From: Burkholderia sp. BCC0322
Lineage (GTDB): Bacteria > Pseudomonadota > Gammaproteobacteria > Burkholderiales > Burkholderiaceae
Length of the DNA: 64,000 nucleotides
Direction: 5' to 3'
NCBI RefSeq assembly: GCF_902833045.1
Contig: NZ_CADFDU010000003.1
Location: 248,001-312,000 of the forward strand
The notes under the pieces are model-generated. The model did no database searches. It was not told the DNA's origin and saw nothing but the letters and a program-made list of their open reading frames with translations. The position numbers and the translations under genes are program-made. This document shows positions 1 to 64,000 of the stretch, one piece after another (position 1 is the stretch's first letter; each line of letters starts with the position of its first letter).

Positions 1-186
1 CGAACCCGCCGAGGCGGACGGCCGCCTCGAAAGCCCGCAATGCGCCGAGGGGAGGGAGGTGCGACATGCGGGGTATTGTAGTTGACTCAACACCCGTTGA
101 AAAATCATCTTTTGCCGCGCGCGGGCCGCGCGGGTAGCCTCGATCCGGTCAAGAAAAAACGTCATCAGACACGACAGGAGGGCTTC

Positions 187-3100
187 ATGTATTTCGACCG
201 ACGACTATGGGCAATGATGGCGGGACTGCGCTGGCGGGTTGCCGCGGCCGTCGCGCTCGGCCTGCTCGCGATGGGTGTCGGGATCCTGCGCTTCGTCTTT
301 CTAGGCCGCGTGCTGGCGCTGGTCTTTTCCGGCGCGCCGGCGCGCAGCATCGGCGAAGCCGTCGTTGCAACGGCGGCCTGCGTGCTGGTGCGTGCATGGC
401 TCGACCATCGCCGCACGGTGCTCGCGCAGCACACGGCCGGGCGCGTGCAGGCCACGCTGCGCGCGCGGCTGTTCGACCGGATCGCGGCGCTCGGCCCCGC
501 ATGGTTCAGCGGTGAACGCACGGGCGGCGTGATGCTGGCCGTCGTCGATGGCGTCGAGCAGCTGCAGACCTTTTTCGGCACCTACCTGCAGCAGCTCGTG
601 ATCGCCGCCTGCGCGCCGGTGATGATCTTCGCGGTGCTCGCGTGGTGGGACGTACCGACGGCCGCGATCCTGCTGGCCGCGGCGCTCGTTACGCTCGCGC
701 TGCCGCAGCTCGTGCATCGCGCCGACAAGCGCGCGGCGCTCGCGCGTTCGGCCGCGTTCAAGGCTTTCGGCGAGGAGTTTCTCGACGCGGTGCAAGGCCT
801 GCCGACACTGAAGGCGTTCGGGCAAGGCACGGCATTCGGCGCGAAGCTGGCCGCGAAGGCGCGCGCGCTGTCCGACAGCACGTTCTGGGTGCTCGCACTC
901 GGCCTGCTGACGCGGCTCTTTACCGATCTCGGCACCGGCCTCGGCGCGGCCGCCGCGATCGCGGTCGGCGCGTGGCGCGTGCGGCACGGCGACATGAGCC
1001 TCGAGGCGCTGCTGATCGTGCTGATGGCCGGCAGCGAAATCTTCCGGCCGCTGCGCGACCTGCGTGCCGTGCTGCACCAGGGGATGATCGGCCAGTCGGC
1101 GGCGAATGCGATCCACGCGCTGCTCGACGCCGGCAGCCATGCGCCGGCCGCCGATGCGCCGCGCGTGCCGGGCCTGCGGCCGGAGATCGGGTTCGACGCC
1201 GTCAGCTTCGCGTATCCGGGGCGCCGCGCCGGCGCGCATGCGGCGTTGAGCTTCTCGGTGCGCGAGGGCGAGACGGTGGCGATCGTCGGGCCGAGCGGCG
1301 CGGGCAAGTCGACCATCGTGCGCCTGTTGCTGCGCCAGCACGATGCGCAGGGCGGCGTGATCCGCATCGGCGGTCACGACGTGCGCACGCTCGATGCCGG
1401 CCAGGTGCGCGAGATGATCGCGGTCGTCGCGCAGGATGCGACGCTGTTCGACGGCAGCGTCGCCGACAACCTGCGGCTGGGCCGCCCCGATGCGAGCGAC
1501 GCGGACATGATCGCCGCGGCGCGCGCCGCCAACGCGCACGATTTCATCTCGGCGCTGCCCGATGGCTATGCGACGCGCATCGGCGAACGCGGGCTCATGC
1601 TGTCGGGCGGCCAGCGCCAGCGCCTCGCGATTGCCCGCGCGCTGCTGCGCGATGCGCCGATCCTGCTGCTCGACGAGGCGCTGTCGTCGGTCGACGCGGA
1701 GAACGAAGCGCTGATCCAGCAGGCGCTCGACCGGCTCACCCGCGGGCGGACCACGCTCGTGCTCGCGCACCGGCTGTCCAGCGTGATCGGCGCCGACCGC
1801 ATCCTGGTGCTCGACCAGGGGCAGGTGGTCGACGAAGGCACGCACGCGGCGCTGATCGCGCGTGACGGCCCGTATCGCCGGCTGATGGGGCCGCAACTGG
1901 AAGCGGTCGCCGAATCGGTCGGCGTGGCGACGACGGCCGGCGCGACCGCGCGCGCGTCGTCGGGGCCGCAGGTGAGGCCGCTGAACGACGATGCGGCGGA
2001 GATCGGCTGGCCGGAAACCCTGCGGACGCTGCTGCGCTTCGTGCGGCCGTGGCCGGGCAAGGTCGTGCTGACGGTGTTGTTCGGGATCGGCCGCGTGCTC
2101 GCGTTCATCGGCGTCGGCGTGATCGGCGCGCGGGTGGTCGGCGCGGTGCCGGGCGGCCACGTGAGCCCGACGCTCGTCACCGCGCTGCTCGTGATCGCGC
2201 CGGTGGCGGCCGTGCTGCACTGGCTCGAATCGTGGCTCGCGCACGACATGGCGTACCGGCTGCTCGCGGAAATGCGCATCGCGCTGTTCGGGACGCTCGA
2301 ACGCCTCGCGCCGGCCGGGCTGCTGCGCCGCCGTTCCGGCGATCTCGTGTCGCTCGCGACGCAGGATGTCGAGACCGTCGAGTATTTCTATGCGCACACG
2401 CTGGCGCCCGCGTTCGTCGCGGTGCTCGTGCCGGCCGCCGTGCTGGTGCTGCTCGCGTCGGTGGCCTGGCCGCTCGCGCTCGTGTTGCTGCCGTTCCTGT
2501 CGTGGGCCGGGCTCGCGCCGGTGCTGGCGCGGCGCGATGTCGACCGGCTCGGCGCCGGCGCACGTGAAGCGCTTGGCCAGCTCGGCGCACACCTGACCGA
2601 AACGATCCAGGGGCTCGCGGAGCTGACCGCGTTCCAGGCCATCGCGCGCCGGCGCGCAGCGTTCGTGGCCGAAGTCGATGCGTACCGCAAGCAACGCGCG
2701 ACGCTGCTCGACGACCTGTCGGCGCAGAGCGCCGCGCTGGAAATCGCGAGCGGGCTCGGCGGGCTGGTCGTCGCGGCGCTCGGCGCGCTGCTGTGCGCGC
2801 GCGGCTGGTTCCCGCGCGAATCGTTGCCGCTGCTGGTGCTGGTCGCGGTGGCCGCCTTCATGCCGGTGGCCGAAATCGGCCAGGTTGCGCGCCAGCTCGC
2901 CGACACGATCGCGTCGACGCGCCGCTTGCGCGCGCTGGAGAAGGAGCCGGTGCCGGTGACGGACGGCACGCTTGCGATGCCTGCCGATCCGGCGGTGCGT
3001 TTCGAGGCCGCGTCCTTCACGTACCCGGGCCGCAGCGTGCCCGCGATCAACCGCGTGAGCTTCGAGGTGCCGCCCGGCAGCACGATCGCGCTGGTCGGTG

Positions 3101-3726
3101 CGTCGGGTGCCGGCAAGTCGACGGTCGCGAGCCTGCTGCTGCGCTTCTGGGATCCGCAGCAGGGCCGCGTGACGCTCGGCGGCGTCGACCTGCGCGACTT
3201 GCGGCTCGACGACCTGCGGCAGCACATTGCGCTGGTTGCGCAGGATACCTACCTGTTCAACGACACGCTCGAAGCGAACATCCGGCTCGCCGCGAACGAC
3301 GCGTCCGACGCGGACGTGCAGCGCGCGATCGACCATGCGGCGCTCGGCGAATTCGTCGCGAGGCTGCCGGACGGGCTCGCGACGCGCGTCGGCGAGCGTG
3401 GTGTGCAACTGTCGGGCGGCCAGCGCCAGCGTGTCGCGATTGCGCGCGCATTCCTGAAGGATGCGCCGGTGCTGATCCTCGACGAAGCGACGTCCCATCT
3501 GGACACGATCAGCGAACAGCAGATCCGTGCGGCGCTGGAAGACCTGATGACGCAGCGCACGTCGATCATCATCGCGCACCGGCTGTCGACCGTGCGCAAC
3601 GCCGACCTGATCCTCGTGATGGAGCACGGCAGCGTGATCGAAGCCGGACGGCATGCCGATCTGATCGCGCGGCAGGGCGCGTATGCGCGGCTCGTGTCGC
3701 ATCAGGCGAGCGGGGTAGCGGCGTAA
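187..3726 (+). CDS. CydDC-type ABC exporter, both halves in one chain
   Basis: A 1179-residue inner-membrane ABC exporter with two complete half-transporters in tandem. Each half has a six-helix exporter membrane domain followed by an ATPase domain. The first ATPase has Walker A GPSGAGKST near residue 368, signature LSGGQRQR near 472 and Walker B ILLLDEA near 493. The second has GASGAGKST near 970, LSGGQRQR near 1074 and VLILDEA near 1096. The first membrane domain resembles CydD and the second CydC, the heterodimer that exports cysteine and glutathione and supports cytochrome bd assembly. Here the two are one protein. I chose the ATG at 187 because an AGGAGG-like ribosome site sits just upstream; an in-frame ATG at 82 lacks one. 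No cytochrome bd genes are in the window, so the substrate is inferred from family only; a peptide or siderophore exporter is the alternative. Confidence 0.8.
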   Translation: MYFDRRLWAMMAGLRWRVAAAVALGLLAMGVGILRFVFLGRVLALVFSGAPARSIGEAVVATAACVLVRAWLDHRRTVLAQHTAGRVQATLRARLFDRIAALGPAWFSGERTGGVMLAVVDGVEQLQTFFGTYLQQLVIAACAPVMIFAVLAWWDVPTAAILLAAALVTLALPQLVHRADKRAALARSAAFKAFGEEFLDAVQGLPTLKAFGQGTAFGAKLAAKARALSDSTFWVLALGLLTRLFTDLGTGLGAAAAIAVGAWRVRHGDMSLEALLIVLMAGSEIFRPLRDLRAVLHQGMIGQSAANAIHALLDAGSHAPAADAPRVPGLRPEIGFDAVSFAYPGRRAGAHAALSFSVREGETVAIVGPSGAGKSTIVRLLLRQHDAQGGVIRIGGHDVRTLDAGQVREMIAVVAQDATLFDGSVADNLRLGRPDASDADMIAAARAANAHDFISALPDGYATRIGERGLMLSGGQRQRLAIARALLRDAPILLLDEALSSVDAENEALIQQALDRLTRGRTTLVLAHRLSSVIGADRILVLDQGQVVDEGTHAALIARDGPYRRLMGPQLEAVAESVGVATTAGATARASSGPQVRPLNDDAAEIGWPETLRTLLRFVRPWPGKVVLTVLFGIGRVLAFIGVGVIGARVVGAVPGGHVSPTLVTALLVIAPVAAVLHWLESWLAHDMAYRLLAEMRIALFGTLERLAPAGLLRRRSGDLVSLATQDVETVEYFYAHTLAPAFVAVLVPAAVLVLLASVAWPLALVLLPFLSWAGLAPVLARRDVDRLGAGAREALGQLGAHLTETIQGLAELTAFQAIARRRAAFVAEVDAYRKQRATLLDDLSAQSAALEIASGLGGLVVAALGALLCARGWFPRESLPLLVLVAVAAFMPVAEIGQVARQLADTIASTRRLRALEKEPVPVTDGTLAMPADPAVRFEAASFTYPGRSVPAINRVSFEVPPGSTIALVGASGAGKSTVASLLLRFWDPQQGRVTLGGVDLRDLRLDDLRQHIALVAQDTYLFNDTLEANIRLAANDASDADVQRAIDHAALGEFVARLPDGLATRVGERGVQLSGGQRQRVAIARAFLKDAPVLILDEATSHLDTISEQQIRAALEDLMTQRTSIIIAHRLSTVRNADLILVMEHGSVIEAGRHADLIARQGAYARLVSHQASGVAA

Positions 3727-4165
3727 GCGACGCTGCATCGGCGCGCGGCCGACCGGCTGGGTCGCGCGCATTCCGCAACATTCGTTGAGCCGCATCGGCG
3801 ATGGGCGGCATCGCGGGGGGCGGCCGCCCCGGCACGGCGCCGCGCGTCGAAGTACCGACGATCCGCGCTGACAGACCGGCTGACAAGCGGGCTGAGAAGC
3901 GCGCGGGCGGCGGCGATCGGCGCCGCGCGGTTGCGCCGTCATCCTCGTCTCGCGCGTGATGCCCGGCGCGGCAAACCTGCCCGCCCGGGCCAGTCACCGC
4001 CAACTGTTCGTCAGACGCCGCCAACGGCCCGCGCGGCGCGATCCGGCCCGGCCGCCTTGCTCCCGGGCCGCATTTCCTTTCCTTCGATTTATCCGCCCCG
4101 CACGTCGCGGGTTTGTCTCGATGCATTTATCCGTTGCGGACTTTTTTGTTGTCGTAGTATCGCCG

Positions 4166-4195
4166 TTGACAACACATGTTGCACTAAGGTCTAAT
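4166..4195 (+). promoter_or_regulatory. Sigma-70 promoter of the amino acid importer operon
   Basis: A perfect -35 box TTGACA (4166-4171) is followed by an 18-bp spacer and a -10 box TCTAAT (4190-4195, five of six consensus bases). It lies about 90 bp before the binding-protein start codon in an AT-rich island within GC-rich DNA. Confidence 0.65.
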
Positions 4196-4200
4196 TAGAC
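4189..4200. promoter_or_regulatory. Palindromic operator candidate over the -10 box
   Basis: GTCTAATTAGAC is a perfect 12-bp palindrome that covers the -10 box. A repressor bound here would block RNA polymerase. The shape would suit a GntR- or TetR-type repressor, but no regulator gene is adjacent, so the binder is unknown. Confidence 0.5.
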
Positions 4201-4283
4201 ATCGAATGTTGCGGTGCGGCTTGATGTCGTCGTCCCGCCGGCCGCCCGGCCGGTCACATCGCTCAACCATGCGGAGAGAAACC

Positions 4284-5036
4284 ATGAGTCGCCGTTCCTT
4301 CCTGAAAGCCGTCGCGGTCGTTGCCGCGCTCGGCGCAAGCCTCGCGCACGCGGATACCAGGACGCTCGTCGTCGGCACCGACACGTCGTTCATGCCGTTC
4401 GAGTTCAAGCAGGGCGACAAGTACGTCGGCTTCGATCTCGACCTTTGGGCGGAGATCGCGAAGGACCAGGGCTGGAAATACTCGATCCAGCCGATGGATT
4501 TCGCAGGCCTGATCCCGGCGCTGCAGACGCAGAACATCGACGTCGCGCTGTCGGGGATGACGATCAAGGAAGAGCGCAAGAAGGCGATCGACTTCTCCGC
4601 GCCGTACTACGACAGCGGTCTCGCGGCGATGGTCCAGACCGGCAACACGACGATCCGGTCGATCGACGACCTGAACGGCAAGGTGATCGCCGCGAAAACA
4701 GGCACGGCGACGATCGACTGGATCAAGGCGCACCTGAAACCGAAGGAGATCCGCCAGTTCCCGAACATCGACCAGGCGTACCTCGCGCTCGAAGCCGGCC
4801 GCGTCGACGCGGCGATGCACGACACGCCGAACATGCTGTTCTTCGTGAACAACGAAGGCAAGGGCAAGGTGAAGGTCGCGGGCCAGCCGGTCAGCGGCGA
4901 CAAGTACGGGATGGGTTTTCCGAAGGGCAGCCCGCTCGTGCCGAAGGTCAACGCGTCGCTCGTGAAGATCAAGGCCGACGGTCGCTACGCACAGATCTAC
5001 AAGAAGTGGTTCGGCGCCGAGCCGCCGAAGATGTGA
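4284..5036 (+). CDS. Amino acid ABC transporter, periplasmic binding protein (GlnH-like)
   Basis: A 250-residue family 3 solute-binding protein that captures a polar amino acid or a derivative in the periplasm. It has a signal peptide ending at about ALA23 (LGASLAHA). The mature part opens with the family-typical strand and VGTDTSFMPFEF segment, followed by DLDLWAEIAKDQG. Later segments DVALSGMTIKEERKK and AKTGTATIDWIK are typical of GlnH and HisJ relatives. I chose the ATG at 4284 because GGAGAGAAACC precedes it and it gives a clean signal peptide. It is first in an operon with the permease and ATPase and three enzymes. Those enzymes make an acylated or modified amino acid a plausible ligand, rather than glutamine; that is inference. 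Confidence 0.85.
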   Translation: MSRRSFLKAVAVVAALGASLAHADTRTLVVGTDTSFMPFEFKQGDKYVGFDLDLWAEIAKDQGWKYSIQPMDFAGLIPALQTQNIDVALSGMTIKEERKKAIDFSAPYYDSGLAAMVQTGNTTIRSIDDLNGKVIAAKTGTATIDWIKAHLKPKEIRQFPNIDQAYLALEAGRVDAAMHDTPNMLFFVNNEGKGKVKVAGQPVSGDKYGMGFPKGSPLVPKVNASLVKIKADGRYAQIYKKWFGAEPPKM

Positions 5037-5102
5037 GCGTGACGCCGCAACAGCGCGCGGCCGTGCGGCCGCGCCGGTCTTGAATCGAACGGGGAGCGAC
5101 AA

Positions 5103-5759
5103 GTGAATTTCGATTGGTCGGCGATCTGGGCGGCGTTGCCGGACCTGATGGACGGGGTCCGGTTGACGGTGTTCATCGCATTTTTCGGGCTGGTGGGCGG
5201 TTTCATCGTCGGGATGGTCGCGGGGATGTTCCGCGCGTACGGACCGAGGGCGATGAACGTGCTCGCACAGGTCTACATTGAACTGATTCGCGGCACGCCG
5301 ATCGTCGTGCAGGTGATGTTCCTGTATTTCGCGCTGCCGTTGCTCGCGCACATCCGCATCGACGGCCTGACGGCCGCGATCATCGCGATCACGGTGAATT
5401 CCGGCGCGTATCTCGCGGAAGTGGTGCGCGGCGCGCTGCTGTCGATCCCGAAGGGGCTGACGGAAGCGGGGCTCGCGATGGGCTTGTCGATGCCGCGCGT
5501 GCTGCTGAAGGTGGTCGGGCCGCTCGCGTTCCGGCGGCTGATCCCGCCGCTCGGCAACCAGTGCATCGTGAGCCTGAAGGACACGTCGCTGTTCATCGTG
5601 ATCGGCGTCGGCGAACTGACGCGCAAGGGGCAGGAAATCATCGCGGGCAATTTCCAGGCGGTCGAGATCTGGACGGCGGTGGCCGTCATCTATCTGCTGC
5701 TGACCGGCGCCATGACGCTGACGCTGCGGCTCGTCGAAAAACGGATGAGGATCCTGTGA
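5103..5759 (+). CDS. Amino acid ABC transporter permease (GlnP/HisM family)
   Basis: A 218-residue inner-membrane permease of the polar amino acid uptake family, with about five membrane helices. The ATPase-contact EAA loop is visible near residues 120-140 ([20 protein letters not shown]). The segment [20 protein letters not shown] is the usual family signature near residue 60. It starts with GTG after GGGGAGCG. It lies 66 bp after the binding protein and ends against the ATPase start, so the three form one transporter. A single permease suggests a homodimeric channel. Confidence 0.85.
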
Positions 5760-5761
5760 GC

Positions 5762-6484
5762 ATGATCGAATTCCAGAACGTGTCGAAGAGCTTCGGCCAC
5801 GTGCCGGTGCTGAAGCACATCGACCTGAAGATCGATGCGGGCGAGGTGGTCGTCGTGATCGGCCCGTCGGGCTCGGGCAAGTCGACGATGCTGCGTTGTA
5901 TCAACGCGCTCGAGAAAATCACCGGCGGCGAATTGCTCGTCGACGGCCAGAGCGTGCGCGGCAACGCGACGACGATCCGCAACATCCGGCTCGAAGCCGG
6001 CATGGTGTTCCAGCAGTTCAACCTGTTTCCGCAGATGACCGCGCTCGAGAACGTGATGTTCGGGCCGATCCAGGTGCGCGGCGCATCGCGTGCCGACGCG
6101 CGCGACCAGGCGATGGCGCTGCTCGACAAGGTCGGCCTCGAATCGCGCGCGAATCATTACCCGTCGGAGCTGTCGGGCGGCCAGCAGCAGCGCGTCGCGA
6201 TTGCGCGCGCGCTCGCGATCCGGCCGCGGCTGATGCTGTTCGACGAGCCGACCTCTGCGCTCGATCCGGAATTGCGCCACGAAGTGCTGAAAGTGATGCA
6301 GGATCTGGCTACCGAAGGGATGACGATGATCGTCGTCACGCACGAGATCGGCTTTGCGAAACGGGTCGGCACGCGCCTGCTGTTCATGGATCAGGGCGGG
6401 ATTGCCGAGGACGGCCATCCGGTCGACCTGATCGACCGGCCGCCGACGCCGCGCCTGAAGGAATTCCTGAAACACGTGTCCTGA
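5762..6484 (+). CDS. Amino acid ABC transporter ATPase (GlnQ family)
   Basis: A 240-residue cytoplasmic ATPase that energises the importer. It has Walker [10 protein letters not shown] near residue 33, a Q-loop at [10 protein letters not shown], signature LSGGQQQR near 137, Walker [15 protein letters not shown] near 158 and switch histidine VVTHE near 192. The length matches GlnQ. The start may instead be the GTG at 5756, which overlaps the permease stop by 3 bp and would add two residues. It is followed after 19 bp by the C45 enzyme gene, so transport and the enzymes are likely co-transcribed. Confidence 0.9.
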
Positions 6485-6503
6485 ACGAAACCGAACCCTC
6501 GAC

Positions 6504-7553
6504 ATGCCGCTTTCCCTTTCTCCCGTCATCGCCGGCGCGCCGTTCGACATCGGCGTGCGCCTCGGCGAGCTCGCCCGTCCCGTGTTCGATGCGTACATGC
6601 AGCAGAGCAGCGCGTGGCAGGCCGTGCGCCGCTGGCGCGGCCATCCGTTCGTCGCTGCGCTTCGGCAGGCGGCGCTGGCCGCGTACCCCGCTCTCGTCGC
6701 CGAACTGGACGGGATCGCGGCAGGCATCGGCTGGCCGGCCGAGGACATCTTCCTCTGGAATTGCCGCGGCGAGCTGATCCACAACGCGCCGGACGGCTGC
6801 ACGACGCTCGCCGCGCGCGGCGCTGACGGCACGCGCTGGATCGCGCACAACGAGGACGGCGATCCGTTCCTGCGCGAGCGCTGCCTGCTCGTCGACGTGC
6901 AGCCGGCGGGCAAGCCGGGCTACATCAGCTTCTACTACCCCGGCTCGCTGCCGGGCCATACTTTTGCGGCGAACCGGGCGGGCATCGCGCAGGCGATCAA
7001 CAACCTGCGGATTCGCACACCGGCAGCGGGCGTGCCGCGCATGATTCTCGCGCGCGCGGTGCTCGATGCGACGTCGCTCGACGCGGCAGCCGACGTGTTG
7101 CGCGGTCATGCGCGTGCAAGCGGCTTTCATCACACGCTCGGCGCGACCGGCGATGCGCGGCTGCTGAGCATCGAAGCGAGCGCCGCGCGTTGTTCGGTGA
7201 TCGATGTCGCACGGCTCGCGGGCCATGCGAACCATCTCGTGCATCCCGGCTGCGCAGCAGAGGCGCAGATCGTCACGCAATCGTCGGCCGACCGCCAGCG
7301 CCGCGTCGATGCGCTGACGCCCGGCATCGACGCGATCGACGAAGCCGCGTTGCTGCGCGTGCTCGGCGATCGCGCGCCGGAGGGGCTGCCGATCTACCGC
7401 GACGACCCGGCCGACCCCGACGACGAGAACACGCTGGCCACGGCCGTGTTCGCGATCGGCGCGGCATCGATCGATTTCACCATTCACCAACCCGGCACGC
7501 CGCGTTTCGCGACGCGCATCGTACCGTCCGGACGCGCGCACGACGCATCCTGA
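6504..7553 (+). CDS. C45-family Ntn hydrolase / acyltransferase-like enzyme
   Basis: A 349-residue protein of the acyl-CoA:6-aminopenicillanate acyltransferase (peptidase C45) family. Members self-cleave before a cysteine that then acts as N-terminal nucleophile on amide bonds. Here the segment NAPDGCTTLA places the nucleophile at Cys99, followed by the typical WIAHNEDGD stretch. There is no signal peptide, so it acts in the cytoplasm. It sits between an amino acid importer and an aminotransferase, so removing an acyl group from an imported N-acyl amino acid or small amide is a reasonable role. The true substrate cannot be read from sequence. In bacteria most members are hydrolases of unknown substrate, not penicillin biosynthesis enzymes. 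Confidence 0.75.
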   Translation: MPLSLSPVIAGAPFDIGVRLGELARPVFDAYMQQSSAWQAVRRWRGHPFVAALRQAALAAYPALVAELDGIAAGIGWPAEDIFLWNCRGELIHNAPDGCTTLAARGADGTRWIAHNEDGDPFLRERCLLVDVQPAGKPGYISFYYPGSLPGHTFAANRAGIAQAINNLRIRTPAAGVPRMILARAVLDATSLDAAADVLRGHARASGFHHTLGATGDARLLSIEASAARCSVIDVARLAGHANHLVHPGCAAEAQIVTQSSADRQRRVDALTPGIDAIDEAALLRVLGDRAPEGLPIYRDDPADPDDENTLATAVFAIGAASIDFTIHQPGTPRFATRIVPSGRAHDAS

Positions 7554-7568
7554 TCCATGAGACAACGC

Positions 7569-8903
7569 ATGACGACCGTTTTCCATCGCGCCCCGCGCGC
7601 CACCTTGCCCGTCGCCGTCGCAGGCGACGGCATCGAGATCATCGACTCGACCGGCAAACGCTATATCGACGCCTGCGGCGGCGCGGCCGTTTCGTGCCTC
7701 GGCCACAGCAACCAGCGCGTGATCGACGCGATCAAGCGACAGGCGCAGCAACTGCCGTACGCGCATACGTCGTTCTTCACGACCGACGTGGCCGAGGAAC
7801 TCGCCGACCGGCTCGTCGACGGCGCGCCGGCCGGCCTCGAACACGTGTATTTCGTGTCGGGCGGCTCCGAGGCGGTCGAGGCCGCGCTGAAGCTCGCGCG
7901 CCAGTATTTCGTCGAGAAGGGCGAGCCGCAGCGCCGCCATTTCATCGCGCGACGCCAGAGCTATCACGGCAACACGCTCGGCGCGCTCGCGATCGGCGGC
8001 AACGCATGGCGGCGCGAGCCGTTCCTGCCGCTGCTGATCGAGGCGCATCACGTGAGCCCGTGTTATGCGTACCGCGACCAGCAGGCGGGCGAAACCGACG
8101 ACGCGTATGCGCAGCGCCTGGCGGACGAACTCGAGCAGAAGATCGTCGAGCTCGGCGCGGACAACGTCGCGGCGTTCGTCGCGGAGACGGTGGTGGGCGC
8201 AACGGCCGGCGCGGTGCCGCCGGTGCGCACGTACCTGAAGAAGATTCGCGCGGTGTGCGACAAGTACGGCGTACTGCTGATCCTCGACGAGATCATGTCG
8301 GGGATGGGCCGCACGGGTTACCTGTACGCGTGCGATGAAGACGGCGTCGCGCCCGATCTGCTGACGATCGCGAAAGGGCTCGGCGCGGGCTACCAGCCGA
8401 TCGGCGCGACGCTCGTCAGCGACCGGATCTACCGGACGATCGTCGACGGCTCGGGTTTCTTCCAGCATGGCCACACGTACCTCGGCCATGCGACCGCATG
8501 CGCGGCGGCGCTCGAAGTACAGCGCGTGATCGCCGAAGAGCAACTGCTCGACAACGTGAAGGCGCGCGGCGAACAGCTGCGCGCATCGCTGCGCGACCAC
8601 TACGGCGCGCATCCGCATATCGGCGACGTGCGCGGCCGCGGGCTGTTCGTCGGCGTGGAAATCGTGCGCGATCGCGACAGCAAGGCGACGTTCGATCCTG
8701 CGCTGAAGCTGCACGCGGCGGTCAAGCGCGAAGCGATGCAGCGCGGCCTGATGGTGTATCCGATGGGCGGGACGATCGATGGCGTTCACGGCGATCACAT
8801 CCTGGTCGCGCCGCCTTTCATCTGCACCGCGCAGCAGATCGATACGATCGTCGAGCGGCTGTCGGGCGCGATCGGTGCGGCGCTTGCGTCGGCCGGCGCG
8901 TGA
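7569..8903 (+). CDS. Class III PLP-dependent aminotransferase
   Basis: A 444-residue fold type I aminotransferase of class III, the group that contains omega-amino acid, diamino acid and beta-alanine transaminases. The PLP site is visible as SGGSEAVEAALK (phosphate binding), LDEIMSGMGRTG (Asp to the pyridine nitrogen) and IAKGLGAGYQPI, with Schiff-base lysine at about Lys269. The C-terminal part is complete. A second in-frame ATG at 7557, four codons earlier, is possible. The gene follows the C45 enzyme by a few bases, so translation is probably coupled. It would remove an amino group from the product released by the C45 enzyme. The family does not define the substrate. Confidence 0.85.
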   Translation: MTTVFHRAPRATLPVAVAGDGIEIIDSTGKRYIDACGGAAVSCLGHSNQRVIDAIKRQAQQLPYAHTSFFTTDVAEELADRLVDGAPAGLEHVYFVSGGSEAVEAALKLARQYFVEKGEPQRRHFIARRQSYHGNTLGALAIGGNAWRREPFLPLLIEAHHVSPCYAYRDQQAGETDDAYAQRLADELEQKIVELGADNVAAFVAETVVGATAGAVPPVRTYLKKIRAVCDKYGVLLILDEIMSGMGRTGYLYACDEDGVAPDLLTIAKGLGAGYQPIGATLVSDRIYRTIVDGSGFFQHGHTYLGHATACAAALEVQRVIAEEQLLDNVKARGEQLRASLRDHYGAHPHIGDVRGRGLFVGVEIVRDRDSKATFDPALKLHAAVKREAMQRGLMVYPMGGTIDGVHGDHILVAPPFICTAQQIDTIVERLSGAIGAALASAGA

Positions 8904-8935
8904 CCGCATTCATCGAACCTTGTCCGGACATCGCC

Positions 8936-9490
8936 ATGACCAACAGATTGCCTCCGTTCGATCCCGCATCGGCCACCGATGAGCAGAAGGCCGTGCTGGC
9001 CGACATTCTCAGCGGCCCGCGCGGCAACCTGAACGGGCCGTTTCTCGGCTGGATCGCAAGCCCCGAGCTGGCGCAGCACGCGCAGAAGCTCGGCGCGTTC
9101 TGCCGCTACCGCACGGGCCTGCCGCTGCGCCTGTCGGAACTCGCGATTCTCGTGACGGCCGCGCGCTGGCGCTCGCAGGCCGAGTGGCACATCCACCATC
9201 CGATCGCGCTCGACGCTGGCGTGCCGGCCGCGACTGCAGAGGCGATTCGGTGCGGGATCGAACCTGCATTCGAGTCCGACGACGATGCGCTGATCCATGC
9301 ATTCGCGAGCGAACTGTACGACACGCGGCGCGTGAGCGACGCGACATTCGCGCGCGCGCAAGCGCGCTTCGGCCACGAGACCGTCGTGAATCTCGTTGCG
9401 TTGCTCGGTTACTACGCGCTCGTCGCGATGACGCTGAACACGTTCGGCATGCGTGCGGAAGGGCAGACTGAATTGCCGTTTCCGGAGTAA
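8936..9490 (+). CDS. Carboxymuconolactone decarboxylase-fold protein
   Basis: A 184-residue all-helical protein of the AhpD/carboxymuconolactone decarboxylase superfamily. The core matches the decarboxylase branch (LRLSELAILVTAARW, then EWHIHHPIALDAGV). It lacks the CxxC pair of AhpD peroxidases, so peroxidase activity is unlikely. It is last in the importer operon, 32 bp after the aminotransferase, so it may act on the deaminated product. The role is inferred from position only. Confidence 0.75.
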   Translation: MTNRLPPFDPASATDEQKAVLADILSGPRGNLNGPFLGWIASPELAQHAQKLGAFCRYRTGLPLRLSELAILVTAARWRSQAEWHIHHPIALDAGVPAATAEAIRCGIEPAFESDDDALIHAFASELYDTRRVSDATFARAQARFGHETVVNLVALLGYYALVAMTLNTFGMRAEGQTELPFPE

Positions 9491-9649
9491 AGGCGGCGCA
9501 TCGAAGGCGCCGAAGCAGGGCGGCGATACGTCTGACGATCGCCGCGCCGACCTGTTCCGGCACAATGCAACCAAATGTATTCGTGCGGGATCGACGGCCG
9601 ATCGCCGCGTATGATGGCTTGTTCACGTCGATATGAGCGGTGAGCAAGC

Positions 9650-10384
9650 ATGACGAGTACCCGCAAGACCTTGATGATCGCCGGTGGGCTCCTGGTCGCC
9701 GCAGCCGGCACTGCCTACGTGATGCTCCTGCGCGCGGATCACCGCGCGATCGAAGAGGCCGGCATCGGCGATTCGGCCGCGCCGGTTGCCGCGGCAACCG
9801 CGAGCAACGATCACGCGGTGCAGGGCGCCATCGCGCCGCCAGCCCCGGCAGCCCCGGCAGCCCCGGCCGATACGGCATCGAAGCAGGCAGCCGTTCCGTT
9901 GCCGCCACCCGCACCCGTCCCGGTAGCACCCGCGCGTGTCAGCGCCGCACCGGCATCGGTCCCCGCCGTTCCCGTCGTCAGCGAGAAAGCGCAGCCGAGC
10001 GCCCCGCCGCCGAGGGTCAACGTCGTGACCGTCGATGCACAGGATTCGACCCCGCCGCCCGCACCCGCGCAGGTCACGCAGCGCGCGCCGCGCAAGCGTG
10101 ACGGCCTCGAACGCCACGCGGCCGCGGCACCCTCCGCAACGAAAGCCGAAACGCCGGAGACGGCCGCCCTCGTCAGGGAATCGGCGAAGCTCGATCCGTC
10201 GTTGCCGTCGCCGCCGATGTCGTCGATGCCGTCGAGCAGCGGTGCGTACCGGCAAGGCCGTTCGTCGCCGGGTGCGAATCCGGTGGCCGCTGCGATGACC
10301 GAGCAACTGGTCAGGGAGTCGAGCAGTGTCAAGTCGCCACCGTCGCCGGCGCCGGCGAACGGCGGCCCGACCACCAGCCAGTAA
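9650..10384 (+). CDS. Membrane-anchored Pro/Ala-rich protein of unknown function
   Basis: A 244-residue protein that I do not recognise. Residues 7-26 form one hydrophobic helix, so it is probably anchored in the inner membrane with the rest in the periplasm. The body is low complexity, rich in Pro, Ala, Val and Ser, with repeated PAAPAAPA and PPAPVPVAP runs. It has no enzymatic motif. It ends just before a terminator that serves ahpF on the other strand. The composition resembles periplasm-spanning linkers of TonB-like or peptidoglycan-associated proteins, but no such C-terminal domain is present. Confidence 0.6.
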   Translation: MTSTRKTLMIAGGLLVAAAGTAYVMLLRADHRAIEEAGIGDSAAPVAAATASNDHAVQGAIAPPAPAAPAAPADTASKQAAVPLPPPAPVPVAPARVSAAPASVPAVPVVSEKAQPSAPPPRVNVVTVDAQDSTPPPAPAQVTQRAPRKRDGLERHAAAAPSATKAETPETAALVRESAKLDPSLPSPPMSSMPSSSGAYRQGRSSPGANPVAAAMTEQLVRESSSVKSPPSPAPANGGPTTSQ

Positions 10385-10400
10385 CCGCGAGCGCTTCCGG

Positions 10401-10441
10401 AATAAAAAGGGCCCCGCACGCCGACCAAAGCATGCGGGGCC
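10401..10441 (-). terminator. Intrinsic terminator of ahpF
   Basis: A perfect 9-bp stem (GGCCCCGCA at 10410-10418 with TGCGGGGCC at 10433-10441) has a 14-nt loop. On the minus strand it is followed by TTTTTATT. It lies about 40 bp after the ahpF stop codon. Confidence 0.85.
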
Positions 10442-10479
10442 AAGAGAGACAAACTGTTGTGCCGACGGGCTGACGCGCG

Positions 10480-12078
10480 TTACGCGGCGATCGCTTCTTC
10501 GGCCTGCGGTTGCGCGGCGGCAACCGGTTCAACGTCCTGCCGGATCAGGTGATCGAACGCGCCGAGCGATGCCTTCGCGCCTTCGCCCACGGCGATCACG
10601 ATCTGCTTGAACGGCACCGTCGTCACGTCGCCGGCGGCGAACACGCCGGGCACCGATGTCGCGCCGCGCGCATCGACGACGATCTCGCCGTGCTTCGACA
10701 GTTCGACCGTGCCTTTCAGCCATTCGGTGTTCGGCACGAGGCCGATCTGCACGAACACGCCTTCGAGATCGATGCGCTGCGTTTCACCCGAGCGCAGATC
10801 CTTGTAGACGAGCCCGTTCAGCTTGCTGCCGTCGCCGGTCAACTCGGTCGTCTGCGCCTGCGTGACGATCGTCACGTTCGGCAGGCTGCGCAGCTTGCGC
10901 TGCAGCACTTCGTCCGCGCGCAGTTGCGCACCGTATTCGATCAGCGTGACTGCCTTCACGATGCCGGCGAGGTCGATCGCGGCCTCGACACCCGAGTTGC
11001 CGCCGCCCACCACCGCGACGCGCTTGCCCTTGAACAGCGGGCCGTCGCAGTGCGGGCAGTACGCGACGCCACGGTTGCGGTATTCGCGCTCGCCCGGCAC
11101 GTTGATTTCGCGCCAGCGTGCGCCGGTTGCGAGGACGATCGTCTTCGCCTTCAGCACCGCGCCGTTCGCGAGACGGATCTGGTGCACGTCGCCCGGAATC
11201 AGCGCGTCGGCGCGCTGCACGTCCATGATGTCGACGTCGTACTGCTTCACGTGCTGCTCGAGCGCGGTCGCGAACTTCGGCCCTTCGGTTTCCTGCACCG
11301 ACACGAAGTTCTCGATGGCCATCGTGTCGAGCACCTGGCCGCCGAAACGCTCGGCGACGACGCCCGTCGCAATGCCCTTGCGCGCCGAGTAGATCGCCGC
11401 CGCCGCGCCTGCCGGGCCGCCGCCGACGATCAGCGTATCGAACACCGGCTTGTTCTCGAGCGACTTCGCGGCACGTGCGCTCGCGCCCGTGTCGAGTTTC
11501 GCGAGGATTTCCTTCACGCTGCTGCGGCCCTGGCCGAACGATGCGCCGTTCAGGAACATCGTCGGCACGGCCATGATCTGGCGCGACTCGACTTCATCCT
11601 GGAACAGCGCGCCGTCGATCGCGACGTGACGGATGCGCGGGTTGATCAGCGACATCACGTTCAGCGCCTGCACGACTTCCGGGCAGTTCTGGCACGACAG
11701 CGAGAAATACGTTTCGAACGCGTAGTCGCCGTCGAGCGCGCGAATCTGTTCGATCACGTCGTCGTCGAGCTTGATCGGATGGCCGCCCGTCTGCAGCAGC
11801 GCGAGCACGAGCGACGTGAATTCATGGCCCATCGGGATGCCGGCGAAGCGGATGCCGGCCGGCTTGCCGGGCTCGCCGATCGAGAACGACGGCTTGCGCT
11901 CGGCGTCGTCGCGGCGTTCGGTCACGGTCACACGATCCGTCAGCGACGCAATCTCGTTCAGCAGCGCCAGCAGTTCCTGCGATTTCGCGCTGTCGTCGAG
12001 CGAGGCGACGAGTTCGATCGGGCGCGTGATCTTTTCGAGGTACGCTTTGAGTTGGTTCTTGAGATTGGCGTCGAGCAT
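10480..12078 (-). CDS. ahpF: Alkyl hydroperoxide reductase subunit F
   Basis: A 532-residue flavoprotein that passes electrons from NADH through FAD and two disulfides to the peroxiredoxin AhpC. The N-terminal double thioredoxin-fold domain carries the redox pair SCQNC (Cys129 and Cys132). The thioredoxin-reductase-like part has the FAD site VGGGPAG near 218 and the active disulfide CPHC (Cys341 and Cys344), and a second nucleotide site VGGGNSG near 355. The start ATG at 12078 gives the normal AhpF N-terminus [10 protein letters not shown]. It lies 128 bp downstream of ahpC on the same strand, with a stem-loop between. A terminator follows. Confidence 0.97.
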
Positions 12079-12173
12079 GGCGTTTCGGATTCCGTATTGA
12101 TGATTCTGGTCGGGCACGTCGTGCCGGAGGAGGGCGCGGGCCGCATGCCGCAGCGGCCCGGAATCGGGCGTCT

Positions 12174-12197
12174 CGCGCGCCTCGTGCGAGGCGCGCG
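12174..12197 (-). promoter_or_regulatory. Stem-loop between ahpC and ahpF
   Basis: A perfect 10-bp stem (CGCGCGCCTC with GAGGCGCGCG) and a GTGC loop begin about 10 nt after the ahpC stop. There is no U-run. Such a hairpin can partly stop transcription or protect the ahpC message, giving more AhpC than AhpF. Confidence 0.5.
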
Positions 12198-12206
12198 GAG
12201 CGATCG

Positions 12207-12770
12207 TCAGATCTTGCCGATCAGGTCGAGCGACGGAGTCAGCGTTTCCGCACCCGGCGTCCACTTGGCCGGGCAGACTTCACCCGGGTGCGCCGCGATG
12301 TATTGCGCAGCCTGCACCTTGCGCAGCAGTTCGCCGGCGTCGCGGCCGATGCCGTTGTCGTGGATTTCGCACAGCTTGATCTCGCCTTCCGGGTTGATCA
12401 CGAACGTGCCGCGCAGCGCCATCCCTTCTTCCTCGATCAGCACGTCGAAGTTGCGCGACAGCGTGAGCGTCGGGTCGCCGATCATCGGGTACTTGATCTT
12501 GCCGATCGTGTCCGACGTGTCGTGCCATGCCTTGTGCGTGAAGTGCGTGTCGGTCGACACGCCGTAGATTTCGACACCCAGCTTCTGGAATTCCGCGTAA
12601 CGGTCGGCGAGGTCGCCCAGCTCGGTCGGGCAGACGAACGTGAAGTCGGCCGGGTAGAACATGACGACGGACCACTTGCCCTTGAAGTTCTCTTCCGAGA
12701 CGGGCACGAAATCGCCATTGTGGTAAGCGGTTGCCTTGAACGGCTTGATTTGGGTGTTGATGATCGGCAT
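12207..12770 (-). CDS. ahpC: Alkyl hydroperoxide reductase subunit C (2-Cys peroxiredoxin)
   Basis: A 187-residue typical 2-Cys peroxiredoxin that reduces organic peroxides, hydrogen peroxide and peroxynitrite in the cytoplasm, with AhpF as electron donor. The peroxidatic cysteine is Cys47 in [11 protein letters not shown] and the resolving cysteine is Cys166 in [10 protein letters not shown]. Length and ends match the enterobacterial-type AhpC exactly. A ribosome site (GGAATTCTCCAG region) precedes the ATG. The gene heads the ahpCF unit, and its upstream region carries an OxyR-type site and promoter, so peroxide induction is expected. Confidence 0.98.
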
Positions 12771-12811
12771 CTGGAGAATTCCTTTGCTTCAGTGGTGAGT
12801 GGAGTGTTGCC

Positions 12812-12840
12812 AGTATCCGGGTTCACCCTGACTTTGTGAA
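12812..12840 (-). promoter_or_regulatory. ahpC promoter
   Basis: On the minus strand the -35 box is TTCACA (five of six) and the -10 box GATACT (four of six), with an ideal 17-bp spacer. The start site would be about 35 nt before the ahpC ATG. A weak -10 fits an activator-dependent promoter. Confidence 0.65.
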
Positions 12841-12877
12841 ATTGCTTGTTTCAATCCGGGGCATCGGGAATTTCTAT
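12841..12877 (-). promoter_or_regulatory. OxyR binding site
   Basis: Reading the minus strand, four tetramers ATAG, CGAT, ATTG and CAAT are each separated by exactly 7 nt. This is the OxyR pattern ATAG-N7-CTAT-N7-ATAG-N7-CTAT, with 13 of 16 defined bases matched. It directly abuts the -35 box of ahpC, the position from which OxyR contacts RNA polymerase. Confidence 0.75.
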
Positions 12878-13157
12878 CTGCTTCCGGCCCTTGTTTGCGT
12901 GGGGGGGCGCGGACGGCGCTCGAGAAAGTGCGCGCGCGGGCGCCCGTTCGATGCAAGCGTGAGGGGAGAGGGTGCGCGGTCGCGAGGATCGATACCTTTT
13001 CGATCCCGATGCGAAGTGGCGTGACGCGCGATTCGGTTATGCCGTGTTCGGCGAGCGGGCCGATTTGCCGGCGAGGCACACGCGATATTTCTTGCAGGAG
13101 AGGTTTAGAGCAAATGCGTTGCACCGGCGCATTTGCATAGCCGCCGCGCACATCGGC
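12878..13157. other. Gap between the ahpC promoter and the toxin gene
   Basis: No gene, terminator with U-run or clear dyad found beyond the ahpC control region. Confidence 0.5.
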
Positions 13158-13523
13158 TCAGAGCTGATAGGGCACGCGAACGCCGGGTTCCGCGGCGGGA
13201 AAGTCTTTCGTGTTGCGAGATACGAGCAGCAGCCCGTTCACTTGCGCCGACGCCCAGACGATCGCGTCGGGCAGGCGTATGCGGCGTTCCTTGCGAATGA
13301 TCGCGGCGCGATTCGCCACCGTGCTGTCGAGCGCAATCACCTCGAATGACGAGAGCCATGCGCGGATCGGGGCTTCGTCGCGTGCGGACGTGCCGACCAG
13401 GACTTCCATCCACGAGATCGTGCTGATCGCACGATAGTCGTAGCGGCCCAGTTCCGCGCGGGCGGATTCCACGCCGCTCAGATAGTCGATCAGGATGTTG
13501 GTGTCGAAGAGCGCTTTTACCAT
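13158..13523 (-). CDS. PIN-domain ribonuclease toxin (VapC family)
   Basis: A 121-residue PIN-domain protein, the toxin of a type II toxin-antitoxin pair. It should cut RNA using Mg ions held by an acidic cluster. Visible acidic residues are Asp7 in FDTNILIDYL, Glu40 in WMEVLVG, Asp86 in LPDAIVWASA and Asp107 in NTKDF. These are the usual four positions, so the enzyme looks intact. Its start overlaps the antitoxin stop region by 7 bp, so the two are translated together. The exact RNA target cannot be inferred. Confidence 0.88.
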   Translation of the reverse strand: MVKALFDTNILIDYLSGVESARAELGRYDYRAISTISWMEVLVGTSARDEAPIRAWLSSFEVIALDSTVANRAAIIRKERRIRLPDAIVWASAQVNGLLLVSRNTKDFPAAEPGVRVPYQL

Positions 13524-13735
13524 TCCGAACGCATTTCCTCCTGATACGCGAGCCCGTCGACCGTGCGATCTTTCCAGAGACCGAATACGTCGTCGGCGAG
13601 CGGGCGCTTGTGCAGGGCAATGTAAGCATCGATCGCGTCGCGAATGATCGCGGCGCGGGGACGATGTTCAGTCTCGACGATGGCGGCCAGCTCGTCGAGC
13701 TGGCCATCCGACAGATCGATCAGAATCCGGCTCAT
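13517..13735 (-). CDS. Ribbon-helix-helix antitoxin partner of the PIN toxin
   Basis: A 72-residue protein with a ribbon-helix-helix DNA-binding N-terminus (SRILIDLSDGQLDELAAI, then RAAIIRDAIDAYIA). Its C-terminal tail contains FGLWKDR and acidic residues, typical of the part that wraps around a PIN toxin. It should neutralise the toxin and repress its own promoter by binding the palindrome upstream. It comes first in the pair, as usual for VapB-type antitoxins. Confidence 0.85.
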   Translation of the reverse strand: MSRILIDLSDGQLDELAAIVETEHRPRAAIIRDAIDAYIALHKRPLADDVFGLWKDRTVDGLAYQEEMRSEW

Positions 13736-13746
13736 GGCAGCCTCAG

Positions 13747-13770
13747 ATATATGATATGCATATCATATAT
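13747..13770. promoter_or_regulatory. 24-bp palindromic operator of the toxin-antitoxin pair
   Basis: A perfect 24-bp AT-rich palindrome centred between 13758 and 13759, with core GATATGCATATC. It starts 12 bp upstream of the antitoxin start codon. The length suits two ribbon-helix-helix dimers, so it is very probably the autoregulation site and covers the promoter. Confidence 0.8.
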
Positions 13771-13852
13771 ATTCGATCGAGCGCATGCAACACTCGGGCG
13801 GGCGCGGCGTCTGCGCGTAAGCCGCTGTCCGGCGATGCGGGAGGCGAGCCGC

Positions 13853-14749
13853 TCAGATCCCCGCCATCTTCCTCAACCACGCCGCCAGCCGCCTGGCCCC
13901 GTCCGGCATGTCCGCGTCGTCGCGCGTGCAGAGGTAGTAATCGCGCCCGTCGTCGAGCGCGTGATCGAACAGCTTCACGAGCTCGCCATTCGCCAGCTCG
14001 CGCTCGACCAGCGGCGCGCGCAGCAATGCCGCGCCGAGATCCGCGCGCGCGGCGCTCAGCGTGAGCTGGCCGTCCTCGAACATCGGCCCCACCGCGTGCG
14101 ACACGTGCCGCACGCCGGCGCCTTGCAGCCAGTTGACCCACGTGCTGCGATCTTCGTCGTGCACGAGCGGTGCGCGCGCGAGATCGGCCGGCGTGCGAAA
14201 CGGCCCGTGGCGTTTCAGGAACGACGGGCTGCACATCGGCACCATCGCGCCCGGCAGCAGCCGCTCGCAGCGGTAGCCGGGCCAGTCGCCGGTGCCGAAG
14301 CGGATCGACAGGTCCGATGCATCGCTGCGGTAGTTGCGGTGATGCGCGTACAGCACGGTCACGTCGACGTCCGTGTTGTCGGCCAGGAACGCGTGCAGCC
14401 GCGGAATGAACCAGCCGATGCCGAGCAGCGGAATCAGGCTGACGGTGATCTGCCGCAGCGACGAGCGGTCGCGCACGAAACGCGTCGCGCTGCGCAGTAC
14501 CGAGAACGCGGCGCTGATCGAGCGGTAGTAGTCGCGGCCTTCGTCGGTGAGCGCGAGCAGCCGGCCCTCGCGCACCGTCAGCGGCGTCTGGATGAACGCC
14601 TCGAGCAGCTGCAGCTGATGGCTGACCGCCGACGGCGTGATGTCGAGCTCGCCCGCCGCCGCGGTGACCGACCCGAGACGCGCGAACGCTTCGAACGCAC
14701 GCACCGCGCGCAGCGGCGGATCGTGCGGTAATTGTTCGATATTTTTCAT
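13853..14749 (-). CDS. LysR-family transcriptional regulator (GcvA-like)
   Basis: A 298-residue LysR regulator. The winged helix is at residues 15-70 (LRAVRAFEAFARLGSVTAAA, then ITPSAVSHQLQLLE), and the effector-binding domain fills residues 95-295. The sequence style (SVTAAAGELDITPSAVSHQ) is that of the GcvA/AmpR branch. It is transcribed away from the binding-protein, thiazoline hydrolase and carbamoylase genes and shares their promoter region, so it most likely controls them in response to a pathway substrate. A candidate dyad lies between. Confidence 0.9.
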   Translation of the reverse strand: MKNIEQLPHDPPLRAVRAFEAFARLGSVTAAAGELDITPSAVSHQLQLLEAFIQTPLTVREGRLLALTDEGRDYYRSISAAFSVLRSATRFVRDRSSLRQITVSLIPLLGIGWFIPRLHAFLADNTDVDVTVLYAHHRNYRSDASDLSIRFGTGDWPGYRCERLLPGAMVPMCSPSFLKRHGPFRTPADLARAPLVHDEDRSTWVNWLQGAGVRHVSHAVGPMFEDGQLTLSAARADLGAALLRAPLVERELANGELVKLFDHALDDGRDYYLCTRDDADMPDGARRLAAWLRKMAGI

Positions 14750-14798
14750 GTGTCGAATTTTATCGAAAAGTCCGGGTAAGTGGAAAAATAAAAATATC

Positions 14799-14810
14799 CT
14801 GTATTTACAG
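14799..14810. promoter_or_regulatory. Dyad in the divergent LysR control region
   Basis: CTGTA-TT-TACAG lies in the AT-rich space between the LysR gene and the divergent operon. It is a possible LysR-type binding site, though the flanks do not settle it. Confidence 0.35.
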
Positions 14811-14927
14811 TGAGATACATTAATGTGACGGGAATGGCATAAGCATCCAACAATTGGGTATTTGGGGTTTTGGTGCTGAATATTTAATATTTTTCATGTT
14901 TTTGATCCGATTCACCGATCCCCGCAC

Positions 14928-16094
14928 ATGAAAATCGCATTTCTCCACGCCAGCCTCGCTTTCTCGGCGGCCGCTCTGGTCGCCCCCGTTCCCGCGTTCG
15001 CGCAAGCCGCGCCGCAGACGATCCTGATCGGTCTTGCCGCGCCGCTCACCGGCCCGTCCGCGCGGATCGGCAAGGATCTGCAGAACGGCGCGCAACTCGC
15101 GATCGACGACGCGAACGCGAAGCATCCGACCATCGGCGGCAAGCCGGTGGTCTACAAGCTCGTCGCGGCCGATGACCAGTCCGATCCGCGCACGGCCGTC
15201 GCGGTCGCGCAGCAACTCGTCGACAAGCACGTGATCGGCGTCGTCGGCCACTGGAACACGGGCTGCAGCGTGCCGGCGTCGCGCGTCTACCGCGATGCGG
15301 GCATCCCGCAGATCGCGCCGGCGTCCACCGGCCATCAATACACGCAGCAGGGCTATGCGACGGCCTTCCGGATCATGGGTCACGACGATGCGGGCGGCCA
15401 TTTCACCGGCGCGTACGCGGTGAAGACGCTGAAAGCGAAGCGCATCGCGGTGATCGACGATCGCACGTCGTTCGGCTCGGGCCTGGCCGACCAGTTCATC
15501 CAGGGCGTGCAGGCGAACGGCGGCGCGATCGTCGATCGCCAGTACGTGAACGACAAGACGACCGACTTCAGCGGGGTGCTGACCGCGATCAAGGGCAAGC
15601 GCGCGGATCTCGTGTTCTTCGGCGGTCTCGATGCGCAGGCTGCGCCGATCGCGCGCCGGATGCGCCAGCTCGGCGTGAACGCACCGCTGCTCGGCGCGGG
15701 CGGCTTCGTGAGCCAGACCTTCCTGTCGCTCGCGGGCAAGGACGGCGACGGCGTGACCGCGCTCGAACCGGGCCTGCCGCTCGACCGGATGCCGGGCGGC
15801 AAGGCGTTCGACACGCAATACCAGGCGCGCTTCCGCGCCCCGATCGAACTGCATGCGCCGTTCGCGTACGACGCGGCCGCTACGTTGATCGCGGCCGCAC
15901 AGAAGGCCGGCACGACGCAACCGGCGAAGCTGGTCGCGGCAGTGCGTGCGATCGACCGGCCCGGCGTGACGGGGCGGATCGCGTTCGATGCCGAAGGCAA
16001 CCTGAAGGATCCGGCCTTCACGATCTACCAGGTGCGCGGCGGCAAGTGGGCCGTCGTCGACGTGCTCGGCGGCTCGCGCACCGCGACCAAGTAA
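14928..16094 (+). CDS. Branched-chain amino acid-type ABC binding protein (LivJ/LivK family)
   Basis: A 388-residue periplasmic type I solute-binding protein. It has a signal peptide (cleavage near ALA25, PVPAFAQA) and the family start ILIGLAAPLTGPSARIG, then QNGAQLAIDDAN and the ligand-contact region GHWNTGCSVPASRVY. No permease or ATPase gene is next to it, so it must share a transporter encoded elsewhere or act as a sensor. It leads the operon with a thiazoline carboxylate hydrolase and a carbamoylase, so its ligand may be 2-aminothiazoline-4-carboxylate or an N-carbamoyl amino acid. That is inference from position. Confidence 0.85.
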   Translation: MKIAFLHASLAFSAAALVAPVPAFAQAAPQTILIGLAAPLTGPSARIGKDLQNGAQLAIDDANAKHPTIGGKPVVYKLVAADDQSDPRTAVAVAQQLVDKHVIGVVGHWNTGCSVPASRVYRDAGIPQIAPASTGHQYTQQGYATAFRIMGHDDAGGHFTGAYAVKTLKAKRIAVIDDRTSFGSGLADQFIQGVQANGGAIVDRQYVNDKTTDFSGVLTAIKGKRADLVFFGGLDAQAAPIARRMRQLGVNAPLLGAGGFVSQTFLSLAGKDGDGVTALEPGLPLDRMPGGKAFDTQYQARFRAPIELHAPFAYDAAATLIAAAQKAGTTQPAKLVAAVRAIDRPGVTGRIAFDAEGNLKDPAFTIYQVRGGKWAVVDVLGGSRTATK

Positions 16095-16148
16095 ACGACC
16101 CGGCGCGACACAGCGCGACACAACGATAAAGCGACCAAGGCGATCCCC

Positions 16149-16670
16149 ATGACCGACACCACCCATCCATCCGCCGCAGCCGAGGACACGCGCCTCGGGA
16201 TCCTCGCGCGGCGCCGCATCGAAGCGGAAATCATCAAGCCCATCTACGAGATCATGAAGCGCGAGTTCGGCGCCGAGCGTGCGCAGGCCGTGATCGCGGA
16301 AGCCGTGCGCGGCGCGGCGGTCGATGCCGGCCGCACGTTCGCCGCGCAGGAGCCTGGCGGCACGAGCGTGAAGTCGTTCATCGCGCTGCAGGTGTTGTGG
16401 GAGAAGGACGATGCGCTCGACGTCGAGGTGCGGCGCGCGGACGACGCGCATTACGACTATGACGTGCATCGCTGCAGCTACGCGGAGATGTATCACGCGA
16501 TGGGGCTCGGCGAGATCGGGCACCTGCTGAGCTGCGCGCGTGACAGTTATTTCATCCAGGGCTATGCGCCGGACATCGCGCTCACGCGCACGAGCACGAT
16601 CATGCAGGGCGGCAAGCGCTGCGATTTCCGTTACGCGTTGCAATCCGCGCCGGAGAACGGCGATGCGTGA
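16149..16670 (+). CDS. L-2-amino-thiazoline-4-carboxylate hydrolase
   Basis: A 173-residue protein of the L-2-amino-thiazoline-4-carboxylic acid hydrolase family. In Pseudomonas the family enzyme (AtcB) opens the thiazoline ring to give N-carbamoyl-L-cysteine. The conserved C-terminal half is intact: HRCSYAEMYHAMGLGEIG, LLSCARDSYFIQGYAP, LTRTSTIMQGG and RCDFRY, with Cys109, Cys129 and Cys158. It has no signal peptide. Its stop overlaps the start of the next gene by 8 bp. That gene encodes the expected next enzyme, a carbamoylase. The pairing strongly supports the family call, though related substrates such as other cyclic ureas cannot be excluded. Confidence 0.82.
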   Translation: MTDTTHPSAAAEDTRLGILARRRIEAEIIKPIYEIMKREFGAERAQAVIAEAVRGAAVDAGRTFAAQEPGGTSVKSFIALQVLWEKDDALDVEVRRADDAHYDYDVHRCSYAEMYHAMGLGEIGHLLSCARDSYFIQGYAPDIALTRTSTIMQGGKRCDFRYALQSAPENGDA

Positions 16671-17928
16671 CGACAACGCAATGGCCGAGCGCGTGAGCGC
16701 GCCGCGTGTCGACGGCGACCGCCTGTGGGCGTCGCTCGACCGGATGGCGCAGATCGGTGCGACGCCGAAGGGCGGCGTCTGCCGTCTTGCGCTGACCGAT
16801 CTCGATCGCGAATCGCGCGACCTGTTCGTGCAATGGGCGCAAGACGCCGGCTGCACGGTGCGCGTGGACCGGATGGGCAACGTGTTCGCGCGCCGCGCGG
16901 GGCGCGATCCCGACGCCGCGCCGGTCATGACCGGCTCGCACGCCGATTCGCAGCCGACGGGCGGCCGCTACGACGGCATCTACGGCGTGCTCGGCGGGCT
17001 CGAGGTCGTGCGCGCGTTGAACGACGCGGGCATCGAGACCGAGCGCCCGATCGACGTCGTGATCTGGACCAACGAGGAAGGCTCGCGCTTCGCGCCGGCG
17101 ATGGTGTCGGCCGGCGTGTTTTCGGGCGTCTATACGCTCGAATACGGGCTGTCGCGCACCGACGGCACGGGCCGGACGATCGGCGAGGAACTGGCGCGGA
17201 TCGGCTATGCGGGTGCGGAGCCCGTCGGCGGCTATCCGGTGCATGCGGCGTACGAGTTGCATATCGAACAGGGCGCGATTCTCGAACGGGCGGGCAAGAC
17301 GATCGGCGTCGTGACGGCCGGGCAGGGGCAGCGCTGGTACGAAGTGACGCTCACCGGTGTCGATGCGCATGCGGGCACGACGCCGATGGCGTTCCGCCGC
17401 GATGCGCTGGTGGGCGCCGCGCGGATGATCTCGTTCGTCGAGGTGCTCGGCCGCCGTTACGCGCCGGACGCGCGCGCGACGGTCGGGATGATCGAGGCGC
17501 GGCCGAACTCCCGCAATACCGTGCCGGGCGGCTGCTTCTTCACGGTCGAATTCCGTCATCCCGATGACGCGGTGCTCGACGAACTGGACGCGGCGCTGCG
17601 CGCGGAACTCGCGCGCGTGGCCGACGAAACGGGCCTCGGCGCGCAGATCGAGCAGATCTTCACGTATGCGCCGATTCCGTTCGCGCCGCGCTGCATCGAC
17701 ACCGTGCGCGATGCGGCACGGGCGCTCGGGCTGTCGCACATGGATATCGTGTCCGGCGCGGGTCATGACGCGTGCTATGTGGCGCGCGTCGCGCCGACGG
17801 GGATGATCTTCGTGCCGTGCGTCGACGGGCTGAGCCACAACGAGGCCGAGGCGATTACGCCCGAGTGGGCGGCGGCAGGCGCCGACGTGCTGTTGCACGC
17901 GGTGCTGCGAAGCGCGCAGGAAACCTGA
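16663..17928 (+). CDS. Zn-dependent N-carbamoyl-L-amino acid amidohydrolase (AtcC/HyuC-like)
   Basis: A 421-residue M20-type metal-dependent amidohydrolase. It should remove the carbamoyl group as CO2 and ammonia from an N-carbamoyl-L-amino acid, here probably N-carbamoyl-L-cysteine. Metal ligands are visible: GSHADSQ (His93, Asp95), GRYDG (Asp104), NEEGSRF (Glu138 and Glu139), ELHIEQG and the C-terminal SHNEAE. The dimer domain has VDAHAGTTPM. The ATG at 16663 overlaps the upstream stop; the ATG at 16681 is an alternative. Allantoate amidohydrolase and beta-ureidopropionase are sister families. The thiazoline hydrolase upstream favours the cysteine route. Confidence 0.85.
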   Translation: MRDDNAMAERVSAPRVDGDRLWASLDRMAQIGATPKGGVCRLALTDLDRESRDLFVQWAQDAGCTVRVDRMGNVFARRAGRDPDAAPVMTGSHADSQPTGGRYDGIYGVLGGLEVVRALNDAGIETERPIDVVIWTNEEGSRFAPAMVSAGVFSGVYTLEYGLSRTDGTGRTIGEELARIGYAGAEPVGGYPVHAAYELHIEQGAILERAGKTIGVVTAGQGQRWYEVTLTGVDAHAGTTPMAFRRDALVGAARMISFVEVLGRRYAPDARATVGMIEARPNSRNTVPGGCFFTVEFRHPDDAVLDELDAALRAELARVADETGLGAQIEQIFTYAPIPFAPRCIDTVRDAARALGLSHMDIVSGAGHDACYVARVAPTGMIFVPCVDGLSHNEAEAITPEWAAAGADVLLHAVLRSAQET

Positions 17929-18019
17929 GTCAGGGCGCGACGGCGGTGGTCCGGCGGAAGTGTGATCTCCTGTCGGGCCACGCCGGTTTCCGCCTGGCGA
18001 CGCGAATGCGTGGTCCGAG

Positions 18020-18502
18020 TCACGCCCCGGGCGATTGCCGGTCGATATAACGCCGCATCACATGGAACGCCGTATCGGCGCGCCCCGGCATCGCCACCGT
18101 CGCGCCATCCGCAGCGAAGCCGAGCTTTTCATAGAAGCGGTACGCGGTTTCGCGTGCCGTGCACCACACGAGCGCGGCCCCGCGTGCTTGCGCGTGCCGC
18201 ACGCAAACCTGCACCAGCACGCGCCCGAAGCCCATTCCGCGAACGGCAGGGTGGACGGCCATCCCGCGAAGCCGCCACGCCGGCCGCGCACGGTCGTCGT
18301 CGCGCAACTCCTCACAGAGCGACGCAACGGCGACGATCCCCGACGCGTCGCGTACGCCGACATGCAGTGTCGTCGGCGCATGGTCACCGGCCAGTTCGCA
18401 CGCGCCCAGATCGCCATTCAGCAGGATCATTGCCCGGAGCGGGTGCGTCTGCGCGGCGTCGATCGGTGCGATGGTGAACAGCGTATCGCTTGACGTCATC
18501 AA
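18020..18502 (-). CDS. GNAT-family N-acetyltransferase
   Basis: A 160-residue acetyl-CoA-dependent acetyltransferase. The acetyl-CoA binding region is clear: WRLRGMAVHPAVRGMGFGRVLV (motif A) and a C-terminal TAYRFYEKLGF. The acceptor cannot be inferred. It starts with two ATG codons in a row; the second (18499) may be used. It lies about 30 bp upstream of nothing on its own strand and stands between the carbamoylase and the cytochrome gene as a single unit. Confidence 0.85.
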   Translation of the reverse strand: MMTSSDTLFTIAPIDAAQTHPLRAMILLNGDLGACELAGDHAPTTLHVGVRDASGIVAVASLCEELRDDDRARPAWRLRGMAVHPAVRGMGFGRVLVQVCVRHAQARGAALVWCTARETAYRFYEKLGFAADGATVAMPGRADTAFHVMRRYIDRQSPGA

Positions 18503-18533
18503 CGTTCCTTGAGTGATTCGATTTTGCCGCGCG

Positions 18534-19370
18534 TTACCGGCCGGCCTTGCGCCGCGCCATATACGCGAGATACGCGACGATCTGGTCGAGTTCGCGGTCG
18601 CTCAACTGGTCGGGCGGAAACGCCGGCATGCTGCGGCCCGGCCAGTCGCGCACCGATGCCGGGTTGCGGATATAGCGGCGCAGCGCGGCGGGCTGGAAGT
18701 AGTCGACAGGGTTCATCGGTGCATTCAGGTCGGGGCCGGCATGGCTGCTGCCCGCACCGTCGAGGCGGTGGCATGCGAGGCATTGCGTGACGAACAGGTG
18801 CTGGCCCGCGCGAGCCGGATCGTTCGCGGGCAATGCGGCATCGACGGCGAGCGATGGCCAGCGCGCGAGCGGCGACGACTCGATCGTGATGCGCACGATC
18901 TGGTACGGCCACTGCTCGCCGCGCACCGACGACGCGTCCGGCCCGAGCCAGACCAGATAGAACGGCCCGGCGCTGACCTGCTTGCCCGGCAGCTTCGGCC
19001 ACGGATGCGCGGGATCCTCGATCGCGAGCCACGGGACGGCGCCGGCCGGCGTGCGCCGGCGCACGAGGTCCAGCGGCAGTTGCGCGGCGAAGCCGTCGGC
19101 CGCGCGGGTTTCGAGCACACCGTCGGCCGGCAGCGGCGTGTCGCCGAGCAGTGCGGCGAACGGCACCGCGCGGAACGTCATCGGCCGGCCGTACGCGATG
19201 TCGCGCGGCACCTGGATGTCGATGGCATCGAGGCGCGCGAGCAGCGTCTGCCGGGTGAGGGCGCGGGCCGTGCCGTCCGTCTCGAGTTCAAGCGCCGACT
19301 GGGCCGACGCGCGTTGTCCGATCAGGCATACCGTCAGCAGCAAAAGCGAAAACCACCGGCGCTTCAGCAT
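18534..19370 (-). CDS. Exported c-type cytochrome with an N-terminal sulfite-oxidase-like domain
   Basis: A 278-residue exported monohaem cytochrome c. Residues 1-23 form a signal peptide (LLLLTVCLIGQRASA). Residues 24-170 resemble the small molybdopterin or sulfite oxidase-like fold found with periplasmic cytochromes, although no cofactor cysteine is visible. The cytochrome domain has the haem site CLACH near residue 197 and a methionine ligand in GRSMPAFP near 247. I chose the ATG at 19370 because it gives the signal peptide and follows GGAGAACGA. No oxidase or dehydrogenase partner is adjacent, so its electron donor and acceptor are unknown. Confidence 0.78.
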   Translation of the reverse strand: MLKRRWFSLLLLTVCLIGQRASAQSALELETDGTARALTRQTLLARLDAIDIQVPRDIAYGRPMTFRAVPFAALLGDTPLPADGVLETRAADGFAAQLPLDLVRRRTPAGAVPWLAIEDPAHPWPKLPGKQVSAGPFYLVWLGPDASSVRGEQWPYQIVRITIESSPLARWPSLAVDAALPANDPARAGQHLFVTQCLACHRLDGAGSSHAGPDLNAPMNPVDYFQPAALRRYIRNPASVRDWPGRSMPAFPPDQLSDRELDQIVAYLAYMARRKAGR

Positions 19371-19901
19371 TCGTTCTCCGGGAAAGGGCGTTCCGGCAGC
19401 GACAGGAGGCGCACGCCGCGGCCGATGGAAGGAATCGGGCGACAGTCTATCCGGTACGCGCGGCGCTGGCGACTGCGGCGCGCGAAGGGAACTGCCACGG
19501 CCGGGCAGATCGACGCACTGCATGCGTGGCGATCGGGGAGCAGGAGCGGGGGCTGGGACGCGAGTGTCTGGGCTATCGCATTCGTGCAGAGCACGAAGCG
19601 GGTGGCGCTCAGGAAGGGGCGAGCATGCTGTCGAAACGAGGAAGACATTGCGACCTCCCGTCCGGAAGCAATGACGAGCGCTTATTCGGAGTCAGCTTTG
19701 CCAGCGCACCTTTTGCGACGTGCCATTAACGATTACGGGTCTGGCGTGGTAATGATTCGGGCTACGGCGGGATCGCTGCTTGCTGCGGGGAGAGGGTCGC
19801 GTTCGCCGGGAAACGGCGCGACGCGGATGCATGCGCATACCGGATTGCCGCAATCCGTGCTCGCGTTCGCGTCGTCTGCGCGAACGACGCGAACGCGAAG
19901 A
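19371..19901. other. Gap between the cytochrome gene and the HypT-like regulator
   Basis: About 530 bp with no frame showing a believable protein. GC content falls toward 19650-19760. No clear terminator, RNA gene or repeat was found. Confidence 0.5.
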
Positions 19902-20900
19902 TCAGCGACTGCCGCCCGCGCTGCGCCGCGCGATGCGCATCGCCGGTGCGGCCGCTGGTGCGGCCGCGTCAGCCGCACCTTCGACCGCCGCGCGCGGCCG
20001 GTTCATGATGTAGGTCCACAGTTGCTCGGCCGCGAGCCCGCGCTTGCGGGCCGACCGGTACAGGCGGATCTCGAGCTCGGTGATCCAGTCGCCGGAACCC
20101 GCGCACACGAGCGTGCCTTCCGCGAGTTCCTTCGCGACGCAGCTTTCCGGCAGCCAGCCGATCCCGTGCCCGGCCACGACCATGCCCTTCAGGGCCTCGG
20201 ACATGTGCGTCTCGAAGCACCGGTGCAGCACATACGGCTCGGTGGCATTCAGCAGCAGCATCTCGACGATGTTGCCGAGAAACGCGCCCGACGAATACGC
20301 GAGCAGCGGCAGCGGTGCATCGGGGGTGCCCGGCAACTGGAACACAGGCTTGCCGCGCGCATCCGGAGTCGACACGGGCAGGATCCGTTCGACGCCGAGG
20401 CTGACGAACGGGAAGTGGTTCGGGTCGAGCACGATCGGCAACTGCGGATGGTGATAGCCGAGCAGCAGGTCGCATTCGCCTTCGACGAGTTGCTGCACGC
20501 CTTCCGGGACGTTGACCGCGTTGACGCGCGCGGTCACGTGGCCGACCTCGCCGTTGAGCTGCTTCAGCCATTCGGGAAACAGCGTGAAGACGAGCGTGTG
20601 GGCAACCGCGAAACGCACGACCTGATCGCTGGCCGCGAACTGGTCGTAGCCGTTCACGAGATTGCGCGCCGCATACATGCTGCGCAGGATGTCCGCGGCA
20701 AGCCCGCGGAACATCTGGCCGGCCGGCGTCAGCGTGATCGGGTTGATGCTCCGGTCGACCAGCTTTGCGTCCATCCAGGTTTCGAGTGCGGCAATTCGTC
20801 TGCTGAATGCCGACTGCGTGAGGTGCCGGTTACGCGCGGCCCGGGAAAAGCTCTTGGTATCCGCAAGGCTCAGGAAATCTTCCAGCCACTTTGCTTCCAT
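19902..20900 (-). CDS. LysR-family regulator, HypT-like
   Basis: A 332-residue LysR regulator. The N-terminus, AKWLEDFLSLADTKSFSRAA and then LTQSAFSRRIAALE, matches the HypT/QseD branch, whose founding member senses hypochlorite. The C-terminal tail after about residue 305 is Ala-rich and probably disordered. It is transcribed away from the ATP-grasp/transglutaminase cluster, with 600 bp between, and toward the cytochrome gene. Whether it controls either is not evident. Confidence 0.85.
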   Translation of the reverse strand: MEAKWLEDFLSLADTKSFSRAARNRHLTQSAFSRRIAALETWMDAKLVDRSINPITLTPAGQMFRGLAADILRSMYAARNLVNGYDQFAASDQVVRFAVAHTLVFTLFPEWLKQLNGEVGHVTARVNAVNVPEGVQQLVEGECDLLLGYHHPQLPIVLDPNHFPFVSLGVERILPVSTPDARGKPVFQLPGTPDAPLPLLAYSSGAFLGNIVEMLLLNATEPYVLHRCFETHMSEALKGMVVAGHGIGWLPESCVAKELAEGTLVCAGSGDWITELEIRLYRSARKRGLAAEQLWTYIMNRPRAAVEGAADAAAPAAAPAMRIARRSAGGSR

Positions 20901-21340
20901 TTCGATCTTCGCTTTTTATAGTCGGGCGCCTGAAAGGCGGCGGCACCGTTTGCTGCACGAACTTTCTAGCGTACCGCGCCTCGCGCCGGTCGACCCGATG
21001 TTTTTTTTCGATGGGTGTCAGTCGAAATATGCATGGGCGTTGTCGGCGGGATTACGGCTGCATAGCGTTGAGGTGCCGGACCCGGCTAACCGGACAGTTC
21101 ATTGCGTCGAACTGCCGGTGCGGCCGCAGACGGTACTTCCCCCAGGGCCGGTTGCGCCGTGTGCGTGCCGGCCCGCCTTCCCATCCTTTCGTTCCGGTGG
21201 TCCGGCGCCCGGGCGGCCCGTTTTTTGTGCAGTGCAGATTGCACATTCGTGACACGCGGGGGAACTATGTTCGAAAGACGCGGCGCAGCATCGGCCGTGC
21301 GCGTTCGCGGCGCACCGCGGCCGCCCGTCGCGTCCGGGGT
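20901..21340. other. Gap upstream of the ATP-grasp/transglutaminase cluster
   Basis: No believable gene. A dyad TGTGCA-N8-TGCACA lies at 21226-21245 just after a run of six T. Further downstream are the NtrC-type site and sigma-54 promoter, listed separately. Confidence 0.5.
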
Positions 21341-21357
21341 TGCACCGTTGTGGTGCG
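21341..21357 (+). promoter_or_regulatory. NtrC-type enhancer site
   Basis: TGCACC-GTTGT-GGTGCG matches the NtrC consensus TGCACC-N5-GGTGCA except for the last base. It is centred about 95 bp upstream of the predicted sigma-54 start site, a normal enhancer distance. Confidence 0.7.
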
Positions 21358-21419
21358 CAATGCCGCGCGGGCGTGCCTGACGCGGCGCAAAAACGGGGGG
21401 ATATCGATGGGATCGCGCA

Positions 21420-21435
21420 AGGCACGTTCCTTGCA
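21420..21435 (+). promoter_or_regulatory. Sigma-54 (RpoN) promoter
   Basis: AGGCACGTTCCTTGCA matches the RpoN consensus TGGCACG-N4-TTGCW at every base but the first. The invariant GG and GC are exactly 12 bp apart. The start site would be near 21446, about 55 nt before the ATP-grasp gene. Confidence 0.8.
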
Positions 21436-21500
21436 AAGCATTCATTACGCCGGTCCGGCATGCGCAATGCCGGGGAAAACGATCGATGGAGAAAAGATCG

Positions 21501-22916
21501 ATGAAGCCATTCGATGAAATGCTGCAATCCGGCGACATGGTAAGGCCGCCCTACGCGCGCCTGAAGCAGTGGCTCGACACGCAGAATCCCGCGAGCCTCG
21601 CCCAGAAAGCCCACGACGCGGAAGGCGTGTTCCGCAAGACGGGCATCACGTTCGCCGTCTACGGCGACGCGGAGGCCGCCGAGCGGCTGATTCCGTTTGA
21701 TATCGTCCCGCGCATCATTTCGGGTGCCGAATGGAGCCGGCTGTCACTCGGCATCGAGCAGCGCGTGATGGCGCTCAACGCGTTCCTCGACGACATCTAC
21801 CATCGCCAGGAAATCGTGCGCGCGGGCATCGTGCCGAAGCACCTGATCGCGCACAACGAAGCGTTTATTCCGGAGATGATCGATTTCCGGCCGCCCGGCA
21901 ACGTTTACACGCACATCATCGGCGTGGACATCGTGCGCACCGGCGAGAACGAGTTCTACGTGCTGGAGGACAACGCGCGTACGCCGTCCGGCGTGTCGTA
22001 CATGCTGGAAAACCGCGAGACGATGATGCAGCTCTTCCCGGAGCTGTTCCAGCAGGTGAAGGTGCGCCCGGTCGAGACCTATCCGCAGATGCTGCGCCAG
22101 TCGCTCGCGGCCGTGTGCCCGCCGGGCGGCAACGCCGACAACCCGACCGTCGCAGTGCTCACGCCCGGCATCCACAATTCCGCGTACTACGAACATTCGT
22201 TCCTCGCCGACCAGATGGGCGTGCACCTCGTCGAGGGCAGCGACCTGCAGGTGATCGACGGCCGCGTCGCGATGCGCACGACCGAAGGCTTCCAGCCGAT
22301 CGACGTGCTGTACCGCCGCGTCGACGACGCGTTCCTCGATCCGCTCACGTTCCGCCCCGATTCGGTGCTCGGCGTCGCGGGGATCATGGACGTGTACCGC
22401 GCGGGCAACATCACGATCGCGAACGCGCCCGGCACGGGCATCGCCGATGACAAGGCGATCTACTCGTACATGCCGGAGATCGTCGAGTTCTACACGGGCC
22501 GCAAGGCGCTGCTGGAGAACGTGCCGACCTGGCGCTGCGGCGAAGCCGACAGCCTGAAATACGTGCTCGACCATCTCGACGAACTGGTCGTGAAGGAAGT
22601 GCACGGCTCGGGCGGCTACGGGATGCTGGTCGGTCCGTGCGCGTCGAAGGCCGAGCTGGAAGCCTTTGCCGCGAAGCTGCGCGCGCGCCCCGCGAACTAC
22701 ATCGCGCAGCCGACGCTCGCGCTGTCCACGACGCCGATCCTGACCGAAGCCGGCCTCGCGCCGCGCCACGTCGACCTGCGACCGTTCGTGCTGGTGTCGG
22801 ACCGGATCCGCATCACGCCGGGCGGGCTCACGCGCGTCGCGCTGAAGGAAGGATCGCTCGTCGTCAACTCGAGCCAGGGCGGCGGCACCAAGGACACCTG
22901 GGTGCTGGCCGACTGA
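21501..22916 (+). CDS. Circularly permuted type 2 ATP-grasp protein (amidoligase-like)
   Basis: A 471-residue protein of the circularly permuted ATP-grasp family (former DUF404/DUF407). ATP-grasp enzymes join a carboxylate to an amine through an acyl phosphate. Visible conserved parts are EWSRLSLGIEQRV, NVYTHIIGVDIVR, VLEDNARTPSGVSYM, VDDAFLDPLTFRPDS and VVKEVHGSGGYGM. It has no signal peptide. I prefer the ATG at 21501, which follows GGAGAAAAGATCG, over the ATG at 21486. It is first in a run with alpha-E and transglutaminase genes, a neighbourhood seen in many proteobacteria and predicted to build or modify a peptide. The substrate is not known. Confidence 0.88.
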   Translation: MKPFDEMLQSGDMVRPPYARLKQWLDTQNPASLAQKAHDAEGVFRKTGITFAVYGDAEAAERLIPFDIVPRIISGAEWSRLSLGIEQRVMALNAFLDDIYHRQEIVRAGIVPKHLIAHNEAFIPEMIDFRPPGNVYTHIIGVDIVRTGENEFYVLEDNARTPSGVSYMLENRETMMQLFPELFQQVKVRPVETYPQMLRQSLAAVCPPGGNADNPTVAVLTPGIHNSAYYEHSFLADQMGVHLVEGSDLQVIDGRVAMRTTEGFQPIDVLYRRVDDAFLDPLTFRPDSVLGVAGIMDVYRAGNITIANAPGTGIADDKAIYSYMPEIVEFYTGRKALLENVPTWRCGEADSLKYVLDHLDELVVKEVHGSGGYGMLVGPCASKAELEAFAAKLRARPANYIAQPTLALSTTPILTEAGLAPRHVDLRPFVLVSDRIRITPGGLTRVALKEGSLVVNSSQGGGTKDTWVLAD

Positions 22917-22980
22917 GCCGGACGCGACCCCGTGCGCCGGAGCCGGCGCGCGAACCGAATGAAGACGGAGTGGACACGAG

Positions 22981-23922
22981 ATGCTTCTGGGACGTACTGC
23001 AAGCGGTCTCTACTGGATGTACCGCTATATCGAGCGCGCGGAGAACATCGCGCGCATCGTCGATGCCGGGCTGCGGATGGCGCTCACGCGCACGTCCGAC
23101 GCGCCGGCCGAATGGTCGTCGGTGCTCGTCAGCTCGGGCACGGACGACGGCTACCGGCAGAAATACGACGCGTATGCGGCCGATACCGTGACCGACTACC
23201 TGCTGCGCGACCGCGACAACCCGTCGAGCGTGCTGTCGTGCATCGAGGCCGCGCGCTCGAATGCGCGGATGGTGCGCACGGCGCTCACGCGCGAGGCGTG
23301 GGAGAGCGTGAACGGCGCGTGGCTCGCGCTGCGCCGCGCGCTCGCCCAGCCGGTGCCGGAAAGCGAGGTGCCGGCCGTGCTCGACCAGGTGAAGCGCGAA
23401 ACCGCGCTGATCCTCGGCAGCTTCTACAGCACGATGCTGCGCAACGAGATCTTCGATTTCGCGCAGATCGGCGCGTTCGTCGAGCGCGCGGACAACACCG
23501 CGCGGATCATCGACGTCAAATACCACCTGCTGCTGCCGTCGGTGTCGCACGTCGGCACGATCCTCGACAACTACCAGTGGGAGACGATCCTGCGCTGCGT
23601 CGCCGCGCACCGTTCGTACCGCTGGGTGTACGACGTGCAGTACAAGCCGATGAACATCGCCGACTACCTGATCCTGAACGGCCGCATGCCGCGTTCGCTG
23701 CGCTATTGCTACGGGCGCGTCGTGTCGAGCCTGAACCTGCTCGCGAAGGATTACGGCGTGACACACCCGTGTCACGACACGGCCACGAAGATCCTGCAAA
23801 TGCTGTCCGATACCTCGGTCGAGCGGATCTTCAAGAGCGGCCTGCACGAGTTCCTGACCGACTTCATCGGCCGTAACAACAGCCTCGGGCTCGAAATCGC
23901 CCAGGCCTACAACTTCGACTGA
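22981..23922 (+). CDS. Alpha-E domain protein (DUF403)
   Basis: A 313-residue mostly helical protein of the alpha-E family. It begins with the family-typical LLGRTASGLYWMYRYIERAEN. The middle has FYSTMLRNEIFDFAQIGAFVERADNTARIID, and the end SLGLEIAQAYNFD. No known catalytic motif is present. The family always travels with the permuted ATP-grasp proteins and is fused to one in the downstream paralogue here, so the two almost certainly act as a complex. It lies 64 bp after the ATP-grasp gene and 8 bp before the next. Confidence 0.88.
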   Translation: MLLGRTASGLYWMYRYIERAENIARIVDAGLRMALTRTSDAPAEWSSVLVSSGTDDGYRQKYDAYAADTVTDYLLRDRDNPSSVLSCIEAARSNARMVRTALTREAWESVNGAWLALRRALAQPVPESEVPAVLDQVKRETALILGSFYSTMLRNEIFDFAQIGAFVERADNTARIIDVKYHLLLPSVSHVGTILDNYQWETILRCVAAHRSYRWVYDVQYKPMNIADYLILNGRMPRSLRYCYGRVVSSLNLLAKDYGVTHPCHDTATKILQMLSDTSVERIFKSGLHEFLTDFIGRNNSLGLEIAQAYNFD

Positions 23923-23930
23923 GACTTGCC

Positions 23931-24908
23931 ATGCGACTCGCCATCCGACACATCTCGCGTTATCAGTTCGACGATCAAGCCACCCATGCGCTGCAACGGC
24001 TGCGGTTGCGCCCGCAGTCGGGCCCCGGGCAGACGGTGCGCGCGTGGCAGGTCACGATCGACGGCGTCGAGCCGACGCTGTCTTATGCCGACGGGCTCGG
24101 CAACCGGATCGACCTCGTGCGGCACGACCGCGACGCGAAGGCCGAGATCGTCGTCATCGCGGCCGGCGTCGTCGAGACGCAGGACCGCTCGGGCATTATC
24201 GGCAATCCTGAAGGCTATGCGCCGCCGTGGATCTTCGAGCGCGAGACCGCGCTCACGAAGGCGGGCGACACCGTGCGTGCGCTTACGCAGGCGCTGCCGA
24301 TCGAGCCGCGCAGCCTCGACGCGCTGCACTGGCTGATGACGGAAGTGCACGACCGCATTGCGTATGCGCCGAACCTGGCCGCCGACGCGCCCGTCGATGC
24401 CGAAACGGCGCTGCAAAGCGGCGAGGGCACGAGCCGCGACCATGCGCACGCGTTCATCGCGGCCGCGCGCGTGCTGAAGATTCCCGCGCGCTATATCTCG
24501 GGCTACGTGCTGGCGGACAGCGCGATGCAGCGCATCGCCGACGCGAAGCAGAACGCGGGCGACGTCGAGGAGGAAGAGGCGCTCGCGCTGCAGAGCGGCG
24601 AGGGCATGCAGCAGGCGCTCGGCGCGTCGCATGCCGCGCAGTCGCAGGGGCTGCCGCAGCCGGCGCTTGGCGCGCAGCAGCAAACGGCCGGGCTGATGCA
24701 GCAACCGGCCGGCCATGCGTGGGCCGAGGCCTATGTCGAGGGGCTTGGCTGGGTCGGGTTCGATCCGTTCATGAATCGCTGCCCGGACGAGCGCTACGTG
24801 CGCATCGCGGTCGGCCTCGACTATCGCGACGCGCAACCTGTGACGGGGCTCGGCGCGACGGCCGTCGGCGTCGAGATCAGCGTCGTGCAGACGCCCGAGC
24901 TCGTCTGA
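23931..24908 (+). CDS. Transglutaminase-like protein with Ser in place of the nucleophilic Cys
   Basis: A 325-residue transglutaminase-fold protein with the N-terminal beta domain typical of this cluster (RLAIRHISRYQFDD). In relatives the core reads G-x-C-x-D-x-A-H; here it reads GTSRDHAHAF, so Ser168 sits where the nucleophilic cysteine belongs. The His (His262 in GHAWAEAYVE) and Asp (Asp278 in WVGFDPF) are present. Between Ser168 and His262, residues about 198-260 form a Gln-rich insert, with LQSGEG repeated at 161-166 and 220-225. It starts 8 bp after the alpha-E gene. The protein may be a pseudoenzyme, a binding subunit or a Ser-type hydrolase. Confidence 0.82.
   Translation: MRLAIRHISRYQFDDQATHALQRLRLRPQSGPGQTVRAWQVTIDGVEPTLSYADGLGNRIDLVRHDRDAKAEIVVIAAGVVETQDRSGIIGNPEGYAPPWIFERETALTKAGDTVRALTQALPIEPRSLDALHWLMTEVHDRIAYAPNLAADAPVDAETALQSGEGTSRDHAHAFIAAARVLKIPARYISGYVLADSAMQRIADAKQNAGDVEEEEALALQSGEGMQQALGASHAAQSQGLPQPALGAQQQTAGLMQQPAGHAWAEAYVEGLGWVGFDPFMNRCPDERYVRIAVGLDYRDAQPVTGLGATAVGVEISVVQTPELV
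24408..24607 (+). repeat. Two near-identical 23-bp direct repeats inside the Ser-type transglutaminase gene
   Basis: The copies at 24408-24430 and 24585-24607 both encode ALQSGEG and differ at only two bases. The second copy lies in the Gln-rich insert, which suggests the insert arose by internal duplication. Confidence 0.55.
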
Positions 24909-25004
24909 CCTCGCGCACGCTTTCGCCGAATCCGCCAGGCCGGGCCGCCGCGTCGCATCGAGCGCGACGCGGCGCGCGGCCGGCCCAACCCGAACCGAGC
25001 TCCC

Positions 25005-28000
25005 ATGTCCATCCACGTCGCGCTGCATCACACCACCCGCTATCGCTACGACCGGCTCGTCAACCTCGGCCCGCAGGTCGTGCGTCTGCGTCCCGCGCCG
25101 CACTGCCGGACGCCGATCCTCGCGTATTCGATGACGGTCGAGCCCGCGCAGCACTTCATCAACTGGCAGCAGGACCCGTTCTCGAACTATCTCGCGCGGC
25201 TCGTGTTCCCGGAGCGCACCGAGCACTTCGAGATCACGATCGACCTCGTCGCCGAGATGTCGGTGTACAACCCGTTCGACTTCTTCCTCGAAGCCAGCGC
25301 GGAGCAGTACCCGTTCCGCTATGACGACGCGCTGAAGACCGAACTCGCGCCGTATCTCGCGTGCGATCCGCAGACGAGCGCGGCGCCGCTGTTTCGCGCG
25401 TACGTCGACGGCGTCGACCGTACGCCGGCCGGCACCGTGAACTTCCTCGTCGCGCTGAACCAGCAACTGCAGCGCGACATCGGTTATCTCGTGCGGATGG
25501 AGCCGGGCGTGCAGACGCCCGAGCAGACGCTCGAACTGGCCTCGGGCTCGTGCCGCGACAGCGCATGGCTGCTCGTGCAGCTGTGCCGCCATCTCGGCAT
25601 CGCCGCGCGTTTCGTGTCGGGCTACCTGATCCAGCTCACGCCCGACGTGAAGTCGCTCGACGGCCCGAGCGGCACGTCGGTCGACTTCACCGACCTGCAC
25701 GCGTGGTGCGAGGTGTACCTGCCCGGCGCCGGGTGGATCGGCTTCGACCCGACCTCGGGCCTGCTCGCCGGCGAAGGCCACATCCCGCTGGCCTGCACGC
25801 CGCAGCCGACGAGCGCCGCGCCGGTCGAGGGGCTGATCGACGAGTGCGAGGTGTCGTTCGAGCACGAGATGGCCGTGACGCGCGTGTACGAATCGCCGCG
25901 CGTGACGAAGCCGTACACGGAATCGCAATGGGATGGCGTGCTGGCGCTCGGCGCGCAGGTCGACGGCGCGCTCGCGGCCGGTGACGTGCGGCTCACGCAA
26001 GGCGGCGAGCCGACCTTCGTGTCGATCGACGATCGCGACGGCGCCGAGTGGAATACCGACGCGCTCGGCCCGACCAAGCGCGGCTATGCGACCGAGCTCG
26101 TGCAGCGGCTGCGCGCCGAATACGGCGACGGCGGCTTCCTGCATTTCGGGCAGGGCAAGTGGTATCCGGGCGAGCAACTGCCGCGCTGGGCGCTGTCGAT
26201 CTACTGGCGTGCCGACGGCCAGCCGGTGTGGCACGATCCGTCGCTGTTCGCCGACGAGCGCGAGCCGTCCGCCTATACGACAGACGACGCGAAGCGCTTC
26301 ATCGACGCGCTGGCCGCGCGGCTGAACCTGACCGGCGAATTCATCCTGCCCGGCTACGAGGACGTCTGGTACTACCTGTGGCGCGAGCGTCGGCTGCCGG
26401 TCAACGTCGACCCGTTCGACTCGCGTCTCGACGACGAGCTCGAACGCGCGCGGCTGCGCAAGGTGTTCGAGCAGCAGCTCGACAGCGTGGTCGGCTACGT
26501 GCTGCCGGTCAAGCGCACGGAAGACGCACAGGGCCGCCATCGGCCGGAACTTGACGGGCCGCGCTGGCAGACGGGGCCGTGGTTCTTCCGCGATGAGCGG
26601 ATGTACCTCGTGCCCGGCGATTCGCCGATGGGCTATCGGCTGCCGCTCGATTCGCTGCCGTGGGCGAGCCGCGCCGACTATCCGTATCTGGTCGAGCGCG
26701 ATCCGTTCGCGCCGCGCACCGCGCTGCCGGACGCCGCCGCGATCCGCGCGCGCTACGCCGGCCCCGCCGATGCGCCGCGCTACCTGTCCGGCGTGCATCG
26801 CGAGGCATCCGCGCAGACCGTGATGCAGTGGCGCGACGACGGCGCGGCCGGCGGGCGGCATGCCGCGCATGCGCACGACCCGCAGCGCCGGCCCGAGCGC
26901 TTCGAATCGGCCGCGTGGATCACGCGTACGGCGCTGTGCGTCGAAGTGCGCAACGGCATCCTGTACCTGTTCATGCCGCCGCTGGCCGCGCTGGAAGATT
27001 ATCTCGACCTGCTCGGCGCGATCGAGCTGACCGCGCACGCGCTCGGCGTGAAGCTGGTGCTCGAAGGCTATCCGCCGCCGCGCGACGCGCGGCTGAAGCT
27101 GCTGCAGGTGACGCCCGATCCCGGCGTGATCGAGGTGAACATCCATCCGGCGACAAACTTCGACGAGCTCGTCGACCACACCGAATTCCTGTACGACGCC
27201 GCGTGGCAGTCGCGGCTGTGCAGCGAGAAGTTCATGGTCGACGGCCGCCACGTCGGCACCGGGGGCGGCAACCACTTCGTGCTTGGCGGCGCGACGCCAG
27301 CCGACAGCCCGTTCCTGCGCCGCCCGGACCTGTTGGCGAGCCTGATCGCGTACTGGCACAACCATCCGTCGCTGTCGTACCTGTTCTCCGGGCTGTTCAT
27401 CGGGCCGACGAGCCAGGCGCCGCGCGTCGACGAGGCGCGCAACGACCAGCTCTACGAACTCGACATCGCGTTCGCGGAGATCCAGCGCAACAAGCTGCTG
27501 TTCGGGCAGGACATGCCGCCGTGGCTGGTCGACCGCGTGCTGCGCAACCTGCTGATCGACGTCACCGGCAACACGCACCGCAGCGAGTTCTGCATCGACA
27601 AGCTGTATTCGCCGGATGCGTCGACCGGCCGGCTCGGCCTGCTCGAGCTGCGCGCGTTCGAGATGCCGCCGCATGCGCGGATGAGCATCGTGCAGCAATT
27701 GCTGCTGCGCGCGCTGGTCGCACGTTTCTGGGCCGCGCCGTACACGACGCCGCTCACGCGCTGGGGCACCGCGCTGCACGACCGCTACATGCTGCCCGCG
27801 TTTCTTCAGATGGATTTCGACGACGTGCTGACCGAACTGCGTGACGCCGGCTTCGCGTTCGATCCGGCGTGGTTCGCGCCGCACTTCGAATTCCGCTTCC
27901 CGCTGTTCGGCCAGATCGCGGTGAACGGCATGCAGCTGTCGCTGCGCGGCGCGCTGGAGCCGTGGCACGTGATGGGCGAGGAGGGCGCGCCCGGCGGCAC

Positions 28001-28436
28001 GGTGCGCTATGTCGATTCGTCGGTCGAACGGCTCGAAGTGCGCGTGACGGGGCTCAACGACAACCGGCACGTCGTGACGGTCAACGGCCGCGCGCTGCCG
28101 CTGCAGCCGACCGGCACCGTCGGCGAATACGTCGCGGGCGTGTGCTACAAGGCGTGGTCGCCGCCGTCCGCGCTGCATCCGACCATCGGCGTGCACGCGC
28201 CGCTCACGTTCGACATCGTCGATACGTGGCTGCAGCGCTCGCTCGGCGGCTGCCGCTATCACGTCGCGCATCCGGGCGGGCGCAACTACGCGACGTTCCC
28301 GGTCAATGCGTACGAAGCCGAAAGCCGCCGGCTGGCACGCTTTGTCGAGATGGGGCATACGCCGGGGCGGATGGATGTCGCGGCTGCCGCGCCGAGCCGC
28401 GAATTCCCGTTCACGCTCGACCTGCGGCGGCCGTGA
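25005..28436 (+). CDS. Large transglutaminase-like protein with C-terminal DUF2126
   Basis: A 1143-residue cytoplasmic protein. Residues 1-300 are a transglutaminase-like unit: N-terminal beta domain ([20 protein letters not shown]), nucleophile Cys183 in [11 protein letters not shown], His232 in DLHAWCEVY and Asp248 in WIGFDPTSG. The triad is complete. The remaining 800 residues are the DUF2126 region, which includes [44 protein letters not shown] and [20 protein letters not shown]. The last stretch resembles carboxylate-amine ligase or ATP-binding folds. The protease-like core with a ligase-like extension suggests a peptide or isopeptide editing enzyme. It lies 96 bp after the Ser-type paralogue. 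Confidence 0.85.
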   Translation: [1143 protein letters not shown]

Positions 28437-28605
28437 CCGGACGATGACAGGACGGACGACGATGCGCGGTTCGCGATACCCGGCGGCTCCGGTCGCTGGC
28501 GGCCCCGCCGGAATGCTAGGATGCGGGCAGATTGCGGCCGCGCGCCGCGGCCCGCCCCCCCGGGTGGCGGCGCGCGCGGCCGGGCCCTGACGACGGAACG
28601 ACACC

Positions 28606-31254
28606 GTGCCGCCCATAGACACAGATCATCTCGCCGCCCCCGACGCGATGCCCACGCTTTTCGATACCGGCGCGCAGCCGGATGCCGCCGAACTGGCCGC
28701 CGCGCTCGCGGCGCCGGCCGCCGCCGGCCGCTACGACGAACTGCGCGGTAGTGCGGCGGGCCTGAACGCACCTGCGCTCGCGCCCGCGTGGCGCAGCTTC
28801 TTCACGTCGATCGGCAGCGACGGCGTGGCCGACCTCGATCGCCGTGCCGACGCGCTGCACCGGCGCATGCGCGAGAACGGCCTGTTCTATCAACTGCACG
28901 AGCAGCGCGCCGGCGACGGCGCGGCCGGCCCGTGGTCGCTCGACCTGCTGCCGCTGATCGTCACGCCCGAGGACTGGGTCGCGATCGAGCGCGGCGTGCT
29001 GCAGCGCGTGCGGTTGCTGAACGCGACGCTGGCCGACTTGTACGGCCCGCAGACGATCCTCGAACGCGGGCTGCTGCCGCCCGCGCTCGTCACCGGGCAT
29101 CCGGGCTACCTGCGCGCGATGCGCGGCGCACGCGTGCCGGGCGATACCTGGCTGCACGTCGTCGCGTTCGATCTCGCGCGCGGCCCTGACGGGCAGTGGC
29201 GGATCGTCGCGCAGCATACGCAGGGCGCGGCCGGCCTCGGCTACCTTCTCGAAAACCGGCTGATCGTGTCGCGGCTCTTTCCGAGCGGGTTTCGCGGGTT
29301 GCGCGTGCAGCGGCTCGCGTCCGCGTACCGCGCGCTGCTGCAGAGCATGCAGGCGCTCAGCCCGGCCCGCAAGAATTCGCGGATCGTGCTGCTCACACCG
29401 GGGCCGCACAGCGCGACGTATTTCGAACACGCCTACCTTGCGCGCTACCTCGGCCTCACGCTCGTTGAGGGCGGCGACCTGACCGCGCGCGACAACCGCG
29501 TATTCCTGAAGACGCTGCGCGGGCTCGAACCGGTGCACGGCATCCTGCGGCGCGTCGACGACGCGTGGCTCGATCCGCTCGAACTGCGGCCCGATTCGAT
29601 GCTCGGCGTGCCGGGGCTGCTGCAGGCCGTGCGCGCGGGTAACGTGCTGCTCGCGAATGCGCCGGGCTCGGGCTTCCTCGAATCGCCGGCGATGCTCGGC
29701 TTCATGCCGCGCCTGGCGGAAGGGCTGCTCGGCGAAACACTGACGCTGCCGGCCGTGCATTCGTGGTGGTGCGGTGAGGCGGCCGCGTGCGACGACGCAC
29801 TCCCGCAGCTCGCGCGCGGTATCTTGAAGGCGTCCTATCCACCCGACGTGCAGGCCGGCGGCCCGTTCGAGCCGGTGATCTGCGCGCGGCTCACCCAGGC
29901 GCAACTGGCCGAGTGGCGCGCGCGGATTCTCGCGCGGCCCGAGCACTACACGGTGCAGGCCGACCTGCCGCTGTCGCAGGCGCCGACCTGGCCGGGCCCG
30001 GACGCGCCCGACGGCAACGGCGGCGCGCGCATCGTGCCGAAGCCGGTGCTGCTGCGCGTCTTCGCGCTCGCCGACGGCGCGAAGCGCTGGCGGCTCCTGC
30101 CGGGCGGGCTGTCGCGGGTCGGTACACGCGACACGCTGTTCAACGCGCCGATGCCGCGCGGCGGCAGTACCGTCGATACGTGGGTGATGACCGAAGGCAT
30201 CGTCGATTCGACGACGCTGCTGCAGACGCACCTCGGCCCCGACGATCTCGTCGAACGCCCGCGCGCGATCGCGAGCCGCGCGGCCGAAAACCTGTTCTGG
30301 CTCGGCCGTTATACCGAGCGCGCAACCAACCTGATGCGCCTCGCGCGCGCCGCGCTCGAACGACTGCGAGGCGAGGACGACGTCGACAGCCCCGCGCACC
30401 TGGAGCTGCTCGACACGTTGTGCCGCGATACGGGCCTGATCGCGGCCGATGCGCCGAACGCCGTCGATGCGCCGCGTGCGTTCCAGCACACGCTCGCGAC
30501 GTCGCTGACGCGCGGCACGGATCGCACGTCGGGCATTGCGTCCTGCCTGTTCGGGATGCGTGGCGCGGCCGCCGCGATCCGCGAACGGCTGTCGAGCGAT
30601 CAGTGGCGCTTGATCGACGACGCGACCCAGCTGTTCGCGGACAGCGCGGGCCAGCCGGAAGCCGAGGAGCAGATCGGCAACGAGGCGCTGCAATTGCTGG
30701 AGCGTCTCGGGCTGCTGCTCGGCGCGATCACGGGCGCGCAGACCGACAACATGACGCGCGACGACGGCTGGCGGTTGCTGTCGATCGGCCGGCAGATCGA
30801 CCGGCTGGACTTCCTGTGCAGCGTGCTGAAGGTGGCGTTCGACGAAGGCGCGGTGCACCGGCAGGACGGCTTCGAGCTCGTGCTGGAGCTGTTCGACAGC
30901 ACGATCACGTTTCGTTCGCGGTTTCAGCGCGGCTTCGACGTTGCGCCGCTGTTGTCGCTCGTCGTGCTCGATACCGACAACCCGCGTTCGCTCGGCTGGG
31001 TCGTGCAGGCGCTGCGCGGCCGGCTGACGAAGGTCGAGCGAAGCGAAGGCTACGCGCTGTCCGAGCTGGCCGAGACGATTCCCGACGTCCCCGCGTGGTC
31101 GCTGCACGAGCTGTGCGAGACCGCCGAAGGCGGCCGGCACGACAAGCTCCTCGATGCACTCGACACGACGGTGAAGGCGGTCTGGGAATTGTCGAACCGG
31201 ATCGGCGAGCGCTATTTCAGCCACGTGCGCGAAGCGGGCAGGACGTTATGGTGA
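28606..31254 (+). CDS. Fusion of permuted ATP-grasp and alpha-E domains
   Basis: An 882-residue protein that joins in one chain the two proteins encoded separately at 21501 and 22981. Residues about 60-540 are the permuted ATP-grasp part (VIVTPEDWVAIERGVLQRVRL in outline, VDDAWLDPLELRPDSMLGVP, PRGGSTVDTWVMTEG). Residues about 550-880 are the alpha-E part (ASRAAENLFWLGRYTERATN, GERYFSHVREAGRTLW). It starts with GTG at 28606; the ATG at 28648 is a possible later start. It ends 7 bp inside the next gene. A second full set in the same cluster suggests a paralogous machine with another substrate. Confidence 0.85.
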   Translation: MPPIDTDHLAAPDAMPTLFDTGAQPDAAELAAALAAPAAAGRYDELRGSAAGLNAPALAPAWRSFFTSIGSDGVADLDRRADALHRRMRENGLFYQLHEQRAGDGAAGPWSLDLLPLIVTPEDWVAIERGVLQRVRLLNATLADLYGPQTILERGLLPPALVTGHPGYLRAMRGARVPGDTWLHVVAFDLARGPDGQWRIVAQHTQGAAGLGYLLENRLIVSRLFPSGFRGLRVQRLASAYRALLQSMQALSPARKNSRIVLLTPGPHSATYFEHAYLARYLGLTLVEGGDLTARDNRVFLKTLRGLEPVHGILRRVDDAWLDPLELRPDSMLGVPGLLQAVRAGNVLLANAPGSGFLESPAMLGFMPRLAEGLLGETLTLPAVHSWWCGEAAACDDALPQLARGILKASYPPDVQAGGPFEPVICARLTQAQLAEWRARILARPEHYTVQADLPLSQAPTWPGPDAPDGNGGARIVPKPVLLRVFALADGAKRWRLLPGGLSRVGTRDTLFNAPMPRGGSTVDTWVMTEGIVDSTTLLQTHLGPDDLVERPRAIASRAAENLFWLGRYTERATNLMRLARAALERLRGEDDVDSPAHLELLDTLCRDTGLIAADAPNAVDAPRAFQHTLATSLTRGTDRTSGIASCLFGMRGAAAAIRERLSSDQWRLIDDATQLFADSAGQPEAEEQIGNEALQLLERLGLLLGAITGAQTDNMTRDDGWRLLSIGRQIDRLDFLCSVLKVAFDEGAVHRQDGFELVLELFDSTITFRSRFQRGFDVAPLLSLVVLDTDNPRSLGWVVQALRGRLTKVERSEGYALSELAETIPDVPAWSLHELCETAEGGRHDKLLDALDTTVKAVWELSNRIGERYFSHVREAGRTLW

Positions 31255-32273
31255 CGACGAAAGGCGCGGGTAAAGTGCCGCCAGGCTCCGGCAATGCACG
31301 ACAGGCAACGTCACCGGCCGCCGTTGCTCCCGGCCGGTTGCTGCGCGTCACGCACGACACCGAATACCGTTACGCGGCGCGCGTCGAATCGGCGCAGCAC
31401 CAGGCACGCCTGCAACCGCTCGTCACGCCGCGCCAGCAGGTGCTGTCGTTCGCGCTCGACATCGATCCCGCGCCGGAGTCGGTCGGGACCGAGATCGATG
31501 CATTCGGCAACGCGCGCGCGTCGTTTGCGTTGAACCAGCCGCACGACGCGCTGCTCGTGCGCAGCCGCAGCACGGTACGCGTGACGCCGCCCGTCTGGTC
31601 GCGCGGTGCGCGCGGCGAGCCGCCGCCCGCGATCGCGAATCCCGACGGGAAACAGACGATGGCGTGGGAGGCCGTGCGCGACCGCTTGCGATTTCGTGCA
31701 GGACAACCCTACGACGCGGCGAGCGAATTCGTGTTTACGTCGCCGCATGTCGCGTGCGATCCCGAACTCGCCGCGTATGCGGCTTCGAGCTTCACGCCGC
31801 ACCGGCCGCTCGTGCAGGCCGCGTGGGAGCTGATGCGGCGTGTACATGCCGATTTTGCGTATACGCCGAACAGCACCGACATCACGACGTCGGCGCTCGA
31901 TGCGCTGCGCTTGCGCAAGGGCGTGTGCCAGGATTTCGCGCACGTGATGATCGGCGCGCTGCGCTCGCTCGGGCTGGCCGCGCGTTACGTGAGCGGCTAC
32001 CTGCTTACGCAGCCGCCGCCCGGGCAGCCGCGATTGATCGGCGCCGACGCGTCGCATGCATGGGTCGAGGTGTACGACCCGGCGTGGCCCGAGGACAATG
32101 GCTGGCTGCAGCTCGACCCGACCAACGATCGCGCGCCGGGCGACGACTACGTGATGCTGTCGATCGGCCGCGACTATGCGGACGTGACGCCGCTGCGCGG
32201 CGTGATTCGCGGCGGCGGCGCGGATCAGGAGCTGAAGGTCGGCGTGACGGTGGAGCCGCTCGACGCGCCGTGA
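31248..32273 (+). CDS. Transglutaminase-like cysteine protein
   Basis: A 341-residue transglutaminase-fold protein. It has a complete triad: Cys227 in LRKGVCQDFAHVM, His270 in ASHAWVEVYDP and an Asp in WLQLDPTND. The N-terminal beta domain (LLRVTHDTEYRYAARVESAQ) is that of the cluster. There is no signal peptide. It overlaps the ATP-grasp/alpha-E fusion by 7 bp, so the two are translated together. With intact catalytic residues it is the likely peptidase or amide-exchange partner of the fusion protein. It is the third such protein in the cluster, besides the Ser-type and DUF2126 members. Confidence 0.87.
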   Translation: MVTTKGAGKVPPGSGNARQATSPAAVAPGRLLRVTHDTEYRYAARVESAQHQARLQPLVTPRQQVLSFALDIDPAPESVGTEIDAFGNARASFALNQPHDALLVRSRSTVRVTPPVWSRGARGEPPPAIANPDGKQTMAWEAVRDRLRFRAGQPYDAASEFVFTSPHVACDPELAAYAASSFTPHRPLVQAAWELMRRVHADFAYTPNSTDITTSALDALRLRKGVCQDFAHVMIGALRSLGLAARYVSGYLLTQPPPGQPRLIGADASHAWVEVYDPAWPEDNGWLQLDPTNDRAPGDDYVMLSIGRDYADVTPLRGVIRGGGADQELKVGVTVEPLDAP

Positions 32274-32451
32274 CGCATGCCGCGTACCTGCGCGCATGCC
32301 GTTTAAGTCTTCGTTAATACTGCACGCCTAGCATGGTCATGCCGGCGAACGGATCGGGCTCGATCCGGGGCGCCGGCGGCACGCGCGGGTGCGTCGACGT
32401 CACGGCGCCGCACCGTCGCGCGTCGCCATTCCCTTGCAACGGCGGCGGATC

Positions 32452-32724
32452 ATGATCAAGACCTTCGACTACACGCTCGGCAGCGAGACGATTCCGCTCT
32501 GCGCGAGCTTCGGCGCGGGGCCGGCGTGGCGCCGTGTGCTCGTGAGCCGCGCGGATTCGATGGAGACGCTGGTGGTGCTCGACGCGCGCGGCCTGTCTGG
32601 CTTGCTGAAGGTGGCGACCGAAGCGCCGGAAGGGCTGCTCGACGATGCGATCCGCAAGGTCGGCGACGAGCAGCTCGTCGAGCGGGCGATCAGCGGCAAG
32701 GCGATCGTCGAAGCGGCACTTTGA
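32452..32724 (+). CDS. Small protein of unknown function
   Basis: A 90-residue protein, not recognised. It has no signal peptide or membrane helix. The sequence begins MIKTFDYTLGSETIPLC and ends with an acidic/Ala helix. The ATG at 32452 follows GGCGGCGGATC, a weak ribosome site. It stands alone 178 bp after the transglutaminase cluster; a link to that cluster is possible but not shown. Codon use is normal for the window, which supports a real gene. Confidence 0.6.
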   Translation: MIKTFDYTLGSETIPLCASFGAGPAWRRVLVSRADSMETLVVLDARGLSGLLKVATEAPEGLLDDAIRKVGDEQLVERAISGKAIVEAAL

Positions 32725-32728
32725 GCGG

Positions 32729-32770
32729 GCGGTGCGTGTGCGTGCCGGCAGGCACGGCCGCACGCACCGC
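32729..32770. terminator. Terminator-like hairpin between convergent genes
   Basis: A long GC-rich dyad (GCGGTGCGTG on the left, CGCACGCACCGC on the right) has an internal mismatch. It lies between convergent genes and has no U-run, so intrinsic termination is uncertain. Confidence 0.35.
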
Positions 32771-32796
32771 GTTGCATTGCGTTGCGTTGACTGCGC

Positions 32797-35189
<2,393 letters not shown>

Positions 35190-35198
<9 letters not shown>

Positions 35199-35215
35199 GC
35201 GGGCGGAGTAGGCGG
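35190..35215 (+). repeat. Tandem 13-bp duplication at the end of the acyltransferase gene
   Basis: GCGGAGTAGGCGG occurs twice in a row; the first copy carries the stop codon. It is a minor slip-type duplication. Confidence 0.5.
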
Positions 35216-35239
35216 GCGGGGCGATGACCCGCCTTGGCC

Positions 35240-36064
35240 TCACTTGAAGCGCTTCATCGCGGCAGGCGAATACCAGAAGTTTCGGAACATATCGATCCCA
35301 TACGTCTTTCCGTCGTAGCGGACGATCGTGCGCGCGGTGCGCTTGCCTGTCTCCGAGTACTCTCGGTCCTTGCGTTGCGACTTCGTGATGTGCGCCGTGA
35401 TCGACAGGTCGGCAAAGCCGTGGCTCGATGTTTTCTCGACGGCGATCGTCATGCGGGCATCTTCGCTGCTCGCGTCGCCGACGCCGGGGCCGCAGGCGTC
35501 ACCTTCGACGGAGACCCACCCGTAGCGGTTGGTGCCGAACACCGGACGAATGCGGTTGCCTTCGCGCACCCACAGCGTGAGCTCCTCGCTCGCGTCGGCG
35601 TCGGGGCAGCTCGGCCCGCGTGCGCTGCTCGTGAACACGACGCCGAATGCGCGTACGTCGGGCGATAGCCGGTAGGGTGCGGTGTCGATTTGATAGCTGT
35701 TCTCGCCGATCTCCGTTGCCGCATCCTCCTGGACCACCGACTTTTCGGCCGCCGCGACCGTGCCGCCTTCGACGAGCGCGACGACCTGCAGCTTGGTGCT
35801 GTCGTCCGGGTTCTGGCTGTTGGGAAGCCAATCGAATGCGACGGCCGCGATCGTCGTGCCGGGCGCATTCGGCATGACCTTGCACGCCGATGCGACGACG
35901 AGCCGGTCCGCGTCGCGTGTGGCAAGGCGGGCACTTGCGATGCCGGCCCAGCGGGCGACGGCGGTGACGGTATCGTCGCCGCAAGGCTGATTGTCGGTGG
36001 CGTGAACGGCGGGGGCGGCGGCGAGCGCCAGCAGCGGGGCGAAGCGGAGGATTCTTGTGGTCAC
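35240..36064 (-). CDS. Secreted protein of unknown function
   Basis: A 274-residue protein, not recognised. With the GTG at 36064 it begins with a clear signal peptide (TTRILRFAPLLALAAAPAVHA), so it should be periplasmic or outside the cell. The body is probably beta-rich and has several cysteines (CGDD, SACKV, PSCPD, GDACG) that could form disulfides. It ends with YGIDMFRNFWYSPAAMKRF. I see no catalytic motif. It stands between convergent and divergent neighbours as a single unit. Confidence 0.65.
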   Translation of the reverse strand: MTTRILRFAPLLALAAAPAVHATDNQPCGDDTVTAVARWAGIASARLATRDADRLVVASACKVMPNAPGTTIAAVAFDWLPNSQNPDDSTKLQVVALVEGGTVAAAEKSVVQEDAATEIGENSYQIDTAPYRLSPDVRAFGVVFTSSARGPSCPDADASEELTLWVREGNRIRPVFGTNRYGWVSVEGDACGPGVGDASSEDARMTIAVEKTSSHGFADLSITAHITKSQRKDREYSETGKRTARTIVRYDGKTYGIDMFRNFWYSPAAMKRFK

Positions 36065-36324
36065 GATGGGAACAGGTTCTTCACGGGTTGTCGTGGATGT
36101 TGCTTGCCGACCCGAAGCGTACCTCAGCACGCGGAAAGATCGTCGCAGTGCGTGACCGCCTTTGTACCGCCACCGGCATCGGACCCGCTTCACGGGAGCG
36201 ACGCGGCCCCGATTTCATTCGGCAAACGCCAACGGATGCGCGCCGAACCTGCAGCCCGTCGCGTCCGTCACAGATGATGGCGCCGGGGCCGGTGTTCGAG
36301 CGTTTCCTTCGGCTCGAAGCCGGA

Positions 36325-37593
36325 TCAAAGTCGACGGAATACCAGGCTGGCGTTGACACCGCCGAAGCCAAAGCCGTTGGAGATCGCATATTCCGTCGAT
36401 ATTCTGCGGGCCGATCCGGTGACAATGTCGATGCCTTCCGCTGCCGGGTCCGGCTGGGTCAGGTTCAGCGTGGGAGGCGCGAGCTGGTCGCGTAGCGCAA
36501 GGATGGTGAAAATCGCTTCCACGCCGCCGGCAGCCCCGAGCAAATGTCCTGTCGACGCCTTGGTGGCGGATACGGCAGGACCGCGACCCGTTCCAAATAC
36601 AGTCTTGATGGCCGCGAGTTCGCTGATGTCGCCGACGGGCGTGGACGTCGCATGGGCGTTCAAATGCCCGATCAGCCCAGGTTCGAGATTCGCCTGCCGG
36701 AGGGCGAGTTCCATCGCGCGTCGTCCCCCGGCACCGTCCTCGGGCGGCGACGTCATATGGTATGCATCGGCGCTCGTGCCATAACCGAGTACTTCGGCGA
36801 TAGGGGTGGCGCCGCGCCGCAGCGCGTGTTCCAGCTCTTCTATGACGAGCATGCCGGCGCCTTCTCCCATGACGAAGCCGTCTCGCCCGGCATCGAACGG
36901 GCGGGATGCCTGCGCCGGATGATCGTTGAAGCCCGCGGACAGGGTTCTTGCCGCGGCGAATGACCCCAGGCTGACGCGATCGATGCAGGCCTCCGCGCCG
37001 CCGCACACGGCAATGTCGGCTTCGCCCGCCCGGATCAGGCGCGCTGCGTCGCCAATTGCCTGTGCGCTGGCGGCACAGGCCGTAACCGGTGCGCCCAGGG
37101 GGCCGCGAAGGCCGTGGCGGATGGAGATGTGGCCAGCGGCCATGTTGGCCAGGAAGCTGGGTACGGTGAAGGGAGAAAGCCGTCTTGGCCCGCGCTCGTC
37201 AGTGATCCTGACGGCCTCTGCAATGGCACCGAACCCGCCCACGCCGGACGCTACGATGGTTGCGGTTCTTTCGCGAGCGTTTTCGGTTTCAGGTTGCCAC
37301 CCGGATTGGTGCAAGGCCTCTTGCGCGGCGCCCAGCGCAAACAGGCTGAACCGGTCCATCTTCTTCTGGTCCTTGGGTTCCGCCGCGAGGGCAGGATCGA
37401 ATCCCCATGGGCAGTCGGGCGTCAGCATGGGCACGACGCCGCCGACCTTAGACGCAATGCCGTCCGTGACGTCGTCGGGCAAGCCGACCACGCCCGAATG
37501 ACCCTTCAGGAGGCGGCTCCATACGGATTCGACTCCGCATCCCAATGGCGAAACCATACCCATGCCAGTCACGACAATGCGTCTCGTATTCAA
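36325..37593 (-). CDS. Beta-ketoacyl-ACP synthase II-like protein (FabF family), orphan
   Basis: A 422-residue condensing enzyme that would join malonyl-ACP to an acyl-ACP. The catalytic triad is complete: Cys173 in APVTACAASAQAIG, His314 in NAHATSTPVGD and His350 in KASTGHLLGAAGG. It starts with TTG at 37593, preceded by an excellent ribosome site (GAGGAG, 6 nt away). No ACP, malonyl transferase or reductase is adjacent, so this is not the housekeeping fab cluster. It is divergent from an AraC regulator with shared repeats, so it is probably inducible. G+C looks lower than in its neighbours, which may mean transfer. A role in remodelling fatty acids or in a special acyl product is possible. 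Confidence 0.85.
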   Translation of the reverse strand: MNTRRIVVTGMGMVSPLGCGVESVWSRLLKGHSGVVGLPDDVTDGIASKVGGVVPMLTPDCPWGFDPALAAEPKDQKKMDRFSLFALGAAQEALHQSGWQPETENARERTATIVASGVGGFGAIAEAVRITDERGPRRLSPFTVPSFLANMAAGHISIRHGLRGPLGAPVTACAASAQAIGDAARLIRAGEADIAVCGGAEACIDRVSLGSFAAARTLSAGFNDHPAQASRPFDAGRDGFVMGEGAGMLVIEELEHALRRGATPIAEVLGYGTSADAYHMTSPPEDGAGGRRAMELALRQANLEPGLIGHLNAHATSTPVGDISELAAIKTVFGTGRGPAVSATKASTGHLLGAAGGVEAIFTILALRDQLAPPTLNLTQPDPAAEGIDIVTGSARRISTEYAISNGFGFGGVNASLVFRRL

Positions 37594-37636
37594 ACGGTGC
37601 TCCTCTTTTGACTGATGAAGACAGGCCGCCGGAAAT

Positions 37637-37651
37637 TGGCGCAATGCGCCA
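37637..37651. promoter_or_regulatory. Palindrome in the FabF/AraC divergent region
   Basis: TGGCGCA-A-TGCGCCA is a perfect 7-1-7 palindrome. Its right arm shares TGCGCCA with the direct repeats further downstream, so it is probably bound by the same AraC protein. It lies about 44 bp upstream of the FabF-like start. Confidence 0.5.
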
Positions 37652-37732
37652 TCCGACACCTCTCACGAAGTTCAGAAATCACGAAGATAGCGCGTCAGTA
37701 TAGGGAGGAGGCCGGTCAGGAATTCGCACATC

Positions 37733-37759
37733 GCGCCAATTAATATGCAAAGTGCGCCA
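37733..37759 (+). promoter_or_regulatory. Direct repeats spaced 21 bp, AraC-type operator
   Basis: GCGCCA occurs at 37733-37738 and 37754-37759, exactly 21 bp apart, two turns of DNA on the same face, as in AraC-type half-sites. The second copy lies just before the AraC start codon, which suits autoregulation. Confidence 0.5.
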
Positions 37760-37772
37760 TAATGATTCAATC

Positions 37773-38804
37773 ATGAATCTGTCTCGCCAACGTCCTCTCA
37801 CAGTGTCGGCGCACTTCCTGCACGGGATGTTGCGTGCCGTTCGCACGCGTCACGGAGAAGACGCGGCGGCACAGGTCCTCGCGAGCGCTGCCATCCCGCT
37901 GTCTCTTCTCAATCAGCCCGATGCACGAATCACTCGGCAGCAGTACGTCGCGTTGTATCGGACGGTCGCGGCGTCGCTCGATGACGAGATGCTGGGGCTA
38001 TGGTCCAGGCCGATCAGGGGCGGCACGTTGAAGTACCTGATGCTCAGCCTGCTGGACGCGCCAACGGTATTGGTCGCGTTCAATCGTTTTGTTCGTTTCT
38101 GGAATTTGCTGCTGGATGACTACCGGTTGCAGATCTCGACGAAAAACGAGCGGGTGCGGCTGGCGCTGGTGGAGCGCACGCCTGGCACGCAGGTTACGCC
38201 CCTCGGACATGAGTTGATGATGAAGCTGGCTCACGGCATAGCGTCCTGGCTTCTGGGCAGGGAGCTTGCGCTGCAACGGGTCGAGTTCAGCTTCGCCAGG
38301 CCCAGGTATGTTGAAGACTATGCATTCCTGTTTCCCGGGGCGGTGCAGTTCGATGCCGGGATGACGAGCATCCATTTCTCGTACCAGGATTGCGCCGAGC
38401 CGTTCAAACGCGAAAAGCACGAACTATGGGCTTTCCTTAACGCCGCTCCTGGAGCCTGGACCTTCAGCGTATTTCATCACGGTTCGATTGTTGCCAAAAC
38501 ACGCGAGCATCTTGAACGGAATATCGCGCAGCCGCTGACGATACAGGCGCTCGCGCAGGCGTTGCATACGTCAGTACGCACGCTCAATCGTAGATTTGCG
38601 GAAGAAGGCACCCATTTCCAGCAGGTGAAAGACGGACTGCGGCGGGATATCGCGGTCGATCGGCTGACAAACTCGAACACCAGTGTGGCAGTGCTGGCAT
38701 TTGATCTTGGTTTTTCCGACGCCACCGGTTTTTGTCGCGCATTCAAACATTGGACCGGCAGCAGTCCTACGGATTATCGCAAGGATACGCGTCGAGACGA
38801 GTGA
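37773..38804 (+). CDS. AraC-family regulator with Arabinose_bd-like N-terminus
   Basis: A 343-residue regulator. Residues about 20-210 form the effector domain of the OruR/ArgR-like AraC group (AVRTRHGEDAAAQVL, RFVRFWNLLLDDYRL, LGHELMMKLAHG). Residues about 240-340 carry the two helix-turn-helix motifs (LTIQALAQALHTSVRTLNRR and SVAVLAFDLGFSDATGFCRA). I prefer the ATG at 37773 to the GTG at 37752, because the latter lies inside the operator repeats. It is divergent from the FabF-like gene and probably regulates it. Confidence 0.88.
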   Translation: MNLSRQRPLTVSAHFLHGMLRAVRTRHGEDAAAQVLASAAIPLSLLNQPDARITRQQYVALYRTVAASLDDEMLGLWSRPIRGGTLKYLMLSLLDAPTVLVAFNRFVRFWNLLLDDYRLQISTKNERVRLALVERTPGTQVTPLGHELMMKLAHGIASWLLGRELALQRVEFSFARPRYVEDYAFLFPGAVQFDAGMTSIHFSYQDCAEPFKREKHELWAFLNAAPGAWTFSVFHHGSIVAKTREHLERNIAQPLTIQALAQALHTSVRTLNRRFAEEGTHFQQVKDGLRRDIAVDRLTNSNTSVAVLAFDLGFSDATGFCRAFKHWTGSSPTDYRKDTRRDE

Positions 38805-38903
38805 CGAGCAGGCGTCGGGACTCGACAGCGCGTGTCGCATGGCCGGAGATGGCCGAGTGCCGGCAACCGGTGTACGTGTTTTCGGGAAATCCGCGAAGGA
38901 TGA

Positions 38904-38927
38904 AGAAAGGCCCTTGCGGGCCTTTCT
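38904..38927. terminator. Bidirectional terminator hairpin
   Basis: A perfect 10-bp stem (AGAAAGGCCC with GGGCCTTTCT) has a TTGC loop. It lies between the convergent AraC gene and phosphonate operon ends. T-rich ends on both sides suit termination from both directions. Confidence 0.75.
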
Positions 38928-38954
38928 CCGACTACGGAAGGGACGGGCGAACGC

Positions 38955-40019
38955 TTACCGCGTCAGTGCCGTGAACTCCTCCAGCAACCGATCGACGTCA
39001 GCCGCCTGGATCGCGCCCATCGTCGAGATGCGGAACAGCTCCTTCGACAACCCGCCTTGCCCCGCGTAGATCACGAAGCCACGCGCCTTCAGCCCGTCGT
39101 GCAGCGTCTCGTACGTCACGCCTTGCGGCAACCGGTACGCACGCAGCACAACCGACGATTCACCCTCCGGCAGCACCAGCGGCATCCCGCGCGCAGCCAG
39201 CCCGGCTTGCGCCTGATCGGCCAGCGCCTTGTAATGCGCATGCCGCGCACGCCAGCCACCGGCCTCGTCAAACTCCCGCAGCGCCTCGACAAGCGCGTAA
39301 TAGGCATGCACGGACGGCGTAAACGGCGTATTCCGCTGATCCTGCAGCTTCGCGAGACGGCCGAGGTCGAGGTAATACGTGCGACTTGCCGCTTTCGCGA
39401 GCGCGCTGCGACGCACGATCACGAACGCTGCACCCGGCACGCCGTGCAGGCACTTGTTCGCAGTCGCGGCAACGGCATCGATATCGCCACCGGCGAAATC
39501 GATCGCTTCCGCGCCGAAGCTGCTCACACCATCAACGAGCATTTTCACGCCGCGCGAGCGGCAGACTTCCGCGATCGCGCCGAGATCGTTCAAGCGACCC
39601 GTCGTCGTTTCATGATGAATCACCGCAACATGCGAGTACCCACCCGCATCGAGCCGTGCACCGATCTGCGCGAGATCGGGCGCCTGCATCCACTCATGCT
39701 TCAGCACGTCATGCGCGATGCCATATTGCGTCGCGATCTGCGTAATCCGCTCGCCATACACGCCGTTCTCGATCACGAGCAGCTTGCCGTCCTTCGGCAC
39801 GAGCGCCGCGATCATGCTCTCGACGGCTGCCGTACCCGAACCGGTCATCAGCACCGCCGCCCACTCGGCCGGATCAAGCTCGTACGCGGCGACGAGACGC
39901 GCCCGCGCCTCGTCCTGCAGATCGAAGAATTCGCTTTCGCGATGGCACAGGTCGGGTTGCAGCAGGCTGCGGCGCACGCGTTCGGTGAGCGTGACCGGGC
40001 CGGGATTCAGCAGCAGCAT
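38955..40019 (-). CDS. phnW: 2-Aminoethylphosphonate aminotransferase
   Basis: A 354-residue PLP enzyme (fold type I, class V) that interconverts phosphonoacetaldehyde and 2-aminoethylphosphonate. Family parts are LLLNPGPVTLTERVR, LMTGSGTAAVESM, HHETTTGRLND, DGVSSFGAEAIDF and the PLP lysine in ATANKCLHGVPG. In degradation it is found with phosphonatase, which is absent here. In this operon PEP mutase and phosphonopyruvate decarboxylase are present, so it should work in the synthetic direction. The ATG at 40019 shares one base with the upstream stop; a TTG at 40022 is the alternative. It is last in the operon, before a strong terminator. Confidence 0.92.
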   Translation of the reverse strand: MLLLNPGPVTLTERVRRSLLQPDLCHRESEFFDLQDEARARLVAAYELDPAEWAAVLMTGSGTAAVESMIAALVPKDGKLLVIENGVYGERITQIATQYGIAHDVLKHEWMQAPDLAQIGARLDAGGYSHVAVIHHETTTGRLNDLGAIAEVCRSRGVKMLVDGVSSFGAEAIDFAGGDIDAVAATANKCLHGVPGAAFVIVRRSALAKAASRTYYLDLGRLAKLQDQRNTPFTPSVHAYYALVEALREFDEAGGWRARHAHYKALADQAQAGLAARGMPLVLPEGESSVVLRAYRLPQGVTYETLHDGLKARGFVIYAGQGGLSKELFRISTMGAIQAADVDRLLEEFTALTR

Positions 40020-41200
40020 CAATGGGCTCCTTCAACGTGGGCTTCGGTCTGCGCGGCGCCGATGTGCCGCATCAGACGAGTCTTGACCTCGACCGGCGTG
40101 ACGGTCGGGCGGGGCAGGCCGTCGGGCACGCCGGTGCGGATCGCCAGGCGCACGAATTGCGTACCGTCGGCCGGCGCGGCCAGCGCCGTATCGAGCACGT
40201 CGAGCGTGTCGCCTTCGAATGCCGACGCATACCCGCACGCGGCAGCAACACCCGCGAACGAAACGTGTTGCGACACGGTGGCCTGGCCGCCCGTCGATTC
40301 GTGCGCGCCGTTGTCGAGCAGCACGTGCGTCAGGTTCGCCGGGCCGTAGGTGCCGAGCGTCGCGAACACGCCCATGCGCATCAGCGCGGCGCCGTCGCCG
40401 TCGATCGCGACGACACGCAGGTCGGGGCGCGCGAGCGCGAGGCCGAGCGCGAGCGGCGTCACGCAGCCCATCGAGCCGACCATGTACAGCTGGTTCGGGC
40501 GATCGTCGATCGCGTAGAGTTCGCGGCCGCAGAAACCGGTCGATGCGAGCACGACCGTCGAATCGACCGGCGTGTGCGCGATCACGCGCTGCAGCGCGTC
40601 CTGGCGGGTCGGCCAGGCGTCGGCCGACGCGGCGCGCGACGACGCTTGCGCCGCGACATGCGCGCGCGGCTTCGCCGCCGGGTTCGCTTTCAGTTCATAC
40701 GGCGCGACGCTGCCTTTCTGCATCACGAGCGCGTACGGGCGGCCGGTCGCGTCCATGTGCGCGATCGCGCGGTCGAGTGCCGGGCCGACCTGTTCCGGGT
40801 CGGTCGGGAACGTCTCCCACGGGATCTCCATCGTGTCGAGCATCGCGGGCGTGATCGGGCCCATCAGCGCGTGCTGCGGCTCGTCGGCCACGCCCGGCTG
40901 GCCGCGCCACGTGACGATCAGCAACTGCGGCAGGCGGAACGTCCACGTGAGCGACGTGAGCGGGCTCACCGCGTTGCCGAGCCCCGAGTTCTGCATCATC
41001 GCGATGCCGCGCTTGCCGCCGAGCGTCGCGCCCGCGATCAGCGCGACCGCGTCGCCTTCGTTCGCGGCCGACACGTAATTCAGCGTCGGGTCCTGCAGCA
41101 CGTAATTGATGAACGGCGTCAGGTACGAGCAGGGCACGCCCGCGTACCAGTCGAAACCGCGCGCGCGCGCGGCCTCGACGAACTGGGCCGCTTCGATCAT
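40019..41200 (-). CDS. aepY: Phosphonopyruvate decarboxylase
   Basis: A 393-residue thiamine diphosphate enzyme that decarboxylates phosphonopyruvate to phosphonoacetaldehyde, the irreversible step that pulls PEP into phosphonates. The pyrimidine half has [29 protein letters not shown] and [17 protein letters not shown]. The thiamine pyrophosphate motif is in the C-terminal half ([12 protein letters not shown], ending at [13 protein letters not shown]). It overlaps the PEP mutase gene by 4 bp (ATGA) and precedes the aminotransferase. Confidence 0.95.
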
Positions 41201-42885
41201 TGCGCGCCCCCGTTGGCGGTGCCCGGTTCGGACAGCGGCGTCTGGCCGTGCGCGAAGTCGCCCGCGCGGCGGAAGTCTTCGAGATCGTTGACGCCGCGCC
41301 AGTGGCCATGCACGTACTGCACCTCGATCTTCTCGCCGGCGGCGATCAGTTCGTTGAGCAGCGTGGGGATGTCGAGCGTATCGAAATCGTCGCGCGCCTG
41401 CAGCGTCGCGAGCATCGCCTTCAGGCGGTCGACACCGGCGCCGCGCACGTTCAGCAGGCCGATCCAGCGGCCGTGCGGCGTGCCTGCGGCAACGTCGCTC
41501 GACACACGCTGCAGATACGTTTTCTGGCCGAACAGGCCGCGATCGTCCTCGGCCGTGCAGAGCGCGAAATCGCGCACGCTCTGGTTGGTCGGCTCGGTGA
41601 GCGACGAATCGACCACCACGCTGAATTCGGCCTCGCTCTCCGCGAGGTCGCGCAGGATGTAGCTGCGGAACAGCAGGTCGCCGTACGAGATCACGGTGTC
41701 GCCGGTCAGGCGTTCGGCCGCGCATGCGAGCGACGCGAGTTCGCCCGTCTGCGCGTGACGTTCGTTGACGACGAGCTTGATGCCCGACGTGTCGATCGCG
41801 TCGGCACGATAGCCGCCGACCACGGTGATGTCGTTCACGCCGTGCTTCTTGAAGCCGTCGACGAGCCAGCGCAGCAGCGGCTTGCCGGCGACCGGCAGCA
41901 TGACCTTGGGTTTGTCTTCGGTGACGGCTTCGAGGCCCTTGCCGCGGCTCGCGGCGAGCACGATCGCCGCGTTCGACGCGCGCGACGACGACGACAGGTA
42001 GATGCGCTCGGCTGCCGAGTATTCGTCGGCGTCCTGCAGGCGGAAGATCTCGTTGACCGATGCGACGCGGTCCTCGACGTTGATCAGCGTTTCGTTCTCG
42101 TGGATCTCGCGTGCGGTCGCCTGCATCGCGGATGCCGATGCACGGATCAGGTGGTTCGCCCAGATCACGGTGCTGATGCCGGCCTGACGGAATACGTCGG
42201 TCGGCGTGCTGTAGTACTTGGTCGGCACGATCACGAGCGGCGCCTTGCCGCTCCATTCGCGTGCGAACTGCAGGATCTCGTCCGGGCGCGACAGCTTGCT
42301 GTGGATCAGGATCGCGTCGGCGCCGGCTTCCGCGTACGCGTTCGCGCGGCGCAGCGCCTCGTCCATCCCCCAGCCCGCGATCAGCGCTTCGACGCGCGCG
42401 ACGATCGAGAAGTCGGGATCGGTCTGCGAATCCTTGCCGGCCTTGATCTTGCCGCAGAACTCGTCGATCTCGGCGAGCGGCTGGCGTTCGCCGTCGATGA
42501 AGCTGTTCGTCTTCGGGAACTGCTTGTCCTCGATGCAGACGCCCGCGATGCCGCGCTGCTCGAGTTTCTTCACGAGGCGGCGCACGTTGTTGAAGTTGCC
42601 GTAGCCGGTGTCGCCGTCGAGCAGGATCGGCAGATCGCTCGCGTCGGCCATGAATTCCAGCACGTCGACGACCTGGGTCCAGCTGGCTTCGTTGTTGTCG
42701 CGCACGCCGAATTGCGCGGAAATCGCGAGGCCCGACGCCCAGATGCCCTTGAAGCCGGCTTCGCGGACGATCCGCGCGGACAGGCCGTTGTGCGCTTCCA
42801 TCAGGAATTCGAGGTCGCTGCTGACGAGCATGCGGCGCAGGCGCGCGCTGCGCGATTCGGTGAAATTGGGTTCGCGTGCGTTCAT
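41197..42885 (-). CDS. aepX: PEP mutase fused to a nucleotidyltransferase domain
   Basis: A 562-residue bifunctional protein. Residues 1-300 are PEP phosphomutase, which turns phosphoenolpyruvate into phosphonopyruvate and makes the C-P bond; the diagnostic EDK-x5-NS motif is [10 protein letters not shown] at 119-128. Residues about 306-562 are a nucleotidyltransferase fold ([30 protein letters not shown]-like, VISYGDLLF). It should activate the phosphonate with CTP, as PntC does for 2-aminoethylphosphonate. The usual LAAGxGxR start is changed to LAASRGKG; the DKPK lysine is kept. It overlaps both neighbours by 4 bp. Confidence 0.93.
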
Positions 42886-43649
42886 CGTGCGACTCCTGCG
42901 GTGGTGCGTTGAATCAGGGGGAGGATTTCTTGCGTGGCGCGAGCGACGTCGTTCGGGAAGTCGATCTCGATCCACGGTGAACCGGTGACGTCGGCGACGT
43001 CGAACGAATGACCGCCTTCGAGCAGCAGGTCGCGTACGGCTTCCTCGTGCGGCATGTTCGCGCGGCCGCTGTCGACGTAGCCCGCGACGATCGCCGCGAG
43101 GCGGCGCGCGGTGCCTTCGGTGAAGCGGAAGAAGCCGACCGATTCGCCGATCGTGTCGTAGTCGAGGTCGACCGCGAGCTGCTTGCGCAGTTCGACCGGC
43201 ACGCCGTTCTTCAGGCACAGCTTGACGGGTTCGTCGCCGGCCTCGAAGTCGCGGTCGATCAGCAGGCGGTCGACCGCCTTGTCGGCATCGGCCACCAGCG
43301 CGTGCAGGATGTTCTCGTCATACAGCACGTCGGCGTCCATCAGCAGCACGTCGCCGTCGCGCGTCATCGCATCGGCGACGGTATGCACGGTCAGCACGCT
43401 GCCGAGGTCGTAGCGGTCGTTGATCACGATCTCGGCCTGGCGGCCGAGGCGCTTCAATTCCTGCTCGACCTTCCCGGACTGGAAGCCCAGCCCGAGCACG
43501 ATCTCGTCGACGCCCGCGGCATCGAGCACGCGCAGATGGCGCTCGAGCAGCGAAACGTCGTCGAAGCGCAGCAGGCACTTCGGGAACTGCGCCTCGGGCG
43601 GTTGTTGCAGGCGCAAGCCGAGGCCTGCCGCAAGAATGATGGCTCGCAT
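42882..43649 (-). CDS. Stand-alone nucleotidyltransferase (phosphocholine cytidylyltransferase-like)
   Basis: A 255-residue sugar/choline nucleotidyltransferase-fold protein. The N-terminus [20 protein letters not shown] and then FPKCLLRFD is the full nucleotide-binding signature; [16 protein letters not shown] holds the metal-binding aspartates. Relatives such as LicC make CDP-choline. It is the second activating enzyme in the operon, besides the domain fused to PEP mutase, so one may load 2-aminoethylphosphonate and the other a further alcohol or head group. The ATG at 43649 begins the signature; a start at 43664 would add five residues. Confidence 0.88.
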
Positions 43650-43685
43650 GGGTTCTCCAACCAAAAAGCCGGCGGATCTGAACGA

Positions 43686-44687
43686 TCAGTCGGCGAGCGG
43701 CTGCGGCGCACGGCGCCGCTGCCAGTTTCTTTCACTGAAATGCAGATAGAGCAGGCCGGGCAGGCCGAGCGCGAGTTCGCGCGCGCGTTTCGCAAGCGAC
43801 AGCGCGAGCGCCGCGTCGGGCGGCAGTCCGACCAGCGGCGCGAGGAGCAGGTAGCCGCCTTCCTGCGCGCCGAGCGAGCCCGGGATCGCGAAGGCCGCGC
43901 CACGAATGGCCTGGCCGACGCTCTCGAGCAGCAGTGCGTCGAGCCAGCTCACCGGGTGCCCGAGGAAGTGCAGCGCGAGCCACACTTCCGCGGTGCCGAC
44001 GATCCAGCCGACGAGACTCAATGCGAACGTCTTCGCGACCTTCGCACGATCGCGGTACAGCGTGCCGACCGCATCGTCGATCGCGTCGGCGCGGGTGGCC
44101 AGCGACGACCAGTCGCGCGGGCCGAGCAGCTTCGACGCGAGGCGCAGGCCGCGGCCGAACAGCCCGCGCCGCTGCGCCACGTAGAACAGCGCGGCGAGGG
44201 TGCCGAGCACGCCGGTGGCGATCAATGCGGGCGTGCGCAGGTGCGCGACCGATTCGTGCGTCGCATACAGGCTGAACGCGGCGATGCCGATCAGCGCGAA
44301 CGCCATCTGCGCGAGCGCCTGCATCGTCGTGCTGACGGTGACGGCCGCCGCCGCGTCGGCCATCCGCGTGCCGCGCTGCGCGAGGTGGCGCACCATCAGC
44401 ACGGGGCCGCCGATCTGCCCGGCGGGCAGCAGGCTGTTCACCGATTCGCCGACCCAGCGCGCGCGCAGCGCGTTGCCGAGCTCGGCGCCCGGCTGGCCGG
44501 GGCGGAACATCACGGTGATCGCCATCGCGTCGATCACGAGCGGCACGACGTGGAACGCCGCGACGAGCGCGAGCCCCCAGCCGGCCGCGAGGAATGTGGA
44601 CGCGACCGCGCCGACGCCCTGCCATGCAAGGAGTGCGACGAAGAGTGCGGTCCCGAGGGACAGCAGGATGAGGCCGGCGCGCGTCAT
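43686..44687 (-). CDS. Flippase-like membrane protein (LPG synthase TM domain family)
   Basis: A 333-residue membrane protein with about eight helices of the lysylphosphatidylglycerol synthase transmembrane family, without the synthase catalytic domain. Family marks are WVGESVNSLLPAGQIGGP and the AIRGAAFAIPGSLGAQEGG region near 265. In MprF this part flips the modified lipid to the outer leaflet; a similar family is found with hopanoid genes. In this operon it is a natural candidate to move a phosphonolipid or its precursor. It shares an ATGA overlap with the oxygenase gene. Its transport role is inferred, not visible. Confidence 0.85.
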   Translation of the reverse strand: MTRAGLILLSLGTALFVALLAWQGVGAVASTFLAAGWGLALVAAFHVVPLVIDAMAITVMFRPGQPGAELGNALRARWVGESVNSLLPAGQIGGPVLMVRHLAQRGTRMADAAAAVTVSTTMQALAQMAFALIGIAAFSLYATHESVAHLRTPALIATGVLGTLAALFYVAQRRGLFGRGLRLASKLLGPRDWSSLATRADAIDDAVGTLYRDRAKVAKTFALSLVGWIVGTAEVWLALHFLGHPVSWLDALLLESVGQAIRGAAFAIPGSLGAQEGGYLLLAPLVGLPPDAALALSLAKRARELALGLPGLLYLHFSERNWQRRRAPQPLAD

Positions 44688-45490
44688 GACCCGGTCGTGC
44701 GTCGCGTCGCCAGTTGCTTGAACACCTGGCGGAAACCGAAATACGCGATCGCGTCCTTCATGTTCGAGATGAAGCGCTTCCACGGCCGCATGCCGGGGTT
44801 CGTCACGTATTCGAAGGTGAGCGACACGCGCATCTCGTTCTGGCCGAGCGGCGTGATGCGGTGGCGCAGCTTGTCGCCGTCGAACAGCACGATGCCGCCG
44901 TCGGCGATCTGGACGGAGCCCGGTTCGTCGGCCACGTCCGGATTGCGCGTGTGCAGCTCGTAGTCGAGCCGGCACGACGATTCGTCGATCACGCCGATCA
45001 GCAGCGTGTAGCGGCGGCCGTCGTAGTACGACGTGTCGTAGTGCCAGCCGATGTGGTCGCCGGGCTTCGTGTAGTAATACAGTGCGTATGCGTGCGGATC
45101 GTCGTCCGGCGACAGCATCAGCTTGTCGCCCGTGACTTTCTCGAGGAAAGAGATGAGCGCCTTCGAGCGATACAGTTCGGCGATGTACGGCGCCTGCTCG
45201 TCGATCGTATGGCGGCTCACGCTGCCGCCCTGCTTGTGGCCGGGCAGGTAATTGCGGTTCAGGCCGGCCTGCATCGCGCGGGCGGCATCGGCCAGCTTCG
45301 CGTGCGCGTCGGCCGGCAGGAATGCGTCGAGGTACAGGAACGAGCCCTGGCGCGTGTAGTCGCCGCGCAGGCGCTCGAGGTCGAGGCGGCCGACGCAGTC
45401 GGCCACGGTGCGATCGGGATCGGCCACGGCCGCGCGCACGGGCGCGGGGCGTGCCGGGCTCAGCACGGAGTCGTCGCGCGTGCTAGTCAT
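44684..45490 (-). CDS. Non-heme Fe(II)/2-oxoglutarate oxygenase, probable hydroxylase
   Basis: A 268-residue Fe/2-oxoglutarate-dependent oxygenase, similar in layout to the BesD/HalD halogenase group. The metal ligands are His150 and Asp152 in GWHYDTSYYDG and His210 in KLRHRITPL; Arg221 should hold 2-oxoglutarate. Halogenases replace the aspartate with Gly or Ala to make room for chloride. Here it is Asp, so hydroxylation is expected, not chlorination. In the phosphonate operon the obvious target is 2-aminoethylphosphonate or its lipid, giving a 1-hydroxy head group. It overlaps neighbours by 4 bp on both sides. Confidence 0.85.
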   Translation of the reverse strand: MTSTRDDSVLSPARPAPVRAAVADPDRTVADCVGRLDLERLRGDYTRQGSFLYLDAFLPADAHAKLADAARAMQAGLNRNYLPGHKQGGSVSRHTIDEQAPYIAELYRSKALISFLEKVTGDKLMLSPDDDPHAYALYYYTKPGDHIGWHYDTSYYDGRRYTLLIGVIDESSCRLDYELHTRNPDVADEPGSVQIADGGIVLFDGDKLRHRITPLGQNEMRVSLTFEYVTNPGMRPWKRFISNMKDAIAYFGFRQVFKQLATRRTTGS

Positions 45491-46167
45491 TTGGAAGCCT
45501 GGATTTCGGTTGGATTCTGAGCAACGTTGCCGCGCCGGACGATGCGCCACCAGTCGATCACGACCCAGGCGGCGAACAGCGGGGCGCCGATCGACGCCGC
45601 GAGCAGGAACGGCTCGACGCCGTCGAACAGCGTCACGAGCGGCAGCAGGTAAAGTACGTCTTCGGTTTCGAAGCCGCCGGCGAATGCCTGCTTGGTGCCG
45701 GCCTTGCCGGCGAACGATTCGATCCGCATGCGCAGGAAGAAGATCAGCGCGACGGCCGCGCCGGCCACCGCACCGAGCAGCACCGGCGACGCGGCCATCT
45801 GGCCGCCCTGGGCGACGATACCGACGCCCATGCTGACGAACAGCGCGACCGTGACGAGCGCGTCTGCCGCGAGGTCATAAAAATGACCGATCTTGCTCGA
45901 CTTGCCGCTGATGCGTGCGAGCTCGCCATCGGTGTGGTCGACGAAGTTCGACAGCACGATCAGGAACGCGCCTGCGTTGCTCCAGCCGAAGCCGCCGTGC
46001 GCGAGGCACCAGGCGCCGGCGAGGCCGATCAGCAGACGGACGGTAGTGAGGTGATTCGGGGTGACGGGCGTGTCGACCAGCGGCCGGACAAGCGAGCGCG
46101 CGAGCCGCGCATCCCAGGTGCGTGGCAGGGGCGGTTCGGAACGTGTGGCGGTTTTTCTTTGGTCCAT
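45487..46167 (-). CDS. CDP-alcohol phosphatidyltransferase-family protein
   Basis: A 226-residue inner-membrane enzyme with about six helices. It carries the complete CDP-alcohol phosphotransferase motif, D-x2-DG-x2-AR-x8-G-x3-D-x3-D: Asp77, Asp80, Gly81, Arg85, Gly94, Asp98 and Asp102. The family swaps CMP for an alcohol to form a phosphodiester or phosphonoester lipid. In this operon the CMP donor is probably CMP-2-aminoethylphosphonate and the acceptor an alcohol such as diacylglycerol, so it would make the phosphonolipid. It is the first gene of the seven-gene operon. The start follows a short leader without a clear ribosome site. Confidence 0.88.
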   Translation of the reverse strand: MDQRKTATRSEPPLPRTWDARLARSLVRPLVDTPVTPNHLTTVRLLIGLAGAWCLAHGGFGWSNAGAFLIVLSNFVDHTDGELARISGKSSKIGHFYDLAADALVTVALFVSMGVGIVAQGGQMAASPVLLGAVAGAAVALIFFLRMRIESFAGKAGTKQAFAGGFETEDVLYLLPLVTLFDGVEPFLLAASIGAPLFAAWVVIDWWRIVRRGNVAQNPTEIQASK

Positions 46168-46185
46168 CGGCGAAATATATACGGA

Positions 46186-46215
46186 ATTGTAATTTGTTGC
46201 TTTTTATTCGATCAA
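46186..46215 (-). promoter_or_regulatory. Promoter candidate of the phosphonate operon
   Basis: On the minus strand TTGATC (four of six) and TACAAT (five of six) are 18 bp apart. The start site would be about 12 nt before the ATG. The position is AT-rich compared with the surrounding DNA. Confidence 0.45.
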
Positions 46216-46820
46216 TGTCCTGACATGAGGGAGTGTTACCGCGTCTTGCGGCGATAGGCCGGCCGAAAAACGCGTACGCGAAAGGGCGGCCGAACGGGGC
46301 TGCGGGTTCCGTATTCCAGTGTGGTTCGCGCCGCGCGGCTGTCAAGGACGGACGGGCCTCGCAGGCCGGTGCGGCGGTGCCTTTCGCGTTTCCCGATGCG
46401 CGTCGCGCGGCGCGTGCGAGCTTGACATGCGTCAGGCCGGGACAATCCGCATCGGGTGACAATTGGCCGCGCCGGACGGATGTCGGTCATTGCCGGTCGA
46501 CGGGCGATAAATGGCAGTGGAAATCCGTCGATTAATGCACGCAGGTTGGCGATCGGCGGCCGGACATTCTGCCCGATGCTTTCGCGCACCTTTCGTGTGC
46601 ATCCGGTTCAAACGGCGCGCCTGTCACAGAACGGTCGTTCGATACCCGGCAAATCCGGCAAGGATCTTTTTCATTTGGCGGACATTTCGCGGCGATCGCC
46701 TCTGCGATACTCCGATCGTGCCTGTGGTGCCGGCCGCCCCTCGCGGCCCCAAGGGCTTCATGTCGCTCAGGAGACACCCCCCGCGACGTCAACGACAGAC
46801 CCAAGCGTCAGAAACCAGCC
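46216..46820. other. Long gap between the phosphonate operon and the CoA-transferase gene
   Basis: About 600 bp with no believable gene. A TTGACA occurs at about 46422 with no matching -10 box. No RNA family or clear terminator was recognised. Confidence 0.5.
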
Positions 46821-48335
46821 ATGTCTTCATCACGCATCCTCGCTCCCGCCCTGCGTTCGCTCGTCCGCACCGCCGACGAAGCCGCCGCGCTGATCCGTCC
46901 CGGCATGACCGTCGCCATGAGCGGCTTCACGGGCTCGGGCTATCCGAAGGCCGTACCGGCCGCGCTTGCCGCCCACATCGACGCGGCGCACTCGCGCGGC
47001 GAGGACTTCCGGATCAACGTGCTGACGGGCGCGTCGACCGCGCCGGAACTCGACGGCGCACTCGCCCGGACCAACGGCATCTCGATGCGCCTGCCGTACC
47101 AGTCGGACCCGACGTTGCGCGACAAGATCAACGGCGGCGAAGTCGACTACCAGGACGTTCACCTGAGCCACGTCGCGCAGTACGCATGGTTCGGGCTGTA
47201 CGGCGATCTCGATGTCGCGATCGTCGAAGTCGCGGGCATCCGCGAGGACGGGCTGCTGATTCCGTCCGCGTCGATCGGCAACAACAAGACCTGGCTCGAA
47301 CGCGCGAAGCACGTGATCCTCGAGGTCAACGTGCGCCAGCCGCTCGGCCTCGACGGGATGCACGACGTCTATTACGGCACCGCGCTGCCGCCGCACCGCA
47401 AGCCGATTCCGCTGACGAAGAGCGACGACCGGATCGGCGAGCCGTACCTGCGTTGCCCGGCCGACAAGATCGTCGCGATCGTCGAGACCGACGCGCCGGA
47501 TCGCAGCAATGCGTTTGCCGCGCCGGACGCGACGTCGAAGCAGATCGCGCTGCAGCTGATCGACTTCCTGCGCCATGAAGTGAAGCGCGGCCGCCTGCCG
47601 GAAAACCTGCTGCCGCTGCAGTCGGGCGTCGGCAACATCACGAACGCGGTGCTCGCGGAGCTCAGCTCGGCCGGGTTCTCGAACCTGACCGCGTACACCG
47701 AGGTGATCCAGGACGGCATGCTCGACCTGCTCCAGGACGGCACGTTGAGCTTCGCGTCGGCCACCGCGCTGTCGCTGAGCCCGGCCGCCGTGCAGCGCTT
47801 CGCCGACGAAATCGCGACGTTCCGCGAGAAGATCGTGCTGCGCCCGCAGGAGATCAGCAACCATCCGGAACTCGTGCGCCGCCTCGGCTGCATCGCGATG
47901 AACGGGATGATCGAGGCCGACATCTACGGCAACGTGAACTCGACGCACGTGATGGGCACGAAGATCCAGAACGGCATCGGCGGCTCGGGCGACTTCGCGC
48001 GCAACGGCTACCTGTCGTGCTTCATGTCGGCGAGTACCGCGAAGGGCGGGGCGATCTCGCGGATCGTGCCGATGGCGAGCCACGTCGACCATACCGAGCA
48101 CGACGTCGCGGTGGTCGTCACCGAGCAGGGCCTCGCGGACCTGCGCGGCCTGTCGCCGAAGCAGCGTGCACGCAAGGTCATCGCGACCTGTGCGCATCCC
48201 GATTACCGGCCGATGCTCGAGGACTACTTCGAGCGTGCGTCGCGCGAGAGCTTCGGCAAGCACACGCCGCATTTGCTCGCCGAGGCGCTGTCGTGGCACG
48301 AGCGCTACGTGCGAACGGGCACGATGAAGGCCTGA
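46821..48335 (+). CDS. Acetyl-CoA hydrolase/transferase family protein
   Basis: A 504-residue CoA-transferase of the succinyl-CoA:acetate type (Ach1, AarC, Cat1). It moves CoA between acyl groups through an enzyme-bound glutamyl thioester. Key parts are GMTVAMSGFTGSGYPKAVP, the catalytic AYTEVIQDGML with Glu294, GGSGDFARNGYLS and the C-terminal CAHPDYRPML. The length (about 505) matches AarC. It lies alone, divergent from the phosphonate operon. The substrates could be acetate and succinyl-CoA or propionate; sequence does not separate them. Confidence 0.9.
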   Translation: MSSSRILAPALRSLVRTADEAAALIRPGMTVAMSGFTGSGYPKAVPAALAAHIDAAHSRGEDFRINVLTGASTAPELDGALARTNGISMRLPYQSDPTLRDKINGGEVDYQDVHLSHVAQYAWFGLYGDLDVAIVEVAGIREDGLLIPSASIGNNKTWLERAKHVILEVNVRQPLGLDGMHDVYYGTALPPHRKPIPLTKSDDRIGEPYLRCPADKIVAIVETDAPDRSNAFAAPDATSKQIALQLIDFLRHEVKRGRLPENLLPLQSGVGNITNAVLAELSSAGFSNLTAYTEVIQDGMLDLLQDGTLSFASATALSLSPAAVQRFADEIATFREKIVLRPQEISNHPELVRRLGCIAMNGMIEADIYGNVNSTHVMGTKIQNGIGGSGDFARNGYLSCFMSASTAKGGAISRIVPMASHVDHTEHDVAVVVTEQGLADLRGLSPKQRARKVIATCAHPDYRPMLEDYFERASRESFGKHTPHLLAEALSWHERYVRTGTMKA

Positions 48336-48360
48336 CGCACGCGCGGCGCTCCGCGTTCCG

Positions 48361-48408
48361 GATGCGGGGCGGGGAGCCGCCGGCCGAGCCGGAGGCGCCG
48401 CCCGCATC
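48361..48408. terminator. Hairpin between convergent genes
   Basis: GATGCGGGGCGG (48361-48372) and CCGCCCGCATC (48398-48408) pair with one bulge. It lies between the convergent CoA-transferase and efflux genes. There is no T-run. Confidence 0.35.
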
Positions 48409-48414
48409 GGCGCG

Positions 48415-49944
48415 TCAATCCATCGCCGCGTGCGCGACATCCACGCTCGCCGCTTTCTGTGGCGGGCGGATCAGCAGCAACAGCGGGATCATCAGCAGCG
48501 TCGCGACGAACATCAGCTTGAAGTCGTTCAGGTAAGCGATCATCGACGCCTGCTGGTTGATCATACGGTCGAGCAGCGCGAGGTCGAGGCGGCTGCCGGT
48601 CATTGCCTGCACGGCCGGGTTGAACGGCGTGATGTGGGTCGCGAGGTCGGCATGCGCGACCTGCGTGTTGCGCGTCATCAGCGTCTGCACGATCGAGATG
48701 CCGATACTGCTGCCGATGTTGCGCATCAGGCTGTAGGTGGCCGTGCCGTCCGCGCGCAGCTCGGGCGGCAGCGTCGAGAACGACAGCGCGCTCAGCGGCA
48801 CGAACACGAGCCCCAGCCCGAAGCCCTGCACCACGCCGGGCCACACGATGTCCGCTTCCGACAGCACGACCGTGTACTGCATCATCTGCCATAGCGCCAG
48901 CGCGGAAATCGACAGCCCCGCGAGCAGCAGCATGCGCGCATCCACGTATTTCAGCAGCCTTCCGACGAACAGCATCGCGATCATCGTGCCGGCGCCGCTT
49001 GGCGCGGTGACGAGGCCCGTTGTCGCGACCGGGTAGCCCATCAGGTTCTGCAGCATCGGCGGCAGCAGCGCGCGTGTCGCGTACAGCACCGCGCCGACCA
49101 CGAAGATGAACAGCGTACCCGTCGCGAAGTTCGGGTCGCGCAGCAATTCCGACTTGAAGAACGACGCCTTGCCGACGGTTGCCGTATGCACGAGGAAGAA
49201 CGCGAAGCCGAGTGCCGCGACGATCGCCTCGATGCGGATCTCGTACGAGCCGAACCAGTCGAGTTGTTCGCCGCGGTCGAGCATCGCCTGGAGCGCGCCG
49301 ATCGCGAGCGCGAGCGTTGCGAAGCCGAACGCGTCGAACTTCACGTGCGGGCGCGGCGCGCGCGCGGGCAGGAAGGTCATTACGCCGGCGAGCGCGAACG
49401 CGCCGATCGGCACGTTGATGAAGAACACCCAGCGCCAGTTGTAGCTGTCGGTGAGCCAGCCGCCGAGCGTCGGGCCGAGGATCGGGCCGACCATCACGCC
49501 CATCCCCCAGATCGCCATTGCCTGGCCTTGTTTCTCGCGCGGATTGATGTCGAGCAGGATCGATTGCGACAACGGCACCAGCGCGGCGCCGAACACGCCC
49601 TGCAGCAGACGCGCGCCGACGATCTGCACGAGCGTCTCGGCTAGCCCGCACAACGCCGAAGCCACCGTGAAGCCCGCGATCGACACGATCAGCAGCCGTT
49701 TCACGCTGAGCCGGTCGGACAGCCAGCCGGTGAGCGGTGTCGCGATCGCCGCGGCGACGATATAGGAAGTCAGCACCCACGTGATCTCGTCCTGGGACGC
49801 GGACAGCGTGCCCTGCATGTGCGGCAGCGCGACGTTCGCGATCGTGCTGTCGAGCGTCTGGATCAGCGTGGCGAGCATGATCGACAGGGTCAGCATCGGC
49901 CGGTTCAGGGCGGGCGAGGCGGGAGCGTCGGCGGCGGGGTTCAA
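48415..49944 (-). CDS. DHA2-type multidrug efflux transporter (MFS)
   Basis: A 509-residue major facilitator of the EmrB/QacA 14-helix drug:H+ antiporter type. The first helix carries TLIQTLDSTIANVALPHMQG, followed by WVLTSYIVAAAIATPLTGWLSDR (motif A region) and motif C (GVMVGPILGPTLGGWL). It starts with TTG, preceded by GGAG eight bases before; this gives the expected N-terminus. It is divergent from a MarR regulator, so drug-responsive repression is likely. No EmrA-type adaptor is adjacent. Confidence 0.9.
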   Translation of the reverse strand: MNPAADAPASPALNRPMLTLSIMLATLIQTLDSTIANVALPHMQGTLSASQDEITWVLTSYIVAAAIATPLTGWLSDRLSVKRLLIVSIAGFTVASALCGLAETLVQIVGARLLQGVFGAALVPLSQSILLDINPREKQGQAMAIWGMGVMVGPILGPTLGGWLTDSYNWRWVFFINVPIGAFALAGVMTFLPARAPRPHVKFDAFGFATLALAIGALQAMLDRGEQLDWFGSYEIRIEAIVAALGFAFFLVHTATVGKASFFKSELLRDPNFATGTLFIFVVGAVLYATRALLPPMLQNLMGYPVATTGLVTAPSGAGTMIAMLFVGRLLKYVDARMLLLAGLSISALALWQMMQYTVVLSEADIVWPGVVQGFGLGLVFVPLSALSFSTLPPELRADGTATYSLMRNIGSSIGISIVQTLMTRNTQVAHADLATHITPFNPAVQAMTGSRLDLALLDRMINQQASMIAYLNDFKLMFVATLLMIPLLLLIRPPQKAASVDVAHAAMD

Positions 49945-49999
49945 GCGGGTGTCTCCGTGGGGCGGTCGCCGTGGGCGGCGATCCGGTATCGCTGGAATG

Positions 50000-50013
50000 A
50001 TAAGCACGCTTAT
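50000..50013. promoter_or_regulatory. MarR-type operator candidate
   Basis: ATAAGC-AC-GCTTAT is a perfect 6-2-6 dyad with a partly symmetric flank. It overlaps by two bases a perfect TATAAT box reading toward the efflux gene (50012-50017, minus). It lies between the efflux gene and the MarR gene, so it is the likely repressor site. Confidence 0.6.
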
Positions 50014-50079
50014 TATATATCTCCTTATTGCCGGGCCGCGAGCCGCGGGCCGTTCCAGGCTTGACCCTATAATCGCCGC

Positions 50080-50520
50080 ATGGACAAGACTTACGAGAAC
50101 CGGATCGGCTATCTGATCGCCGACGTCGCCCGCCTGAACGGACGGCTGTTCGACCGGCGCGCGAAGCGCATCGGGCTGACGCGCGCGCAGAGCCGCGTGC
50201 TCGCGTACCTGACGTGGAAGGGCGAGATGAATCAGGCGCGGCTCGCCGAATGGCTCGAGATCACGCCGATCTCGCTCACGCGGTTGCTCGACCGGATGGA
50301 AGGCTATGGCTGGATCGAGCGCATCGCGAACGACGACGATCGTCGTGCATTCGTGATCCGGCTGACCGACAAGTCGCGCGAGATCTTTCCGCAGATGCTC
50401 GAAGTGGGTGACACCGTCGCCGACGACGGGCTGCGCGGCTTCACGCCCGACGAGCGCGATACGCTGGTGCGGCTGCTCGGGCGCGTGCGCCGCAACCTGA
50501 TCGACTGCGGCGGAGAGTGA
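50080..50520 (+). CDS. MarR-family transcriptional regulator
   Basis: A 146-residue winged-helix regulator. It has the MarR layout: LTRAQSRVLAYLTWKGEMNQARLAEWLEI in part, the recognition helix at ITPISLTRLLDRME, and the wing RIANDDDRRAFVIRLT with the conserved DxRR. It is divergent from the efflux transporter and very likely represses it. A TATAAT box (50068-50073) lies only 6 nt before the ATG and no ribosome site is seen, so the message may be leaderless. Confidence 0.92.
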   Translation: MDKTYENRIGYLIADVARLNGRLFDRRAKRIGLTRAQSRVLAYLTWKGEMNQARLAEWLEITPISLTRLLDRMEGYGWIERIANDDDRRAFVIRLTDKSREIFPQMLEVGDTVADDGLRGFTPDERDTLVRLLGRVRRNLIDCGGE

Positions 50521-50779
50521 TCCGTGGCGCCGTTCGGGCGGGCAGGATGAACGACTTGAACACGCCGGGCGGCAGTGCGCGAGCACGCCGCGTTTGCCCG
50601 CCTGCCGGCATGCGGCGTCATGATCCCCGTCGTGCCGGTGCGGATGGCCGGCGGGGCGTTCGTCCGGCTGGCACAGGACGAGGCGCCCGTCATGCTCGAC
50701 GAAGTGTTTGCATGGGCGTCGACGCCGGCTCGATCGAGCCGACGCTATCTTTTACGGCTTTTTTGACGAAGCCGCGTGC

Positions 50780-51277
50780 TCAACGCAGCAGCGCCGCGAG
50801 TGTGAGCGCCGCCAGATAAAGCCCCACGCCGTAAGACAAATGCGTGATGAGACTGCGCCTGCGCGCAACGCCCGGGTGCGGCGTGCGTGACGCAGCGATG
50901 CCGAAGCCCAATGCGGGCTGCATCACGAAGAACGGTGCGACCACGCTGGCGAGGCCGGCGACGAGTGCGGGAAGCAGCGTCGGCGTGCCGATCCATTCCG
51001 TGCCGGCGATCGCGACGGGCAGCCCCGCGAACGCGATGCCGATCGCGTAATGCGCGATCCAGCCGAGCGTGCGTTCTCCCGGCACGGGCGCGGCGGCGCC
51101 GATCGACACATGCCGGAACCGGCCGTGCATCATGTGGCCGATCCAGCGGCCCACCAGCGCGTAGTCGAGCGACGGAATGCCGAATGCACGCCGCCGGAAC
51201 AGCGTCCACAGATCCATCACGAACGTGGCGCCCGCGCCGATCGGCAACAGGTTGAGCAGGACGTCGGTCGGGCTCAT
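50780..51277 (-). CDS. DUF2938 membrane protein
   Basis: A 165-residue inner-membrane protein with four helices, of the DUF2938 family. The start MSPTDVLLNLLPIGAGATFVMD and the middle GWIAHYAIGIAFAGLPVAI are typical. The function is unknown. It is divergent from a MerR-type regulator and the space between has a MerR-like dyad, so it is probably induced by a small-molecule or redox signal. Confidence 0.8.
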   Translation of the reverse strand: MSPTDVLLNLLPIGAGATFVMDLWTLFRRRAFGIPSLDYALVGRWIGHMMHGRFRHVSIGAAAPVPGERTLGWIAHYAIGIAFAGLPVAIAGTEWIGTPTLLPALVAGLASVVAPFFVMQPALGFGIAASRTPHPGVARRRSLITHLSYGVGLYLAALTLAALLR

Positions 51278-51393
51278 CGCGACCCTCCGCGAAAAAGGGA
51301 AAAGGCGGGGCGGTACGGCGCAATACAGCGTGGTTTCAGCGGTTTCATGGCAGTCCGGGCTTGTCTTTGTGAAGTCGAACGACTATCTTGCGA

Positions 51394-51411
51394 CTTCAAG
51401 TTCACTTGAGG
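51394..51411. promoter_or_regulatory. MerR/SoxR-type dyad
   Basis: CTTCAAGTTCACTTGAGG matches the SoxR box CCTCAAGTTAACTTGAGG at 16 of 18 bases. On the minus strand a -35-like TTGACC (51410-51415) adjoins it, so the dyad occupies a promoter spacer as MerR proteins require. Its right end also supplies GAGG, the ribosome site of the merR gene. Confidence 0.6.
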
Positions 51412-51417
51412 TCAAGC

Positions 51418-51843
51418 ATGAGTCGGCTGGACATCGCGGATGTGGCGCGACGCTCGGGATTGCCCGCGTCGACGTTGCGCTACTACGAGGAAAAGGGGCT
51501 GATCGTCCCGACCGGCCGCCACGGGCTGCGGCGGCAATACGGCGAGTCGGTGCTGGAGCGCCTGGCGCTGATCGCGCTGGGCCGCGAGGCCGGTTTCTCG
51601 CTCGACGACATCCTCGCGATGGTCGGCACGGACGGCCCGCCCGCGATCGATCGCGCGAAGCTCGACGGCAAGGCCGACGAACTCGACCGCACGATCCGCC
51701 GTCTCGGCGCCGTGCGCGATGCGTTGCGGCATGCGGCCGTGTGCCCGGCATCGAACCATCTCGAATGTCCGTCGTTCCAGAAGCTGCTGCGCATTGCCGC
51801 GCATCGCCATCCGGCGCGCCGCGCGAAAACGGATAGCGCGTAG
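51418..51843 (+). CDS. MerR-family transcriptional regulator
   Basis: A 141-residue MerR regulator. The winged helix is at the N-terminus (DIADVARRSGLPASTLRYYE, then GLRRQYGESVLERL), followed by a dimer helix. The C-terminus has two cysteines (AVCPAS and LECPS), not the four-Cys cluster of SoxR, so an iron-sulfur SoxR is unlikely although the operator looks SoxR-like. It is divergent from the DUF2938 gene and likely regulates it and itself. Confidence 0.88.
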   Translation: MSRLDIADVARRSGLPASTLRYYEEKGLIVPTGRHGLRRQYGESVLERLALIALGREAGFSLDDILAMVGTDGPPAIDRAKLDGKADELDRTIRRLGAVRDALRHAAVCPASNHLECPSFQKLLRIAAHRHPARRAKTDSA

Positions 51844-51938
51844 GCGGCGAACGTGCATCGGCGGGTTGGGGTGGCGGCAGGGCGGCGCGCCGCACCATTC
51901 CAAACGGACATCGAAAACACGAACGACGGGGTTGCCGC

Positions 51939-52736
51939 GTGTGGTTTGTATGGGTGCTTTACGTGCTTCCGGCCGCGTATGCGGCATCGAAGGTCGGGCC
52001 GTATTACGGGTTTTTCGCCGGGTGCGCGACGATGGCCGCCGTGCTGGCGGCGCAGACCGCGCTGCTGATGTGGGGAACCGCTTGGGTGAAACGGCGGCGT
52101 GGGGGCGTTGGGCAGCCTGACATGACCGCCCCGCCCGCCCTGGCCGATAGTCTGGATGACGAACCGGTTGACGCGTCCGATGATGTACCCGATGTGCCGC
52201 TTCGATACGGCGAGCAGGCACGATTCAAGCAACTGGTTCTGATTGCCGACGCTGCGCGGCCCGACGTCACGCGCTGTTTCTACGACAACGCGAAGCGGAC
52301 GATCGAAGCCTACGTGGATGTCGAGACGGGGCGCGACGGTTCGGGGGCGGCGATGGTGTCGACGGCCGACCTGGCCCCGGCGAACGGCCTGCCGGCCGCG
52401 CCGCCGGACGACACGCTGACCGTGTTCGTGTCGAACGACGGCGCGTGGTCGGGGTTCCGCGTCGGCGACCAAAGCTTCCGGTTCCGCCACGGCGCAATCA
52501 CGAGACTGCGGCTCACGCAGGTGATTCCGGTTCGCTGGAAGGGCGGCTACACGGTGACCTTCTGGTTCGACGTGCCGGACCGGAAAAGCACAGCCGGTTA
52601 CGTGTCGGATTCGACCTGGTTCGATGTCTGCGTGGGCCATTCCGGTCGCCGCACACGTATGCTCACTCATGCATGTCGCGAGATCGCGTCGGTGCTCGGC
52701 GTCGCGTTCGACATCGACGAGGCCGGCGACGACTGA
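51939..52736 (+). CDS. Membrane-anchored protein of unknown function
   Basis: A 265-residue protein, not recognised. Two N-terminal hydrophobic segments (residues 1-20 and 24-45) put it in the inner membrane. The soluble part after about residue 85 looks like a mixed alpha/beta domain (RFKQLVLIADAARPDVTR, WSGFRVGDQSFRFRHGAITR). It starts with GTG. It ends 2 bp before the convergent PolX-like gene. No enzymatic motif. Confidence 0.6.
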   Translation: MWFVWVLYVLPAAYAASKVGPYYGFFAGCATMAAVLAAQTALLMWGTAWVKRRRGGVGQPDMTAPPALADSLDDEPVDASDDVPDVPLRYGEQARFKQLVLIADAARPDVTRCFYDNAKRTIEAYVDVETGRDGSGAAMVSTADLAPANGLPAAPPDDTLTVFVSNDGAWSGFRVGDQSFRFRHGAITRLRLTQVIPVRWKGGYTVTFWFDVPDRKSTAGYVSDSTWFDVCVGHSGRRTRMLTHACREIASVLGVAFDIDEAGDD

Positions 52737-52737
52737 C

Positions 52738-53640
52738 TCATCCGGCGTAATACACGCGGCATTCCTGCTCGCGCCCGCGCACGATGCGCTTGCCGACGAG
52801 CGAGCCATACGTTTCGGTGAAGACGGTGCGCTGGTGCTCGCGCTGCAGGGCGTCGTAGAAATAGAGCGAGACCCAGTCCGTCGGGCGGGACGCCTCCGGC
52901 GTGCGCATCGCGGCATGCAGGCACAGCGCGGTGAAGTGCCAGCCGCCCTTGGTCATGTGCATCACGGGCAGCCGCACGTAACCGTCCGCGTTCGGCCGCC
53001 GGTGCGCGGTGGTGCGATACGCAACGCCTGGCGTCGGCAATACGCCGGCGGCGGCCTTGTTGCGGTACAGGCGGTCGATGTAGAGCAGCAGTTCGACGGG
53101 CGGCTCCGTGCCGGGGCCGGCGTCCTGCACGTGGCCCTGCCAGCGCCGGCGGCGGCTCAGCACGTCGTCGAGCGCGGCGCGGATGCCGGCCGCGCGCCGC
53201 GGGCCGACGCCCGAGATCGTTTCGAGCTGGCCGTTGCGGGCCGCGCGTTCGAGCTCCTCGAGCGTATCGATGTGCAGCAGGTCGTGAATGCGCAGTGCGA
53301 GCGCGTGGCCGATGCCCGGCACGGCTTCGAACGCGGAGGTGCGTTCGGCGTCGCCGCACAGCCGGTCGAGCTGGCGCCAGCGCCCCGTCACCAGCAGCTC
53401 GGCAATCGCCTGCGCGACGCCCGTGCCGATTTCCGGCAGCGTCCCGAGCGCATCGACGCCGCCGGACTCGAACAGCACGCGGATGTCGAGGTCGAGCGCA
53501 TCGACCGTCTCGGCCGACGCGCGGTACGCGGCGACCCGGTACGGATTCGCGCCCTGGTCAGCCAGCCGCTGCGCCGCCTCGCGCAGGCAGGTCGCGATAT
53601 GCCGGTTTTCCTCGTACGTTTGGCTGGCGGTCGTCTGCAT
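52738..53640 (-). CDS. PolX-type helix-hairpin-helix DNA-binding protein
   Basis: A 300-residue protein that resembles the N-terminal part of DNA polymerase X family proteins, without the polymerase catalytic residues. Residues 1-70 form the helical 8-kDa-like domain (ENRHIATCLREAAQRLADQG, NPYRVAAYRASAETV). It continues with repeated helix-hairpin-helix units (LPEIGTGVAQAIAELL, VPGIGHALALRIHDLL, ISGVGPRRAAGIRAAL). The C-terminal third is of unknown fold. It probably binds DNA ends or gaps. I use the ATG at 53640. Confidence 0.8.
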   Translation of the reverse strand: MQTTASQTYEENRHIATCLREAAQRLADQGANPYRVAAYRASAETVDALDLDIRVLFESGGVDALGTLPEIGTGVAQAIAELLVTGRWRQLDRLCGDAERTSAFEAVPGIGHALALRIHDLLHIDTLEELERAARNGQLETISGVGPRRAAGIRAALDDVLSRRRRWQGHVQDAGPGTEPPVELLLYIDRLYRNKAAAGVLPTPGVAYRTTAHRRPNADGYVRLPVMHMTKGGWHFTALCLHAAMRTPEASRPTDWVSLYFYDALQREHQRTVFTETYGSLVGKRIVRGREQECRVYYAG

Positions 53641-53773
53641 GCCGAGGGACCTGGGGAAGCACAAACGGAATGGACACGGCGAACGATGCGCCGGTCGGCT
53701 TTTCATCATTGTCGCGCCGCGCGATGAAGAAAACTTGACGCACGTCAATGGCAAACGTAGCACAGGTTCGAAG

Positions 53774-53808
53774 CGCACGGTCGTGCCGGAGCGCGGCACG
53801 ACCGTGCG
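53774..53808. terminator. Long stem-loop after the sigma factor gene
   Basis: A 15-bp perfect stem (CGCACGGTCGTGCCG with its complement) has a 5-nt loop. It lies 14 bp after the sigma factor stop codon. There is no U-run, so it may be a terminator or an mRNA-protecting structure. Confidence 0.55.
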
Positions 53809-53821
53809 TCGCGTGATGCGA

Positions 53822-55357
53822 TCACGCGTCGAGAAACGACTGCGCGTTTTCGGCCTCGGCGGCCGTGCGCAACGCGGCGAGCGCCCGTTTCTCGATCTGC
53901 CGCACGCGTTCGCGCGACATGCCCGCGTCCTGCGCGATCGCGTCGTAGGTATCGGGCTCGGTGCCGCCGAGGCCGAACCGCCGGCGCAACACGTCGGCCT
54001 CGGTCGGCGTGACCGACCGGAGCAGCGACCTCACGCACTCGCGCATGCGCGTGTCGGCCAGTTGCTCGAACGGGCTGGCCGACGCCTGGTCCTCGATCAG
54101 TTCAACCAGGCCGGTGTCCGCGTCGGGCAGCGGCGCGTCGAGCGACACGGGCTCGGCAGGGAGCGCGAGCACCGCGCGCAGCTTGTCCTCGTCGAGGCCG
54201 GTTTCGGCCGCGAGCTCGGCCGGCGTCGCCCGGCGGCCCGTGCGCTGGTGAAAACGCAGCGCATGCCGCTGCACGCGCTGGTACTGGTCGCCGACGTGCA
54301 CGGGCACGCGGATCGTGCGTGCGCGATCCGCGACCGCGCGTGCGATCGCCTGGCGGATCCACCAGGTCGCATAGGTCGAGAACTTGAACCCGCGCCGGTA
54401 TTCGAATTTCTCGATCGCACGCATCAGGCCGAGGCTGCCGTCCTGCACGAGATCGGGCAGGTCGACGCCGCGGTTCATGTACTTGCGCGCGATCGACAGC
54501 ACGAGCCGCAGGTTCGCCTCGAGCATCGCGCGCGTGGCGTCGCGCACTTTCTGCTGGCCGTCGGTGAGCGCTGCGGCGAGTGCCCGTCGCGCGACCGCGT
54601 CGAAGCAGGCGGCTTCGCCCGCCGCGGCGCCCTGCGGCGCAGAAGCGAGCGCGCGCACGACACCGCTCGCGTCGTCGACGGCCGGCGCGACCCACGCGAT
54701 CGAGCCGAGCAGGGCGGCTACGCGGTTGCGCGCGTCACGGTATTCGGCCGAACCGAAGCCGTGCGCGTGCAACGCGCCACGCAAGGCCGCGACGGCCGTC
54801 TGCAGTGCGTCGTAGCTGGCCGGCACGGGCGTGTCGCCCGCGTCGTCATCGTGCGATCCGGCGGTGCCGGCCGCAGCCGTTGCGCGATGACGCGCAAGCA
54901 GCGCGTCGACCGCCGCGGGACAGCCGGCGAGCGCGTGCAGGATCTGGTGGCGGCCCGCCTCGATCTCGCGCGCCAGCACGATTTCGCCTTCGCGCGTGAG
55001 CAGCGGCACCGCCTGCATGCGGCGCATGTAGAGCGCGAGCGGATCGGTGGACGCGCTCTTGCCGCGTGCGAGGTCGCCAAGCAGCGCGCGACCTTCGTCG
55101 AGCGCATCGCGATCGACGTCGACCGGCGCCGAACCGGCGAACGGCGCAGGCGCGGCCGGCTCGTCGAGCACGGCGATGCCGATGTCGGCGAGCGCGGCGC
55201 GCACGACGTCGAGCGCGTCGGGGCTGTCGCTTTCGGGCGGCAGAGCGTCGACGAGGTCGGCGTGGGTCAGATAGCCCTGTTCGCCGGCGAGCGCCAGCAA
55301 CTGGATGATCGGATCGAGCGGCGTGTCCGCCCGGGGAGTGGGGCGTGGCGTAGTCAT
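53822..55357 (-). CDS. RpoD-like sigma-70 factor (second copy type)
   Basis: A 511-residue sigma-70 family factor. The N-terminus ([21 protein letters not shown]) resembles region 1.1. Regions 1.2 ([16 protein letters not shown]), 2 ([16 protein letters not shown], then the -10 reading [16 protein letters not shown]), 3 and 4 ([27 protein letters not shown]) are all present. It is shorter than housekeeping RpoD (about 610-700) and has a large Ala-rich insert between 1.2 and 2. It is probably a group 2 sigma, for stationary phase or stress, not the essential one. A helix-hairpin-helix protein gene follows downstream on the same strand. Confidence 0.87.
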
Positions 55358-55654
55358 GTCGATGGCGGCGCGAGCCGCGCTCCTGTCTGGGCGGGCCGAA
55401 GTCCGCTGGTTTCGGGCCGCCGGTTGCTCGCGAACCCCGTCCGCGCCGGCCAGCCTGACATCGTTCAAGTTGAGGGCATTTGCGCGAACTTCAACGCGAG
55501 TGCGGCAGACGGGCCAGCACGCGGCGTGCCCGCGCGCCCGTCCGGTGCAGGAAACAAAAAGTAACCGATCATACCGAGCGGAAATCTGCAGGGGACGTAA
55601 GCTAGAGTCAGGCGCGCGCCCGACGGCGACGCGCGGATTCTGCCGGAGCAACAC

Positions 55655-56092
55655 ATGACCCCGATTCCTGCCGCGAGGTGTGCGGTATTCGCATTGACGA
55701 CGCTGACCCTCGGCGGTTGTTATTACACGAGTCCGTATGGCTATGCGCCGTACTACGCGCCGGCGCCGGCCACGCTGACGCAGCGCGAGATCCCCATCAC
55801 ACCGGCTGCACCGGCCACCGCTGCGCCGGGCCCGACCTCGGCGGCGAGCGCGCCGCCCGTGGCCGACCCGTCTCCCGTCTACGTCGCGCCGGCCTATCCG
55901 CCGCCGTATCCCTATCCGTATCCGTACTATGCCCCTGCGTATTACCCCGGCTGGTACGGCTGGGGCGCACCGGCGATCTCGGTCGGCTTCTGGGGCGGAT
56001 GGGGCGGCGGGTGGCGTGGGCGCGGCGGGTACTGGCATCGTCCGTGGGGCGGCGGCCACTGGGGTGGCGGCTGGGGCGGACATCGGCATTGA
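55655..56092 (+). CDS. Lipoprotein rich in Tyr, Gly and Trp
   Basis: A 145-residue lipoprotein. The signal ends in a lipobox (LTLGGC, lipid on Cys22). The mature chain starts with Tyr/Pro repeats ([26 protein letters not shown]) and ends in a Gly/Trp/His-rich tail ([15 protein letters not shown]). It has no catalytic motif and should sit in the outer membrane. The next gene encodes a similar exported protein 33 bp later, so the two form a pair. Confidence 0.75.
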
Positions 56093-56125
56093 CCGGCGCG
56101 CGGCGGCACCGCGCGGGAGAGCATC

Positions 56126-56914
56126 ATGAGCATGAGGAATACGATCGTTCGCGGCCTGTGCGTCGCTTTGCTCGGCCTGGCGGCCGTGCCGGGTCTCGCG
56201 GACGCGCAGAGCACCGGCTACACGAACTCACCGGCGGAACTGTTCGCCGGGCCGGCGCCCGACTATCCGGTCGTCGCGCAGATTCCGCCGGGCACCGCGC
56301 TGGACGTGTTCGGCTGCCTGAGCGACTACACGTGGTGCGACGTCGCGCTGCCCGGCGTGCGCGGCTGGATCGACGCGCAATTGATCGACTATCCGTACCA
56401 GGGCGGTTACGCGCCGCTGCTCGACTATGGCGCGATCATCGGCGTGCCGATCACCGGATTCGCGATCGCGGCGTACTGGGATCGCTACTACCGCAACCGG
56501 CCGTGGTATCACGACCGCGATCGCTGGGCGCACCGTCCGGAGCCGAGGCTCGGCCCCGGCGGCGTACCGCCGCAACAGGGACGCCCGCAACCGGGCGGGG
56601 CGGTGCAGGTTGCACCGGGCGGTCCGCCGCCCGTGCATGACACGCGGCCGTCGGCTGCGCGCGGCGGCTGGAACGGCGCGATCCGCACGCCGCCGCCGGG
56701 TGCAGCCGGCAATGCGCGTCCGGCAGGGCCGCCACCGGCCGTCATGCGCCCGCCGCCCGCACCGGGCGGAGAGGTCCGCACGATGCCGGTGCACCCGGGC
56801 GGCGGTGGGGGTTACGGCGGCGCGCGGCCGCAAGGCGGCGGGAACGGCGGCGGAAGCCATGGTGGCGGCGGCGGCGGTAGCGGTGGCGGCGGTCCGGAAG
56901 ACTTCCGTCACTGA
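56126..56914 (+). CDS. Exported SH3-domain protein with Gly/Pro-rich tail
   Basis: A 262-residue exported protein with a signal peptide ([15 protein letters not shown]). Residues about 33-90 form a bacterial SH3 domain ([26 protein letters not shown] in part, [14 protein letters not shown]), which may bind peptidoglycan or surface polymers. A middle segment with [17 protein letters not shown] follows. The tail is disordered, rich in Gly, Pro and Arg. It follows the lipoprotein gene closely and they are likely an envelope pair. The ATG at 56132 is a possible alternate start. Confidence 0.75.
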
Positions 56915-56945
56915 CGATGCCGGCGCTTTCGGAGGGCGCCGGACG

Positions 56946-56972
56946 AAAAAAAGCCGCTCCGGAGAGCGGCTT
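56946..56972 (-). terminator. Intrinsic terminator of ilvD
   Basis: A perfect 9-bp stem (AAGCCGCTC with GAGCGGCTT) has a CGGA loop. On the minus strand it runs into a row of T. It is about 80 bp after ilvD. Confidence 0.85.
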
Positions 56973-57052
56973 CTCGATCGGGCGAGCGGGCGGTCGCACG
57001 GCCCGCAGCCTGACCGGCTGCGCGTTGCAGGCAGCCGGTCACGCTCCCCCTG

Positions 57053-58912
57053 TCAGTCGTCGAGCAGCGACAGGTCGCGCACGGCACCCTTGTCGGCAGA
57101 CATGACCAGCTTCGCATAGGCCTTCAGCGCAGCGGACACCTTGCGCGGACGCGGCTGCGCCGGCTTCCAGCCCTTCGCGTTCTGCGCTTCGCGGCGGCGC
57201 GCCAGTTCCTCGTCCGACACCAGCACGTTGATCGTGCGGTTCGGGATGTCGATGCGGATCTTGTCGCCGTCGCGCACGAGGCCGATCGCGCCGCCCGCTG
57301 CCGCTTCCGGCGAGCAATGGCCGATCGACAGACCCGACGTGCCGCCCGAGAAACGGCCGTCCGTCAGCAGCGCGCATGCTTTGCCGAGGCCCTTCGACTT
57401 GATGTAGCTGGTCGGGTAGAGCATTTCCTGCATGCCGGGGCCACCCTTCGGGCCTTCGTAGCGCACGATCACCACGTCGCCGGCCTTGACCTTGTCGTTC
57501 AGGATGTTTTCGACGGCTTCATCCTGCGATTCCGTCACGTGCGCCGTGCCTTCGAACACGAGGATGCTCTCGTCGACACCGGCCGTCTTCACCACGCAGC
57601 CGTCGAGCGCGATGTTGCCCGTCAGCACGGCGAGGCCGCCTTCCTTCGAGAACGCGTGCTCGTACGAGCGGATGCAGCCTTCGGCGCGATCGAGGTCGAG
57701 GCTCGGCCAGCGCGTGTTCTGGCTGAACGCGACCTGCGTCGGGATGCCGGCCGGGCCGGCCTGGTAGAACGTGCGCACCGCTTCGTCCTGCGTGCGGACG
57801 ATGTCCCACTGGTCGAGGGCGTCCTTCAGCGACGGCGTGTGCACGGTCGGCACGTCGGTGTGCAGCTTGCCGGCGCGGTCGAGCTCGCCCAGGATCGCCA
57901 TGATGCCGCCTGCGCGGTGTACGTCCTCGATGTGGTACTTGTTCGTGTTCGGCGCGACCTTGCACAGCTGCGGCACGACGCGCGACAGGCGGTCGATGTC
58001 CTTCATCGTGAAGTCGATGCCGGCTTCCTGCGCGATCGCCAGCAGGTGCAGGATCGTGTTGGTCGAGCCACCCATCGCGATGTCGAGCGTCATGGCATTC
58101 TCGAATGCCTTGAAGCCCACCGAGCGCGGCAGCACGCGTTCGTCGTCCTGCTCGTAGTGCTGGCGGGTGAGCTCGACGATGCGGCGGCCGGCGCGCTTGA
58201 ACAGTTGCTCGCGATCGGCGTGCGTGGCCACCACCGTGCCGTTGCCGGGCAGCGACAGGCCGAGCGCTTCGGTCAGGCAGTTCATCGAGTTCGCGGTGAA
58301 CATGCCCGAGCACGAGCCGCAGGTCGGGCAGGCCGAGCGTTCGACTTCGGCGACTTCGGCGTCGGAATACGACGGGTCGACCGCGATCACCATCGCGTCG
58401 ACGAGGTCGAGCTTCTTCACTTCGATGGCCTTGGTGACCGGGTTCGCGAGGCGCGTCTTGCCCGCTTCCATCGGGCCGCCCGACACGAAGATCACCGGAA
58501 TGTTGAGGCGCATCGCGGCCATCAGCATCCCCGGCGTGATCTTGTCGCAGTTCGAGATGCAGACCATCGCGTCCGCGCAGTGCGCGTTCACCATGTATTC
58601 GACCGAGTCCGCGATGATGTCGCGGCTCGGCAGCGAATACAGCATGCCGTCGTGGCCCATCGCGATGCCGTCGTCGACCGCGATCGTGTTGAATTCCTTC
58701 GCGACGCCGCCGGCAGCCTCGATCTCGCGCGCGACGAGCTGGCCGAGATCCTTCAGGTGCACGTGCCCCGGCACGAACTGGGTGAACGAGTTGACGACCG
58801 CGATGATCGGCTTCGAGAAATCGTCGTCTTTCATGCCGGTGGCGCGCCAGAGCGAGCGCGCACCTGCCATGTTGCGGCCGGCGGTGGAGGTTTTGGAACG
58901 GTAAGTGGGCAT
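57053..58912 (-). CDS. ilvD: Dihydroxy-acid dehydratase
   Basis: A 619-residue iron-sulfur dehydratase that makes the 2-keto acids of valine and isoleucine from their dihydroxy precursors. Cluster cysteines are in [12 protein letters not shown] and [17 protein letters not shown]. Other marks are [29 protein letters not shown] and the C-terminal [20 protein letters not shown]. The start [19 protein letters not shown] is that of the long form. A terminator follows. No other ilv genes are nearby, so this is a stand-alone copy. Confidence 0.97.
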
Positions 58913-59196
58913 TGTCGTTGCTGAAGAAATATCGCGGGAAAAGGGTGGAGGCACGGGGAATAAAGGCCTCTCGCGCGCCCGTGCGAACAACCTCTTGAGC
59001 TGCGCCCAGGGCAAACCGCGCAATTATCCCACAGCCGCCGCGGGCGTGGCGCCCATGGGGCAGGCCACCGGCGCGGGCGGCGTGCCCGGCGCGGAACCCG
59101 CGCACGGCTGCGGGACGCCGGGGCGATCGTCCGGAACGGTGGCCGGCTCGTGCACGGATCGGCGGCGAACACGCGATCCGGCCCCGCGCGTCGGCG

Positions 59197-60219
59197 TCAG
59201 TCGAGCAGCGTCAGGATCTCGTCGTACAGCGCCTTCGGAATCCGCACGCCGTTCGCGATGCTGCGCGCGCGGGCGTCGAAGCGGCGTTGCGACGGCAGCC
59301 GCGCACCCTGCGCGACGATCGATTCGAACATCCGTTCGCCGCGCGCGAGCCCCGTGTCGAGATCGTCACCGAGGAACACCTTCGGGTCGAATGCGATCAC
59401 GAGTTCGCCATGGCACGGCGTCGCGCCGACGCCTTCGTCGAAGTCCATCGACTCGCGGCTCGTCATGTCGCCGATCAGCGCGCCGCCGAGCAACTCGACC
59501 ATCGCCGCGAGCGCCGAACCCTTGTGGCCGCCGAACGTGCGCATCGCGCCCTGCAGCGCGGCCTTCGGATCGGTGGTCGGCCGGCCGTCGGCGTCGATGG
59601 CCCATTCCGGCGGGATCGGCTTGCCTTGCTTCGCATGCAGCTCGATGTCGCCGCGCGCGATCGCGCTCGTCGCGAAATCGAACACGAACGGCACGCCGCC
59701 CGGGCGCGGCCATGCGAACGCGATCGGATTCGTGCCGAACACCGGCTCGCGGCCGCCTTCCGGCGCGACCCAGCTGTGGCTCGGGTTCATCGCGATGCCG
59801 ACCAGCCCCTCGGCCGCGATGGCCTCGACCTCGGGCCACAGCGCGGAGAAGTGGTAGCAGCGGTTGATCGTCATCGCGGCGATGCCGTGCTGCTTCGCCA
59901 TCTCGACGAGCACCGGCAGGCCTGTCTCGAAGCTCAACAGCGAGAAGCCGCGATGCGCGTCGACCGAAACGATCGACGACGACAGCCGGCGCAGCGTCGG
60001 CACGGCTTGTGGGTCGACCTTGCCCTTCTTCAGCGAACGCACGCAGACGAGCAGCCGGTACACGCCATGCGAATGGCATTCGTCGCGCTGGCCCTGCGTG
60101 ATCACGTTGGCGATGGCCCGCGCATGGGCGTCGGACAGTCCGTTGTGCGTCAGCACGCGCAGCGCGAGCGCGTGGACTTCATCGAGCGACAGGACGACTT
60201 CGGCGATCGGCTCAGACAT
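59197..60219 (-). CDS. Ldh-family oxidoreductase, probable cyclic imine reductase
   Basis: A 340-residue NAD(P)H-dependent oxidoreductase of the malate/L-lactate/ureidoglycolate dehydrogenase family. The family has a special nucleotide fold; marks are [45 protein letters not shown] and [15 protein letters not shown]. In hydroxyproline clusters the member (LhpD/DpkA type) reduces 1-pyrroline-2-carboxylate or 1-piperideine-2-carboxylate to proline or pipecolate. It overlaps the aldehyde dehydrogenase gene by 8 bp. Assignment to imine reduction rests on neighbours. Confidence 0.82.
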
Positions 60220-61804
60220 GGTTCGCCTCCCGCGGCGCCGGCACGCCGTCGATGCGTTGCGGCACGTTCAGCGGATTGCCGTCGCGGATCGCATCGGGCA
60301 ACAGCGTGTCCGGCAGGTCCTGATACGACACGGGGCGCAGGAAGCGCTCGATCGCGCGCGCGCCGACGGACGTCGTGCGCGTGTCCGACGTGGCCGGGAA
60401 CGGGCCGCCGTGCACCATCGCGTGGCCGACCTCGACGCCCGTGCCGAAGCCGTTGACGAGAATGCGGCCGGCCTTGCGCTCGAGCAGCGGCCGCAGCGCG
60501 GCGAACAGCGGTGCGTCGCCGTCGGCGAGATGCGCGGCGATCGTCAACTGGCCTTCGAGCGACTTCAGCACGCGCTGCAGCGTGCCGGCGTCCGGGCAAC
60601 GCACGATGAGCGAAGCGGGGCCGAACACTTCGTCGCGCAATTCGGGATGCGCGATGAACGCATCGGCCGAGGTCGCGAACAGCGCCGCGCGGGCCTGCAG
60701 GCGATTGCCTTCGGCGCCTTGCGCGAGCAGCTCGACCGCAGTGTGATCGCGAAGCGCCGCGACACCTCGTTCGTAGCTGGCGTGGATGTGCGGCGTCAGC
60801 ATCGTTTGCGCGGGCGCGGCACGCACCGCAGCGGCGGCCGTTTCCTCGAACGCGCGCAGCGCGGGGCCGTCGACCGCGAGCACGAGGCCCGGGTTCGTGC
60901 AGAACTGGCCGGCGCCGAGCGTGAGCGACGCGACGAACTGCGGCGCGATCGCGCCGTGGCGCGCGTCGAGCGCGGCGGGAAACAGCAGCACGGGATTGAT
61001 CGAGCTCATTTCCGCATAGACGGGAATCGGCTCGGGGCGGGCGGCCGCGATGTGCATCAGCGCGACGCCGCCGCGGCGCGAACCGGTGAAGCCGACGGCC
61101 TTGATGCGCGGATCGGCGACGAGCGCCTGGCCGATTTCGCGCGACGCGTCGAACAGCAGCGAGAACACGCCGGCCGGCATCCCGCATTCGCGCGCGGCCT
61201 GCTGGATCGCGCGGCCGACGAGCTCCGACGTGCCCGGGTGCGCCGAATGCGCCTTGACGATCACCGGGCAGCCGGCCGCGAGTGCCGAGGCCGTATCGCC
61301 GCCGGCGACCGAGAACGCGAGCGGGAAATTCGATGCGCCGAACACGGCGACGGGCCCGAGCGCGACGTTGCGCAGGCGCAGGTCGACGCGCGGCAGCGGC
61401 TTGCGTTCGGGGCGCGCCGGATCGATTCGCGCGTCGAGAAAACCGCCGTCGCGCACGAGCGATGCGAACAGCGCGAGCTGGCCGACCGTGCGGCCGCGTT
61501 CGCCTTCGACGCGGGCGCGCGGCAGGCCCGTTTCGGCGACGCAGCGCTCGATCAGGTCGTCGCCGAGCGCCATGATGTGGCGGCCGATGGCGTCGAGAAA
61601 CGCGGCGCGGGCGTCGAGCGACGTTTCGCGATACGTGTCGAATGCGTCGTCGGCGAGCGCGCAGGCCGTCTCCAGGTCGTGCAGGCTCGCGCCGCCGAAG
61701 GCGGGTTCGAGCGGCTCGCCGGTTGCGGCGGCGATCGCGTGGAGGGTGCCGTTCTGTCCGGCGACGGCGGACTGGCCGATCAGGAGCTGACCTGTGAGTT
61801 GCAT
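60212..61804 (-). CDS. 2-Oxoglutarate semialdehyde dehydrogenase-type enzyme
   Basis: A 530-residue NAD(P)-dependent aldehyde dehydrogenase of the long 2,5-dioxovalerate dehydrogenase group, which makes 2-oxoglutarate. Catalytic Glu is in [12 protein letters not shown] and Cys in [12 protein letters not shown]; the nucleotide part has [21 protein letters not shown] in outline and [10 protein letters not shown]. The enzyme ends the hydroxyproline, arabinose and glucarate routes. Its neighbours (DHDPS-family deaminase, imine reductase, permease) favour hydroxyproline. Confidence 0.87.
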
Positions 61805-61878
61805 GGTTTTCCTCGGAAAAAGCAGGGGCCGGGCATGGGCGCCCGGCCGAAGGGATCATGGGAGAAGGAACGGGGGCG

Positions 61879-63504
61879 TCAGTCTTCGTCGTCGTCGAGT
61901 TGCAGCTTGTCGGCGCGCACGCCGGTATTCGCGCCCCAGTAGTAGATGACGAGCGCGACGGCCGCGACGACGACCGTGTCGTACGGATGCGCAAGCCGGC
62001 CCGTGCCGCCGAAGCCGCCGAGATACGACAGCACGATCATCGCGGCATAGAACGCGATCAGCCACGCGGACGAGCGCACCTGCTCGGCGAGGCTCAGGTG
62101 CGCGGTCGGCACCCAGCGGCGGCATGCGAGATAGATGACGAACATCACGATCTGCAGGCCGAGCAGCCAGGACACCGTGCTCCAGCCCGACCAGTAGACG
62201 ATCAGCGCGGCGATCACGAACGACGCGGGGCCGGTGACGCCGAACGCGCTTGCGCGGAACGGCCGCGGCAGGTCGGGCGCGGTGCGGCGCAGTGCGGCGA
62301 CCGATACCGGTGCGACCGCATAGCTCAGCACCAGCGCGGCCGACACGATGTTGATCAGCGCTTCCCACGACGGGAACGGCAGCGTCCAGAAGATCGCGAG
62401 GCCGAACGTGAGCCACAGGCCCGCGCGCGGGATGCCCGACGCTTCGTCGACGCGCGTGAACACCTTGAAGAAGGTGCCCGTCTTCGCCCAGCCGTAGACG
62501 ACGCGCGGCGTCGCGTTCATGTAGATGTTGCCGCAGCCGCTCGGCGAGATCATCGCGTCGGCGACGACCATCACCGCGAGCCAGCCGACGCCGAGCGCCA
62601 GCGCGATGTCGCGGTACGGCAGCGTGAATGCTTTGCTGATGTCGTGCCAGCCGCCGGCGAGCATCGCAGTCGGGATGCTGCCGATGAACGCGAGCTGCAG
62701 CAACACGTAGATCAGTGTCGACAGCAGGATCGACAGGATCAGCGCGATCGGGATCGTGCGCTGCGGATTGCGCACCTCGCTCGCGACCGACACGATCGGC
62801 GTGAGCCCGAGATACGCGAAGATGATGCCGCCCGCGGACACGGCCATCTCGATGCCCGGCATGCCGAACGGCGCGAAGCCGTGCATGGTCAGGTTCGCGG
62901 GCTTGAAGAACGTGAACAGCACCGCGATCACCGACAGCGGCACGATGAACTTGAAGATGCTGATGATGTTGTTCGCCTTCGCGAACGTCTTCACGCTCGA
63001 ATAGTTCAGGTAAAAGAAGAAGCAGAGGAGCGCGGCCTGCACGAGCCAGCCGATCGTCGTCGGGTCGCTCGATCCTTCGACGGTCAGGCCCGGAAACCAT
63101 GCGGCCGCATACTGGCGCGCGGCGACGACTTCGATCGCGATCAGGCTCGAAAAGGCGATCAGCGTGATGAAGCCCATCAGGTAGCCGAGCAGCGGGCCGT
63201 GCGAGAACACCGGGTAGCGGACCACGCCGCCCGCGCGCGGCAGCGCGGCGCCGAGTTCGCAGTAGACGATGCCGAGCAGCAGCACCGCGAAGCCGCCGAG
63301 CAGCCACGAGAAAACGCCGGCCGGGCCCGCGATCGTCGACACGTGACTCGCGGCGAACAGCCACCCCGAACCGAAAATGGCGCCGAGACCGATGAACGTG
63401 AGATCGGTCAGCGACAGCTGTTTCTTGAACTTGCCGTGACCCGCGTCGGGGTGCGCGGTACGGGAAAGCGGGACAGACGGGTGAGCGTTGCCTTGGCCTG
63501 GCAT
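61879..63504 (-). CDS. APC-family amino acid permease
   Basis: A 541-residue permease of the amino acid-polyamine-organocation superfamily with 12 or more helices. The family opens with LSLTDLTFIGLGAIFGSGWL, and the loop LTPIVSVASEVRNPQRTIP is typical. The start ATG at 63504 follows AGGAG by eight bases. It sits inside the proposed hydroxyproline cluster and is a good candidate for proline or hydroxyproline uptake. Substrate is inferred from position. Confidence 0.85.
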   Translation of the reverse strand: MPGQGNAHPSVPLSRTAHPDAGHGKFKKQLSLTDLTFIGLGAIFGSGWLFAASHVSTIAGPAGVFSWLLGGFAVLLLGIVYCELGAALPRAGGVVRYPVFSHGPLLGYLMGFITLIAFSSLIAIEVVAARQYAAAWFPGLTVEGSSDPTTIGWLVQAALLCFFFYLNYSSVKTFAKANNIISIFKFIVPLSVIAVLFTFFKPANLTMHGFAPFGMPGIEMAVSAGGIIFAYLGLTPIVSVASEVRNPQRTIPIALILSILLSTLIYVLLQLAFIGSIPTAMLAGGWHDISKAFTLPYRDIALALGVGWLAVMVVADAMISPSGCGNIYMNATPRVVYGWAKTGTFFKVFTRVDEASGIPRAGLWLTFGLAIFWTLPFPSWEALINIVSAALVLSYAVAPVSVAALRRTAPDLPRPFRASAFGVTGPASFVIAALIVYWSGWSTVSWLLGLQIVMFVIYLACRRWVPTAHLSLAEQVRSSAWLIAFYAAMIVLSYLGGFGGTGRLAHPYDTVVVAAVALVIYYWGANTGVRADKLQLDDDED

Positions 63505-63737
63505 GGGCTTGTCTCCTGGGAGGAATATCGGCACAGGCTTGAGGTGCGCCGCGCTCCGACGGAGCAGCGGCGCATGCCTGCCGGCCGGCGTCGCCCGGTT
63601 CGAACGACCGGGGCGGGCCGCGGGCCGTTCACGCGCGGCGCGGGCAGGCGCCGGGGCGAACGGTCCCGCAGGCCATGCCGGACCGAAGACGGCGGCGCGA
63701 GGGGGGAAAGCCTTGCGCCGCCGCCGGGGGAAGTCGA

Positions 63738-64000
63738 TCAGAGACCGACGTCGGGCAGCGCCGGGCGCGTGTCGAGCGCCTTGGCGACGATGGCCTTCAC
63801 TTCCGCGAGCGTGTCGCCCTGCAGCGCGAGGCGCGGCGGACGCGTGATCGCGCTGCCGCGGCCGACCAGCTCTTCGCACAGCTTGATGCACTGCACGAGA
63901 TCGGGGCGCGCGTCGAGGTGCAGCAGCGGCATGAACCAGCGATACAGCGCGAGCGCTTCGTCGAAACGCTTTTGCTTCGCGAGACGGAACAGCGTCTCGC
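63738..64000 (-). CDS. DHDPS-family protein, C-terminal end (cut by the window)
   Basis: Only the last 87 codons lie in the window. The text LFRLAKQKRFDEALALY and then FMPLLHLDARPDLVQCIKLC is the helical end of the dihydrodipicolinate synthase family of class I lyases. In hydroxyproline clusters the member is 1-pyrroline-4-hydroxy-2-carboxylate deaminase (LhpC), which feeds the semialdehyde dehydrogenase next door. That function is inferred; the catalytic lysine lies outside the window. Confidence 0.8.
   Translation of the reverse strand, partial: ETLFRLAKQKRFDEALALYRWFMPLLHLDARPDLVQCIKLCEELVGRGSAITRPPRLALQGDTLAEVKAIVAKALDTRPALPDVGL

Follow-up and report, generated by a model that had tools for sequence, protein, structure and literature searches.

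A seven-gene Burkholderia operon for aminoethylphosphonate synthesis and its possible role in decorating a hopanoid

The window, a 64-kb stretch of DNA from Burkholderia sp. BCC0322, carries an operon of seven genes, listed in 5' to 3' order with their exact coordinates in Table 1. Profile searches identified the gene families and bore out the preliminary description, which had read from the sequence a seven-gene operon with five of six joins overlapping by 1 to 4 bp, a PEP mutase with its EDK-x5-NS motif and a full-motif CDP-alcohol phosphotransferase: the overlaps measure 4, 4, 4, 4 and 1 bp, a single 36-bp gap separates HpnL from NT1, and both motifs are present. Eight functions were named there for the seven genes, since the PEP mutase and one of the nucleotidyltransferases share a single gene. 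The AEPT gene starts at the ATG at 40019, with a TTG at 40022 as an alternative. The hairpin behind it has a fold z-score of -4.08 and none of 200 shuffles was equally stable; the consensus scan did not list it. A promoter-like match upstream of the operon was discarded as evidence, one being found where 0.7 would be expected, and an Rfam scan of the window returned no match. An AraC regulator, a FabF-type synthase and a CoA-transferase flank the operon, and a purely local reading was rejected because these genes name no product. All seven genes recur in the same order in 18 of 20 loci (10 genera) hand-chosen for diversity from 145 hit genomes, so the arrangement is more than chance; the other two, both from Paraburkholderia, keep only the first four genes.

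Table 1. Features of the operon, in 5' to 3' order along the minus strand
Feature	Position	Strand	Profile match or remark
CDP-alcohol phosphotransferase (CDP-AP), 226 aa	45487-46167	-	PF01066, 54 bits
Fe(II)/2-oxoglutarate oxygenase, 268 aa	44684-45490	-	PF23169 HalD, 49.8 bits
HpnL-type flippase-like membrane protein, 333 aa	43686-44687	-	TIGR03476, 374.5 bits (cut-off 195.65), profile positions 1-318 of 318
NT1, free MobA-like nucleotidyltransferase, 255 aa	42882-43649	-	NTP_transf_3, above Pfam gathering score
PepM-NT2 fusion gene	41197-42885	-	PEP mutase and nucleotidyltransferase domains
PEP mutase domain of the fusion (PepM)	41989-42885	-	TIGR02320, 409 bits (cut-off 320)
NT2 domain of the fusion	41197-41988	-	PF12804, 50.6 bits
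Phosphonopyruvate decarboxylase (Ppd), 393 aa	40019-41200	-	TIGR03297, 488 bits (cut-off 312.5)
2-Aminoethylphosphonate aminotransferase (AEPT), 354 aa	38955-40019	-	TIGR03301, 398 bits (cut-off 360.8)
Terminator-like hairpin, 12 pairs	38902-38929	-	Directly 3' of the last gene (AEPT)

A PepM with the EDK-x5-NS motif, together with Ppd and AEPT, all above their curated cut-offs, marks an AEP-type phosphonate biosynthesis; PepM also matches PDB entry 1m1b (E 3e-132). The three enzymes would convert phosphoenolpyruvate into 2-aminoethylphosphonate (AEP). NTP_transf_3 was found twice in the operon above Pfam gathering scores, with NT2 fused to PepM and NT1 adjoining, an arrangement shared with the Pnt pathway with PntC, in which a PepM-PF12804 fusion likewise accompanies a second, free nucleotidyltransferase and AEP is the activated group (PMC6697681). 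The best solved relative of NT1 is the Treponema denticola PntC/aminotransferase 6pd1 (profile E 1.9e-21), and D105 and E202 of NT1 are invariant in 11 of 11 aligned rows. NT2 matches LicC 1jyk (profile E 3.3e-18), but the Arg of the LicC GxGxR motif is missing from all 9 rows aligned. Judging from these residue equivalences, one of the two, more likely NT1, would make CMP-AEP, and we propose NT1 as the AEP cytidylyltransferase. The stand-alone PntC enzymes characterised to date are encoded alongside LicD-like or glycosyltransferase genes (PMC6697681), which could suggest that the phosphonate ends up on a glycan of the cell surface or in a diffusible product, any proximity to hopanoid genes being due to descent only. 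We consider this very improbable, since the operon has a CDP-alcohol phosphotransferase instead and no LicD-like or glycan gene, and since a neighbourhood of hopanoid (hpn) genes recurs, in differing orders, in Gammaproteobacteria, Burkholderiaceae and one alphaproteobacterium.

CDP-AP has the complete D..DG..AR.{8}G...D...D motif that characterises its family and a CDP-OH_P_transf match above the Pfam gathering score; its best NCBIfam match, archaetidylinositol phosphate synthase (60.5 bits), lies under the cut-off of 180. We propose that its acceptor is a hopanoid alcohol, probably a C35 bacteriohopanepolyol: this membrane enzyme would move the AEP group onto a hydroxyl of that molecule and release CMP. 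Were the acceptor bacteriohopanetetrol, the calculated [M+H]+ would be 654.486 with AEP and 670.481 with hydroxy-AEP. A membrane phosphonolipid was already the product suggested in the preliminary description, and AEP synthesis, CTP activation and CDP-AP transfer to a lipid are still the best reading of the genes. As the acceptor, a hopanoid appears likelier than diacylglycerol because relatives of these genes lie inside hpn clusters and because CDP-AP is found where PepM and squalene-hopene cyclase occur together. With moderate confidence, we favour the reading that the operon makes AEP and that a hopanoid receives it. The analysis establishes the gene identities, their order, the synteny with hpn genes in relatives and the co-occurrence; the acceptor and every chemical step are inferred from these.

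The oxygenase belongs to the BesD/HalD superfamily of Fe(II)/2-oxoglutarate halogenases and hydroxylases, HalD scoring above its Pfam gathering score. In BesD/HalD halogenases the Asp of the HxD motif is replaced by Gly or Ala, whereas H150, D152, H210 and R221 are invariant here in every row of two alignments, one of 9 and one of 17 rows. Because HxD is kept, a halogenase identity was rejected and the enzyme is probably a hydroxylase; the BesD match reaches 29.9 bits, under its cut-off of 450. In lineages with the gene it may hydroxylate the head group, as in 1-hydroxy-AEP. HpnL, with LPG_synthase_TM also above the Pfam gathering score, would carry the lipid across the inner membrane, a direction that we infer along with the step itself. 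Membership of the HpnL family was rejected as proof of a hopanoid link, paralogues being widespread: HpnL exceeds its cut-off in 48 of 50 Burkholderiaceae and in 28 of the 30 of those that have no oxygenase. HpnA, HpnB and HpnL are described in PMC12583986 as still without assigned function.

Part of this interpretation has precedents. A 2018 paper on a lichen Nostoc (PMC5987646) draws a homologous Burkholderia cluster, adapted from Yu et al. 2013, for which a phosphonolipid is already proposed. The genes drawn (CTP-APT, OG-Fe(II), NTPT, pepM, ppd, AEPT and hpnL) are all present in the window, and we recovered Nostoc loci with all of them except hpnL. The string 'hopan' has no occurrence in that paper, whose main text draws no link to hopanoid genes. 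For Acetobacteraceae, a 2021 paper (PMC8776678) suggested an 'undiscovered terpene-phosphonate' for Roseomonas clusters in which a cyclase is linked to PepM, as in our relatives, Roseomonas marmotae also having CDP-AP, HpnL and NT1; its passages on these clusters name neither a phosphotransferase nor a Burkholderia link. What we add is the hopanoid link, the AEP phosphonolipid being largely in print.

The chief alternative is an ordinary phosphonolipid: CMP-AEP and diacylglycerol would combine to the phosphono counterpart of phosphatidylethanolamine, perhaps carrying 1-hydroxy-AEP, and the link to hopanoid genes would reflect a shared role in the outer membrane. It agrees with what has been published for the homologous clusters of Nostoc and Burkholderia, with the intact CDP-alcohol motif and with 1-hydroxy-AEP, which according to PMC8154272 occurs in lipids of Bdellovibrio stolpii and was postulated for other bacteria. 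By the title cited there, the B. stolpii lipid is a sphingolipid and no hopanoid. We nevertheless think it unlikely in view of the gene neighbourhoods of relatives, where CDP-AP often lies between hpnA and hpnN, and of the distribution of CDP-AP.

Hopanoid neighbours, their identities checked against curated cut-offs, surround the same gene set in gammaproteobacterial metagenome-assembled genomes (MAGs), Pandoraea, Mycetohabitans and a Roseomonas plasmid. The annotated record of Mycetohabitans rhizoxinica pBRH01 holds the operon, dxs, an HpnN-type MMPL gene, ispH, hpnH, hpnA and shc; that of the alphaproteobacterium R. marmotae runs from hpnA to shc, then hpnH, ispH, CDP-AP, AEPT, HpnL, aepY, aepX and NT1. 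Within the best 80 of 439 loci, a sample whose make-up is biased by its ranking on likeness to a gammaproteobacterial oxygenase, hpn genes adjoin 26, namely 12 of 12 gammaproteobacterial MAG loci and 14 of 16 from Pandoraea; none was found at the 37 other Burkholderiaceae loci, the single Nitrococcus locus or, HpnP-like genes aside, the 14 cyanobacterial loci. Likewise, the 64-kb window has no match to twelve hpn, dxs and ispH references, which, like those empty neighbourhoods, counts against the hopanoid reading. In 11 of 21 gammaproteobacterial genomes with both PepM and cyclase, hpnA, B, G, H or N or the cyclase lies within about 10 kb of PepM on its contig. The 12 operon-cyclase distances that we collected represent pairs spotted on one contig, a part of all such pairs.

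Across 369 Gammaproteobacteria, at a threshold of our own choosing (E 1e-15), CDP-AP was detected in 19 of the 21 genomes that have both PepM and cyclase, in 1 of 31 with cyclase only, in none of the 6 with PepM only and in none of the 311 with neither, hence in none of the 317 cyclase-negative genomes. This profile spans 12 families, and the p-value for CDP-AP with cyclase (2e-19) overstates independence, the operon-bearing lineages being related. Diacylglycerol is universal, and its use as acceptor does not predict such a profile. A cyclase match was obtained in all 20 CDP-AP-positive Gammaproteobacteria, in all 145 oxygenase-positive genomes of 249 Burkholderiaceae (in one only as weak pieces, E 1.9e-82) and in each of the 22 oxygenase-positive genomes tested from beyond that family, the source strain's own assembly lying outside these sets. 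HpnH brought no gain as a discriminator, exceeding its cut-off in 49 of 52 cyclase-positive and 19 of 20 CDP-AP-positive genomes, with no such match in one of the latter.

The first four genes could also form a hopanoid head-group module able to use other phospho-alcohols, such as phosphoethanolamine, with AEP as only one donor. They stand apart from PepM, Ppd and AEPT in Paraburkholderia, three genomes of which keep them with no PepM found over the cut-off, a point that also tells against AEP on a hopanoid, and in some clusters a second CDP-AP of another type lies beside NT1 or the oxygenase. We judge this improbable, given that PepM exceeds its cut-off in 22 of 26 tested genomes of this Paraburkholderia group and, outside Burkholderia, in 18 of 19 CDP-AP-positive Gammaproteobacteria versus 1 of 16 cyclase-positive, CDP-AP-negative ones.

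Our literature searches found no phosphonate hopanoid, and a hopanoid with an AEP head group would be a type of membrane lipid not yet described. Surface-directed phosphonate clusters are common in bacteria and their acceptors mostly unknown; if attachment of AEP to a hopanoid is correct, it would assign both an acceptor and a transferase, point to a hopanoid type perhaps missed by lipid surveys and bear on hopanoid biomarkers and the phosphorus cycle. A broader proposition, on which we are evenly divided, is that aminoethylphosphono-hopanoids, hydroxylated in some lineages, belong to the regular envelope lipids of Burkholderia and many of its relatives, scattered gammaproteobacterial families, some Acetobacteraceae and some Nostoc, that most gammaproteobacterial PepM capacity serves hopanoid producers, and that CDP-AP is the unnamed hopanoid gene joining both pathways. 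PepM was found in 27 of the 369 Gammaproteobacteria, 21 of these being cyclase-positive; two genomes with both have no CDP-AP at 1e-15, which speaks against the hopanoid reading. Among the 14 cyanobacterial loci, 10 have an HpnP or HpnP-like gene upstream, in favour of that reading, whereas the absence of PepM within 10 kb from six of them counts against it.

The operon is already largely anticipated as a phosphonolipid cluster: the legend of Fig. 7 in PMC5987646, citing Yu et al. 2013, presents this cluster together with a pathway to a phosphonolipid. Gene calls and family profiles bear out the preliminary description of its seven genes, their coordinates, overlaps and families. From 5' to 3' these encode a CDP-alcohol phosphotransferase (CDP-AP), an Fe/2-oxoglutarate (Fe/2OG) oxygenase, HpnL, a free nucleotidyltransferase (NT1), PepM fused to a second nucleotidyltransferase domain (NT2), Ppd and AEPT. 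The CDP-AP shares 96.9% identity with its B. arboris counterpart, by which the strain, a Burkholderia, probably belongs to the cepacia complex. Close by downstream (36325-38804) lie a FabF-type beta-ketoacyl-ACP synthase and an AraC-type regulator. We consider a hopanoid the likelier acceptor of the 2-aminoethylphosphonate (AEP) group, a proposal open to direct test. A cyclase-PepM link and the term 'terpene-phosphonate' appear in the text available for Roseomonas (PMC8776678); no other paper joining hopanoids with aminoethylphosphonate, PEP mutase or phosphono was found in the open-licence literature, several of the papers retrieved being assessed from their titles. As far as these searches go, the hopanoid acceptor is a new step for Burkholderia.

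Coordinates of nucleotidyltransferase, PEP mutase and HpnP-like features
Feature	Position	Strand	Remark
PepM domain	41989-42885	-	N-terminal half of the PepM-NT2 protein
NT2 domain	41197-41988	-	C-terminal half of the PepM protein; one of two nucleotidyltransferases
HpnP or HpnP-like candidate	7342-8991 of cyanobacterial locus L137		B12/radical SAM/DUF4070; similar at 9 other cyanobacterial loci

Phylogenetic profiles tie the operon to squalene-hopene cyclase. A CDP-AP search of 369 Gammaproteobacteria (E 1e-15, threshold chosen in the analysis) returned 20 positive genomes from 12 families: 19 of the 21 with both PepM and cyclase, one of the 31 with cyclase but no PepM (G297, a 75% complete genome), and none of the six with PepM only or the 311 with neither. 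Kinship being ignored in all three tests, CDP-AP was associated with PepM (p 1e-24) and with cyclase, present in 20/20 positive genomes (p 2e-19), and cyclase occurred in 21/27 genomes with PepM versus 31/342 without (p 4e-15). Of 61 relatives, 37 carry the oxygenase, all within the same genus; family-wide it was detected in 145/249 Burkholderiaceae genomes from 11 of 25 genera. With matches counted at E 0.001 (the G206 cyclase being weak pieces only), 145 Burkholderiaceae genomes have oxygenase and cyclase, none oxygenase only, 33 cyclase only and 71 neither; hopanoids therefore do not need the operon, yet the operon was found here only with them. Outside the family, all 22 oxygenase-positive genomes tested, 14 of them cyanobacterial, have a cyclase above cut-off.

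Since the membrane protein scores as HpnL, hopanoid (hpn) genes were examined. HpnL paralogues are common in Burkholderiaceae (three in genome G001) and also occur without the operon, so TIGR03476 is broader than its name suggests. In Pandoraea G205, dxs, hpnN, an HpnM-like gene and ispH come after the operon, with cyclase, hpnE, hpnD and hpnC farther on. The order recurs on the annotated M. rhizoxinica plasmid pBRH01, where ~20 kb hold operon - dxs - MMPL - ispH - hpnH - hpnA - glycosyltransferase - shc. HpnA, B, C, D, E, G, H, N, cyclase and dxs exceed curated cut-offs in G205 and other Burkholderiaceae loci; the HpnM-like protein of pBRH01 falls below (74.9 bits, cut-off 160). The distance from oxygenase to cyclase is 17 to 38 kb in the 12 Burkholderiaceae genomes in which both were spotted on one contig. 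On a plasmid of the alphaproteobacterium Roseomonas marmotae, the gene set, with HpnL above cut-off, sits amid hpnA, hpnC, hpnD, hpnE, shc and hpnH.

The link to hopanoid genes is closer outside Burkholderiaceae than within. Two gammaproteobacterial orders recur around CDP-AP hits and PepM: hpnH - AEPT - Ppd - NT2 - PepM - NT1 - HpnL - hpnA - CDP-AP - hpnN - hpnG - cyclase (locus L115) and hpnN - CDP-AP - hpnA - HpnL - oxygenase - NT1 - PepM - NT2 - Ppd - AEPT (L116). Among the 21 genomes with PepM and cyclase, 11 carry hpn genes at most ~10 kb from PepM, and in a twelfth, G374, an NT1 truncated by the contig end adjoins hpnA, hpnN and cyclase. No hpn gene was seen at the PepM loci of G351, G385, G408, G422, G463, G535, G589 and G620, several on short contigs, nor near PepM in a ninth, G001, with PepM and cyclase on separate contigs. 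The PepM loci of the six genomes with PepM but no cyclase yielded neither an hpn gene nor CDP-AP; four have a distant PepM (34-36% identity), and G501 and G656 have a fused PepM with an NT1 of only 27-29% identity. Four clusters (L117, L119, L135, L136) hold two CDP-alcohol phosphotransferases, one adjoining hpnN and the other, of a separate clade, adjoining NT1 or the oxygenase.

Gene order is conserved: of 20 loci picked for diversity, 18, which represent 10 genera, preserve the complete seven-gene order. The other two, both from Paraburkholderia, have CDP-AP, oxygenase, HpnL and NT1 only. This operon is split in that genus (L050, L051, L082, L083 and L077-L081, L085), and an MFS transporter follows the four-gene block in L050 and L051. 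PepM exceeded its cut-off in 22 of the 26 Paraburkholderia genomes tested; it was not found above cut-off in G124, G263 and G284, each with the four genes, or in G195, which has a partial oxygenase only. The remaining genes are located elsewhere in this genus: six retrieved loci all encode PepM-NT2-Ppd, five with AEPT too.

AEP synthesis is implied by three enzymes scoring above curated cut-offs; the AEP would then be activated by a nucleotidyltransferase, more likely NT1. NT1 and NT2 are retained together, NT1 adjoining PepM in 19 of 20 retrieved gammaproteobacterial loci (the exception, L123, has PepM at the contig start) and in 11 of 12 gammaproteobacterial MAG loci. According to the portion of PMC6697681 available, the AEP cytidylyltransferases tested biochemically are free or transaminase-fused, and their clusters also hold a PepM-fused domain. 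On balance NT1 seems a better candidate than NT2 for the AEP enzyme, because it is closest to one of these tested enzymes, 6pd1, because the AEP-amine contacts Glu104 and Glu196 of 6pd1 correspond to invariant Asp105 and Glu202, and because the Arg of the LicC GxGxR motif is missing from NT2 (9/9 rows). LicC has Asp at both amine contact positions. In the nine aligned rows, NT2 has an Arg three residues before the LicC GxGxR Arg position.

The oxygenase retains HxD...H plus Arg in 17/17 rows, and hydroxylation is therefore the reaction expected from its sequence. A lipid precedent for 1-hydroxy-AEP is mentioned in the accessible part of PMC8154272. Hydroxylation by the Fe/2OG oxygenase would be an accessory step, because the enzyme was seen in only five of the 21 gammaproteobacterial genomes with PepM and cyclase (G001, G317, G380, G463, G630).

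The oxygenase also occurs in Nostoc and some other cyanobacteria, where 8 of 14 loci have PepM within 10 kb and 12 have CDP-AP. No hpn gene of the reference set was found near the operon genes there. In 10 of the 14 loci, a protein upstream of CDP-AP or the oxygenase has, as tested for L137, a B12-binding, a radical SAM and a DUF4070 domain; the text available of PMC10697835 gives this combination for HpnP and its HpnP-like relatives.

On two MAG contigs labelled Klebsiella pneumoniae (L146, L150) there is a hopanoid-phosphonate cluster that resembles the ones in gammaproteobacterial MAGs; the label or binning of these contigs is probably wrong.
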